Source: a virus. From it: 42,785 bases of DNA. The stretch lies in IMG/VR virus record IMGVR_UViG_3300009609_000017, positions 1 through 42,785 of that record; one strand, 5' to 3'. Under the pieces are notes generated by a model. It searched no databases and was not told the DNA's origin. It saw nothing but the letters and a program-made list of their open reading frames with translations. This document shows, piece by piece, positions 1-42,785 of the stretch. The translations under genes were made by a program, and so were the position numbers. Positions within the stretch are counted from its first letter, which is position 1; every line of letters begins with the position of its first letter.

Positions 1-1
1 G

Positions 2-1018
2 CTTTTTAGCCAAACTCTTGCAAATTACAGCAAGAAGATGATTGATAATATTGGTAAATCCAATGCACTTTTCCATAAACTAATTGCTGGTAATATGTAT
101 GAGGACGGCGGATCTGGAACTTACATTCAGATTCCGCTCATGACCGCTCTAAACCCCATCGACACGTATGAGGGTTATGATGAACTGAGTGTTGCACCAA
201 TTGAAGGTGTAACTTCTGCGGTTTATCAATGGAGCAGCATTGTTACACCCATCGTGTATGCAATGCTCGACGTTCTAAAGAACAGAGAGCGAATTGTTGA
301 TCTGGTAAAAACCAAGATCATGCAAGCTGAGATGGGGATTCAAGAAGGCTTCATGACTCACTTCCTCCAGGGAAGTGGAAATGGCGCATTAACAACTCCC
401 AAAGTTAGCGCAGTGAATGGATCTACTTCTGTTGATCCTATCGCTAAACTCATCGAGTATAGCACAACGGCAGAGACGGTTGGAAACATTTCTGGAAATA
501 CCGAAACTTGGTGGAGGAATCAGACCTTCACTTCAGTTGCTACCACTTATGTTGGCTTCTTGAAAGAGATGGTTAACATGTATAACAACTGCTCTAAGAG
601 CGCGGGCGGCCCACCGGATCTTATCCTCATGGATCAGGGTTCTTATGAGCTTTTCCACTTTGCGTTCTTCAATCAGTATCGTCAAATCTCAGAAGACCAA
701 AAGTTTCCATTTACTAATTTCAAGTTTATGGGAGCCACGGTTGCATGGGATGAGAAAATTCCCAATGTCTTTGCAGGTACTACGGACACTTCTACCACAA
801 CTGGTGGAACGGCCTACTTCATCAATACCAAGTTTTTTAGGATGAAGTACATGAGCGGCAGGGATTTTGTGATGCTCAAAGATGAGAATGGCAAGAGTTT
901 TGCTAAGCCCATCAATGGTGATTCTCGTGTGGGCCATATGGTCTGGACGGGAAATATCTGTGTGAATAATCGTCGCAAGCATGGTGTTCTTGGCAAAATT
1001 GCCAGGTCGCTCACTTAA
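2..1018 (+). CDS. Major capsid protein, C-terminal part (gene continues from 42604)
   Basis: This is the 3' portion of the major capsid gene, open from the first bases of the window. Its true start is the ATG at 42604, reached through the 123-base terminal repeat, which gives a protein of about 358 residues. The short motif ETWWRNQ and a C-terminal segment with GHMVWTGNICVNNRR resemble the HK97-fold capsid proteins common in environmental podophages; this is family resemblance, not a search result. It follows portal and scaffold genes and precedes a decoration-like gene, the expected place for the shell subunit. An internal ATG at 38 is not the start, because the frame is open upstream and matches the end of the window. 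Confidence 0.85.
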   Translation, partial: LFSQTLANYSKKMIDNIGKSNALFHKLIAGNMYEDGGSGTYIQIPLMTALNPIDTYEGYDELSVAPIEGVTSAVYQWSSIVTPIVYAMLDVLKNRERIVDLVKTKIMQAEMGIQEGFMTHFLQGSGNGALTTPKVSAVNGSTSVDPIAKLIEYSTTAETVGNISGNTETWWRNQTFTSVATTYVGFLKEMVNMYNNCSKSAGGPPDLILMDQGSYELFHFAFFNQYRQISEDQKFPFTNFKFMGATVAWDEKIPNVFAGTTDTSTTTGGTAYFINTKFFRMKYMSGRDFVMLKDENGKSFAKPINGDSRVGHMVWTGNICVNNRRKHGVLGKIARSLT

Positions 1019-1039
1019 AGAGAAAGGAGATATAAAGAA

Positions 1040-1582
1040 ATGAATACTCCTCAAGTTGGCGCTCCTAGCAGTGGTGATCGTACCAGACTTGTAGTTAAAA
1101 ATGATTCTGGTGTGTCTATTCCTCGTGGCACTCCAGTTTCGATGGGTCTTGATGGAACAGAAGATGGACTTGCCATCAAACTTCCTTCTGGACTTACAAC
1201 GGACTTGGCTACGACTTTCTTCATGGGAATCACTACCGATACAATTGGTATTGGCGCTTATGGTGAAGTTGTATCTTTTGGTATTCACAAGAATGCCATT
1301 CTTCTTCGCGCAACGCGCGCTTCGGATACTTCAAATTGGGCCGGTTCGACCTCAATGGCTAAAGGCCAGCTTTTGAGTCTCGACACGGTTAATAATTGTT
1401 TTTCAACTGCCGCAGGTAGTGCAGCTTTTGCTTCAACAGACGCAACGACTTTCTACGGAAACCGTCTTGCGTTTGCGTTTTTGGCAAGTGATGTTGCTTC
1501 GTTCAATTCTACATTGAGCACGGCAACAACAAATGGTACGGCTCTAACGGTTTTGGCGAGAGTCTTCGTGAAGGCCCTCTAG
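1040..1582 (+). CDS. Capsid decoration/cement-like protein
   Basis: A 180-residue protein begins 21 bases after the capsid gene behind a strong ribosome site (AAAGGAGAT). It is rich in Gly, Thr, Ser and Ala with short alternating hydrophobic stretches and no membrane helix, which suggests an all-beta fold. The N-terminal pattern VVKNDSGVSIPRGTPV and the later GAYGEVVSFG resemble small capsid cement proteins of the DUF2190 type, which stabilise shells from outside. Position straight after the shell gene supports this. The specific family is inferred from pattern only. A GC-rich hairpin follows at 1647-1687. Confidence 0.6.
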   Translation: MNTPQVGAPSSGDRTRLVVKNDSGVSIPRGTPVSMGLDGTEDGLAIKLPSGLTTDLATTFFMGITTDTIGIGAYGEVVSFGIHKNAILLRATRASDTSNWAGSTSMAKGQLLSLDTVNNCFSTAAGSAAFASTDATTFYGNRLAFAFLASDVASFNSTLSTATTNGTALTVLARVFVKAL

Positions 1583-1646
1583 CCCTTGCGGGATTTTAGC
1601 TTTGATCGTTAGAAGATTTTAGGTTTATTTTCCGGTAGACCTAGTA

Positions 1647-1687
1647 TGGGCCGCTCCCCGTTACCCCCGGCGGGCGGCCCACTTTTT
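1647..1687 (+). terminator. Rho-independent terminator-like hairpin built from the GGCCGC motif
   Basis: TGGGCCGC (1647-1654) and GCGGCCCA (1674-1681) form a perfect 8-bp stem, followed at once by CTTTTT. It sits between the decoration gene and the glycosyltransferase gene and probably attenuates capsid-level transcription into the genes downstream. The stem is an inverted pair of the hexamer that is over-represented across the genome. Confidence 0.65.
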
Positions 1688-1708
1688 AAAATTCATATAA
1701 GTTTCAGC

Positions 1709-2491
1709 ATGAAGAACAAAATTAATACACTAATCGGTATAAATAACTTATCTCAGGTAGATCAGCTTGCATACTCCAATCATATGCAATTCTTCTACCG
1801 CTTGGGCGTATATAAGGGAAGTGAGGATAAAAAGAAACTCACCCCCGAAGGTGGTAAAGACGTTAACTTTGCTCTATGTAATCCAAGACGTATGAGCATC
1901 GACAGGATGCGAAATGAAGCTGCTAAGGTTGCTCTTGAAGGTGATTTTGATTACCTTATGTTCATTGATGATGATGTCTTACTCCCAATAGATGCGTGGC
2001 ATAGACTCGTTGAGGCGGACAAAGACATTATCTGTGGAGTCACGCACATCAGAGGATATCCGTATCATCCAATGATTTTCAACTTCACAGATCCTGCGTA
2101 CAAAAAGAATTCTTTTGTAGATGACTATGAAGAGAAGGCGGATAAGGAGAGCGGCCTTCTTAAAGTTGACGCCGTGGGATTTTCGTGTTGCCTGATAAAA
2201 GTGGACTTACTTAAAAAAGTCATACCCCCATTCTTTGTCACAGGAACTCACCAAACTGAAGATGTATTCTTTTGTAAAAGAGCTGCGGAGCAGGTGGCTG
2301 ATGTTAGCATCTTTGCACATACATGGGTGAAAACAGGTCATTTGTTAGGCACGGAAATTATTCACCCTGAGAGCGTTAAATTTCAAAAAGAATTTGATGA
2401 GAAGAGATATCCTGGAATTGAAAAGACTGTGAATCCTGAACGTCAGGATAGAGATCCAGCGTCTTTAATGGCTGTATTAGCTGAAAAATAA
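1709..2491 (+). CDS. GT-A fold glycosyltransferase-like protein
   Basis: About 260 residues. The run YLMFIDDDVLLP contains an acidic triad D87-D88-D89 after a hydrophobic strand, the DxD-type metal and nucleotide-sugar site of GT-A glycosyltransferases. RMSIDRMRNEAAKVAL before it and CGVTHIRGYPYHPM after it fit phage members of this fold. An upstream ATG at 1646 would add 21 residues, but it lies in the terminator hairpin and encodes low-complexity sequence, so 1709 is preferred even though no clear ribosome site precedes it. The methyltransferase gene follows after 7 bases. The likely role is modifying a glycan on the virion or host surface; the acceptor is unknown. Confidence 0.7.
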   Translation: MKNKINTLIGINNLSQVDQLAYSNHMQFFYRLGVYKGSEDKKKLTPEGGKDVNFALCNPRRMSIDRMRNEAAKVALEGDFDYLMFIDDDVLLPIDAWHRLVEADKDIICGVTHIRGYPYHPMIFNFTDPAYKKNSFVDDYEEKADKESGLLKVDAVGFSCCLIKVDLLKKVIPPFFVTGTHQTEDVFFCKRAAEQVADVSIFAHTWVKTGHLLGTEIIHPESVKFQKEFDEKRYPGIEKTVNPERQDRDPASLMAVLAEK

Positions 2492-2498
2492 AAATATC

Positions 2499-3080
2499 AT
2501 GAAGCTTAATTTAGCTTGTGGGCTTACTAAACTCGATGGGTATGTAAATGTTGACGTTAATCCAGAAGTTGAGCCAGATATGGTATTGGATGTCGCAGGA
2601 ATTCTTCCATGGAAAGATGGGGAGGTTGAAGAGGTTGTATTCTTCCATGCCATCGAGCACATCGAGAAGCGATTCCACCTCTCCTTACTTTCTGAATTCC
2701 ATAGAATTCTAGGCCCGAAGGGAAGACTGGTTTTAGGTTATCCTGAGTTTAGCGTATGTCTCAAGTTTTGGCTTGATAACTTTATGGGTAAGCGAGCTTT
2801 TTGGGAAAACTGTATCTTTGGCCGCCAGCTCGACCCCAAGGATTTTCACGTATGCGCGATGCACACGCCAGAATTGAAGGACTTCCTCCTTACGGTTGGA
2901 TTTGAAGATATTGAGACTCGTAATGAGGAGAATAACGGAAATCCTCAGTACACTGTTTTGCGCGCCCGTAAAGGCGTGGCGCGGCCTACTTATGAGGACG
3001 TTCTAACTCAGCGGATCTTTGGAAATGTAAAACCGTTAAGTGTTGCAGTTTCTGATGTAAATAAGATGGTTGGAAATTAA
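2499..3080 (+). CDS. SAM-dependent methyltransferase (class I, type 11-like)
   Basis: 193 residues. The N-terminus LNLACGLTKLDGYVNVDVNP is a motif I SAM-binding loop, with the acidic end of strand 2 at NVDVNP. HAIEHIEKR and LGPKGRLVLGYPE match the later motifs of Methyltransf_11 proteins. The small single-domain size and lack of a DNA-recognition region argue against a DNA methylase; a small-molecule or sugar substrate is more likely. It forms a pair with the glycosyltransferase gene upstream, and the same two activities are fused in the protein at 5344-6633. The next gene starts directly on its stop (TAAATG). Confidence 0.75.
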   Translation: MKLNLACGLTKLDGYVNVDVNPEVEPDMVLDVAGILPWKDGEVEEVVFFHAIEHIEKRFHLSLLSEFHRILGPKGRLVLGYPEFSVCLKFWLDNFMGKRAFWENCIFGRQLDPKDFHVCAMHTPELKDFLLTVGFEDIETRNEENNGNPQYTVLRARKGVARPTYEDVLTQRIFGNVKPLSVAVSDVNKMVGN

Positions 3081-3281
3081 ATGCGCGCATATATTATTTC
3101 TGAAGTGGCATTTAAATCTTTTGAAGATGAGTTTTTACATAGCATAAAAGATGATTTATGTAATAAGAATATGCTCTCAACTTCATTACATGCCAAGTTT
3201 ACTGATATTGAGCGTGACGAATTATATCGTATGCTTCACTGCCGATTTTATCAATTTAAACGTAAATTGGAATCCGTATGA
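3081..3281 (+). CDS. Small protein of unknown function
   Basis: 66 residues, starting right after the methyltransferase stop codon (TAAATG) and ending in an ATGA overlap with the adaptor gene, so it is translationally coupled on both sides. The sequence is charged and probably helical (for example DIERDELYRMLHCRFYQFKRK). I do not recognise a family. Confidence 0.6.
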   Translation: MRAYIISEVAFKSFEDEFLHSIKDDLCNKNMLSTSLHAKFTDIERDELYRMLHCRFYQFKRKLESV

Positions 3282-3910
3282 CTCGAGATGAGCTATCAGC
3301 TTTAGTCCAAACCAATCTCAACGACTCTGGAATCTTCACGACCCCTGAAGAAGTTCAAGACGCGATTCAAGATGGTTATGAAGATCTCACAGTAACTCAC
3401 GGCCTACTCCCCAAAGCAATTGCTATAAATGAGACCGCAAATAGAGTATTTTATGATCTTGTCACTCTCATCCCCGACTTTGTGGCGCTGCGCGGGATTT
3501 ATAGAGCCTCAACTAAATATTGGTTAGTGAGTCGTGACATTAGATGGATGCAATATCAGAGAGATGATTGGGAATTGCAAACAGGAAGTTCAACAGACTT
3601 CTGGGTTGCTAATTATAGACGTGTCGCGTTGTTTCCACACGCTACTGTGAGCACCGCTTCAAATCTTTGGGTGTTTTATTATGCAAATGCGCCAACACTT
3701 CTTGGGTCATCTGATCTTAACATTCCTGTGGATTCTGGGTTTCGTGCTTTGGAGAATTACGCTACTTCTGTACTCTTAACCAAAGCAGAAGAATGGACCA
3801 AAGCAGAGATCTATGAGAAGCAGTTCAATGAAGACGCTGAAGAGTGTAAGACTTTTCGTAACCGTTTGATCTTACCCGACTACGTTAATGGTTTAAGGGG
3901 GTCATGGTGA
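3278..3910 (+). CDS. Phage adaptor (head-tail connector)-like protein
   Basis: 210 residues, overlapping the preceding stop (ATGA). The N-terminus resembles the helical start of podophage adaptor or tail tubular A type proteins (DELSALVQTNLNDSG, EVQDAIQDGYEDL). The centre has RRVALFPHATV followed by a beta strand LWVFYYANAP, and the C-terminus is a long helix typical of proteins docking under the portal (NYATSVLLTKAEEWTKAEIY). A second protein of the same general plan lies at 4105-4815. Assignment rests on pattern and position. It would join portal to tail. Confidence 0.6.
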   Translation: MTRDELSALVQTNLNDSGIFTTPEEVQDAIQDGYEDLTVTHGLLPKAIAINETANRVFYDLVTLIPDFVALRGIYRASTKYWLVSRDIRWMQYQRDDWELQTGSSTDFWVANYRRVALFPHATVSTASNLWVFYYANAPTLLGSSDLNIPVDSGFRALENYATSVLLTKAEEWTKAEIYEKQFNEDAEECKTFRNRLILPDYVNGLRGSW

Positions 3911-4104
3911 TAATTCAATTCGTTGTGGTGTGTCTGATATGCGCTCTAGCGTTATGGGCGTTAAGGCAATTCCCCACTCTTGATGGGACTATTGTTAGGT
4001 TCATCAGCATTGCAGTGTACGTTCTACTTTCCATCCTACTTATCAATCTAGTACTCTCACTTTTGTTTGGAACTTCTCTAGGAGTAGTGTTGAGGAAGTA
4101 CTAA
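3904..4104 (+). CDS. Small membrane protein with two helices (Thivi_2564-like; possible holin)
   Basis: 66 residues with two hydrophobic segments (about residues 3-20 and 33-54) separated by FPTLDGTIVRF. The pattern resembles small two-helix membrane proteins of the Thivi_2564 type found in bacteria and phages. The gene overlaps the adaptor gene by 7 bases, behind an AAGGGGG ribosome site. Two helices and a short charged tail would also suit a holin, but no endolysin is adjacent, so a lysis role is only a possibility. Confidence 0.6.
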   Translation: MVIIQFVVVCLICALALWALRQFPTLDGTIVRFISIAVYVLLSILLINLVLSLLFGTSLGVVLRKY

Positions 4105-4815
4105 ATGCCAATCATTTGGGAAGACGCATATCTCAGTAACTTGTTGAGCGAAGCCGAAAAGCGCATCGCTTCTGATCTTGATTTGCATTTCGAGAAGTAT
4201 GCGCTTACCATAAACGCTGACCAGAGCACTTATGGTTTGGACCCTTCCATAAAGAAAGTGATGTATATCACTTGGGAAGGTAAGAAGCTAGAGCCGATGG
4301 ATTTCAATGAGGCTAATAACCTCATGTATAACCGTGCGGTGGTGAGTGAAGTAACTAAAAATGAGTATTCGTCAGGTATTCCGAGATACTATACTGTCCA
4401 TCCTACTAATCTCAGCGTCATAAGACTAATTCCAACACCGAATTCTTCCAAAGTCCCAACGGGACTTGAAGACCTTTGGGATGCCACAGAAATAAGACAG
4501 CAGTGCATAGTAACTTGCTACAGGACTAGTGATCCCACTGACGCGGAATTTGCACTTCCTGACCATTTGGGCCGCCGCTACAAGAAACATTATGCTCTCT
4601 ACCGAGCGTTCTTACGCGAGGGTAAGGGTCAAAACCTAATTGCATCAAATTATCATAAGATGAAATATCGTGGTCAATTCGAGGTACTGAAATTAATAAA
4701 TGCCAGTACTTATGTCTCGAAGAGACATAATTTAGAGCCGAGTGATTTAAGGAGTCGCGGAGGATCATTTCCAATGCCTCAACTTCCTTCAAACTATCCA
4801 GGGAGAAAAGTCTAA
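4105..4815 (+). CDS. Second adaptor / tail tubular-like virion protein
   Basis: 236 residues. LSEAEKRIASDLDLHFEK is an N-terminal helix typical of podophage adaptor proteins; the core has strands (KVMYITWEGKKLEPMDF, GIPRYYTVHPTNLSVIRLIP), and a C-terminal helix contains LPDHLGRRYKKHYALYRAFL. The plan, a helix, a beta insert with a parameter-like RLIPTP strand and a closing helical bundle, matches proteins often annotated as phage adaptor. It starts directly on the stop of the membrane-protein gene and overlaps the next gene by one base. It likely belongs to the head-tail interface. Confidence 0.55.
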   Translation: MPIIWEDAYLSNLLSEAEKRIASDLDLHFEKYALTINADQSTYGLDPSIKKVMYITWEGKKLEPMDFNEANNLMYNRAVVSEVTKNEYSSGIPRYYTVHPTNLSVIRLIPTPNSSKVPTGLEDLWDATEIRQQCIVTCYRTSDPTDAEFALPDHLGRRYKKHYALYRAFLREGKGQNLIASNYHKMKYRGQFEVLKLINASTYVSKRHNLEPSDLRSRGGSFPMPQLPSNYPGRKV

Positions 4816-5303
4816 TGAGTGAACAAAATGGGTTGATTAATCTTCGCGGCTACGTAGAGATTGCTCTTTATGATGCTGCGCAAAAAGAAGTAGACAGGAT
4901 CAAAGCTCCTATTCAATGGGAGAAGAACGACAACACTATCGTGACTGCTGGAAGACGGTTTGTTCTTCAACAGATCATATCCAGTGACATGATTACTTCT
5001 CAGAGTATTGGTTATATGGCCGTTGGAACCGGAACAAATGCACCTGCAACATCTGACTCTGCTCTTCAGAGTGAGACGACTCGCCTAGCGATTGGGACAT
5101 TTACCACAACTAATCTAACATCTAATCCGCCATCGTGGATGGCACAAATGTCTCTTGCAACTAATCAAGGGAATACCACGCTAGGTGAAGTTGGCCTCTT
5201 CAACTCATCGTCTGGAGGGACTTTGTTAGGTAGAGCTACCTTCTCCACCATCAACAAGACCACATCTAATACTCTTGGTCTTTCGTACACTGTTTCGAAC
5301 TAG
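4815..5303 (+). CDS. Putative tail-associated structural protein
   Basis: 162 residues, overlapping the previous gene by one base (TAATG). It is a Gly/Thr/Ser-rich, beta-type protein containing GYMAVGTGTNAPATSDSAL, EVGLFNSSSGGTLLGR and a closing TLGLSYTVSN. Similar 'mean value-type' structural proteins appear near tail fibre genes of many phages; the exact role is unknown. A T-rich stretch follows (5304-5333), then a GGGG ribosome site for the next gene. Confidence 0.5.
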   Translation: MSEQNGLINLRGYVEIALYDAAQKEVDRIKAPIQWEKNDNTIVTAGRRFVLQQIISSDMITSQSIGYMAVGTGTNAPATSDSALQSETTRLAIGTFTTTNLTSNPPSWMAQMSLATNQGNTTLGEVGLFNSSSGGTLLGRATFSTINKTTSNTLGLSYTVSN

Positions 5304-5343
5304 CTTTTCTTTTTAATAAATTACTTTTTTAAGTGGGGATAAA

Positions 5344-6633
5344 TTGAAGAAGATAACTGGAACCGGGCACGGCCTAATGATTGGAATACCAACTCTTGGC
5401 CGCCCGTTAACTCTGGATTGGGCAATGGCTTTCAAAGGTCTTTGCCCTCCAATAAATTATAATTATAACCATATGGTTGTGAAGAATCAACCCGTAGATG
5501 TAGCGCGTGAGGCGATAGCTGAGAAAGCCCTGGAACAGGGTAATAAATATCTTTTCTTTTTGGGTGATGATGTAGTAGTACCAAATCCCACCTTGAGACA
5601 ACTCATATTTAGGATGGAACAGAACCCAAAGATTGGTGTTGTTGGGGGAGTGTACTGTTCCAAGAGTGATCCGCCCGCTCCATTAGTGTTTCGTGAAAAT
5701 GGGATGGGATCATATTGGGATTGGAAAGCGGGAGAGTTCTTCCAGGTGAGCGGTCTGGGTATGGATTGCACTCTTATTAGAACTGAAGTTCTTAGTAAGA
5801 TGAGTAAGCCTTGGTTCAAAACTGTTGACACAGATCAGTTCAAAGATGGTGTAAACCAAGCTGATATGTGGACTGAGGATCTCTACTTCCTCAACAAGTT
5901 GAGTAAGGAAACTGATTTTGAAATTTGGTGCGATGGATCTCTGATCTGTGGTCACGAAGATGTATACACAGGTAAAACGTATTCCCTCTCTTCGAATTCT
6001 CTACCGCTACGCAGAATGGCTGTTAATGGATTAAAGAGAGCAATAGACATAGGGTGTGGGCCGCTCGACCGCTCCCCGGATTTTCCAGAATACACTTTGG
6101 TTAGAGTTGACATAAGAGAAGAGTGTAATCCAGATTACCGATGCGATGTCACAGAACTACCTTTTGGTAATGCGGAATTTGATTTGATATTTAGTTCTCA
6201 TGTGTTAGAGCATTTCTCCCGCGAAAAGTGGAAGGTCATTCTCACGGAGTGGCTTAGAGTATTGAAGCCTGGTGGTGATGTGTTCTTTGTACTTCCCAAC
6301 GTAAAGTGGGCCATAGATAACTTCAGTGACGCGAAGCAACATATAAACGTAATGAATGTGTTGTACGGCGGCCAATCCAATGATTACGACTTTCATTACA
6401 ACGGATGGTGGCCCGAGAAGGTAATTCAAGTCTTCAAAGAGTTTGGATGCACAACTCCAACGATTGAGCACAACGGCTACAACATGATGATTAAAGCCCG
6501 CAAAGCGGGTAAAGCATTAGAACCTGAATTTGTAGCTAGCGAATTTGTTCCGCCAACTCCAGTAGCTCAAATTGTTGAGGCTAGCGCGGCCCGCACAGCG
6601 GGTAAGAGTCATAAACATAAAAAGAAGAGGTAA
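5344..6633 (+). CDS. Glycosyltransferase-methyltransferase fusion protein
   Basis: 429 residues with a TTG start, 6-8 bases after GTGGGG. Residues about 1-215 form a GT-A-like glycosyltransferase domain: IGIPTLGRPLTLDW at the start, and KYLFFLGDDVVVPNP with D75-D76 as the metal site. Residues about 230-385 form a class I methyltransferase: AIDIGCGPL (motif I), VRVDIRE, a HVLEHF segment and VLKPGGDVFFVLPN. The C-terminus is a Pro/Ala linker ending in a basic SHKHKKKR tail. The same two activities are encoded by separate genes at 1709-3080. Fusion implies sequential action on one acceptor, probably a surface glycan. The substrate is not deducible. Confidence 0.75.
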   Translation: MKKITGTGHGLMIGIPTLGRPLTLDWAMAFKGLCPPINYNYNHMVVKNQPVDVAREAIAEKALEQGNKYLFFLGDDVVVPNPTLRQLIFRMEQNPKIGVVGGVYCSKSDPPAPLVFRENGMGSYWDWKAGEFFQVSGLGMDCTLIRTEVLSKMSKPWFKTVDTDQFKDGVNQADMWTEDLYFLNKLSKETDFEIWCDGSLICGHEDVYTGKTYSLSSNSLPLRRMAVNGLKRAIDIGCGPLDRSPDFPEYTLVRVDIREECNPDYRCDVTELPFGNAEFDLIFSSHVLEHFSREKWKVILTEWLRVLKPGGDVFFVLPNVKWAIDNFSDAKQHINVMNVLYGGQSNDYDFHYNGWWPEKVIQVFKEFGCTTPTIEHNGYNMMIKARKAGKALEPEFVASEFVPPTPVAQIVEASAARTAGKSHKHKKKR

Positions 6634-6641
6634 CCAACGAA

Positions 6642-7103
6642 GTGGCGAATGCAATTAAGTGGTCTGCTCTAGGAACATTTACTACAATTATCAATGGAGA
6701 TGCGACTGCACCAACTTTAAAGAATTTAGCTAGTACATCTTCAAAGTTGGGGAGTGAGGTAGATAACGCTACTTCACATAACCGTTATGCGGATTTTGAT
6801 CTCTATTGTAGATTTCAGAGTTCCCCAAGTGCTAATGGTTATTGTGAATTGTATCTTGTGCAGGCCGTTGATAGTACTAACTATGCGGATGGGTCTGATT
6901 CTGTAGCACCCGCTATCACTACACTTGTCGGAACATTTCCCGTAAGAGCTGTTACTACGCAACAACGAGTCGCTTTGCGGCATGTTCTTCTGCCTAATAC
7001 AAAGTTCAAGCCGATCATAATCAATCAGTCTGGGCAAGCGATGACCAATACTGATAATGAGAATATCCTCAGCATTCGCACTTATAACGAAGAACTTCAG
7101 TAG
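6642..7103 (+). CDS. Virion structural protein of a widespread phage family, role unknown
   Basis: 153 residues, GTG start. The composition and strand pattern are all-beta: FDLYCRFQSSPSANGYCELY, TTLVGTFPVRA, TQQRVALRHVLLPNTKFK and IIINQSGQAM. I recognise this arrangement, NYADGSD then PVRA then LPNTKFKPIIINQSGQAM, from many environmental phage structural proteins placed beside fibre genes, but no precise role is known. It lies between the fusion enzyme and a LamG-like fibre protein. Confidence 0.55.
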   Translation: MANAIKWSALGTFTTIINGDATAPTLKNLASTSSKLGSEVDNATSHNRYADFDLYCRFQSSPSANGYCELYLVQAVDSTNYADGSDSVAPAITTLVGTFPVRAVTTQQRVALRHVLLPNTKFKPIIINQSGQAMTNTDNENILSIRTYNEELQ

Positions 7104-7111
7104 GTGGCAAT

Positions 7112-8113
7112 GTGGGATTTTTCAAGCCTATAAATCCTAGATTAATCCGTACTCACCCCCTAGCTAGAAATATAGTTGGGGCATATCTCTTTGGATATGG
7201 GGGCCGTTATGTTATAGAACACGCTTACGGACTGCATCTTTCTGATGCTTCGGATCAGGGGACTGCAACCACCCGCGTTTACGGCAAAGTTTTATACACA
7301 AATACAAAAATTATATCTGGATCTGATGCGGCTCTTCCTAGCGGTAACAATCCATTTACGTTTGTGTATGGCGGAATCCCAGACCCTTCTACGACAGGGC
7401 AGATTTTTAACTACGGCACAACTGGAGCTAACGGACAATTTCGTGGATTTAATTGTGATACAACCACCACTATAAAATTCGGGCATTGGGGAGTTGGATA
7501 TGATTTGGGTGCAACCACAACCGCAGGAAATAACGCCACTCGAAGGGTTGTGTACGCTGGAACTCATGATGGAACGACGTGTAAGATCTATGAGAGACAT
7601 CAAGATGATGCATTTCACGAGATAGCTAGCGCGGCCCGCACACTTGATATACATAAAGGTGCTTCTGTTACATTCTTTAAATATGTAGGTGGTTCAGAAT
7701 ACCATACTGGATATACAAATTTCGTGTATTTCTACAACCGTGCATTAAGCGCGGCTGAATTATCTACCTTGACGGTAGACCCCTATCAAATTTTTATAGA
7801 CCAAGCTAGACCTTTAGTTTCGTATGTAATTTTAAATGCTGCACAGACTGTAACTAAGTCAGACGATTTAGCCCAACCTTGGACTGACGCGGCCACCGCA
7901 ACGCTTGGATTTCCAGCAGGTCATAGACAAGTTTCGATTGAAGATAAGATTATTCGTAACGGATCTATTAACGGGAATAATCTTGCGCTTCGAGATGGTA
8001 TTGGATTTGTTGTTGGCCCCTCTGGACCAGTAAATATCGCGGTAGCAGATCTTGGAATCTTCTTAGACGATTCTTTACTAAAGATAGGTTACGGAATTAG
8101 CGTGGCGGATTAG
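7112..8113 (+). CDS. LamG/concanavalin-like tail fibre or receptor-binding protein
   Basis: 333 residues, GTG start with AGGTGG upstream; an ATG two bases earlier is out of frame. Residues about 15-235 look like a laminin-G-type jelly roll: NIVGAYLFGYGG near the start, THDGTTCKIYERHQD and the classic closing motif FYNRALSAAELSTL. Such domains bind carbohydrate, so this is likely a receptor-binding or fibre subunit. The C-terminal 100 residues differ in character, beginning VTKSDDLAQPW, and share the acidic SD-type linker style with the next protein. An 18-base string including GCGCGGCC (7625-7642) also occurs in the fusion gene at 6580-6597. Confidence 0.65.
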   Translation: MGFFKPINPRLIRTHPLARNIVGAYLFGYGGRYVIEHAYGLHLSDASDQGTATTRVYGKVLYTNTKIISGSDAALPSGNNPFTFVYGGIPDPSTTGQIFNYGTTGANGQFRGFNCDTTTTIKFGHWGVGYDLGATTTAGNNATRRVVYAGTHDGTTCKIYERHQDDAFHEIASAARTLDIHKGASVTFFKYVGGSEYHTGYTNFVYFYNRALSAAELSTLTVDPYQIFIDQARPLVSYVILNAAQTVTKSDDLAQPWTDAATATLGFPAGHRQVSIEDKIIRNGSINGNNLALRDGIGFVVGPSGPVNIAVADLGIFLDDSLLKIGYGISVAD

Positions 8114-8122
8114 GATTTAAAG

Positions 8123-8602
8123 ATGGCAGGGCTAAATAATTGGAGTGATTCGGTGCTTGCTTCACCTGGATATGGTGTTGAAGCATTCGACTCGATGTTC
8201 TATGATAATTTTGATGCGTTTGAGCTAAGTTTTGGAACACCGTCAGGTGGCGGCGGGGCCGACCAGTTAGTACTAAGTGACGCCGTTTTAACTCAACTTT
8301 CATTAGCCCTTTCCTTCGGTGACTCATTTTCTTTTGCTGATTCAATTGCTAATTCGCAATTCTCGGTAACTGCATTTGCTGATTCGCTGAGTTTGAGTGA
8401 CGAGTTGGGTCTACGCCTAAATTTAGGTTTGATATTCAGTGACACAGGAAGTATGACTGATGGTACGTCGAGTGCCACTAACGATCAGTTGCTTCAAACT
8501 GTGAGTGATGATTTAAATCTTTGGTTAGATGCATTTGACTCTTTGAGTAGTACTAGCGAAACAACATATTTACGCCAGTACCTAAATGACGTGGTAAACT
8601 AA
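8123..8602 (+). CDS. Acidic SDxL-repeat tail protein, function unknown
   Basis: 159 residues, strongly acidic and almost free of Lys and Arg. Degenerate repeats of the type FxDSxSxSDxL recur: FGDSFSFADSI, FADSLSLSDEL, FSDTGSMTDG. Similar SxSDxL strings occur at the C-terminus of the protein at 12356-13966 (VSVSDTLVFAD) and, weakly, in 7112-8113. Repetitive beta-forming linkers like these are common in phage tail proteins. No catalytic motif is visible. The gene precedes the large nozzle-like gene. Confidence 0.5.
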   Translation: MAGLNNWSDSVLASPGYGVEAFDSMFYDNFDAFELSFGTPSGGGGADQLVLSDAVLTQLSLALSFGDSFSFADSIANSQFSVTAFADSLSLSDELGLRLNLGLIFSDTGSMTDGTSSATNDQLLQTVSDDLNLWLDAFDSLSSTSETTYLRQYLNDVVN

Positions 8603-8611
8603 GGAGTTTCG

Positions 8612-11600
8612 ATGGCCGCTATAGCACGTCAAAATTGGGCGCGGGGTTGGGTTCCCTCCGGGGACTTCATAAATGGCCCTAAAGATGGACTTGCGCGCAT
8701 GGACAACCTTCAGTTGGATGAAGATGGTGCGCTAACTCTAGTTCCAGGAATTACTGATATTTATGATTTTAGTTCTTGGCCGCACACCCTCTTCTCGAAA
8801 TTCATCGGTAACAACAAGTTCAGGTATACCATAAATGCTAACGGCGACATTACTCGTAATGGTGGTGTTTTCCATACTGGTGCTGATTCCCTTAGGGGAT
8901 CTTTTGCGGTACATCGTGGCTACATACTAATTTGCTCTGGGAATGTTCGGATTAAAGATGATACCGTTAATACGTTCAATCTTGGAATTATACGGCCTGA
9001 TGGAACGCCATCAATTGAGGTAGCATCACAAGCACGTACAGAATTAACTGCGCTTGGAGTTTCTACAACTTTTGATACTGATGCCGCTTTTGTAGCCACT
9101 GCCGAGCCAACTCTTCTAACTCCTGACTCAACTGTAGCTAATTCTGCGGCCCCCCAAGGTGGGGACGGAATTGTATTGAATGTCCGTGTTGGTGATACTT
9201 CTAAACTTATCAAAGCTCGACTTCAATTTAATTTAGATGCTGCGTCAGGCGAGACGGATTACTTTTACTTCGAGTGGGCAAATGACGTGGGCGGCCAATT
9301 CAAGGGTGGAATTAACGCTTGGAGCACTCTATCCGCAGATAGAAGTGCATTCATCAAAGTAGGGAATTCCACGAAGGGTTGGACGGAAATTAACTCCATC
9401 AAGTTTCAGCTCTTTTTCACTGACACAGTGAATAGCAATCTCGTAAATGAGATTCATACTATGGGTGGTGAACAAGGGCCGCTCACCGAGGCTTACGATT
9501 ATTGTCAGGTTTATGTAACGAATGATGGAAAGTATATTGGGAAAAGTCCAGAAGGCCCATCATCTGGAGCGGTGTGGGTTTCACATGGGCATGTCATAAT
9601 TACTCCACACACTTCAAATGCCACTGATGACGTAAATGAAGTTTGGATTTATCGTAGATCTACACGTCAAGAAGACGCTCACCGACCCTTTGGGTCGGTT
9701 CAACAACTTCCAGTGTGGTATCGTGTAGCAGTAATTCACGAACCATTCAATACGATCGAAGATCGAATGAGCGATGAGGAAGCTCTACGCCAAGAAACTC
9801 TCAAACCTGGCCTCATCAGTGTTCAGGATATTGTCGAGCCTCTTGTGGGTATTGTTGGTGAGTATAATTCTCGTGTACTTTACCTTACCGATAATTCTTT
9901 ATATCTTTCTGAGATAGATAACCCAGATCTTGTTGATCCAGTTAACTCTTTCTCTTTCTCAGGAGCTACCGTTTCCCGTAACTTGTGGATTAAAGCCACA
10001 GACTCGGGGAGACTCTTAGTTGGCACGACTCAAGACATATTTGAAATCACCGGAACTCTTGTAGACTTTCCAGACGGATCTGTTGATATCATCATCCGAA
10101 GGTTAGGGGTTTCTCATCCTCCTATAACTCGTGAGACTTCAACATATCAAGGGGCCATCTTTTATCTAAGCTCCGCTGGACTCGTACAACTCATCGGCTC
10201 CAATTCACTAGTGATTTCAGACCAACTGCAACAGTTGTTTGATGGTAACGAAAGATATGGAATAGCTCCAGTTAGATTAGTGGGAAATGATCTTCAGACA
10301 TCCCCGCTATGCGTGGCTAAAAATAAGCTGTTCACAGCTTTGGAGTTAACTGATGGAACAAGATGGTGCTTCATCTTTGATCTGGTAAAGAAGTATTGGA
10401 TAGCGTATTACACCGATCCTAATTCGTTCTTCTGTGAAGAAGATGGGAGATTACTTGCAGGCTATAACGCTCCAGCGCCCGCTCTCAGAGAAATATATAC
10501 TTACGACGATACTACATTTGCCCGTGATGTGGTCTTTCAGACCTTCCATGATGATGACAATCTACCACGTAATCGTAAAGATGTCTTTACACTAAAGATT
10601 ACCGCTGATACGGGAGGGGCGCCCGTGAATGTTAGTGTAGCCAAAAATGGATCAGTTCAGTACTACACCGTGATGAGTGGAGTCACGTTCACTGGACGTG
10701 AGGAGAAATTCATTACGATTGCTGAAACCACAGGACTGGGTTTAGGTAAGACTTTTAGTGTTAAGATTCAAGGCACTGCATTAACTCGATTCAAGTTGTA
10801 TAACTTTAGCATCGAATATCTTCCAAGACCCGAACAACTCACATACTTGCGTCTAAATTACAGCAATCTTGGAACAGCTTCACGTAAGAGATTCGTGAAT
10901 TTCCCAGTTGAGATCGACACGCTTAGTGTCGATTGTGAATTTGTGCCCATCATAGATGGAGTCGTGTATCCGTCCAGTCTCATCAATTTTGGGCGCAAGG
11001 GTACACACATCCACTACTTTGACACAGAAGCAGTGGGCACAGACATTGCAGCTATAATTTGCGGATTCTTTGAGTTCTACACTGCTCGTTATGACGAGAT
11101 GATCTCAGAGAAGATGCCGAATCCTGTAACATATCTAAGGATACCACAAACTGATTATGGAACACCCAACCGTAAACGTCACTCTAGCTATAAGTTCAGA
11201 ATCAATACACGTGGAAGTACGGTTAGACTCACTCCAAGACTTGATGGAGTTAATCAAACTAGTTTCGACTTCTCCACAACCGAACCCACTGTTGTTGAAT
11301 ATCTCTTTACCCCCGCTTCAAACTCCGATCCAATTGCCATTAACATTGGGGGTGTACTTGAGTCAACAACCACACCAAAAAGTCCTTTCGAATTTTATGA
11401 CGTTATTAAGCCGCAGATTATAGAAGAACTTCCGCCTAGACTCAAAGAGTTTAGAATTCCAGAGACTAATTATGGTGTGGCATCTAAGAAGAGAATTAGG
11501 GTAATTCCATATGAAATCAATACCAACGGGTCCGACGTTACGTTTACCCCTATCATTGATAATGTTGCTGGTACCCCATCCACTGTTAATACCTCTACTC

Positions 11601-12097
11601 GCAACACTGCGTATCATTACTTTGATACGGATGTGTTTTGCACTGATATTTGCGGAAGCCTCGATGGTGATGAACCGTTTGAATTTTATGGATTAATGAA
11701 GCCAGAGGTTGTAGAAACACTCCCCGTGCCGACACGGTTTACTCAGATTGGACCATTGAGGTTTGATAAGTTAGCGAAATTCCAAGCACTAAGGGTAAGA
11801 GCTATCACAACTAACGGGCCTATTCCGTATAAAATCATCATCGAGAATGAAGCAACACTTCCGTCGAGCGCGGCCAGCTTAGGTGAGTATTCGGGAATCA
11901 TTCCAGCCATCACGAATAAGGATGACGTATATGAAGTGATGCTTCCTAAGACCGTGAACGGAACTATATTTAGAATTGAGTTTGGGCCTAACGCACTTCC
12001 GTTCTATATGTACGATGTTCAGATAAAACACGTACTCTCAGGTATGCAAGCTGACCCTAAGTGGATAAAAGCCTTTAGCTGGAAACCCAATGCTTAG
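8612..12097 (+). CDS. Large tail nozzle-like structural protein with three C-terminal repeats
   Basis: 1161 residues with a textbook ribosome site (AAGGAGTTTCG). The N-terminus (GWVPSGDFINGPKD, MDNLQLDEDGALTLVPG) and centre (RVLYLTDNSLYLSE, GRLLVGTTQDIFEITG, GAIFYLSSAGLVQL) resemble the beta-propeller-like tail tubular B/nozzle proteins of podophages. Residues about 742-1040 hold three tandem copies of a 100-residue unit; each opens with YLR or EFR, then a YG-type turn and a KKR/RKR cluster (LGTASRKR, YGTPNRKR, YGVASKKR), and each ends near FEFY. The repeats probably form stacked domains at the tail tip. It overlaps the next gene by 8 bases. The nozzle role is inferred. Confidence 0.6.
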   Translation: MAAIARQNWARGWVPSGDFINGPKDGLARMDNLQLDEDGALTLVPGITDIYDFSSWPHTLFSKFIGNNKFRYTINANGDITRNGGVFHTGADSLRGSFAVHRGYILICSGNVRIKDDTVNTFNLGIIRPDGTPSIEVASQARTELTALGVSTTFDTDAAFVATAEPTLLTPDSTVANSAAPQGGDGIVLNVRVGDTSKLIKARLQFNLDAASGETDYFYFEWANDVGGQFKGGINAWSTLSADRSAFIKVGNSTKGWTEINSIKFQLFFTDTVNSNLVNEIHTMGGEQGPLTEAYDYCQVYVTNDGKYIGKSPEGPSSGAVWVSHGHVIITPHTSNATDDVNEVWIYRRSTRQEDAHRPFGSVQQLPVWYRVAVIHEPFNTIEDRMSDEEALRQETLKPGLISVQDIVEPLVGIVGEYNSRVLYLTDNSLYLSEIDNPDLVDPVNSFSFSGATVSRNLWIKATDSGRLLVGTTQDIFEITGTLVDFPDGSVDIIIRRLGVSHPPITRETSTYQGAIFYLSSAGLVQLIGSNSLVISDQLQQLFDGNERYGIAPVRLVGNDLQTSPLCVAKNKLFTALELTDGTRWCFIFDLVKKYWIAYYTDPNSFFCEEDGRLLAGYNAPAPALREIYTYDDTTFARDVVFQTFHDDDNLPRNRKDVFTLKITADTGGAPVNVSVAKNGSVQYYTVMSGVTFTGREEKFITIAETTGLGLGKTFSVKIQGTALTRFKLYNFSIEYLPRPEQLTYLRLNYSNLGTASRKRFVNFPVEIDTLSVDCEFVPIIDGVVYPSSLINFGRKGTHIHYFDTEAVGTDIAAIICGFFEFYTARYDEMISEKMPNPVTYLRIPQTDYGTPNRKRHSSYKFRINTRGSTVRLTPRLDGVNQTSFDFSTTEPTVVEYLFTPASNSDPIAINIGGVLESTTTPKSPFEFYDVIKPQIIEELPPRLKEFRIPETNYGVASKKRIRVIPYEINTNGSDVTFTPIIDNVAGTPSTVNTSTRNTAYHYFDTDVFCTDICGSLDGDEPFEFYGLMKPEVVETLPVPTRFTQIGPLRFDKLAKFQALRVRAITTNGPIPYKIIIENEATLPSSAASLGEYSGIIPAITNKDDVYEVMLPKTVNGTIFRIEFGPNALPFYMYDVQIKHVLSGMQADPKWIKAFSWKPNA

Positions 12098-12347
12098 AGA
12101 TATCACAACACTTAACGATGCTCAAAAGGCCCTACGTGATCTTGATGATCGCGTTTCTAAACTATTCATTTCTAATATTGACATGAAAGGACGAAGAGTA
12201 GTAAATGCAGGAGCTTCACGCGAAGCGGGTGATTACGTAACAAGGGCCGAGATGGAGAGTGCTTTTGTAGATTTAAACTCAAGAGTTGAGAATTTAAGAG
12301 CTGAAATAGAGAGAATTAAGATCAGGCTAATTGCTGGTGGGATTTAA
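12090..12347 (+). CDS. Small coiled-coil fibre/trimerisation-like protein
   Basis: 85 residues, overlapping the nozzle-like gene by 8 bases. The segment ISNIDMKGRRVVNAG followed by DYVTRAEM resembles the joint found in trimeric tail fibres, where a conserved Gly-Arg-Arg-Val-Asn turn precedes a coiled coil. The remainder (FVDLNSRVENLRAEIERIKI) has heptad spacing of hydrophobic residues. It may be an oligomerisation module for a neighbouring fibre protein. The DNA for residues about 39-43 contains the short hairpin GCTTC-ACGC-GAAGC. Confidence 0.5.
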   Translation: MLRDITTLNDAQKALRDLDDRVSKLFISNIDMKGRRVVNAGASREAGDYVTRAEMESAFVDLNSRVENLRAEIERIKIRLIAGGI

Positions 12348-12355
12348 CTTTAAAC

Positions 12356-13966
12356 ATGAGTTGCGTATCCAACATTACTCAAGTTTTGGCCGCGCCCGAT
12401 GTTCCAGCTTCGCACTGGTTCGGGAAGGGGCCAACTTACTACGGGCCATTTGAGTATGCTTCAAATCTTTACATTGCTCAAATCATAAATCTAACCACGA
12501 GTGGTCTCCAACCGGATGAGCCTGAGTATGATATTCAAATTCTTAAAAGTACAAATGGGGGCTTGACATGGGCAATAATTGCAATTCTTTCTCATCCTGA
12601 AATAGATTTTTTTGCAGAACAGAGATGTCAGTTCTTTATTTCGGGTTCAATAATTTACTACGCGTACTTACGTAACACTAGTACATTCTCTCAGATAAAT
12701 ATAGACCTCGGTAAATATGATATAGTAGCTAATGCCTTTTCGCATAGCTTTAGTACGTTGGGGCCGCACGTAGCTAACTTAGCTGATATTCCTACATTTG
12801 ACCAGATGAGTATTTCTCGTCAGGCATTTGATGCATGTATAGTGGGAGGGGTTATCTATGTTGGATATGCCAACACAGAAAGTGATCCTACTCCAGCCTT
12901 CGCGGGGCTAACTTATTATTATACAAAGTGTGCGGTGGCTAAATATGTCATAGCCACTGATACATGGACAGAAGTTCTTCCATACGCACAAACTGGAACT
13001 GTAGTTTACACGTTCTTCAGCATTATCCCAGGTGACGGTTGTTTACACACCTTTCTATTTCACCATACTTTAAATCCGCTGTTTCCAAATACGCCACCAC
13101 AGATCACTGAAGCATTGGTGCATTATTCACTAGACTATGACTTAAATTTATTGTCTTCTGAGACAATTCACACTAACATCAATCTTGTGGAAAACCTAGA
13201 CCATCCAAAACCTATTACATTTCTGGATGGTGGAACTAAACGAATTGCTGTTGGTGTATTTGAAGAGACTTATCATGTGTCTTCGCCTCATATCTTCAGT
13301 AGTCCATATTTTAAAATCTTCGAGGGGGCTAATGCATCAGTTCCTAGCTTCTCACTTGCTAGAACATTAAATGTCTCTGAGGTTGATCCCAACATCGAAT
13401 CAGTTTTTGGAATAATAGTTGGTAGCCAATATCAAGTATCTAATTCAGCTATCTATTGGACTGGAACAAATTATAGTGTTTTTGTGGATACTTTAACCGA
13501 AGGTGGGAGTTCTACTTTCTCATCTAAGTTATGGAAAGTAGACTACACTGGAAGTGCTTGGGAAGCGTGTGAAATTCTAAATACTCAGGATGTTAACACA
13601 TCTACTTCTTGGGTTCAAGTTGGAGTTGGAGTTTATATTGGAACTTCATATGGAGATTTCATTTCTTGGGGTTTAGCTGATAGAGATGATTTTGCTCCAG
13701 AAGGTTACTTCTATACCGCACTAATTGCAGCCTCAATTAACTTAAGTGTTAGTGTCAGTGATACGCTAGTATTCGCAGATCACGTAACTGTTCCAGTACC
13801 TTCAACCCCAGGAGGGGGTACGGAAGTTCATAATTGTCCTGATGTTATAATTTCTAGTGCATATTGCTCTAGCGTAAAGACCGCAGTGGATGATGAAGCA
13901 CAACTTCATAATTGTGATGAGGAAGTGTTTACCGAGACTGCACAACCATGTTTAGAGATGGATTAA
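12356..13966 (+). CDS. Tail protein with sialidase-type Asp-box; probable receptor-binding or spike protein
   Basis: 536 residues. KSTNGGLTWAII (around residues 62-73) is an Asp-box (S-x-D/N-x-G-x-x-W), the turn motif of BNR/sialidase beta-propellers. The rest is rich in aromatic beta strands with repeated YVGYAN or YIGTSYG type segments. Near residue 465 the protein passes into an SD-type linker (LSVSVSDTLVFADH), and the last 45 residues hold two copies of a Cys-containing unit, HNCPDVIISSAYC and HNCDEEVFTETAQPC. Carbohydrate binding is likely; enzymatic activity cannot be claimed because only one clear Asp-box was seen. Confidence 0.5.
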   Translation: MSCVSNITQVLAAPDVPASHWFGKGPTYYGPFEYASNLYIAQIINLTTSGLQPDEPEYDIQILKSTNGGLTWAIIAILSHPEIDFFAEQRCQFFISGSIIYYAYLRNTSTFSQINIDLGKYDIVANAFSHSFSTLGPHVANLADIPTFDQMSISRQAFDACIVGGVIYVGYANTESDPTPAFAGLTYYYTKCAVAKYVIATDTWTEVLPYAQTGTVVYTFFSIIPGDGCLHTFLFHHTLNPLFPNTPPQITEALVHYSLDYDLNLLSSETIHTNINLVENLDHPKPITFLDGGTKRIAVGVFEETYHVSSPHIFSSPYFKIFEGANASVPSFSLARTLNVSEVDPNIESVFGIIVGSQYQVSNSAIYWTGTNYSVFVDTLTEGGSSTFSSKLWKVDYTGSAWEACEILNTQDVNTSTSWVQVGVGVYIGTSYGDFISWGLADRDDFAPEGYFYTALIAASINLSVSVSDTLVFADHVTVPVPSTPGGGTEVHNCPDVIISSAYCSSVKTAVDDEAQLHNCDEEVFTETAQPCLEMD

Positions 13967-13982
13967 GAAAGAGAGTTTAGAG

Positions 13983-14696
13983 ATGGCCGCTTTCGCACTA
14001 CCACTAGCTTTGATGGGAATTTCAGGACTTTCTGGCCTTCTTGGAGGCCGTAAAAAGACGAATACTCAGACGCAGTCTAGCACTACAAATCAATCTGGTA
14101 CTGATTCGTTTGATAACTCTTCAATGCCCGTCTTGACTCCTGAAGCACAACGGGCGCTTGAAGTGTTGATGCCGATGCTTCAGAATAGAGTTTCTCAAGA
14201 TCCAGACTTGCGGGGATATAGAAGTGAGGGTTTAAGAAACATAGGCCAGGAAGGTATTGGTGCTAGAGCTAAACTTGCTCAGATGATCGCACAAAGAGGT
14301 TTGGGTAATTCTGCGGCAGCAGCGGGTTTATATGCACGTCAGGGAGATCAGGAAGCTACTAGTGCAACTTCTTTCCAAAACTCCATTCCACTTCTTGCTC
14401 GCCAATTCCAGGGTGAAGATCTAGATAGATTAATGAAAGTTACGTCCCTGCTTCCAACTGGAATGCGCCAAACTGGAACGCGGAATTTTAACAGCACCGG
14501 AACAACTAATTCGACCGGAACTATGACTGATCCCGGAAATCCGTGGGGCGGCCTAGTGAGTGGTTTGGGTCAAGGACTTGCTTCTACTTATGGATATAAT
14601 TGGGCGCTAGATCAGCAAAAGAAGCGTGGAATAAATCCTAGCTATGGCGGGTATCAAGCTCCTGGTACATACAGTTCTGGGATGGGAAATACTTAA
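13983..14696 (+). CDS. Internal virion / DNA ejection-like protein with N-terminal hydrophobic segment
   Basis: 237 residues. Residues about 2-21 (FALPLALMGISGLSGLLGG) form a Gly-rich hydrophobic segment, followed by a Thr/Ser/Gln-rich linker and a helical core (RALEVLMPMLQNRV, GIGARAKLAQMIAQRG). The C-terminus is Gly/Tyr/Ser-rich with NSTGT repeats. This plan resembles small podophage internal virion proteins, which leave the capsid first and enter the cell envelope. The two larger candidate internal proteins follow immediately. Confidence 0.5.
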   Translation: MAAFALPLALMGISGLSGLLGGRKKTNTQTQSSTTNQSGTDSFDNSSMPVLTPEAQRALEVLMPMLQNRVSQDPDLRGYRSEGLRNIGQEGIGARAKLAQMIAQRGLGNSAAAAGLYARQGDQEATSATSFQNSIPLLARQFQGEDLDRLMKVTSLLPTGMRQTGTRNFNSTGTTNSTGTMTDPGNPWGGLVSGLGQGLASTYGYNWALDQQKKRGINPSYGGYQAPGTYSSGMGNT

Positions 14697-14708
14697 AGAA
14701 GGTGAAAT

Positions 14709-16061
14709 ATGGCTTTAAATCCCATCATAGAAGCGTTTATCACAGCGCGTGAGCAGGCCGCGCGCGACTTCAACAACAGCGAGAATCGTAAGTTCCAGGC
14801 GGAACAACAAAAAGAGCTGTTCAAGCAACAGACGGATCTTCAACGTGTAAATCTAGCTCAAGAGAAAGCTATTGCCGATGCACGTCAGCGAATTGCTGAA
14901 GCAGAACTGAAGCAACGTGACATCTTTGGAAAGCAATCACATAACCTGGAAGCGGCCCGAACTGCTACAGAGATGATTACTAAGGGTTTAGTTAAGCCAA
15001 CAATAACTGGACTTGTAGGCAATGAGAATGCTCCAGTTGGTCAAATTGGTCAGATGGATCAGATGTTGAATCAGATTCCTGAGCAAGCTCCGCAAACAGG
15101 TACTGTGCCCAATGTTCCGGCCTTTTCTCCATTATTCGCTGGTGATGAGAATTTCACAAAACAATTCTTAGGCGCTGTAACTCCATATGAGCAAGTTCAA
15201 GAGCAGGAACTTCAGCAGAAGGCAATGCTTCAAGATCTTAAAGATGCTGAGTTCATGTTTCAGCAAAGAGTTAAAGATCAAAGTGCAGAGAAACTAGAAG
15301 GAATCCGAAATACTGGAAGGCTTGGAGTTGCAAGAGAACAAGGAAAATCTCGTGCTGAGATTGCAAGTTTGGACCGTGACGCGGCCAACGCACGAAACTC
15401 TGAGACTAATCGTGTAAGGCTTCAAATAGCAAGTGCTAGACTTGCATCTAAAATCAAATCCGATGGCGGGGCCGATGTTCCAATTCAAGATTTGAATAAC
15501 TTTATTGATGGGACTTTTAGCACTAAAGAACTTGCCCTCTATCCGTCTAAAGAGCGTCTTCGCATCATAAAGGGGATGGACGCCCAAGGTTATAAACCGC
15601 TAACTCCAACCGATCAAACTGCGCTAAGTAGAATGGGAGTTATTAATCAAACTGTTAGAAATGCTGAGAGACTAGCTGAGTTGTATAATGATGGTTATCG
15701 TAAGAATGCGGCTGAAATTCATACACTAACTTCTTCAATTAATGCTGTTCTTGGTAATGTTTCTCGTGGAGTTGCAGGTGAAAAGGGTGTTTTAACTCAA
15801 CCAGATATTGATCGAGTTAGACAGATTTTACCTTCCTGGTATGGGTCTATCATGACTGATGTTGCTTCTGCTTTAGGTGGTAAAGGGTATGATATAAATA
15901 GGGAAAAAGTTAAACAACTTAGACAGTATACACAAAATACTTATGGCCCTATATTTCATGGGAAGCATCCTGAACAAGCTAATATTTTAATGTTCAAGAA
16001 TAATGCTGAAGGACTCTACACTCCACCTAAAATTCAGTTACGCGCCACTCCCCCTGAGTAG
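14709..16061 (+). CDS. Internal virion-like coiled-coil protein
   Basis: 450 residues behind AAGGTG. Residues about 10-90 and 155-240 are Gln/Glu/Lys/Arg-rich long helices (QQKELFKQQTDLQRVNLAQE, QQRVKDQSAEKLEGIRN) and should form coiled coils. A Pro/Gln-rich hinge lies around 110-140. The C-terminal part is mixed helical without a recognisable enzyme motif. Position between two other internal-virion-type genes suggests a DNA ejection role; this is inference. Confidence 0.5.
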   Translation: MALNPIIEAFITAREQAARDFNNSENRKFQAEQQKELFKQQTDLQRVNLAQEKAIADARQRIAEAELKQRDIFGKQSHNLEAARTATEMITKGLVKPTITGLVGNENAPVGQIGQMDQMLNQIPEQAPQTGTVPNVPAFSPLFAGDENFTKQFLGAVTPYEQVQEQELQQKAMLQDLKDAEFMFQQRVKDQSAEKLEGIRNTGRLGVAREQGKSRAEIASLDRDAANARNSETNRVRLQIASARLASKIKSDGGADVPIQDLNNFIDGTFSTKELALYPSKERLRIIKGMDAQGYKPLTPTDQTALSRMGVINQTVRNAERLAELYNDGYRKNAAEIHTLTSSINAVLGNVSRGVAGEKGVLTQPDIDRVRQILPSWYGSIMTDVASALGGKGYDINREKVKQLRQYTQNTYGPIFHGKHPEQANILMFKNNAEGLYTPPKIQLRATPPE

Positions 16062-16069
16062 AGGTTAAA

Positions 16070-18232
16070 ATGCCAGAGAAAACAGCGAATTACATAGGGC
16101 AAGAGCACATCTCTAAAAGTGGAGATAAGTGGTATTATCGAGAATTGCCGAGTGGAGAAAAAGGGTGGAGTCCAGAGCGGCCAACTGAAGAAGAGATTAT
16201 TGCGGGATCTCGTGGGAGAGGTAATTTAGGTGGAACCTCTTCTGATAAAGAACGAACTAAAATAGTTTCTGAAGCTAGGGAATCAGGACTTTCTAATCTT
16301 GCGCTAGATACTGCAATCTCAGTTGGTGGTGATCTCGCCACACTTGGAACGCACAGACTCATTCCTAGCGGCGTCAAGAGAGAAGGGGTCAAAAAGGGGG
16401 CCGCGTTCTTAGCACAGAAGCTCTCAGGGCTAACTGGGGGCTATCTAGGTGGTGAAGCTGCGGCTGCGGCGATGGGACGTGATGACTCAGACGTAATGCT
16501 ACGGACGGGCCTAGATAGGGCGCTAGGATATGGAATAAATTATGGAATGGGAAAAGGTGAGAAAGTATTAAATCGAACCATTGATGCTTTCACCGGATCT
16601 ACGCCTGTGACGGGCGGCCAGTATTTTAAAGGTGTTATAGATGACATACTTCCACATCCTTCTAAAGTTCTGCATGAGAAGTTATTGAAGCGTGCATTAC
16701 GAAATGCTCCTCCTACTCCTTCACAAGTTAAAGATTTGGGTGACGTTGTAGAGTTTGCGGATAACTTTAATCTCCCTGCTGTAACTGCTGGTGGATTATT
16801 CAATGCAGATCCACGAATGGCAGGGGATGTAAAAAGATCAGGACTTGGTAAGTCTATTCAAGAAGGTCAAGATGAGGTTGTTAGAAATCTTCTCGGAACT
16901 AAGAGTGCTGAGATTCTAAATACCGGATCTAACTTTGAGCGTGCTAAACTAGTTCAAGACACTCACAGAGCTTATCGCAAGGAACGTAAAGCACAATTAA
17001 ATCAGAAGTTTAGTGACTTTGATAAGATGATGGAACAGACTCAAATCACTGTTCCAATTCCCGTTCCTGGCATTAATCCGGCTACTGGACAGCCATTTCA
17101 ATCTACTAAAATAGTTACTATAACTGGACCCGTAGATATCACTCCTTCAATTCAAGAGATGGAGCCGCTTTCACAGGCTATTGGAGTTTTAGAATCTCAA
17201 GGAAATTTGATTGGTCAGTCGGCCCGTCACGCCTCAAAACTGAAATCACTCTTTGATAACCTCTCGAATACACCTAAGATTAATGATAGGAGTATCGCTG
17301 ACTACAACACGGTTAAGGAGATTCGAGCCGAGTTGAGTGATTTCGTAAATAGTATTCCTTCAGCTAATACGCATAAAGCTCAAATTAGTGGAGTTGCGGC
17401 TAAACTCAGAGCAAGTCTTTCTAAAGACACTGATACTTCACTTATGGATCAGACTATTTATGATCCGCAAACTCAAGCCAAGTATGCTGAAGTTAAGGCT
17501 TTCACTAAAGAAAATGCTGGGATTCTAAAATCTAAGTTGGCCCTTGGGGCCGCGGCCAACGAAGACTCTCCAAATCAAGTAACTGGAAAGCAATTCGATA
17601 AGAATCCAGAAACGCTGGTGATGAATGCGATAAAATCAGGTAGAAACGGGCTGGATAATTTAGCAGTTATGCTCCCTCCTGGAGATCGTGATTTAGCTGG
17701 TGCTATTTACATGAAGCACGGATTAGATCAAGCACTAGATCCTAAAACTGGAATGTATGATTCAACACGTTTAAATAACTTCTTTTTTGGGGCTAATGGT
17801 GTTGGTGCTGGAGCGTTAGAGAGTAATGTATTCACGTCTCATCAACGAAAAACAGTTAGACAATTCGTGAAGTATATGCAAACCCATGAAGCTCTTGCGA
17901 ATCCGACTAGTTCTGGGTCAGCACTTGAGAATACCGCAATTAAAGGCGCGGTGTATCTTGGAACTGCGGGAGTTGGAAAGTTGATGGGACACACTTTCGG
18001 GGCCGGTGGTGCGGTAGGTGGTGCTCTTGCGGCGGGTATTCCCATAACTCGTAACTTTCTTGAGGATGTTCTAATGGACCCTGAAGGGGGTAGAAAGATT
18101 CTCAATTATATTCATGCTCCAACTACTAAAGCTAAGGCAAATAATCTTCGAGATCTAATTGAATTCACGATTAGAAACGGGGCTAAAGTTGTGCTTCGTG
18201 CCCCTAACGGGGAAGAAGTAGAGAAAAATTAA
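16070..18232 (+). CDS. Large internal virion / ejection-like protein
   Basis: 720 residues, last gene of the plus-strand module, with AGAGGTTAAA before the ATG. The N-terminal 35 residues look like a small aromatic beta motif (WYYRELPSGEKGWSPE). Gly/Ala-rich hydrophobic stretches occur near residues 118-132 (LTGGYLGGEAAAAAMG) and 620-665 (GAVYLGTAGVGKLMGHT then FGAGGAVGGALAAGIP), which could insert in a membrane. The middle is long and helical. No lytic transglycosylase or peptidase motif was seen. Its stop overlaps the stop of a convergent 58-residue ORF. Confidence 0.5.
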   Translation: MPEKTANYIGQEHISKSGDKWYYRELPSGEKGWSPERPTEEEIIAGSRGRGNLGGTSSDKERTKIVSEARESGLSNLALDTAISVGGDLATLGTHRLIPSGVKREGVKKGAAFLAQKLSGLTGGYLGGEAAAAAMGRDDSDVMLRTGLDRALGYGINYGMGKGEKVLNRTIDAFTGSTPVTGGQYFKGVIDDILPHPSKVLHEKLLKRALRNAPPTPSQVKDLGDVVEFADNFNLPAVTAGGLFNADPRMAGDVKRSGLGKSIQEGQDEVVRNLLGTKSAEILNTGSNFERAKLVQDTHRAYRKERKAQLNQKFSDFDKMMEQTQITVPIPVPGINPATGQPFQSTKIVTITGPVDITPSIQEMEPLSQAIGVLESQGNLIGQSARHASKLKSLFDNLSNTPKINDRSIADYNTVKEIRAELSDFVNSIPSANTHKAQISGVAAKLRASLSKDTDTSLMDQTIYDPQTQAKYAEVKAFTKENAGILKSKLALGAAANEDSPNQVTGKQFDKNPETLVMNAIKSGRNGLDNLAVMLPPGDRDLAGAIYMKHGLDQALDPKTGMYDSTRLNNFFFGANGVGAGALESNVFTSHQRKTVRQFVKYMQTHEALANPTSSGSALENTAIKGAVYLGTAGVGKLMGHTFGAGGAVGGALAAGIPITRNFLEDVLMDPEGGRKILNYIHAPTTKAKANNLRDLIEFTIRNGAKVVLRAPNGEEVEKN

Positions 18233-18405
18233 ATTTCTTCAGTCTCGATTTCCACTTTAGTGCCTGGAAAAATTTTGTGTATACTTCTATCAATTTTACG
18301 ACACGCAAGTTCTAGTTCTCGTTCAATAATATATCTGTATTTTACACCTGTTTCTTTGATCTCGGAGTTTTGCTCGTTAACTCTTACGTGATAAATGAAA
18401 TACAT
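18229..18405 (-). CDS. Small 58-residue protein, last gene of the minus-strand operon
   Basis: This ORF starts on the base following the stop of the helicase-like gene (TAAATG) and encodes a charged peptide beginning MYFIYHVRVNEQNSEIKETG and ending VEIETEEI. Its stop overlaps the plus-strand stop at 18230-18232. No family is recognised. The coupled start, the absence of other coding content and the lack of stops across 173 bases support a real gene. Confidence 0.55.
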   Translation of the reverse strand: MYFIYHVRVNEQNSEIKETGVKYRYIIERELELACRKIDRSIHKIFPGTKVEIETEEI

Positions 18406-19584
18406 TTAAACCTCACTCTTGTTATAAATCTCAAGACATCTCGGTGTCATCTGATAGAATATCTTAGGTTCTACGACTATAGTTACGATCAATCCTGCTT
18501 GCTCAAGTGTATTTACTAACTTATCTAGTTCTTCACTTGTAATTTGATGCCAATGATCTAACAAAACCTGCTTTCTATCTAGTTTATAGTCTGGTGCTTC
18601 AAATAAAGCTGTCAATAAGATGGCCCCCGCTGATGCTTGTGTTCCTTTTCCACTACTCATTGCGTATGCCTCATAATTCGCCCTTAGAGACGTTGTCTGT
18701 ACAATAGCCTCTTCCACGTCCTCCATTGTTATTACCATTTCGCCGCGAGATGCTGCTAAGATCATCGCTACTTTAAGAACTCCTGCGTGTATTCGGTGTG
18801 TCACTCCTGTTCTATCTTTAATTTTAGAGTACGACTTGTATAAGTTGTTATACCATTTCTCATAAAATGTTATAGCGTCCTCGGTGAGTTTGAATTGGCC
18901 GCTCATGGCTCCGATGGTTTTTAAATTCTCGAGAATAGCGTCTTTACTACACTTCTCTTCGGGGATTCGCAATAACGAGTTGGATTCTCTTCGCTCGTCA
19001 GGTTTAATCATGAAGGTTCTCCCAAGGAGACCCCCATACACAGCTCTGTTATCGTAAACTTCTTTAAGAAATGTCTCATTAGATGCTGCAAGCATTGTAA
19101 TGCACATATTCTTGATAGTCACCGTCTCACTCTTTAATCCATACTCAAATACCTCCTTGAAATCATACATATCTGTGAGTATTGGCACGCATTGTGGATC
19201 TTCCACGAAGAATGAAGCCAACTCCTCTGCTACAAGAATCGCACTCCCACCTTGGATTGTTACTCCTGAAGCATAAGAAGATGGTTTGTTTTGTGAAAGA
19301 GCTTGAAGGATCTTTTGAATTGAATTGCGCCCTGAGAAGACCTTGGTCTTTCCTGACTCATTCAGAAGTGATGTTGCCATGAGCGGCCCACCCGACTTAC
19401 GATACTCTGCGGAATCAGCTAAGAGCACTACATATATGTTCGGATATATTCTCCTTAAACCTGCTTGAATGTGGACATTATTTCTTAGTGTAGCGGCCAC
19501 CACCGCGTAAGCACTCCATCTCCAGAATGATGTTGGAGATTCATATTCGCTAGTAAGAGTAATGAAATCATTTATGAAGTTCAT
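18406..19584 (-). CDS. DUF3987-type primase/helicase-like ATPase
   Basis: 392 residues. The N-terminal region FWRWSAYAVVAATLRNNVHI leads to YVVLLADSAEYRKSGGP (about residues 52-67), a degenerate Walker A in which RKS stands where GKS/T would be, characteristic of the DUF3987/YfjI group. ILVAEELASFF and ITMLAASNETFLKE fit Walker B and sensor 1 positions. A C-terminal winged-helix-like part (RKQVLLDHWHQITSEELDKL) follows. These proteins are linked with phage replication, probably as helicases or helicase loaders. It lies downstream of the DNA polymerase in the same operon. Confidence 0.65.
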   Translation of the reverse strand: MNFINDFITLTSEYESPTSFWRWSAYAVVAATLRNNVHIQAGLRRIYPNIYVVLLADSAEYRKSGGPLMATSLLNESGKTKVFSGRNSIQKILQALSQNKPSSYASGVTIQGGSAILVAEELASFFVEDPQCVPILTDMYDFKEVFEYGLKSETVTIKNMCITMLAASNETFLKEVYDNRAVYGGLLGRTFMIKPDERRESNSLLRIPEEKCSKDAILENLKTIGAMSGQFKLTEDAITFYEKWYNNLYKSYSKIKDRTGVTHRIHAGVLKVAMILAASRGEMVITMEDVEEAIVQTTSLRANYEAYAMSSGKGTQASAGAILLTALFEAPDYKLDRKQVLLDHWHQITSEELDKLVNTLEQAGLIVTIVVEPKIFYQMTPRCLEIYNKSEV

Positions 19585-19586
19585 AT

Positions 19587-19790
19587 TTAAGTTCCCCCAT
19601 AGGGGTCTTCTTTTCGCATCTCCATCGCGTCATACTCTTTTCCCTCGAATGAGTTCAGTGTTTCTTTAGTGAATTCCATTAGTTTCATGTTTGGGTTGTT
19701 ACTCACAATTGCTCGGAACGTAAATTCCCTATTCTCGACCACCATAGCCCATAAGTTATTTCTTAGTCGATATGTGTCGCCAATTTTCAT
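19587..19790 (-). CDS. Small protein of unknown function between polymerase and helicase-like genes
   Basis: 67 residues if started at the ATG at 19790, whose ATGA overlaps the polymerase stop. An upstream ATG at 19817 would add nine residues inside the polymerase gene and is less likely. The sequence (KIGDTYRLRNNLWAMVVENR then FRAIVSNNPN) suggests a small beta barrel. No family is recognised. Confidence 0.6.
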   Translation of the reverse strand: MKIGDTYRLRNNLWAMVVENREFTFRAIVSNNPNMKLMEFTKETLNSFEGKEYDAMEMRKEDPYGGT

Positions 19791-22336
19791 AGTTTGATCT
19801 CTTTTAGGTGCATCCAATTCTCACCAACACTTACTTCAGCGGGTACAACTAATTTCACATCTCTTGATAATGAACAGGTAGAATAGTCTAACGGTCTTTC
19901 CATAATTCTCTTCACGACCGCTAACGCGGATAACTCTTCTCCTATTTTAACCTCCATCAGGAGGCCATCATGCATCTCTGCGAGAAACCGTATTTTGGGC
20001 CGCTCGGCGAGAATTAGCGGGATGGAAAACTTAGTGTGATCTGAAACCGCACTTTGAGGAATGTACGCGATGGCCTCTTTTATCAACTCGTCATTCATCT
20101 GCGCGAAGAAAGTTCTGGCTCTCCCGTAGGGAGTTCTGAGCTTTCTGTTCTTTCGTACTTCCTGTTCTATCTCTAAGTGGAAGACTTCACGTATCTTTGG
20201 ATTCGCAGCGTGAAAACGCACTAGCATTTCGTCACACGCCTTAATAGGCATATGTGTCATGCTAGATAACATACCTCCTTTCATTTTATAGTGGCCGCCG
20301 TGCCTTATTCTCTTTCCCATGTCGTAATACATGATACCGATTCCTGGAATCGAGGGGCCGCTCTTGGTGATAAGCTCTGGGTCCATCCCAAATATAGCTC
20401 CAGCGGTTTTGCTATGGACACTAGGCCTTTGATCGAATGATTCAAGTAACTCCCAGTCCTGTGCAAGCACAGCAACATGACGCGCTTCGGCTTGACTTCC
20501 GTCAGCTTCTATAAAGATGCATCCATATGACGGAACAAACATTGACCGTAGGTCATGTGCAATACTTTTATCCTCAAAGTCCTCAAACACTTCTTCATCT
20601 ATCTTGAATCCGTGTTTCGAGATGGTTTGGAGGGAGCGGCCAACTCGTCTCAATTCTCCACTCATAAATAATTCATCTAGACTTTTTGAGTAAGATGATC
20701 TTCCTGTTTCAGTTCCGCATAAATTCGAGGTAGACCGAAAGCGGCCATCCAGGGAGATTGGTGTATTCAAGTATTCTAGAATCTTAGCTAGCTTCCTACA
20801 CACAATGATTCTAGAAATTACTGGCTTACCCAAAGGATCAGCCTTTGAGATGTGATTTATGAGTAAATCATCTAGAATTCCCTTATCCGTCTTGTAACTC
20901 TTCTCACCTGATTCATTTATTTTATACTTCTTTGGAAAGTTTAGTTCATCGTATATTAGTCTTCCGACTTGAAGTGGAGATCCTGGGTTGAAGGAGTCAT
21001 TTCCAACCAGTTGTCGAAGAGTAAATACATTTGAGTCGTAGAGGGATTTGTACTTATCTATTAACGCTGTGCGGCGCGCATCGTCGATTCGAATCCCCGT
21101 CTCATCCATTCGCTTATATATTGGTAAAAGAGTGGCAAGTTCGTCACTGAAGGATTTAAGCGAAATGTCTTCTTGAAGTTCTTTGTCTTGCGCTTGTGAA
21201 ACAACGTGGGTTGCAATACCGTCGTAAGCGTTATAGAGATAGAGCTTGTCTTTAGTTTGTCGGCGCGGGTCAAAGTCTTTTCCTTCGTCTTTATAGTAAT
21301 TTACTTTAGTGTATATGCTAGTATAGAAATCCAAACCTTTTGGTAACTCAGGGTACAGTACTGATCCCTTGAGCATTGTATCCCCGATGACGTTATTTAC
21401 TTGAAATCCGAATCTCTCAAGTATAACCCAATCATACTTAATGTTTTGATTTACCTTTGGGATGGGGTGTCTTAACAGCTTGTCCACATATATCAACATG
21501 GCCGCTCTTTCTGTCTTGGAGATACTATCTTCTAGAAGTGGTACGCAGCATCCCTCGACTCCGTCAAAACTAAATCCGATGCAAGTTATGATGCCCCCGT
21601 ATGTCTCTATGTCGAACACCAGAAATTTCGGGGAAGCGGCCATCGAGCGAGTTATGTAGTTGTATAGGGCTTCTGCTGTTTTTGCTACCCATCTTGTTCC
21701 GTACTCCGTGATGGGCAAGTTGGTGTAGCGATTCGCTACTATCTTCCCGTAATCCAATCCTGCATATGACGCGGCGGCCTGATCTGAGAGTAGGATCTGT
21801 GGAGATATGGCCGGGATCACTCTTATAGGCCGCTCTAAGTGCATCTGCCAGTCCTCACGCAATGGCAGAACACTTCCCCGATAACAGTAAATCCAGTGCT
21901 TACGATTTCTAGGTTTAGTTATGAGCTTGATGTGCGGAAATACCGTACCTAGAGCTAAATCATCGAGTGGTACGATGACGTTGGGTCTTAGTTCTTTAAT
22001 CTCCTTGAAAAGTAAGTCTTCATAGAATTGAACATCAATTTTGGTGAGGGCTTTTCTGAGCTTTGGGAGAGATGTTCCCATAAAATCTACTCTCTCCCTT
22101 ATTACCACTGCTCTATAGCACTCGTTTAAACTCATCCCATGCTCTCTGAGATGGGAGTTTAATTTAGACTCGAACATTCCTGAAAGGGCCATTCCCTTAT
22201 TCAAATCCGCGTTTAGAGGGATGCCTCCCAGGAATAGTATTGTGGCACTTCCGTAACCGTGAGATGCTACGCAGGGCGCTGGCGCGGCCAGTACTTTAGG
22301 TTCTTCTTTGGGTGGTCGTTTAGCTTTTAAGATCAT
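19787..22336 (-). CDS. Family A DNA polymerase with N-terminal uracil-DNA-glycosylase-like domain
   Basis: 849 residues from the ATG at 22336 (GGGGGA ribosome site); an alternative ATG at 22399 would overlap the upstream gene by 41 bases. Positions below count from the 22399 start. Residues about 45-210 resemble a UDG superfamily fold: ILFLGGIPLNADLNKG, then an ECYRAVVIRE segment. Residues from about 257 begin a DEDD-type 3'-5' exonuclease (FLVFDIETYGG). The polymerase part shows motif A as EADGSQAEARHVA (about 628) in place of the usual DYSQIE, and motif C as MHDGLLMEV (about 807) in place of HDE. It is the replicative polymerase. The altered motifs and the fused UDG-like domain are notable. 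Confidence 0.85.
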   Translation of the reverse strand: MILKAKRPPKEEPKVLAAPAPCVASHGYGSATILFLGGIPLNADLNKGMALSGMFESKLNSHLREHGMSLNECYRAVVIRERVDFMGTSLPKLRKALTKIDVQFYEDLLFKEIKELRPNVIVPLDDLALGTVFPHIKLITKPRNRKHWIYCYRGSVLPLREDWQMHLERPIRVIPAISPQILLSDQAAASYAGLDYGKIVANRYTNLPITEYGTRWVAKTAEALYNYITRSMAASPKFLVFDIETYGGIITCIGFSFDGVEGCCVPLLEDSISKTERAAMLIYVDKLLRHPIPKVNQNIKYDWVILERFGFQVNNVIGDTMLKGSVLYPELPKGLDFYTSIYTKVNYYKDEGKDFDPRRQTKDKLYLYNAYDGIATHVVSQAQDKELQEDISLKSFSDELATLLPIYKRMDETGIRIDDARRTALIDKYKSLYDSNVFTLRQLVGNDSFNPGSPLQVGRLIYDELNFPKKYKINESGEKSYKTDKGILDDLLINHISKADPLGKPVISRIIVCRKLAKILEYLNTPISLDGRFRSTSNLCGTETGRSSYSKSLDELFMSGELRRVGRSLQTISKHGFKIDEEVFEDFEDKSIAHDLRSMFVPSYGCIFIEADGSQAEARHVAVLAQDWELLESFDQRPSVHSKTAGAIFGMDPELITKSGPSIPGIGIMYYDMGKRIRHGGHYKMKGGMLSSMTHMPIKACDEMLVRFHAANPKIREVFHLEIEQEVRKNRKLRTPYGRARTFFAQMNDELIKEAIAYIPQSAVSDHTKFSIPLILAERPKIRFLAEMHDGLLMEVKIGEELSALAVVKRIMERPLDYSTCSLSRDVKLVVPAEVSVGENWMHLKEIKL

Positions 22337-22358
22337 TAGTTCTTTCCCCCGAAGGGGG

Positions 22359-22673
22359 TTATGCCCAAGAGATGCTGAAGCGGCCCTTAATTTGCTCATC
22401 CATAAGTACTAGATCTTCGGAGTATGTTACGAGGTATCCAGCGTCGGTGAATGAACTCTTGAGTTGGTTCAATACGTTTCTGTTCATTTGCTTATTCTTG
22501 AGTTGATGAGTTACTTGAATAACTGAATTACCTTTATTAGCCTCGTTCTCGATGGCTTCTACCATCTCATTTCTGAGTCTAGTGTAGAGTCTATCATCGA
22601 ACGTGTTGATGTACTCTTGAGTCTTGGTGCGTATTGCGGCAGCAAGTGGGATCTTTGTGTCTTGGTCTTCCAT
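22359..22673 (-). CDS. Protein of unknown function upstream of the polymerase
   Basis: 104 residues, charged and probably largely helical (RLYTRLRNEMVEAIENEANK, then VIQVTHQLKNKQMNRNVLNQ), ending with a strand-like GYLVTYSEDLVLMDEQ. The gene is one base from the preceding stop, so it is part of the replication operon. No family is recognised. Confidence 0.6.
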   Translation of the reverse strand: MEDQDTKIPLAAAIRTKTQEYINTFDDRLYTRLRNEMVEAIENEANKGNSVIQVTHQLKNKQMNRNVLNQLKSSFTDAGYLVTYSEDLVLMDEQIKGRFSISWA

Positions 22674-22674
22674 T

Positions 22675-22872
22675 TTATTTCTTGGGTACTCCTGCTACTA
22701 GTTTTTCAGCTATATCACCAATGCTCTTAAGAGCATTCTTGAACTCATTAAAATCTGCGAGTTGAGTTTTAGCAACTATTTGGCCCACAGGAGTTTGGAG
22801 AAACTTAACGTACTCCTGACCTAATGCACAAGCTGCTATAATTGCGTTTGCTACTGCTGTTATTGGGTCCAT
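22675..22872 (-). CDS. Small protein with N-terminal hydrophobic helix
   Basis: 65 residues. ITAVANAIIAACALGQEYV is a hydrophobic or amphipathic helix, followed by a polar helix (FNEFKNALKSIGDIAEKLV) and a Lys-rich end. Short phage proteins opening with MDPITA and one helix are common and sometimes membrane-associated. The start overlaps the preceding stop (TAATG) behind AGGAAGAATA. Function unknown. Confidence 0.55.
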   Translation of the reverse strand: MDPITAVANAIIAACALGQEYVKFLQTPVGQIVAKTQLADFNEFKNALKSIGDIAEKLVAGVPKK

Positions 22873-23120
22873 TATTCTTCCTCCAATTCTATTGCATGTG
22901 GAATGTTGGGTAGCCCGATAACTTCATGTTGGTATACTCTACCATGCTCAATTTTCGCAACATAAAGATGAGATTCTTTAATTTTTGACATCTCATATTT
23001 AACTCTATTTCGTAAAGATATTGCATCTAAAATTAGAGACGCAACAGATCGGCTGGTTAGAAGATGTTCTGTTATTAGTGGAGATAGAAGATCTTCATTA
23101 ATTTCCATTCGAATTATCAT
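22872..23120 (-). CDS. Small protein of unknown function
   Basis: 82 residues, starting behind GGAATAAATAA. The N-terminal helix (EDLLSPLITEHLLTSRSVAS) is followed by a beta-like part (HLYVAKIEHGRVYQHEVIGL) and an acidic end. It lies just past the GC-rich hairpin at 23148-23190 that follows the SSB-like gene. No family is recognised. Confidence 0.55.
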   Translation of the reverse strand: MIIRMEINEDLLSPLITEHLLTSRSVASLILDAISLRNRVKYEMSKIKESHLYVAKIEHGRVYQHEVIGLPNIPHAIELEEE

Positions 23121-23147
23121 TTATTTATTCCTTTGTAAATTTAAAGC

Positions 23148-23190
23148 GGTGGCCGCCCGAGCCAGAGAGACAATGCCCAGCGCGGCCACC
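23148..23190 (-). terminator. GGTGGCCGC/GCGGCCACC inverted repeat, terminator or attenuator
   Basis: Perfect 9-bp arms at 23148-23156 and 23182-23190 with a 25-base loop, in the 93-base gap between the SSB-like gene and its downstream neighbour. Reading minus-strand, the stem is followed by a weak T-rich stretch (TTTAAATTT). Partial termination after the SSB-like gene is likely. Confidence 0.5.
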
Positions 23191-23213
23191 AATGAGATTA
23201 GTTAGATCTCAAG

Positions 23214-23627
23214 TTAAAATGCTGCTTCAGCATTATACGCCGCGAACCCATCAATTTTAGCAATCATACGACCTTCGAACTGCTCGTTGATTACTTTAAC
23301 CTGGAGCTTCTTACCGATCACTTCATCGGAACTGAATGCGAAATTAGGTCCCGAAGTTTCTTCAACGATCTGCTTCAGCGGCTTTTCCATTGCGGCTGCG
23401 ATAAAAGGAGCGATCCTTCCGAGAGCTTGAGAGTTGAAGTACACAAGCATCTCACGGTCATTAGCGGATGTTCCAGGCGCGGTCAATTTAATTCGCGGAA
23501 CATAGTTCAGAGAGTTCCCTCCGTTCTTGGGTGGTTTAACTTCAAAGGAGAGAACTTCCCCCTTATACCACCCCGCCGGAATCAAATCCTGCATCAAGTC
23601 TGATTTCGGAATGTTGATGATAGGCAT
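23214..23627 (-). CDS. DUF669-like single-stranded DNA-binding protein
   Basis: 137 residues. The opening IPAGWYKGEVLSFEVKPPKN and the later GKKLQVKVINEQFEGRMI match the OB-fold-type DUF669 proteins that serve as phage SSB or recombination partners and are usually encoded beside a Sak4-like ATPase, as here. The end is AAYNAEAAF, without the long acidic tail of bacterial SSB. It would coat ssDNA during replication and strand annealing. Confidence 0.75.
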   Translation of the reverse strand: MPIINIPKSDLMQDLIPAGWYKGEVLSFEVKPPKNGGNSLNYVPRIKLTAPGTSANDREMLVYFNSQALGRIAPFIAAAMEKPLKQIVEETSGPNFAFSSDEVIGKKLQVKVINEQFEGRMIAKIDGFAAYNAEAAF

Positions 23628-23652
23628 CGAATTTACTTTCTTCTTTCTATTC

Positions 23653-24456
23653 TTACTTAGGTTGAGTTGGTGCTTTCTCCGCTGGAGAAATGAGCGTTTG
23701 AAGGTAGTTGTGAAAGTTCTTGTTAGTTATGTCATGTTGTCCTGGTCCAATTCCATAGGAGTTTTTAGCTAAGTCAGTTGCAAACTCTACACGGTAGTAG
23801 AGCTTATTATTTCCCTGGTCACGGGAAAACCTAAAGACGTTATCGAAATATGCTTGTACGCTCTCACCTAACTGATCCCGCACTGTGAGTTTCTCCCCTT
23901 TAACTTCATTAGGGGAGTATGGGTCAGAGGGATCTACTTTTCCATACTTATCAATGGTGTGAGCTGAACAAATCACATTACACGGAAGCATACGCAGAAA
24001 GTCGAAGACTTGATGAGTTGCGCTAACCTCAAATCCATAATCACCGGGGCCGCTCATGCGTAAAGTCCCGATGTGCTTACCTTTGAGAAATCCGTGGGCC
24101 GCTGCGAGAAATACTCGACTCATTGAGAACATCGAATCTATGACTACAGTTTTGTATGGAAATGTCCCAGAGGTACGCATGGTTTCCCACATGACTAGCG
24201 TATCATCAAACTTTGTGTAGCCTGATTTATCACGTGCATTGAATTGCATATACTCTATGCCAGAAGTGTTCTCCAAGCATTTGCTTGTGACTCCGCCTTC
24301 TATGCCGCTGATGCGGAAATCAAAATCCAGGATCATCATTGGACGTGGAAATGAGGCCGCCGCAACGGATTTTCCGTCCCCGGAGCGGCCCACGAATAGG
24401 CCCAAGAACTTTTGCTCTGATTTCGGTTTTGCTAAATACGTATCTAATGATGGCAT
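23653..24456 (-). CDS. Sak4-like RecA-fold ATPase (single-strand annealing/recombination)
   Basis: 267 residues. Walker A is GRSGDGKS at residues 23-30; Walker B is KTVVIDSMFSM; an AHTIDKYGK segment follows VICS at the expected motif III. This is the compact RecA/Rad51-like AAA_24 layout of phage Sak4 proteins. Its neighbours, an SSB-like protein and a RecB-like nuclease, form the usual phage recombination set. The start codon follows directly on the stop of a 56-residue ORF (TAAATG). Confidence 0.8.
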   Translation of the reverse strand: MPSLDTYLAKPKSEQKFLGLFVGRSGDGKSVAAASFPRPMMILDFDFRISGIEGGVTSKCLENTSGIEYMQFNARDKSGYTKFDDTLVMWETMRTSGTFPYKTVVIDSMFSMSRVFLAAAHGFLKGKHIGTLRMSGPGDYGFEVSATHQVFDFLRMLPCNVICSAHTIDKYGKVDPSDPYSPNEVKGEKLTVRDQLGESVQAYFDNVFRFSRDQGNNKLYYRVEFATDLAKNSYGIGPGQHDITNKNFHNYLQTLISPAEKAPTQPK

Positions 24457-24627
24457 TTATATAGTTTCCCTATATGAGATGTTTATGTTTTTAGATCGTA
24501 ATCTATTTTCTAAAATACAACAGGCAGTAGAAATCTCGTACTCAGCTATTATTTTAGCTTTAGTTATTTCTTCTTTTGACTCATTATCTTTTAAAGAATC
24601 GAATGAGATTTGGTATGCAAAGAACAT
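24457..24627 (-). CDS. Small 56-residue protein
   Basis: This ORF fills the gap between two longer genes exactly: its ATG overlaps the preceding stop (TAATG) and its TAA abuts the ATPase start. The peptide begins MFFAYQISFDSLKDNESKEE and is Lys/Glu-rich and helical, with a C-C pair in the middle. No family is recognised; the perfect coupling at both ends is the evidence. Confidence 0.55.
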   Translation of the reverse strand: MFFAYQISFDSLKDNESKEEITKAKIIAEYEISTACCILENRLRSKNINISYRETI

Positions 24628-24809
24628 TACTCTTCCTCGTCCTCTTCGGGTTCTAGATCAGAGGGGTAAATTATGTAGCAACCCTCAACATTATCATAAG
24701 TTACTTCATCTATTCCTAACTTGGAATAAACACTTTCAGTGAGTACTTCATGATCTCCGTGCTTTGCTTTAAGTTTAGATAAATGTACTATTAGTTCAGT
24801 TATATTCAT
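24627..24809 (-). CDS. Small acidic protein with a DUF-like LSKLKAKHGD motif
   Basis: 60 residues. The opening MNITELIVHLSKLKAKHGDHE followed by a strand and an acidic tail (EPEEDEEE) resembles short phage proteins of the form 'L..L....GD.eV', found in many phages without known function. It has a GGGGGAAT ribosome site. Confidence 0.6.
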   Translation of the reverse strand: MNITELIVHLSKLKAKHGDHEVLTESVYSKLGIDEVTYDNVEGCYIIYPSDLEPEEDEEE

Positions 24810-25003
24810 ATTCCCCCTAACTCAATATTCTTTGACTCCGCGATTATTCTTTTCTTCTCTTCTTCATATCTAATTTTAGCTCGTTCCGCACACTTTAAGT
24901 GCCAAACGCCCAGGCGTAAGTGAAGGTTAATTAAACCCACGTAGTGAAGGACGCAACATAGCAAGAGTGTGAAGGTAAAGAACGCAACTAGAGTTACCTC
25001 CAT
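24806..25003 (-). CDS. Small single-helix membrane protein with cytoplasmic coiled tail
   Basis: 65 residues. Residues 4-25 (TLVAFFTFTLLLCCVLHYVGL) form one membrane helix; the remainder is a charged helix (CAERAKIRYEEEKKRIIAES). The design resembles inner-membrane spanins, but no outer-membrane partner was found, so the lysis role is only a possibility. It overlaps the next gene by four bases. Confidence 0.55.
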   Translation of the reverse strand: MEVTLVAFFTFTLLLCCVLHYVGLINLHLRLGVWHLKCAERAKIRYEEEKKRIIAESKNIELGGI

Positions 25004-25005
25004 AA

Positions 25006-25365
25006 TTAAACGTTCTTATCCCATCTCAACTTCTCGTCATACTTCTGAGAAGAGTTTAGAATTTGATCCAGGACTTGCTCAATTCTCTTAACTTTCTTAG
25101 CTTTGTTGCTCTTCGAGCAGCTTAAGCACGCGGGAACTTTATTCTTGAGCTGAGCTTTAGTTAGAATAAAACTCTCTTTACACTTCCCGCATAGTGCTCT
25201 CTTATTCTCTAAATATTCACGGTTATGGTAATGAGAGCAGTCTGGATGGACACACCGATAAATGTCTTTGTTCTTTGAAGATCTGACGTACTCATGGATG
25301 TGACCTGTGTTAACCTTAACTTCAGGTGGTTTAGTTGTTGGATTTAGAATCACCACGGCCTCCAT
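25006..25365 (-). CDS. Zinc-ribbon protein of unknown function
   Basis: 119 residues. Potential metal ligands occur in order: CVHPDCSHYHNR, CGKCKES and CLSCSK. This looks like two small zinc sites of the kind used for nucleic-acid binding. The C-terminal third is Lys/Arg-rich and helical. The gene overlaps the nuclease gene by 16 bases. Confidence 0.6.
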   Translation of the reverse strand: MEAVVILNPTTKPPEVKVNTGHIHEYVRSSKNKDIYRCVHPDCSHYHNREYLENKRALCGKCKESFILTKAQLKNKVPACLSCSKSNKAKKVKRIEQVLDQILNSSQKYDEKLRWDKNV

Positions 25366-26243
25366 TTAGATTCGCCAACTAGATAGTTGGATTTAATTAT
25401 AGATTTCTTCATGTCGCTAGACTCCGTCTCGCACAATTTTGTGTATTGGCACGGATTAGATCCAAAAGCACCTGCACAGCTAACTAAATTCTCGCTAATG
25501 TCGCCGCTAAGAATCCGATAAAAGACACGCTCGACCTGCTTTTCCCATCGGTGCATCATAAATGGGGTGATCTTTACTGGTTGTCTGCGGAACCACTTAT
25601 TTACGTCTTTCTCGGCTTGAAAACCTATGTAGTTAATGATTGCGTATCTAGCGCGGGCGGCCCACGCATAAGTTAAAAACTGAACTGAGTACTCATAAAG
25701 ATTATTGAATCTACTCTGAGTCTTGTGATCCACCACGCACAACTCATCCCCATACGCTTCTAACTTCGCTAGAAGATCAATTCGACCTTCGATGATAAAT
25801 ACGAACTTCTTACCACCGGCCGTTCGGCCGGAACGGAACTCTTTAGAAAACCCTAACTCAACCCCGGCTTCGCCGTTAGGGGCACTCATGACTTTAAAAT
25901 CCCGTCCCGTAGCGGTGTAATGAAATACGTACATCATGAACCGCTCTACCACAAAAGTGATATCTTCCTCCTTGAGTGCGGGGATTTTACGCCACTCTTC
26001 TTTGTTATCAGCCAAATTAGCCGTAAAATCCCGTGCAGCAGTCTCAGCGGCCAACTTAAAATCCACTCCGCCACTTCTAATCCTATAGAAACGATCAAGT
26101 AGGTCATGCATCACCGTTCCCATATTTAGAGCTTTTTCTGATGCTCCAACGATACTCAATAAGTCTACGTATTGGAGTTTCCAAGAGAGTGGACATTTTA
26201 AGTATTGAACTATTTGCGAAGAGTCAAGAGTTATTATTTTCAT
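25350..26243 (-). CDS. PD-(D/E)XK nuclease, RecB/Cas4-like
   Basis: 297 residues. YLKCPLSWKLQYVD near the N-terminus and GTVMHDLLDRFY (about 42-53) are the RecB-family opening motifs. The catalytic core is EGRIDLL (about 149-155) followed by VVDHKTQSR (about 167-175), giving E/D-x-K. A Cys at the start and a C-terminal cluster (SCAGAFGSNPCQYTKLC) match the four-Cys iron-sulphur arrangement of Cas4/AddB-type nucleases. With Sak4- and SSB-like proteins it probably forms the DNA end-processing and recombination system. No other CRISPR gene is present, so it is not a CRISPR Cas4. Confidence 0.8.
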   Translation of the reverse strand: MKIITLDSSQIVQYLKCPLSWKLQYVDLLSIVGASEKALNMGTVMHDLLDRFYRIRSGGVDFKLAAETAARDFTANLADNKEEWRKIPALKEEDITFVVERFMMYVFHYTATGRDFKVMSAPNGEAGVELGFSKEFRSGRTAGGKKFVFIIEGRIDLLAKLEAYGDELCVVDHKTQSRFNNLYEYSVQFLTYAWAARARYAIINYIGFQAEKDVNKWFRRQPVKITPFMMHRWEKQVERVFYRILSGDISENLVSCAGAFGSNPCQYTKLCETESSDMKKSIIKSNYLVGESKWRPW

Positions 26244-26395
26244 TTTATTTTCATTTTGATATCTGAGAGTTCCATTGCGATTATAAATAGAACATAAACC
26301 GCAGCTTCATTCCATTTGCCATAATACATACTAAATACGGCTAAGAATGTAAACACGATTACGCCAACTAGATTAAGTATTGTGAGTATTTTCAT
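26240..26395 (-). CDS. Small two-helix membrane protein
   Basis: 51 residues from the ATG at 26395 (an upstream ATG at 26440 would add a polar 15-residue extension inside the neighbouring gene). Hydrophobic stretches ILTILNLVGVIVFTFLAVFS and AAVYVLFIIAMEL are separated by a short YYGKWNE loop. Role unknown; a holin-like function is possible but unsupported. Confidence 0.5.
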   Translation of the reverse strand: MKILTILNLVGVIVFTFLAVFSMYYGKWNEAAVYVLFIIAMELSDIKMKIK

Positions 26396-26759
26396 TTTTA
26401 ATTTTAATTCTAGTGTTAGGTAAGAGTCCCATCTCTTCATACTTGCTAAGGATATTTAAGTTGGCCGCGCAATGTCCTAAATGGTCCTCCGAATCAAACC
26501 TCTCCGTGCTTTCATCCCTGAGCGCGGCCAACACATGAGCATTGTACATGAGGAGATGCTTAATTGCGTTCCCAATTCGTCCTAGCGCGAACTTGAGATC
26601 CGCTTTCATGTAATTCTTTTCTTCTGGATTTAATTCTTGTTCATATTTGATGAATCCCTCTGTCATAGCTAGCGCGGCCCTCTCTAAAAAGCAATAGTTA
26701 AGGTCCGCGAAGCGGGTAGGGTTCGTGATATCTTGAACCGCTTTAATTTTATTTTCCAT
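26373..26759 (-). CDS. dATP/dGTP diphosphohydrolase-like protein (DUF5664, all-alpha NTP pyrophosphatase type)
   Basis: 128 residues, all helical. GFIKYEQEL (35-43), RIGNAIKHLLMY (61-72) and DHLGHCAANLNIL (92-104) reproduce the DUF5664 pattern of phage nucleotide pyrophosphohydrolases: G-x-x-KY, a conserved His helix, then D/E-HL-x-H-x-x-x-N. Such enzymes trim nucleotide pools; related ones support modified-base genomes. No PurZ-like gene was seen here, so no modified base can be claimed. The GCGGCC motif occurs three times within this short gene. Confidence 0.65.
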   Translation of the reverse strand: MENKIKAVQDITNPTRFADLNYCFLERAALAMTEGFIKYEQELNPEEKNYMKADLKFALGRIGNAIKHLLMYNAHVLAALRDESTERFDSEDHLGHCAANLNILSKYEEMGLLPNTRIKIKNENTHNT

Positions 26760-26771
26760 TTGATCTTTAAT

Positions 26772-26870
26772 TTAACTCCAATAAATATCCAATATCATCG
26801 CTATTAGCACCATAAATGCTAGAAATGTGATTTCCCCGCAACTGAGACCAAAAATATGAGTGTGGTCCAT
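26772..26870 (-). CDS. Tiny 32-residue membrane peptide (putative)
   Basis: The ORF encodes a peptide starting MDHTHIFGLSCGEITF and then LAFMVLIAMILDIYW, a single hydrophobic helix. AAAGGG lies 8-9 bases before the ATG. It sits in a 209-base gap between annotated genes in a densely packed operon, next to another tiny hydrophobic ORF. Confidence 0.4.
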   Translation of the reverse strand: MDHTHIFGLSCGEITFLAFMVLIAMILDIYWS

Positions 26871-26898
26871 ATGTCTTTACCCTTTCTTGTTAAGCTAG

Positions 26899-26961
26899 TT
26901 AATCGTTATAGATCGCCCACAGGAGTAGGACTAACCCGAGTAATAACAGTAAGATATTCAT
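26899..26961 (-). CDS. Tiny 20-residue hydrophobic peptide (putative)
   Basis: The ORF encodes MNILLLLLGLVLLLWAIYND, almost a pure single membrane helix, starting 7 bases after the upstream gene's stop. No ribosome site is clear, so translation would depend on coupling. Short but otherwise unexplained open frame. Confidence 0.3.
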   Translation of the reverse strand: MNILLLLLGLVLLLWAIYND

Positions 26962-26968
26962 TTTTATT

Positions 26969-27283
26969 TTAGGTGTTCTTTCTTAGGAAATCCGCAACTC
27001 TCTTTGCGTTTAGCAAATTCATTTCTTCTTCAGAGTCTGGAACTTCCGTGATGCTCTTAATGTTGTAGATAAAAATGAACTCACCACCGCGCCAAAATCC
27101 GTCATTCTTACGAACTTCTCTAATTACTTCTTCAATTCCAGGGGCTGGTGAAGGTGGCGCACTAGGTGCTGGTAATAGCACGGGGGGATATGGAGTTGGT
27201 TCCGCGGAAATTAAATATTCCGCGGGAATAGTCCAAGTCTTTGGCTCTTCGCCTTCGGCTGAGTATGTCGCTTTAAATTGCAT
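26969..27283 (-). CDS. Proline-rich protein of unknown function
   Basis: 104 residues. An N-terminal strand segment (FKATYSAEGEEPKTWTIPAE) is followed by a Pro/Ala-rich linker around residues 30-48 and a C-terminal mixed domain containing GFWRGGEFIFIYNIKSITEV. GAAAAGAG precedes the ATG. Located just downstream of the SNF2 helicase gene. No family is recognised. Confidence 0.55.
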   Translation of the reverse strand: MQFKATYSAEGEEPKTWTIPAEYLISAEPTPYPPVLLPAPSAPPSPAPGIEEVIREVRKNDGFWRGGEFIFIYNIKSITEVPDSEEEMNLLNAKRVADFLRKNT

Positions 27284-27299
27284 CTCTTTTCTCTACTTT

Positions 27300-29108
27300 C
27301 TAAAGTTTATTGTTAACCACTATCTCGCTCAACTCTCTTATGCTCTCGAGATCTGAGCTAAAATTCCATTCTTTCGAGACGGTCTCACCGACGATTTGGC
27401 GTTTCTTGCTGATTAGTTCGTGAAAGAACATGTCCACCGTGCCACGGGCTATAAAGTATGTGACGGTCACCGCACTGATCTGGCCGTTCCGGTGAAAGCG
27501 GCCCTCAAATTGTTCTTCATCAGCCGCGTTCCACGCCCTCTCTAACACGAGGGCGTTGGCGCAATTTTGTAAATTCAAACCCTCGCCACCGGATTTCATG
27601 TTGAGGATGAGAAGTCTGATGTCATCGCGCATAAATGCTTGAACGATTCGATCTTTCTTCATTGCGCTATCTTCCCCGCTTAGGGATTCACAAGCGTAAC
27701 CACCGCCCTGAAATATGTATTTCAACGTGTCGCGTACCACGGTGTGATGAATCCCGATGCATAGGTTCTCTTCTGTCGAATCTAAATGTTCTTGAGCAAA
27801 TTCAATGGCATTTTGGCATTTAGATTCACCTGTGATGGCTCTTAATTTAGCTAACCAACCCAAGAGTGTTGTGGCGTTCTTAGCTTCGCTCGGATCGTTC
27901 AAGTAATTACTGAACATATCCAGAGCTTTGTTATAGCTGCCCTTTAGCTTTTCATCTTCTATCTCGACATACACAAAGTTACGTGATAATGGAGGTAAGT
28001 TGGTGAGAACTTCATGTTTCTCCCTACGGAGAATATACTTTGAAGTTAGATCTTTAAACTTCTGTAAGTAGTAGGGGTTAATTCGAGTCCACTGATACTT
28101 ATCGTTTTGCATGAGCCATCGCTTGCGAAAACGATCTAGTGAATGGAATGTTCCGGGATCTAAAAGGTTTAGAATCGTGAAGTACTCATCAGCTTTATTT
28201 TTAATTGGGGTGGCGCTTAACGCAATTATGTGCTCGATATCTAGATTCTGAATATACGTGATGAGATTTATAGTTCTCTTCGAGGACGGATTCTTATAGT
28301 TGTGAACCTCATCTAGAATTATGGTTTTAATTCCCAACACTCCAAGTAGGCCAGTCTTTTCTAACTCTTCTTTCTTGAGTCTCGTAAATAAATCCATGCT
28401 CATCACATAAGCATGGAAGCCGGGAATTAGATTAGTTCTTGATGTTACTGGCATCACGCGCATCGGAAGTGAGTCGCACCATCTACGGAATTCTTCACTC
28501 CACTGATAAATGAGACCACCCTTAACTAGAATTAGCGCGGGGAATGCCTTCTCACGATTCTCTCGTAAAGCTATTAAAGCCTGAATAGTCTTTCCGAGTC
28601 CGGTCGCATCTGCGATCAGACATCTCAAATTAGATTGTTCTATAAATTTAACACCTTCGGTTTGAAAATCGTAACTCTTCATGGTGCTGTCACAGCTCGT
28701 ATAACTCGCTGCGTCACAATTTGTTAGGGGAGTTGCTTCATGTGAAGGTGTTAAATTTAAAATCTCCTGTGGAGATGGGATTTCAAATCCATTTGAAGCG
28801 GGGAGTAGGCCGCGCGGGGTGGGGGTGGGCGCGGCCATCACTTGTATAGGGGTCGGTGGCGGGGTCGAATTTGGCTCTAGGATGGCTTGAGACGAGTCGG
28901 TGAGCGCGGGTTGACCCTCCGCACCCTCCGCAGGCGCGGCCACCACAGAGACCGGAGACGAAATCACATTATTTTCGTGAGTTCCATTTCCGTTGAAATG
29001 AGTGTTAACATGACCACACTTAAAAACCACGTAGAGCGTTTTACCAACGGGGATTTTAGTTTGGACCTCTTTGCGGCCACAATTACTACAAGATTCAGCT
29101 AACTTCAT
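27300..29108 (-). CDS. SNF2-family DNA helicase/translocase
   Basis: 602 residues. An N-terminal zinc-binding-like part (CSNCGRKE, FKCGH) and a Pro/Ala-rich linker to about residue 130 precede the motor. Motor motifs: DATGLGKTIQALIAL (about 166-180, Walker A), LDEVHNYKN (about 263, a DEVH box), ALSATPIKN (about 296), and EGRFHRNGQ (about 534, motif VI). NMKSGGEGLNLQNC is motif V. SNF2 proteins translocate on double-stranded DNA; phage members act in replication, recombination or remodelling of host DNA-bound proteins. The linker region of the DNA has three GCGGCC-type motifs within 140 bases. Confidence 0.85.
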   Translation of the reverse strand: MKLAESCSNCGRKEVQTKIPVGKTLYVVFKCGHVNTHFNGNGTHENNVISSPVSVVAAPAEGAEGQPALTDSSQAILEPNSTPPPTPIQVMAAPTPTPRGLLPASNGFEIPSPQEILNLTPSHEATPLTNCDAASYTSCDSTMKSYDFQTEGVKFIEQSNLRCLIADATGLGKTIQALIALRENREKAFPALILVKGGLIYQWSEEFRRWCDSLPMRVMPVTSRTNLIPGFHAYVMSMDLFTRLKKEELEKTGLLGVLGIKTIILDEVHNYKNPSSKRTINLITYIQNLDIEHIIALSATPIKNKADEYFTILNLLDPGTFHSLDRFRKRWLMQNDKYQWTRINPYYLQKFKDLTSKYILRREKHEVLTNLPPLSRNFVYVEIEDEKLKGSYNKALDMFSNYLNDPSEAKNATTLLGWLAKLRAITGESKCQNAIEFAQEHLDSTEENLCIGIHHTVVRDTLKYIFQGGGYACESLSGEDSAMKKDRIVQAFMRDDIRLLILNMKSGGEGLNLQNCANALVLERAWNAADEEQFEGRFHRNGQISAVTVTYFIARGTVDMFFHELISKKRQIVGETVSKEWNFSSDLESIRELSEIVVNNKL

Positions 29109-29113
29109 ATTTT

Positions 29114-29386
29114 CTATTTTAATTTATTCGTTGGTTTAGTTGAGTAAATAGTTTTGTCAAAGTGACGAGCCACATAAAGAGACGTAACTCCGTAATGTTT
29201 CTTCTCAGAGTTTAATTTTAGAAGAGACGCTTTAGATCTCGCCATCTCTCGACAGTTCGAGATTTGAGAGACGCTTCGATTTAACTTCTGTGCGATCTCA
29301 GGTCCATTGAGACCACTTTTAAATAGCTCATAGACTTGAGATTCGAGTGGAGTTAGTTTTGGAGCTTTACGTTGGAGGAGTCGCAT
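29114..29386 (-). CDS. LuxR/GerE-like helix-turn-helix protein
   Basis: 90 residues. Residues 11-52 (LTPLESQVYELFKSGLNGPE then IAQKLNRSVSQISN) match the GerE/sigma region 4-like HTH, with the usual L-T-x-x-E opening. The C-terminal 40 residues are basic. A DNA-binding regulator of phage transcription is likely; its targets could include the TTGAC dyads at 30918-30932, 31284-31296 and 31394-31408. Confidence 0.65.
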   Translation of the reverse strand: MRLLQRKAPKLTPLESQVYELFKSGLNGPEIAQKLNRSVSQISNCREMARSKASLLKLNSEKKHYGVTSLYVARHFDKTIYSTKPTNKLK

Positions 29387-29387
29387 T

Positions 29388-29591
29388 TCAAGTAAAGGAC
29401 TTTACTTTGACTTTTCCCATAGGGACCGTCGTGTCTACTGTAACCAGTCCCAATTCTTCTCCTTCCCTCAGAATTTGGATATAGGGAGATTCGTAAGATC
29501 CGCCCTTTATAAAGACAGCCTCGAAATATCCGCAGTCAACAGTAAGTGTATTCAAAGCATCTAGCCTGATGGTAGCTTCGGTTATAGTCAT
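29388..29591 (-). CDS. Small protein of unknown function
   Basis: 67 residues with alternating hydrophobic residues (GYFEAVFIKGGSYESPYIQI then GLVTVDTTVPMGKVKVKS), suggesting a small beta fold. It starts 11 bases after the preceding gene and nearly touches the HTH gene. No family is recognised. Confidence 0.55.
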   Translation of the reverse strand: MTITEATIRLDALNTLTVDCGYFEAVFIKGGSYESPYIQILREGEELGLVTVDTTVPMGKVKVKSFT

Positions 29592-29602
29592 CTACTCCTC
29601 CT

Positions 29603-30163
29603 TTAGTTCTCTTTCTTGATCTGTAATTTTAGAACCATATCACGCGCCGTTGCGAAGTCACATCCAAGAGTTCGTTGGATCTTTTTGATCCCTTTGAACA
29701 CCATCTTGTCGATGGGATCAATGCCGGCGGTGACGGGATTTTTGATTTCATCACCCTGTGCGTCGATGTGAATCTTTCCGTTGATCTTTGCGCTCTTTTT
29801 GGCTCTGAGATTTTCTGTGTTTTCTTTTAGTTTGAGTAGATCCGTTTCGACTTCGACTTTAATTTTAGTTTTCGACAACTCTCTGGCGAGTCTAGAAAAA
29901 AGTGCGAGATGAGTCTGGCAAGTGTCAATCCATGAGATCGCATCTTCTAGTGTGCAACCCTCGAATCGTGAACGCTGAACTTCTAGAAAGTCTTTAATTT
30001 CATGTCCGTCTGCCGTAGGGATATACGTCCCCGAAGGTGGAGCGTTTACCATTACGAAACAAGTACGAAATTGATTCGATAAGTTCTGGAGTTGATTCAA
30101 GTCGTTTTGGGCCTCCTGAAGAGAGGCCCGCGCGGTGTTGAGTGATGTTGTTAGTTCGCCCAT
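29603..30163 (-). CDS. Coiled-coil protein of unknown function
   Basis: 186 residues. Residues 1-35 (ARASLQEAQNDLNQLQNLS) and about 85-135 have heptad-like spacing, with a compact segment PPSGTYIPTADGHEIKDF between. The C-terminus (IKKIQRTLGCDFATARDMVL) is helical and UBA-like in appearance only. Early gene of the minus-strand operon; no function assigned. Confidence 0.55.
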   Translation of the reverse strand: MGELTTSLNTARASLQEAQNDLNQLQNLSNQFRTCFVMVNAPPSGTYIPTADGHEIKDFLEVQRSRFEGCTLEDAISWIDTCQTHLALFSRLARELSKTKIKVEVETDLLKLKENTENLRAKKSAKINGKIHIDAQGDEIKNPVTAGIDPIDKMVFKGIKKIQRTLGCDFATARDMVLKLQIKKEN

Positions 30164-30175
30164 TTTTGAATCTCA

Positions 30176-30529
30176 CTAAATCGCCGAAGGCGATTTGAAC
30201 ATCCGTTCTAGTTCGTTTACGCTCATTTGTTCACGTTCGTGGGAGCGGCCGGCTTCAAACATAAGTAGAGTGAGCATGACGACCGGATCAATGTCGAGAT
30301 GCCGTGCGAGTTTAGTGGAGAGGCCCGTCACGGTGTCGATCATGCCGATCATTTTATGCGCGACTTCAGGAGTTACGTTTCCATCAGCGCATCCATATAG
30401 AGCGTGATCGTCCAGAACTTCGACGCATCGTTTAGGATCGGCTAGAAGTTTCGTCGCGGCAGTCATAAAAGGCGAGCCGAATTCTGCGAGTATCGTGTCG
30501 AGTTCTCGGTTTAACTTCTGTTGTTCCAT
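30176..30529 (-). CDS. Early protein of unknown function
   Basis: 117 residues, helical (LDTILAEFGSPFMTAATKLL, KMIGMIDTVTGLSTKLARHL). No motif recognised. It is second in the early operon. Confidence 0.55.
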   Translation of the reverse strand: MEQQKLNRELDTILAEFGSPFMTAATKLLADPKRCVEVLDDHALYGCADGNVTPEVAHKMIGMIDTVTGLSTKLARHLDIDPVVMLTLLMFEAGRSHEREQMSVNELERMFKSPSAI

Positions 30530-30534
30530 TTTAT

Positions 30535-30792
30535 TTATGCTCCGAATTTAGTTCTTGCTTCAATTAATTCTTTGTAGTGACGATTCGACATTTCACGTTC
30601 TTCTTTAATCTGGCGATCAAAAAGAGCATCAACATCACTTTTATGCTCTAGCTTCCAAACGTAGGCCGCTGGCGTCATGTTGGCCGCGCCACGACCTTTG
30701 TAATACATCCCTTCAATTTTAATTGAAGTGTCGAGTTCGCCCTCGGTGCGATGTCCGGTAATTCCCGGTGCTGCAATATATACTTTTTGCAA
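30535..30792 (-). CDS. First gene of the early operon, unknown function, TTG start
   Basis: 85 residues starting with TTG behind GGAG at 30800-30803 with 7 bases of spacing. The sequence opens QKVYIAAPGITGHRTEG and ends with a charged helix (REMSNRHYKELIEARTK). It is the first gene after promoter 30904-30932, the usual position of host-takeover genes in lytic phages. Confidence 0.55.
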   Translation of the reverse strand: MQKVYIAAPGITGHRTEGELDTSIKIEGMYYKGRGAANMTPAAYVWKLEHKSDVDALFDRQIKEEREMSNRHYKELIEARTKFGA

Positions 30793-30903
30793 TGTGTTTC
30801 TCCGGTATCTGTGTTTTTCAAAATTTCATTCGTTTTCGGCCTCCCCTAAGCCGCTTAGGTATGTTTTTGACCCTTTTTGGCGGTTTGGGGGTGGTTCTTA
30901 GGT

Positions 30904-30932
30904 AGTATAGGGGTGGTTTGACCCCCAGTCAA
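30904..30932 (-). promoter_or_regulatory. Strong sigma70-like promoter for the early minus-strand operon, with overlapping dyad
   Basis: Minus strand reads TTGACT, 17-base spacer, TATACT. The -35 box is one arm of the inverted repeat TTGAC-N5-GTCAA (30918-30932), so a repressor or activator bound there would control access. Transcription would start near 30897 and enter the TTG-started gene at 30792. Confidence 0.7.
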
Positions 30933-31245
30933 GAGGAAAGTTAAAAAAGTTAAAACGAGCGGGGTCATGGGCTTACAGCGAGCGGAGCGAGCAACCCCCT
31001 ACCTACCCCGAAGGGGGTGGTCTGAAAGGGTGGTTTATGAATGAACTTTAATGTGGCAAAAAGGGGGTTTTGGGGCGCGTAAGTCCTTTAGAATCAAGGG
31101 CTTCTCCGCCATAGGTTCTAAAAAGATTAAAAAAAAATAATATATGTTAACTACCAATAATGAAGCTTTATACTTTAAAACCAATAAGTGCTTTAGAATC
31201 AACCACTTAACCCACATTAAGGGTTATTCATTTTCCAGGGGTCGA

Positions 31246-31257
31246 GGGGGGGGGGGG
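31246..31257. repeat. G12 homopolymer in a GGTCGA/TCGACC hairpin
   Basis: Twelve consecutive Gs are flanked by GGTCGA on the left and TCGACC on the right, so the tract would be the loop of a 6-bp stem. Such tracts are slippage-prone and can form quadruplex-like structures. The length may also be a sequencing uncertainty. Confidence 0.55.
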
Positions 31258-31283
31258 TCGACCTAGGGAGAGAGTTTTAGATG

Positions 31284-31408
31284 TTGACTTTGTCAAGCCC
31301 CTGATTTTAAAACTAGTTGCGTGAAAAGTAATTCTCCTGAAGTACTCCAGGGGCCGCTCTCGAAGTGCTCTGGAACCACCCCCTGAACTCGGAGTTGACT
31401 CTGTCAAC
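31284..31408. promoter_or_regulatory. Two TTGAC-NNN-GTCAA operator-like dyads
   Basis: TTGACTTTGTCAA at 31284-31296 and GTTGACTCTGTCAAC at 31394-31408 are perfect inverted repeats with a 3-base spacer. A related dyad with a 5-base spacer overlaps the early promoter. These look like binding sites for one dimeric regulator. Confidence 0.5.
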
Positions 31409-31754
31409 ATCATTTGTGATTTTGTCTTCTATATATGATGCGTGGGATAGGCCGTGCGGGGGCCAGGAGGGGCCGCCACGGGGCTGGCGCGGCCAGGGGA
31501 TACTCGGAGTTACCCCCTGTTTTCCACAGGCCTCAAAAATTCTGTGGAAAACTCGCTAACCCCAACGTGCTCATGGGGTTAGGAGGAAGTCCTTTAGAAT
31601 CATAGGTATGCTGTAAAAGTAGCACCAGGTAAATCGATTTAGTACTTTTGATTTTTAAAAGTTGGAGCCTGGTTTAGTGTTGGGGACGGGTTTTAGTTTC
31701 GATCAGCGAGCGGAGCAAGCGGTTAAAAAAGTTAGAAATACTTCCCTGGGGACC

Positions 31755-31783
31755 TTGCATTTTCCGGCGAAGCCGTGTAAGAT
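31755..31783 (+). promoter_or_regulatory. Sigma70-like promoter for the 31836 gene with a hairpin in its spacer
   Basis: TTGCAT (31755-31760), 17-base spacer, TAAGAT (31778-31783). The spacer contains TTCCGGCGAAGCCG, a small self-complementary unit that occurs twice more just downstream of the gene (32372, 32391). The leader has a GCTC-GAAA-GAGC tetraloop hairpin (31805-31816) before the AAGGA ribosome site. Confidence 0.6.
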
Positions 31784-31835
31784 CGGGATGTAAGCAAATT
31801 CACCGCTCGAAAGAGCATCTAGAAAGAAGGATAAG

Positions 31836-32309
31836 ATGGCTGCTACTAGCACGACTCCCGCCACCGGCGGAGTTGAAAAGTTGACGAAGGTTTACAAGTA
31901 TTTTGATCTGAGCAATTTGACTCAGAAGACTAAAGAGGTCACGGCGGATTTCACGCCTGCCGCGAGTGTTGAGGAAGGTTCAGCGCGACTCGCTGATGAG
32001 AAGTTGCTTTTGGGCGCGATCAATGATCGGCTTCGTAAATTGACGTTGGCCCAGGAGCGTAAGAAGGTAGTTTCCGAAGGCGCGTCAAAGACTGCGGTTC
32101 TGAAGTTAGCCGCCGGGTTTCGTCAAGTGTTGCCTTTCTCTGCGATGTTGGAGACTGGGCCTAACGGAAAGCCCACTCGTGAGTCGAAGGTAAAACAGAC
32201 GCGTGCGATCCTTGATGCGTTTCTCACCATGCCTTTCATCCTCGAGTCGCTAAAAGCGACGAGTGCGGTAGATGACGATGACGATGACGAAGGAGACGAC
32301 GATAATTAG
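31836..32309 (+). CDS. Orphan plus-strand protein with acidic C-terminal tail, function unknown
   Basis: 157 residues behind AGAAGGATAAG. The body is helical with basic patches (DRLRKLTLAQERKKV, AVLKLAAGFRQVLPF, RESKVKQTRAILDAF); the last 15 residues are almost all Asp. Such tails are typical of proteins that bind DNA-binding partners or ssDNA-binding proteins. The gene has its own promoter and terminator and lies alone between two oppositely oriented operons, with higher GC than its surroundings. It might be an early host-directed or regulatory protein; no family recognised. Confidence 0.65.
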   Translation: MAATSTTPATGGVEKLTKVYKYFDLSNLTQKTKEVTADFTPAASVEEGSARLADEKLLLGAINDRLRKLTLAQERKKVVSEGASKTAVLKLAAGFRQVLPFSAMLETGPNGKPTRESKVKQTRAILDAFLTMPFILESLKATSAVDDDDDDEGDDDN

Positions 32310-32699
32310 TTCGCCGAAGGCGAGTTCGTCGAAGGCGCGACGATAATTAGTCTAGCTTCCCCACTTGATTCTTCCGGCGAAGCCGCATTTTTCCGGCGAA
32401 GCCGGATTCATAAATCAGATTCATAAACTAAAACTAAATACTCTCTCGGCTCTCGCTCACCAGCGAAGCTGGGAGAGTTTTTTATTTTAGAATTAAAAAT
32501 ACTAGACGTTGTGGTTTTGCGCGTAGCGAGTCAGAAAATTCGGACGTGTGGGGATACCTGGAAGATGAGTTGACGCGTCTCAGGGCAAGTGTGAGCGATT
32601 TAAAGTTAGTTCTGTGAGCGTAGCGAGCGTTTAGAATTAGCACAAGAAAAACGATACGGAGTGTATTTAAATTGAACAAAGGAAAATCCCCGAAGGGAT
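32310..32699. other. Non-coding stretch with short GCG/GAAG hairpin repeats
   Basis: About 390 bases with no credible gene. It carries TTCGCCGAAGGCGA and GTCGAAGGCGCGAC type units, two TTCCGGCGAAGCCG copies (32372-32385, 32391-32404), a terminator (32443-32487), and GCGTAGCGAG/GAGCGTAGCGAGC strings. The 65-residue minus-strand frame here lacks support. Confidence 0.5.
32443..32487 (+). terminator. Rho-independent terminator after the 31836 gene
   Basis: ACTCTC at the left pairs with GAGAGT at the right, with an inner AGCGAAGCT-containing hairpin, followed by TTTTTTATTTT. It faces the end of the opposite operon. Confidence 0.6.
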
Positions 32700-32702
32700 T
32701 TA
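32683..32702 (-). terminator. AAATCCC-CGAA-GGGATTT hairpin ending the 32.7-35.3 kb operon
   Basis: A perfect 7-bp stem with a CGAA/TTCG tetraloop lies over the stop codon of the zinc-ribbon gene and is followed, minus-strand, by TTTTCCTTTG. The same stem recurs before the capsid start at 42584-42602. Confidence 0.55.
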
Positions 32703-32861
32703 AAATTCTAGTTCTTCCCGTTCTTCAGTTTCGTATAGCTCGCGCGGGTCTGACGTGATTTGTTCCGCGAGCGTAGCGAGAGCACAGGATTCACATTCAG
32801 GCCTAGTAGATGGGAATCCGCAAGTGTAGCAGACGTATTCGGGAGTGTTCTGTGTGTTCAT
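32700..32861 (-). CDS. 53-residue zinc-ribbon protein
   Basis: The peptide opens MNTQNTPEYVCYTCGF and continues RPECESCALATLAEQ, giving CxxC-x(8)-CxxC, a compact four-Cys zinc site. The end is acidic. AAAGGATAGATC precedes the ATG, and it begins 4 bases after the VWA-like gene's stop. It is the last gene of the AAA+/VWA-like operon, so it may be an accessory or substrate protein of that pair. Confidence 0.65.
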   Translation of the reverse strand: MNTQNTPEYVCYTCGFPSTRPECESCALATLAEQITSDPRELYETEEREELEF

Positions 32862-32864
32862 GAT

Positions 32865-33674
32865 CTATCCTTTGTATTCTGATTTGCCTTGTTGAAGTGT
32901 TCCGACGCCTGAAGCGACTTGTGTTTTGATCTTTTCGATCCATGCGAGACATTTCTCTTCAGTGTCGAAATGGTGCATATCATCGTACGATCCGGTTAGC
33001 GTGATATCGCCTTTGAGTGTGATTCCAGAATTGCCCCCCACTGATTTGGTTTTCAGGAAGTGTGAGATCAAATTGTACTCACAGGTGGTGAGAAAGTCTT
33101 TGTCGCAGAATGTCGCGGCAAGAGACGCTAGGTTTAGAAGTTCACTTGGCTTCTTTACTAAGATGCGTGACTCGTAACGATCCCCGGCCACTGTGTTGTC
33201 CCATCCTAGCCAAATCTCTACCTTGTTTCCACGAGCCTCAAGAGAAGAACAAAGCGAAAGGATGGCCGCGCCACGCATTATTTCGGTAGTGGTGGTCTGG
33301 TGAACTTCTGGGCTAAACACCAGCTTGATGTTTCGGCCACGCAAGTACTGGATCGAACAGAAGTGTTCTGGAATGCCTGAGAGCATCATTGGAATGTCCA
33401 ACGTGCCGCCTGCTACATCATAGACTCTCTTACGTGAGTTGATGAACTTTGAGTGGTCGAACTTCGTTTGGAATGCCTGAATCTGAGAGAGAATTGACGG
33501 ATCTGGTTCTCTCATGCGTTTGGTGTTAGGAGCCTTGTGCTTTATTTCGTACGGGAGTGTCTTGTAGGCTTGTTCGCAGTCCGTGAGATACGCTTCTAGT
33601 GAAAGCCACGTCACGATGCAAGATTTCGGGCGTGATGGGCGCAAGGGGTGCGGAACTTTGAATGAGTAGTTCAT
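32865..33674 (-). CDS. Degenerate VWA-like partner of the MoxR-type ATPase
   Basis: 269 residues with AAGGA before the ATG. The segments YDVAGGTLDIPMMLSGIPEH, NIKLVFSPEVHQTT, RGAAILSLCSSLEARGNKVE and IWLGWDN follow the order of a Rossmann-like VWA fold seen in phage proteins encoded beside MoxR-like ATPases. The MIDAS signature DxSxS is absent (VFSPEVHQT occupies its place), so metal-dependent binding may be lost. Such pairs parallel CobS/CobT and MoxR/VWA remodelling complexes. Fold assignment is inference from pattern and neighbour. Confidence 0.5.
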   Translation of the reverse strand: MNYSFKVPHPLRPSRPKSCIVTWLSLEAYLTDCEQAYKTLPYEIKHKAPNTKRMREPDPSILSQIQAFQTKFDHSKFINSRKRVYDVAGGTLDIPMMLSGIPEHFCSIQYLRGRNIKLVFSPEVHQTTTTEIMRGAAILSLCSSLEARGNKVEIWLGWDNTVAGDRYESRILVKKPSELLNLASLAATFCDKDFLTTCEYNLISHFLKTKSVGGNSGITLKGDITLTGSYDDMHHFDTEEKCLAWIEKIKTQVASGVGTLQQGKSEYKG

Positions 33675-33684
33675 TTGGTTTTCC

Positions 33685-35061
33685 TTAGATGTTGAGCGGT
33701 AGAATCGTTAGGAGTGTAGACTTCTTTTCGTATTCTTTCCAGATACACATATCGAGCGATTCAGTGAGCGAGAATCCCGCGTCTAAGCAGTCAAAAAGGT
33801 TGTACGTTCCACGGGGGGAAACTACTAGCTCGTATCCAGTGGGATTTGCTGAATCTCCCGTTGTGCATTTGTCGCGTAGCGTCTGAAGCCATTGGACTAT
33901 GCGTGGCGCGTTGTAGTTGACTTCTGGGAAGCTAATCGGCGTGGGGGCGTATGAAGCGACGGCTTGATCAATTTGGGCCTTTGTGTGAGTCACGAGGAAG
34001 GTTTCGAGATTATTATCGTACTTCCAGTTGATGAACTTGAATCTTTCGATGGCTGCAGCATCTTGACGTTGACGGCCAGGGAACATTCCCGAAGGGCCGC
34101 GAAGGAAAGTGTTTCCGTTGCCTATCACGATGCAATCAGGGTGTCTGGTTACTTCATGAAATGCCTCATCTTTGTTTCGACCTGGAAAGAAGTAAGATCC
34201 GTTATCTAGGGCATTATTAAGTTGCGTGAATACGCTGGCATTTGTGTTGTCCAACTCTGCAATGTCGATCACGCCACCGTTTTTGTAAATGTGGTAGAAA
34301 GGGGTCGGAACGAAGTCTCCATCTTTCTGCTGGAATCCAAAGATGGCACTGGGCATCGTGGCGTCGCTGAGAGCAATGAAGCAATACTCCAGGCCTATCG
34401 AGCCGTTGTGTGCACGTAGGCGCTTGGCAAGATGTTTAATCGCGTATGACTTGCCTGCGCCGGGTGCACCGCCGAGATAGATATTTATATCGCGTTTTCT
34501 GCAACGCGGATCGAGACGGAATTCGATGAGTCGTTCCAATGCGGGTACTTGGAAATGCTCGATCATTATTTGCTTGGCCGCTTTGACTGGAATTATCGGG
34601 GGTGCTTCTGGTTCTTTTTCTGCGATTCCAAGTTTGTCTGCGTTTTCCTTTGAAGGAACGTCTACAGGTTTCGGAGTCGGAGTTGGTTTGGGTTCTTCAG
34701 CTTCTTTCTGATTCCAAGATGGTTCCCATTTGGGTTTCGGAGTTGCGTTTGCGTCCTGGGGGTTCTGTGCGCCGTTAGGCGTGTTAGGCGTGTTAGGCGT
34801 GTAGGTGTAGGGTGCGTTCTTACCTTCGGGAATCTCATCTCGGCGTGCAGTTGTAGGGTGCGCGCAATTGTAGCAGCGCCAAACGTGTGGAACTAGAGGC
34901 ATGAAGGAACCCGAATATTTTCCTCGTCGTTCTTTTGTCGGACTGTAGCTCCAATTGAAGGCTCCTCGTGGGATGATCCGGTTGCAGTTTGGGCAATGTG
35001 CGTTTGCTGTGATCGGAACAACTGACGGGTCGAAGGTTGTGTCTGGGTTTAGATATGGCAT
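33685..35061 (-). CDS. MoxR/CobS-like AAA+ ATPase with N-terminal zinc finger
   Basis: 458 residues with AGGA before the ATG. Residues about 20-65 hold CPNC and CYNC, a zinc site; residues about 75-150 are a Pro/Thr/Lys-rich linker with TPN repeats. The AAA+ core has Walker A GGAPGAGKS (about 196-204), Walker B GGVIDIAELDN (about 259-269) with an unusual Ala/Glu order, sensor 1 VIGNGNTFLRG and an arginine-rich FPGRQRQDAAAIERF. This is the MoxR/CbbQ/CobS group, which remodels protein complexes together with VWA-domain partners. The target in phage infection is unknown. Confidence 0.75.
   Translation of the reverse strand: MPYLNPDTTFDPSVVPITANAHCPNCNRIIPRGAFNWSYSPTKERRGKYSGSFMPLVPHVWRCYNCAHPTTARRDEIPEGKNAPYTYTPNTPNTPNGAQNPQDANATPKPKWEPSWNQKEAEEPKPTPTPKPVDVPSKENADKLGIAEKEPEAPPIIPVKAAKQIMIEHFQVPALERLIEFRLDPRCRKRDINIYLGGAPGAGKSYAIKHLAKRLRAHNGSIGLEYCFIALSDATMPSAIFGFQQKDGDFVPTPFYHIYKNGGVIDIAELDNTNASVFTQLNNALDNGSYFFPGRNKDEAFHEVTRHPDCIVIGNGNTFLRGPSGMFPGRQRQDAAAIERFKFINWKYDNNLETFLVTHTKAQIDQAVASYAPTPISFPEVNYNAPRIVQWLQTLRDKCTTGDSANPTGYELVVSPRGTYNLFDCLDAGFSLTESLDMCIWKEYEKKSTLLTILPLNI
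34772..34801 (-). repeat. 9-bp tandem repeat GGCGTGTTA inside the ATPase linker
   Basis: Three in-frame copies of GGCGTGTTA-like units (plus strand GTTAGGCGTGTTAGGCGTGT) encode the TPN-TPN-TPN stretch. Copy number could vary between isolates without shifting the frame, changing linker length. Confidence 0.6.
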
Positions 35062-35101
35062 TTAGTTTCCTGGTTTGGTTTGGTTTGGATAGTGCTTTGT
35101 T

Positions 35102-35128
35102 GGCCGCTCTACACGTCGCGGAGCGGCC
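35102..35128 (-). terminator. GGCCGCTC/GAGCGGCC inverted repeat before the ATPase gene
   Basis: Perfect 8-bp arms around an 11-base loop, in the gap between the 35137 gene and the ATPase gene. On the minus strand it is followed by AACAAAG, not a good T-run, so it may act as an attenuator or protein site more than a full terminator. Confidence 0.45.
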
Positions 35129-35136
35129 TGAAAGAA

Positions 35137-35307
35137 CTATCGGTACAAATTAGTGATGTAGTTGGAAGGGCTAGTGATATCTATCAGGCCCAGGGTTCCG
35201 AATGTGGTGACCGTTACGGTTTCGCCATTGTGCAAGCGGAAAGAACATACGGTTTCGGTTAGAACATTGGCGCGTTCGAATTCGATGATTGAAGTAAAGG
35301 TTTTCAT
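35137..35307 (-). CDS. Small leader-position protein of unknown function
   Basis: 56 residues from the ATG at 35307. A further ATG at 35349 overlaps the predicted promoter -10 box and is unlikely to be transcribed. The sequence (MKTFTSIIEFERANVLTETV, then FRLHNGETVTVTTFGTLGL) suggests a small beta-rich fold. First gene of the ATPase operon. Confidence 0.5.
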   Translation of the reverse strand: MKTFTSIIEFERANVLTETVCSFRLHNGETVTVTTFGTLGLIDITSPSNYITNLYR

Positions 35308-35347
35308 ACGTTTAGTCTCGTTTCTGTTTAGATTTGTCGGACATTCC

Positions 35348-35374
35348 ATTATGGGATGACTGTGCGTCTGTCAA
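35348..35374 (-). promoter_or_regulatory. Probable sigma70 promoter of the ATPase operon
   Basis: Minus strand reads TTGACA, 15-base spacer, CATAAT. The -35 box is perfect and the -10 differs at one base; the short spacer suggests moderate or regulated activity. It would start transcription near 35341, upstream of the ATG at 35307. Confidence 0.5.
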
Positions 35375-35755
35375 GTCGTTAATTAAAGAAACTTAACATT
35401 ACTGGGGGTTAATCTAAAATCTAAAAGCACTTTAGTATACAAAGTTCGCATGGGATTCTCGTATCCTCTATATATGCACAGCGCGGGAAAACCGGAGAGC
35501 GGCCCGAATTTAAAATGGGCCGCACTCGCTCTAGAATCGCTCAGGCGCGTTTGTTTTTTCCAACGTCCGACACTGCCTTTATTTTGACTTGGGAGATCCT
35601 GTACCAAATTCAGTTTTGCTACTATAATGATTTTACTTATTTCCACAACTTGTGAATATCAGCGTTACTTCTATTGATGTACGCGCTTACACTTATATTT
35701 GGGCCATTGCGTTATCCAATGTTCTAATGTTGACTGTGTTTACTTTGTATGATGT

Positions 35756-35998
35756 AGTGCTTTGCTATGATTTTAGTTTATAGTTTATAGTATAGTGCTT
35801 TGTGATGATATTTATTTATGTGATTCACCTTAGCTAACTGTTAGTTTGCGGTTTAAAGTGCTTTGTGTTATGAAGTACTTTGTGTTTTAAAGGACTTTGC
35901 GGCCCCACCCGACTCCCCAACCCGCACCCCGCGTGTACTTTATAATTATGTAGTAGCCCCCCTAAAGAAAAATGTACTTTAAAGAAAAATGTACTTTA
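35756..35998. repeat. Iteron-like AGTGCTTTG / AGTACTTTG / TGTACTTTA array
   Basis: Copies of AGTGCTTTG at 35756, 35794 and 35857, AGTACTTTG at 35874, AGGACTTTG at 35891, and TGTACTTTA at 35934, 35973 and 35990. Outliers occur at 35091 (forward) and 35424-35431 (reverse). Spacing is irregular, 15-60 bases. Confidence 0.65.
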
Positions 35999-36043
35999 TA
36001 CTTATGTAGTGACCCCCCTAAAAATGTAGCGACCCCCCTAAAA
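35947..36043. repeat. Three direct repeats TGTAGYRRCCCCCCTAAA
   Basis: Copies near 35949 (TGTAGTAGCCCCCCTAAA), 36005 (TGTAGTGACCCCCCTAAA) and 36025 (TGTAGCGACCCCCCTAAA). They lie between the iteron array and the AT-rich tract, consistent with an ordered origin or a regulatory array. Confidence 0.65.
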
Positions 36044-36306
36044 ATTGACCCCGCCTTCGGCGGAAAAGAGTAAACGCAAAGCAAATAAAAAATAAAAATC
36101 AAATATGAAAATAAAAAATAAAAAATAAAATCTGGTGTGGTGGCCGCTCCTCGCCCCTGCGGGAACTCCCCCTGCGGGAACTCGTATCCTTATATATACG
36201 CTCACTACAGGGTCGAGTGACGCTTCGCGGGAAGATGCATGACACCTGCACGGAGTGTAAGGTAACAGAAAGTCCCCAACCAACTCATTTCATGGGAGAT
36301 CTAGGT

Positions 36307-36335
36307 TTGACGCTTCACGGAATCACTGCTATACT
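36307..36335 (+). promoter_or_regulatory. Sigma70-like promoter for the virion (plus-strand) module
   Basis: TTGACG (36307-36312), 17-base spacer, TATACT (36330-36335). It is the only canonical promoter I see upstream of the terminase genes and would drive the plus-strand operon across the circular junction. Confidence 0.6.
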
Positions 36336-36469
36336 CGCTTCAACGCCTACGCGGAGTCTCAAAACGGGCTTGCGAGACAACGCCACTTCGTGTGAGCCAT
36401 TCACGATGTACCGCGTAGCGTGGGCCGCGCCCGGCTCCGACCACCGAACGCGGCCACCATTTTTACAAA

Positions 36470-36622
36470 ATGACATCACACGAAAATAATGAAATCCGCG
36501 AAGCGGAACGAGAACTCGAACGCCTCATAAATAATCCATTGAAGCATTTCATGGATGCTATAAATAACACAGGAGGAAGTAATGATCCTGAAACCCCCCA
36601 GCGCGGCCAACGAGATACTTGA
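36470..36622 (+). CDS. Small 50-residue helical protein overlapping the small-terminase gene
   Basis: The peptide opens MTSHENNEIREAERELERLI and continues KHFMDAINNTGG; it is Glu/Arg-rich and helical. Its 3' end contains the AGGAGG ribosome site and start of the next gene, overlapping by 41 bases, so translation of the two is probably coupled. It is the first ORF after the promoter. No family is recognised. Confidence 0.5.
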   Translation: MTSHENNEIREAERELERLINNPLKHFMDAINNTGGSNDPETPQRGQRDT

Positions 36623-37043
36623 AAAGCATAAATCTGCAATTGCTAAGATCGAGCGAGAAACTCCAAAGCCTGTAATTAAGCGCAAACTTGAAGATCCTGC
36701 TACACGCGCACTTCGTGAAGCATCAATTCTCCCAAAACGTGAACTAGTTCTAATTGATAGAACAGATGGTGATGAAGTAACTCCTGCTGAAGCCGCAAGA
36801 CGCGCTTTTGAAGATCAAGGACTCAGCTTTGCATTTATCGCAATGGAAGTAAATGAGATCATTAGAAATAGTGATCCAGTTATTAAGATGAAAGCCATTG
36901 AATTTGCAACTAAAATCCTCGCTAACAACGTCTCAGGACGTGACGAAACTCCACTTCCACAGCCTGTCGTGAACATCAACATCATGGCCCACACCTCCGG
37001 TGGGAGTAAAAAGAATGCATTCGATATATTAATTCCTGATTAG
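36582..37043 (+). CDS. Probable terminase small subunit
   Basis: 153 residues with a perfect ribosome site (AGGAGGAAGTA). It is helical and charged; TPAEAARRAFEDQGLSFAFI and KMKAIEFATKILANNV resemble helical oligomerisation parts of phage small terminases. No clear HTH is visible. The identification rests mainly on its place upstream of the large terminase and portal genes. It would recognise phage DNA for packaging. Confidence 0.5.
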   Translation: MILKPPSAANEILEKHKSAIAKIERETPKPVIKRKLEDPATRALREASILPKRELVLIDRTDGDEVTPAEAARRAFEDQGLSFAFIAMEVNEIIRNSDPVIKMKAIEFATKILANNVSGRDETPLPQPVVNINIMAHTSGGSKKNAFDILIPD

Positions 37044-37056
37044 TTCTTTAAATAAT

Positions 37057-37308
37057 ATGGAAACGCAAACACAAATTCCGAATAGAATTTTCACACTTCA
37101 TTATCGTCAAGGCGCGGTAATGAAATCTAAGAACTTTCCTTTCAATGGTAACCTGAAAGGCGCAATGGATAGAGCACGCGAACATTGCAAAGCAATGGGA
37201 ATTAGATTCGTCCTCGTAAATCCACTCATCGTAGATCTTGAGTACCAAGAAAGAATTAAGAAGGAAAAGGGATTTTACGAAGAGAATGAGCACGGTGAAG
37301 TGGAATAG
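37057..37308 (+). CDS. Small protein of unknown function between terminase genes
   Basis: 83 residues. FTLHYRQGAVMKSKNFPFNG and KAMDRAREH-like helix then RFVLVNPLIVDLE give a beta-alpha-beta look. No family recognised. It is separated from the large terminase by a hairpin-rich non-coding stretch. Confidence 0.55.
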   Translation: METQTQIPNRIFTLHYRQGAVMKSKNFPFNGNLKGAMDRAREHCKAMGIRFVLVNPLIVDLEYQERIKKEKGFYEENEHGEVE

Positions 37309-37868
37309 CTCCTTCGGGGCTAAAAGAGTTTAAGCCCCTTTGGGGCTAAAAGAGTTTAAATTTCTCGTTGAGTAGTTGGGTTCTGCTCGATGGGATTAAT
37401 CACTAGTTATTTTCTGTGGTAACTAGTGTGGTGGTGGCCGCGTGTGCTAGTCCTAACCTCCTGGGCGTGCGCGGCCTACACTCCAACATGAAAGTAAAAA
37501 CCCGGCGCAGCCGCTGGATGAGTAAATGAACCCGGCGCAGCCGGCCCACTCTTAATTATAAAAAGTAAGTAACCGGCGCAGCCGGCCAACTCCCCTTCGG
37601 GGAGAACAGAGTAAAGAAATAGAATCAGAACTCGCTTTTCGGGAGAATCAGAACCCGCTATGCGGGAAAATCAGAATTATAGTGCTGGCCGCGCCAACGG
37701 TTCCTCTCTGCACAAATCTTAGCGACGGCACCAGACAAGATCTTTGAATAAACCTAAATTGAAAAGTAGAGTCGGCGCGAAGCGCAGCCCACTCCCCTTC
37801 GGGAAGAATAAAAGTAAGAAACCTGCCGAAGGCGGCCAACTTAAGATTTTAGAGAGTTCAGCGAAGCG
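37309..37868 (+). repeat. Hairpin-repeat non-coding region upstream of the large terminase
   Basis: 560 bases without a credible gene. Contents in order: two GGGGCTAAAAGAGTTTAA repeats (37316-37358), a 9-bp inverted repeat CACTAGTTA/TAACTAGTG (37401-37428), a GGCCGCG/CGCGGCC pair (37436-37476), three copies of CCGGCGCAGCCG (about 37502, 37532, 37572), CTCCCC-TTCG-GGGAG, and GAATCAGAAC followed by small hairpins such as CCCGC-TAT-GCGGG. The mix of many different short hairpins suggests RNA-level regulation or a packaging site. Confidence 0.55.
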
Positions 37869-39398
37869 ATGGACCTAAACTTCGAATTCAAAACCAAAGA
37901 GCAGGAGAAGTTCTTCTACTCAAAAGCACGTAATAATTGCTTCTCTGGAGGATTTGGAAACGGAAAATCGTGGATTGGATGCGCACGACAATTCATGATG
38001 CTCGCTTCTTACCCGAATTACAGAAGTCTCATCGGAAGAGAGAAATTTACGGATCTTCGCGAAACCACCATGAGGACATTCTTCAAGATATGTCCTGAAG
38101 AGTTCGTAGAAGCCCATAACATTGAGAAGGGCATCACAACTCTTAAAAATGGTTCGATGATCCTTTGGAAGCATCTGGACGCATTCAACGAACAATCCCT
38201 AAGGGGATTGGAGATAAATTCAGCTCTCTTAGATCAAGCTGAAGAGACTCGTGAAGCAACATTTTATGTATTAGATTCACGTATCGGTAGATGGGACCAA
38301 GCTCAGGTTCCAGATTACATTAAGGAACAGAGTGGATTAGGTAATGATTGGCCTAAAGAAGAGAGGGGTAATGATAAAGTCCCGAACTTCTTTGACATCT
38401 TGTGCAATCCTGATACGAAATTCCATTGGATCTATAAGAAGTTCCATCCTGAATCTCCAATGAGAGATCCTGATTACGGATGGATTCATGCTAAAACGGT
38501 GGCCGCTCTCAATGACCCCAAAACCATTGAGAATATGCTAAAGCGAGATCCCGAGTGGGTCGCAAAATACTTTGAAGGTCAATGGGGAGCGTCTTCAGCC
38601 CAACTTCATTACATGGATAACTCTTCTATAATTGATCTTCCAGCGGAAGAGATGTATGATTTTATGAAGATGGTCTTACGTGAAGGAATCCTTTACAGGT
38701 CATTCGATCATGGTGAAGCATCACCTTCATGTTGTTTGTGGGTTGCTCACTTCCGTGGCGTCTACATTTTCTACCGTGAATATTACGCTCCAAATACACT
38801 CATCGGAGATCACAGGAGAAATATATCTGATCTCTCCAGAGATGAGAATTACGCAGGGAATTACGCCGATCCATCTATCTTCAAGAAATCCACTCAAAAG
38901 AACGGGGCTTTTTGGACGGTGGCGGATGAATATCTTACTCTAGACATCAAAGCTTCCCCAATTTATTGGGAAGCGGCCGACAACAACGAATACGCCACGA
39001 GAAATAGAATCAACGAGCTTCTAAATAAAAGTGATGAATTTATCCACCCGGTCACGGGTGAGCGACACGCTCCAGGACTCTACTTTATCAAGAAGCGAAG
39101 CGACCACAACTTTGGGTGTTATAACGCCATCGATCAATTGTTGGCCCAGCGACGTGAGGAGCTTGGCTCAGATAACGGAAGAATTATATATGCGGATGAT
39201 CGAGATACAAGTATCACAGATCACGCATATGATCCAATTCGTTACTTTGTTGCGATGCACTCGCGTGGGCTGAAAAATAAGCGGCGTGAAATTCCTCAGA
39301 GAAGTTTGATGGCATTTGATAGATTCGAGAAGATGCGTAATGTGATGCGCCCATTATCTAAAGGATCAATGCCCGCGAAGCGGGATTGGGTCTCGTAA
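37869..39398 (+). CDS. terL: Terminase large subunit
   Basis: 509 residues. Walker A is GGFGNGKS (27-34); Walker B is NSALLDQAEE (117-126) with the catalytic acidic pair; a coupling motif region follows. The C-terminal nuclease half opens with YRSFDHGEASPSCCLWVAHF, giving the first Asp of the RNase H-like site, with further acidic positions in NYADPSIF and DRDTSITDHAYD. It cuts concatemers and pumps DNA through the portal. The start follows a GCGAAGCG mini-repeat and lacks a good ribosome site. Confidence 0.9.
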   Translation: MDLNFEFKTKEQEKFFYSKARNNCFSGGFGNGKSWIGCARQFMMLASYPNYRSLIGREKFTDLRETTMRTFFKICPEEFVEAHNIEKGITTLKNGSMILWKHLDAFNEQSLRGLEINSALLDQAEETREATFYVLDSRIGRWDQAQVPDYIKEQSGLGNDWPKEERGNDKVPNFFDILCNPDTKFHWIYKKFHPESPMRDPDYGWIHAKTVAALNDPKTIENMLKRDPEWVAKYFEGQWGASSAQLHYMDNSSIIDLPAEEMYDFMKMVLREGILYRSFDHGEASPSCCLWVAHFRGVYIFYREYYAPNTLIGDHRRNISDLSRDENYAGNYADPSIFKKSTQKNGAFWTVADEYLTLDIKASPIYWEAADNNEYATRNRINELLNKSDEFIHPVTGERHAPGLYFIKKRSDHNFGCYNAIDQLLAQRREELGSDNGRIIYADDRDTSITDHAYDPIRYFVAMHSRGLKNKRREIPQRSLMAFDRFEKMRNVMRPLSKGSMPAKRDWVS

Positions 39399-39410
39399 GT
39401 TAATTAAGTA

Positions 39411-41207
39411 ATGGAAAATAATTACTGGACAAAACGATTCCACGCGGCGGATCAAGCCTACGATTCGTGGGCTAATGAATATATGTGTCAAACGCTGGAG
39501 GAATACTACCGTGGAAAGCAATGGAATCTTCAACTCTCCCTCGGGCCAGATAACCGTCCCTACACTCTAAATCTGGTCTACTCCACCATCAAGATCAAGT
39601 TAGCGAATTATCTCGTCAACACTCCTTACATCATTGCAGTCCCCAAAGCAATTGACGCTTCATACGATCTTGAGCGAAGTCTGGCCTCCGCGCAGCGTAA
39701 AGAGGCTTACGTCAACACTATAATCCAAAACCCCAAGAACAAGTTCTCTTTTAACTTGAAGAAGTGTATCCGTGATGGCTTCTTTAGGTTTGGAATCATG
39801 GAAGTTGCGTATTCTGGTTCGTTTATCGAGAATCCCAAGGCACAGCGGCCAGAATGGGCGTCTGATACGGACAGTGAAAAGTCTAAAGATCGTATCATCA
39901 CAAAGCCCGAACTCCTCACCGAAGAAGAGCACATCTTCTTTAGACGCATCTCTCCGAAGAATTTTAGAGTGTCTGAGCGATCCGAGGATTCTCTTGCATC
40001 TTGCGATTGGTACGGGTATTACGACTATGCAACGAAATCCGACTTCGAGAAAGCCACCGGAGAGAAAATTGGTTCAATTTCCAGCTCGGAAACTTCCGCA
40101 GAAGCTAAATATAATAAGGAAGAGAACGTAACCAACGTCAAGAACGCAGTAAAGTACTGGAAAGTGTGGGATAATAGATCACACAAGAAGTACATCGTTT
40201 TAGATAACGATGGGGAGATTTATTATGAAGAGCCATTTACCTACTCTCCTATCGTGGATTTTCGTTGGGATTTGGACTTTGATGGCTTTTACCCAATACC
40301 TCCGGTATTTCATTGGTTATCACAGCAAGACGAGATTAATGAGGCTAGAGAACAAGCCAGAAATCATAGAAAGAGATTCGTAAGAAAGTTTCAGGTTGGT
40401 AAGGGCGTCTTCTCTCATGAAGAACTTTCTAAATTCAATCATGGCCCCGACGGAACAGTTATTGAAATGGAGCGGGTTGATAATCCAGGAATCGTTCCCA
40501 TAGGGAACGCTGATCTCGGCGCACAAGCAATTCAATCCCTTGGAGTAACTCGTGAAGACTTCAACATTATATCAGGAACTTCAAGCGAAGCGCGCGGAGT
40601 CGCGGATCGCCAAACTGCAACTCAAGCCCAGATTATCGAAAACAGGTCGAACGTTAGGGAGACCGCGGACACAGAAGACGTTAACACTTTTATCACAGAG
40701 ATTGCTAGGCTTGCAATCATCACAGCCGGGGACCGGCTTACCTTACCAGTTATGGTTGAATCGACTGATAAGTCTTCCCAACTCTACCAAGAATACAAAC
40801 CCGAGACGGAATATAAGCTCTTAAATCCTGCGGATCTAGATGATGGGTATGAGTTCAAACTTCTTGTAGACGTAAGTTCGACTTCTCCAGCGCAGAATGA
40901 AGTTGAAAAGACCAAGTTCATTGAATTCATTTCGATTCTCAAGAACTTCCCAGAACTAGCCATGAGTCCGCTTCTCATTCGAGAAGCAGCATATAAAGTG
41001 GGATATCGAAATGAGCGAGTAATTCGTGAGATGCAAAACGCGGCGTTACTTCAAATGATGGCCGCGCAGGGTGGGGGCGCTCCAGCCGCAGGCGGCCCAC
41101 AACAGAGTGCAGGCGGAACTGGAGAGATGCAGCGCGTAAGCGAGCAAAATACTCCCCCAACTCAAGATGATATAAATAATCAACTGAACAATCAGTTAGT
41201 TCAATAG
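39411..41207 (+). CDS. Portal protein
   Basis: 598 residues. The start YWTKRFHAADQAYDSWANEY and NLVYSTIKIKLANYLVNTPY match podophage-like portals, as do the central EINEAREQARNHRKRFVRKF helix and the EARGVADRQTATQAQIIENR stretch before the stem and crown helices. The C-terminus is Gly/Gln/Asn-rich. It forms the dodecameric DNA channel at one capsid vertex. It lies directly downstream of terL. Confidence 0.85.
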   Translation: MENNYWTKRFHAADQAYDSWANEYMCQTLEEYYRGKQWNLQLSLGPDNRPYTLNLVYSTIKIKLANYLVNTPYIIAVPKAIDASYDLERSLASAQRKEAYVNTIIQNPKNKFSFNLKKCIRDGFFRFGIMEVAYSGSFIENPKAQRPEWASDTDSEKSKDRIITKPELLTEEEHIFFRRISPKNFRVSERSEDSLASCDWYGYYDYATKSDFEKATGEKIGSISSSETSAEAKYNKEENVTNVKNAVKYWKVWDNRSHKKYIVLDNDGEIYYEEPFTYSPIVDFRWDLDFDGFYPIPPVFHWLSQQDEINEAREQARNHRKRFVRKFQVGKGVFSHEELSKFNHGPDGTVIEMERVDNPGIVPIGNADLGAQAIQSLGVTREDFNIISGTSSEARGVADRQTATQAQIIENRSNVRETADTEDVNTFITEIARLAIITAGDRLTLPVMVESTDKSSQLYQEYKPETEYKLLNPADLDDGYEFKLLVDVSSTSPAQNEVEKTKFIEFISILKNFPELAMSPLLIREAAYKVGYRNERVIREMQNAALLQMMAAQGGGAPAAGGPQQSAGGTGEMQRVSEQNTPPTQDDINNQLNNQLVQ

Positions 41208-41222
41208 AAACTGGAGAATAAC

Positions 41223-41651
41223 ATGGAAAAATGGGAACAGTACAAAGCACTTCATGATGACGAAAACATCTCGTGTGATGATGCACTAGTAATTTCTAAT
41301 TATTGCATCTCAAATCAGCTACCAGCACCAACTCTTAGAGTTGTGATGCCCTCCACTGCTTTTGAAGATGGCATGACCATTGATGACTTTGTTAAGCTCA
41401 ACGGTTTTCCATCGGATGAACCTGTTCATGTCATGGGTAAGTGGGGAAGTAAAGTACCTGTGGAAATGAAGCAAGTTCGAATCGCTGCGGATAATAATGA
41501 CGTAAATGAATATCCTGGTTGGGAAGATTACTTCTTGATGCTTAACGTCTCCAACGCACAGCAAAGAAGTAAGGAAGAAGCTGTGATGTACGTATTCCAA
41601 AATGATCCAGCTAAAGAACAGGAGTTCTTTGGAGATTTTGAAAAGTTATGA
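41223..41651 (+). CDS. Protein of unknown function between portal and scaffold
   Basis: 142 residues behind GGAGAATAAC. It is acidic (WEQYKALHDDENISCDDALV) with a mixed alpha/beta look and a conserved-looking GWEDYFLMLNVSNAQQRSKE segment. No family recognised. It overlaps a 31-residue basic ORF (ATGA). Confidence 0.6.
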   Translation: MEKWEQYKALHDDENISCDDALVISNYCISNQLPAPTLRVVMPSTAFEDGMTIDDFVKLNGFPSDEPVHVMGKWGSKVPVEMKQVRIAADNNDVNEYPGWEDYFLMLNVSNAQQRSKEEAVMYVFQNDPAKEQEFFGDFEKL

Positions 41652-41743
41652 AGAAGAGTTCAGTAAAATTACTAGCAGCGAAACTGGCCGCGCGGCCGCC
41701 TTCGGCTAAAACGCCAAAAATGCGTAAATCCGTAGGTTATTAA
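41648..41743 (+). CDS. Tiny 31-residue highly basic peptide
   Basis: ATGA-coupled to the preceding gene. The peptide opens MKKSSVKLLAAKLAARPPSA and ends KTPKMRKSVGY, with nine Lys/Arg. Its DNA contains the 12-bp perfect palindrome GGCCGCGCGGCC (41686-41697). Position among packaging and scaffold genes suggests a DNA- or capsid-interior-associated peptide; this is speculative. Confidence 0.45.
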   Translation: MKKSSVKLLAAKLAARPPSAKTPKMRKSVGY

Positions 41744-41777
41744 TCTTTTCATTTAACCAAATTAGGAAATTCAACAA

Positions 41778-42569
41778 ATGGTAGAAGAAGCAAATGTCGA
41801 TAATATTCAATCCCAAGAAGGGGGCATCACTGAATCGAGCGGGAACGTTCTTCAGGAAAGCCAAGGGACTGGGGACAGTGCGGGGACATCAACAGGGAAA
41901 GAAGGGAAAGACCTCTCTGTATCTGACTCTTCAACGTCCGATGACGAAAAGCAAGAGCAAACCTCAGCACTATCGCTTTATCGAGCACTAAAAGATCCCC
42001 GAACTGCAAAGTCCATTCTCACTGTTCTAGCTCAAGAGCATAACATCTCCTTCGGGCCGCGCGACACTCCCGAAGTAAAAGCAGAAAAAGTTAGTTCTCT
42101 CCGTGATGTTATCAAGGAAGAACTTGGCGATGAATACCAATTCCTAGCTGGAAAGCTAGGGAATGTGATGGAAAAGGTTTTAGCTAATGAGCGTAAACTT
42201 AGCGCAGCTCAACTAGCAGAAATTAGCAACCGCCAAGCGGAACGCGAGGCGGATGAGGCTTTTACTTGGCTTGCAGCAACATATACTGACGCAGGGGAGT
42301 ACGAATCAGAAATAGCTGTACTCATTGAGCGTACTCCAATGCCAAAAGGCATTTCGGCTAAAGAACATCTTGAAGAGCTTTATGCGATTGCTAAACATCG
42401 AGGAAACAAGGTGAAGCAATCGAAAGCGTTAGCGGGTAAAATCACCCGCAATTCATCCGATCCAGATACAAAACTAAACGGAAAACGCCCGACTGACGCT
42501 GGAGTCAAGGCGCGGCCAGCAGAATCACTAGACGATGCCATAGCTAGAGCTATGGAATCCATCAAGTGA
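41778..42569 (+). CDS. Scaffolding protein
   Basis: 263 residues. The first 60 are Ser/Gly/Glu-rich and disordered; the rest is helical and charged (ERKLSAAQLAEISNRQAERE, EHLEELYAIAKHRG) and ends with a short helix DDAIARAMESIK, typical of scaffold tails that bind the capsid protein. It directly precedes the major capsid gene. It would guide procapsid assembly and then leave. Confidence 0.75.
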   Translation: MVEEANVDNIQSQEGGITESSGNVLQESQGTGDSAGTSTGKEGKDLSVSDSSTSDDEKQEQTSALSLYRALKDPRTAKSILTVLAQEHNISFGPRDTPEVKAEKVSSLRDVIKEELGDEYQFLAGKLGNVMEKVLANERKLSAAQLAEISNRQAEREADEAFTWLAATYTDAGEYESEIAVLIERTPMPKGISAKEHLEELYAIAKHRGNKVKQSKALAGKITRNSSDPDTKLNGKRPTDAGVKARPAESLDDAIARAMESIK

Positions 42570-42583
42570 TATAACAGGGATTC

Positions 42584-42602
42584 AAAATCCCGAAGGGATT
42601 TT
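42584..42602 (+). promoter_or_regulatory. Hairpin enclosing the capsid ribosome-binding site
   Basis: AAAATCCC (42584-42591) pairs with GGGATTTT (42595-42602) over a GAA loop, one base before the ATG at 42604. The likely Shine-Dalgarno AAGGGA (42593-42598) lies in the loop and 3' arm, so the stem would hide it. It may also act as a terminator-like element after the scaffold gene. Confidence 0.55.
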
Positions 42603-42603
42603 T

Positions 42604-42785
42604 ATGGCCATCACGTTTGGCGATACCTCAAATCCCTCAAATATTACTACTTATCTTGACGCGCTTTTTAGCCAAACTCTTGCAAATTACAGCAAGAAGA
42701 TGATTGATAATATTGGTAAATCCAATGCACTTTTCCATAAACTAATTGCTGGTAATATGTATGAGGACGGCGGATCTGGAACTTA
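42604..42785 (+). CDS. Major capsid protein, N-terminal part (continues at position 2)
   Basis: The protein starts MAITFGDTSNPSNITTYLDA and runs on in frame off the window end into the sequence repeated at position 1. The joined gene encodes about 358 residues: 60 codons here, of which the last 28 duplicate the beginning of the window. It follows the scaffold gene, as expected. Confidence 0.85.
   Translation, partial: MAITFGDTSNPSNITTYLDALFSQTLANYSKKMIDNIGKSNALFHKLIAGNMYEDGGSGT
42663..42785. repeat. 123-base exact terminal repeat with positions 1-123 (circle closure)
   Basis: The final 123 bases equal the first 123 exactly. Because the repeat cuts the capsid gene, it is best read as assembly overlap of a circular or circularly permuted molecule, not a biological end. 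Unique length is about 42,662 bases. Confidence 0.9.

Follow-up and report, generated by a model that had tools for sequence, protein, structure and literature searches.

A minus-strand operon in a 42,785-base virus record, analysed here over its full length (the window), probably encodes an ATP-driven remodeller of the NorQ/NorD kind, acting on a variable client that we infer to lie on the host side. An AAA+ ATPase of the MoxR clade is followed by a DUF7192 protein that is very likely VWA-like. The two genes form a near-obligate pair that is widespread in phages. In the lineage of the window a zinc ribbon gene joins them, and sequence comparison indicates that the three genes are exchanged together between close relatives.

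Gene content of the locus

The window has a circularly permuted gene order, with a scaffold-like gene at its end and the major capsid gene at its start. The locus sits in the non-late part, with the minus-strand replication side and away from the late genes. Four of the proteins listed in the first-pass annotation are encoded by intact open reading frames (Table 1): on the minus strand the AAA+ protein, its partner and the zinc ribbon, in this order, and on the plus strand a convergent gene for an acidic-tailed protein. The AAA+ gene and the gene of its partner are adjacent, with 10 bases from the stop codon of the first to the start of the second. Searches of Pfam and PHROG gave no meaningful E-value for the zinc ribbon, the convergent protein or a proposed leader, and none of the four window proteins matched a PADLOC anti-phage defence model. 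A search of genome contigs for the host of the phage gave no match.

Table 1. Features of the locus and related genes in the window (positions are those of the window)
Feature	Position	Strand	Basis or remark
AAA+ ATPase, MoxR/NorQ/CbbQ/CobS clade, 458 aa	33685..35061	-	Pfam AAA_5, PHROG 249, profile and model matches
Putative zinc-binding module at the N-terminus of the ATPase (residues 23-66)	34864..34995	-	Alignment with sister phages and L197
Walker A, GAPGAGKS	34447..34470	-	G198, G203 and K204 invariant in 85 aligned sequences
Variant Walker B, VIDIAELD	34249..34272	-	Usual Asp268 replaced by Ala, Asp at 266; Glu269 retained
DUF7192 VWA-like partner, 269 aa	32865..33674	-	Pfam DUF7192, structure model, Foldseek
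Lost MIDAS DxSxS position, reads SPEVH, residues 121-125	33300..33314	-	Family alignment
Zinc-ribbon protein (CxxC...CxxC), 53 aa, lineage-specific third cassette gene	32700..32861	-	Kept 3' of DUF7192 in relatives
Convergent protein, basic body and acidic tail, 157 aa	31836..32309	+	Neighbour outside the cassette
Proposed leader ORF, probably outside the module	35137..35310	-	tblastn found nothing in G001 or G002; gapped in sister
Terminator-like hairpin, operon end	32684..32701	-	Consensus scan only
Terminator-like hairpin, convergent gene	32460..32472	+	Consensus scan only
Fibre-like genes	7112-8113, 8123-8602, 12356-13966		Named from position and divergence; no family match

The block had been described as a self-contained island, and this holds for the ATPase, the partner and the zinc ribbon, which form one unit. 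The convergent gene was rejected as a member of the cassette: it is 94% and 90% identical in two sister phages, as the backbone is, and thus evolves with the backbone; it is known only from the window lineage. The small leader gene placed at the head of the operon was likewise rejected, since tblastn found nothing in two relatives (G001 and G002) and the stretch is missing from a sister phage. The zinc ribbon lies 3' of DUF7192 also in G001, G002 and the more distant L197; as a general third partner of the pair it was rejected, being present at 9 of 106 loci against a background of 3% and consistent only in the window lineage.

Of the promoters and terminators assigned to the operon and to the convergent gene, the terminators find some support in hairpins at the convergent 3' ends, whereas promoter matches are little above those in shuffled sequence (12 against 7.2 +/- 2.9). 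The corresponding count for the terminator consensus is 11 against 7.3 +/- 2.7. Both flanks (30.8-31.8 and 35.4-36.5 kb) lack coding sequence and contain short repeats, as had been described, and no Rfam RNAs were found in them.

The AAA+ ATPase

The ATPase matches Pfam AAA_5 (1.3e-8) and PHROG 249 (2.7e-26), a family labelled 'porphyrin biosynthesis'. Its profile matches in the PDB are midasin, CobS, CbbQ and NorQ. The best PDB matches of its predicted structure are NorQ and CbbQ, with NorQ coming from the same NorQ-NorD entries as the matches of the partner. The core is of the AAA_5 type and has Walker A, the catalytic Glu, sensors 1 and 2 and the Arg finger, and the protein is a member of the MoxR clade, nearest to NorQ, CbbQ and CobS. 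The putative zinc motif noted at its N-terminus proved to be conserved, with CxxC...CxxC in the window protein and CxxC...HxxC in those of the sister phages and L197; pLDDT is below 50 across most of this module in the predicted structure.

The Walker B motif departs from the family. Residue 268 is Asp in 82 of 85 aligned sequences and Ala in the other three, which are the window and its two relatives. L197 also carries the variant DIAELD, so that it occurs in all four phages of the window lineage. The canonical Asp-Glu is thereby replaced by Ala-Glu with an Asp two residues upstream, in this lineage only, and the variant appears to be a new observation. The catalytic Glu, the Walker A Lys, the sensor 1 Asn, the Arg finger and the sensor 2 Arg are all retained.

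The DUF7192 partner

The partner is a member of Pfam DUF7192 (PF23822), with an E-value of 2.5e-15 and a score of 57 bits against a gathering cut-off of 27, and also of PHROG 1909. Neither family has an assigned function in its library, and none of the papers searched names DUF7192. No VWA or CobT match was obtained for the partner in Pfam. A structure model built with 93 sequences reached a pLDDT of 87.6 and a pTM of 0.84. In a Foldseek search of the PDB with this model, the top six matches are VWA domains of NorD from NorQ-NorD complexes (E 4e-6 to 7e-3); the significant ones (E 4e-6 to 2e-4) are NorD only, and the next two are likewise NorD. TM-scores to NorD are low (0.25-0.35), which suggests that the predicted VWA fold is reduced or divergent. 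In a viral library, the model matched CobT-like or VWA proteins below its own family. A weak hhalign alignment with gene 57 of HVTV-1, a VWA protein with the sequence DRSSS, places residues 119-155 on the stretch from strand 1 through the MIDAS to helix 1. Given the NorD-only matches in the PDB, an ATPase whose own matches work with VWA domains (midasin, CbbQ and NorQ, PMC13036017, PMC9976466; CobS, PMC8651126) and the HVTV-1 alignment, we consider it very likely that DUF7192 is VWA-like. The first-pass annotation had paired a MoxR ATPase with a degenerate VWA-like protein, and this agrees with NorQ-NorD being the best PDB match for both models.

The partner also lacks a MIDAS, as had been proposed. 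The position of the DxSxS of the DxSxS-T-D motif reads SPEVH in all four lineage members, directly after a strand at residues 115-120 of the model. Across the family, 2 of 93 sequences are DxSxS-like at this position and 13 of 93 are NxSxS-like. DUF7192 appears to behave as a minimal, mostly MIDAS-less partner of the VWA type, a reading that is new here.

Pairing across phages

With the window ATPase as query, tblastn retrieved 422 phage records at E 1e-3. In the ten phages inspected (Tunturi_4, LeBron, Sephiroth, YMC13/03/R2096, phiM5, Manatee Spring podovirus, A511, 812, LP-114 and the crAss-like cr115_1), the next gene after the ATPase encodes a protein of 267-303 aa, and all 10 partner ORFs tested score above the DUF7192 cut-off. 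In the crAss-like phage a stop codon interrupts the frame at this locus, and code 15 was used to translate the partner. Among IMG/VR loci, which are not all independent, those found through the ATPase carry DUF7192 on the same strand in 77 of 80 cases, the other three stopping at a contig edge, and those found through DUF7192 carry the ATPase in 79 of 79. Order or spacing of the pair deviates at L020, L053, L094, L097 and L132. Taken with the likely VWA-like fold of the model, these counts agree with the first-pass annotation on both fold and co-occurrence. Of 112 less redundant neighbourhoods, 109 and 105 hold the two families of the pair, the only ones that are widespread there; DUF3846 follows with 23.

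The distances of ATPase and partner are correlated (r 0.66, Mantel p 0.001); this was not taken to prove an interaction, because a common phylogeny would be enough to produce it. On plasmids, no match to DUF7192 was found with the LeBron protein as query. Within the LeBron cluster, identity is 34-42% for DUF7192, 61-68% for the ATPase and 77-86% for the terminase. Such diversity is not universal: in staphylococcal phages, DUF7192 is 91-100% identical in 236 records.

The pair is not private to this phage, as had been supposed: DUF7192, PHROG 1909 and PHROG 249 exist, and viral MoxR-VWA pairs have been on record since 2007 (PMC2147016, PMC4124505, PMC7824862, PMC7911831). More than 400 phage records have an ATPase match, among them those of staphylococcal, listerial and mycobacterial phages in wide use, and the ATPase is often labelled 'porphyrin biosynthesis' there and adjoins a 'hypothetical protein'. 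If the second gene encodes a VWA-like adaptor, two genes without an explanation become a single machine that can be tested.

Exchange of the cassette among close relatives

Exchange was assessed in four phages: the window, G001, G002 (L186) and L197. The AAA+ gene, the partner, the zinc ribbon and the convergent gene recur in all of them. Between the window and G001, the terminase is about 97-98.8% identical and core genes are mostly at 80-99%, whereas the ATPase is at 45%, the partner at about 53-54.7% and the zinc ribbon at 63%. Among the other genes that the two phages share, just the three fibre-like genes and the gene at 26969-27283 fall below 65%. Conserved residues were also compared at their 4-fold sites, where the core genes reach an identity of 0.646, the fibre-like genes 0.446 and the cassette 0.370, with saturation at about 0.28; the difference between cassette and core is significant (Fisher p 2e-13). 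Silent-site divergence beyond that of the core implies that the alleles of the cassette predate the backbones, and hence that they were exchanged and are not merely fast-evolving. In keeping with this, L197 has a terminase only 71% identical to that of the window, yet of all DUF7192 proteins its own is nearest to that of the window, at 62.7% (G001, 54.7%). The ATPase, the partner and the zinc ribbon thus form one evolutionary unit, swapped like the tail-fibre-like genes. Cassette exchange between close relatives is a new observation.

Proposed mechanism and client

In the NorQ-NorD system, a finger of the VWA domain enters the pore of the ring, and ATP turnover twists the partner (PMC13036017). 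By analogy, the AAA+ protein would assemble into a hexameric ring, on which one DUF7192 protein, a small MIDAS-less VWA-like domain, would dock as an adaptor; ATP turnover would then twist or pull the adaptor and so remodel the bound client. The MIDAS of NorD is required for activity on the client and not for ring binding (PMC9976466), so its loss implies that DUF7192 would hold its client in a different, metal-independent way, perhaps through the zinc modules. The zinc module of the ATPase and the 53-aa zinc ribbon probably help to select or hold the client.

The client is most likely a variable protein complex of the host or of a competing phage, engaged early to mid infection in takeover or counter-defence. 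Cassette versions differ strongly between close relatives, so the target probably varies too. Both the exchange of the cassette and its surroundings of non-virion genes speak for a client that is variable, intracellular and host-facing, rather than for a conserved one in the virion. By pointing to a variable target, the same exchange would make a search for the client direct. A bolder and more tentative version would make the cassette a polymorphic weapon passed between phages by recombination: its AAA+/VWA remodeller, with no MIDAS and with the Walker B Asp moved, would work without metal, and its alleles would be matched to the different host-defence or competitor-phage complexes that they dismantle.

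The main alternative client is the tail fibres. The pair would then be a virion-assembly chaperone that helps a structural component to mature, in all likelihood the variable fibres, with which the cassette shares its pattern of divergence; p618/p892 of ATV are thought to act on tails (PMC4124505), and the same proposal has been made for jumbo phages (PMC7824862). We consider this unlikely, since the operon lies on the minus-strand replication side, distant from the late genes, the neighbours of the pair in several other phages are replication or small non-virion genes, no consistent virion neighbour was found across 112 loci, and capsid, portal and terminase are conserved between relatives where the cassette is divergent.

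The Walker B change is possibly harmful to ATP turnover. An Ala at a near-invariant Asp in all four lineage members would suit a ring that binds ATP and does not hydrolyse it, serving as a switch or scaffold that binds its client without remodelling it. Such a regulator is improbable given the active-site residues retained in the ATPase, and Asp266, two residues before Ala268 on the same strand and therefore on the same face, may compensate by standing in for the usual Asp.

Least probable is that the pair serves as CobS/CobT with a host CobN to raise cobalamin, as the name of PHROG 249, the CobS profile match and the cobST hypothesis for tailed viruses (PMC8651126) might suggest: the window ATPase has no CobS equivalog match (relatives score ~25 bits against a cut-off of 558), DUF7192 has neither a Pfam CobT or VWA match nor a MIDAS, and exchange in the manner of tail fibres is unexpected for a metabolic helper. 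Membership in CobS/CobT was rejected on the equivalog scores and the MIDAS-less partner. The sole window ORF scanned for CobN (1161 aa) gave no Pfam match.

Relation to known systems

NorQ-NorD of Paracoccus (PDB 9qh6, 9qhd) is the best solved match for both predicted window proteins and likewise combines an AAA+ ring ATPase with a VWA partner, ring formation in the window being expected by analogy. The window partner differs in being a lone, MIDAS-less protein of 269 aa with a low TM-score; the window system also has zinc modules and a changed Walker B, and it lacks a nitric oxide reductase as client. The dependence of NorD on a MIDAS that DUF7192 lacks, the Walker B change and the low TM-scores run against the remodeller reading.

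CobS-CobT and viral 'cobST' pairs such as genes 59 and 57 of HVTV-1 share the gene order and an AAA_5 ATPase; in HVTV-1, the ATPase is followed by one small ORF and then by the VWA protein. Their partners are large, with a VWA domain and a DRSSS MIDAS-like sequence, and the window ATPase is not a CobS equivalog. ATV p618/p892 also comprises a viral MoxR ATPase and an interacting VWA protein, which stimulates the ATPase (PMC4124505), but ATV infects archaea, its p618 is part of the virion and linked to the growth of tails, and p892, judged from its name, is far larger than DUF7192. The MoxR-vWA genes of jumbo phages (PMC7824862) and the pair of 0305phi8-36 (PMC2147016) similarly join a phage MoxR ATPase to a linked partner; in the jumbo phages, the vWA partner carries a fused metallopeptidase. 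The window pair belongs to DUF7192/PHROG 1909 and PHROG 249, to which the window lineage adds the zinc ribbon and the DIAELD motif.

Genes around the cassette and elsewhere in the phage

The convergent protein, encoded by the gene facing the cassette, combines a basic body (pI 9.7) with an acidic tail, and is well conserved and seen only in the lineage of the window phage. Short repeats, AAGTCCTTTAGAATCA and GTAGTGCTTTGTG, lie at window 31080-31618 and 35753-35884, within the two non-coding flanks.

Phages whose terminases are almost the same diverge strongly in the three fibre-like genes. The 104-aa gene diverges between the sister phages as much as the cassette and the fibre-like genes do.

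A DUF3846 gene lies close to the ATPase/DUF7192 pair in 23 of 112 neighbourhoods. One phage, L098, appears to carry two DUF7192 genes (3592-4437 and 7508-8356), and so do L030, L104, L106 and L107.

Coordinates of the genes discussed
Feature	Location	Remark
Convergent protein gene	window 31836-32309	basic body, acidic tail
Three fibre-like genes	window 7112-8602 and 12356-13966	
104-aa gene	window 26969-27283	adjoins helicase
DUF3846 gene	L151 5523-6170	example locus; 22 others alike
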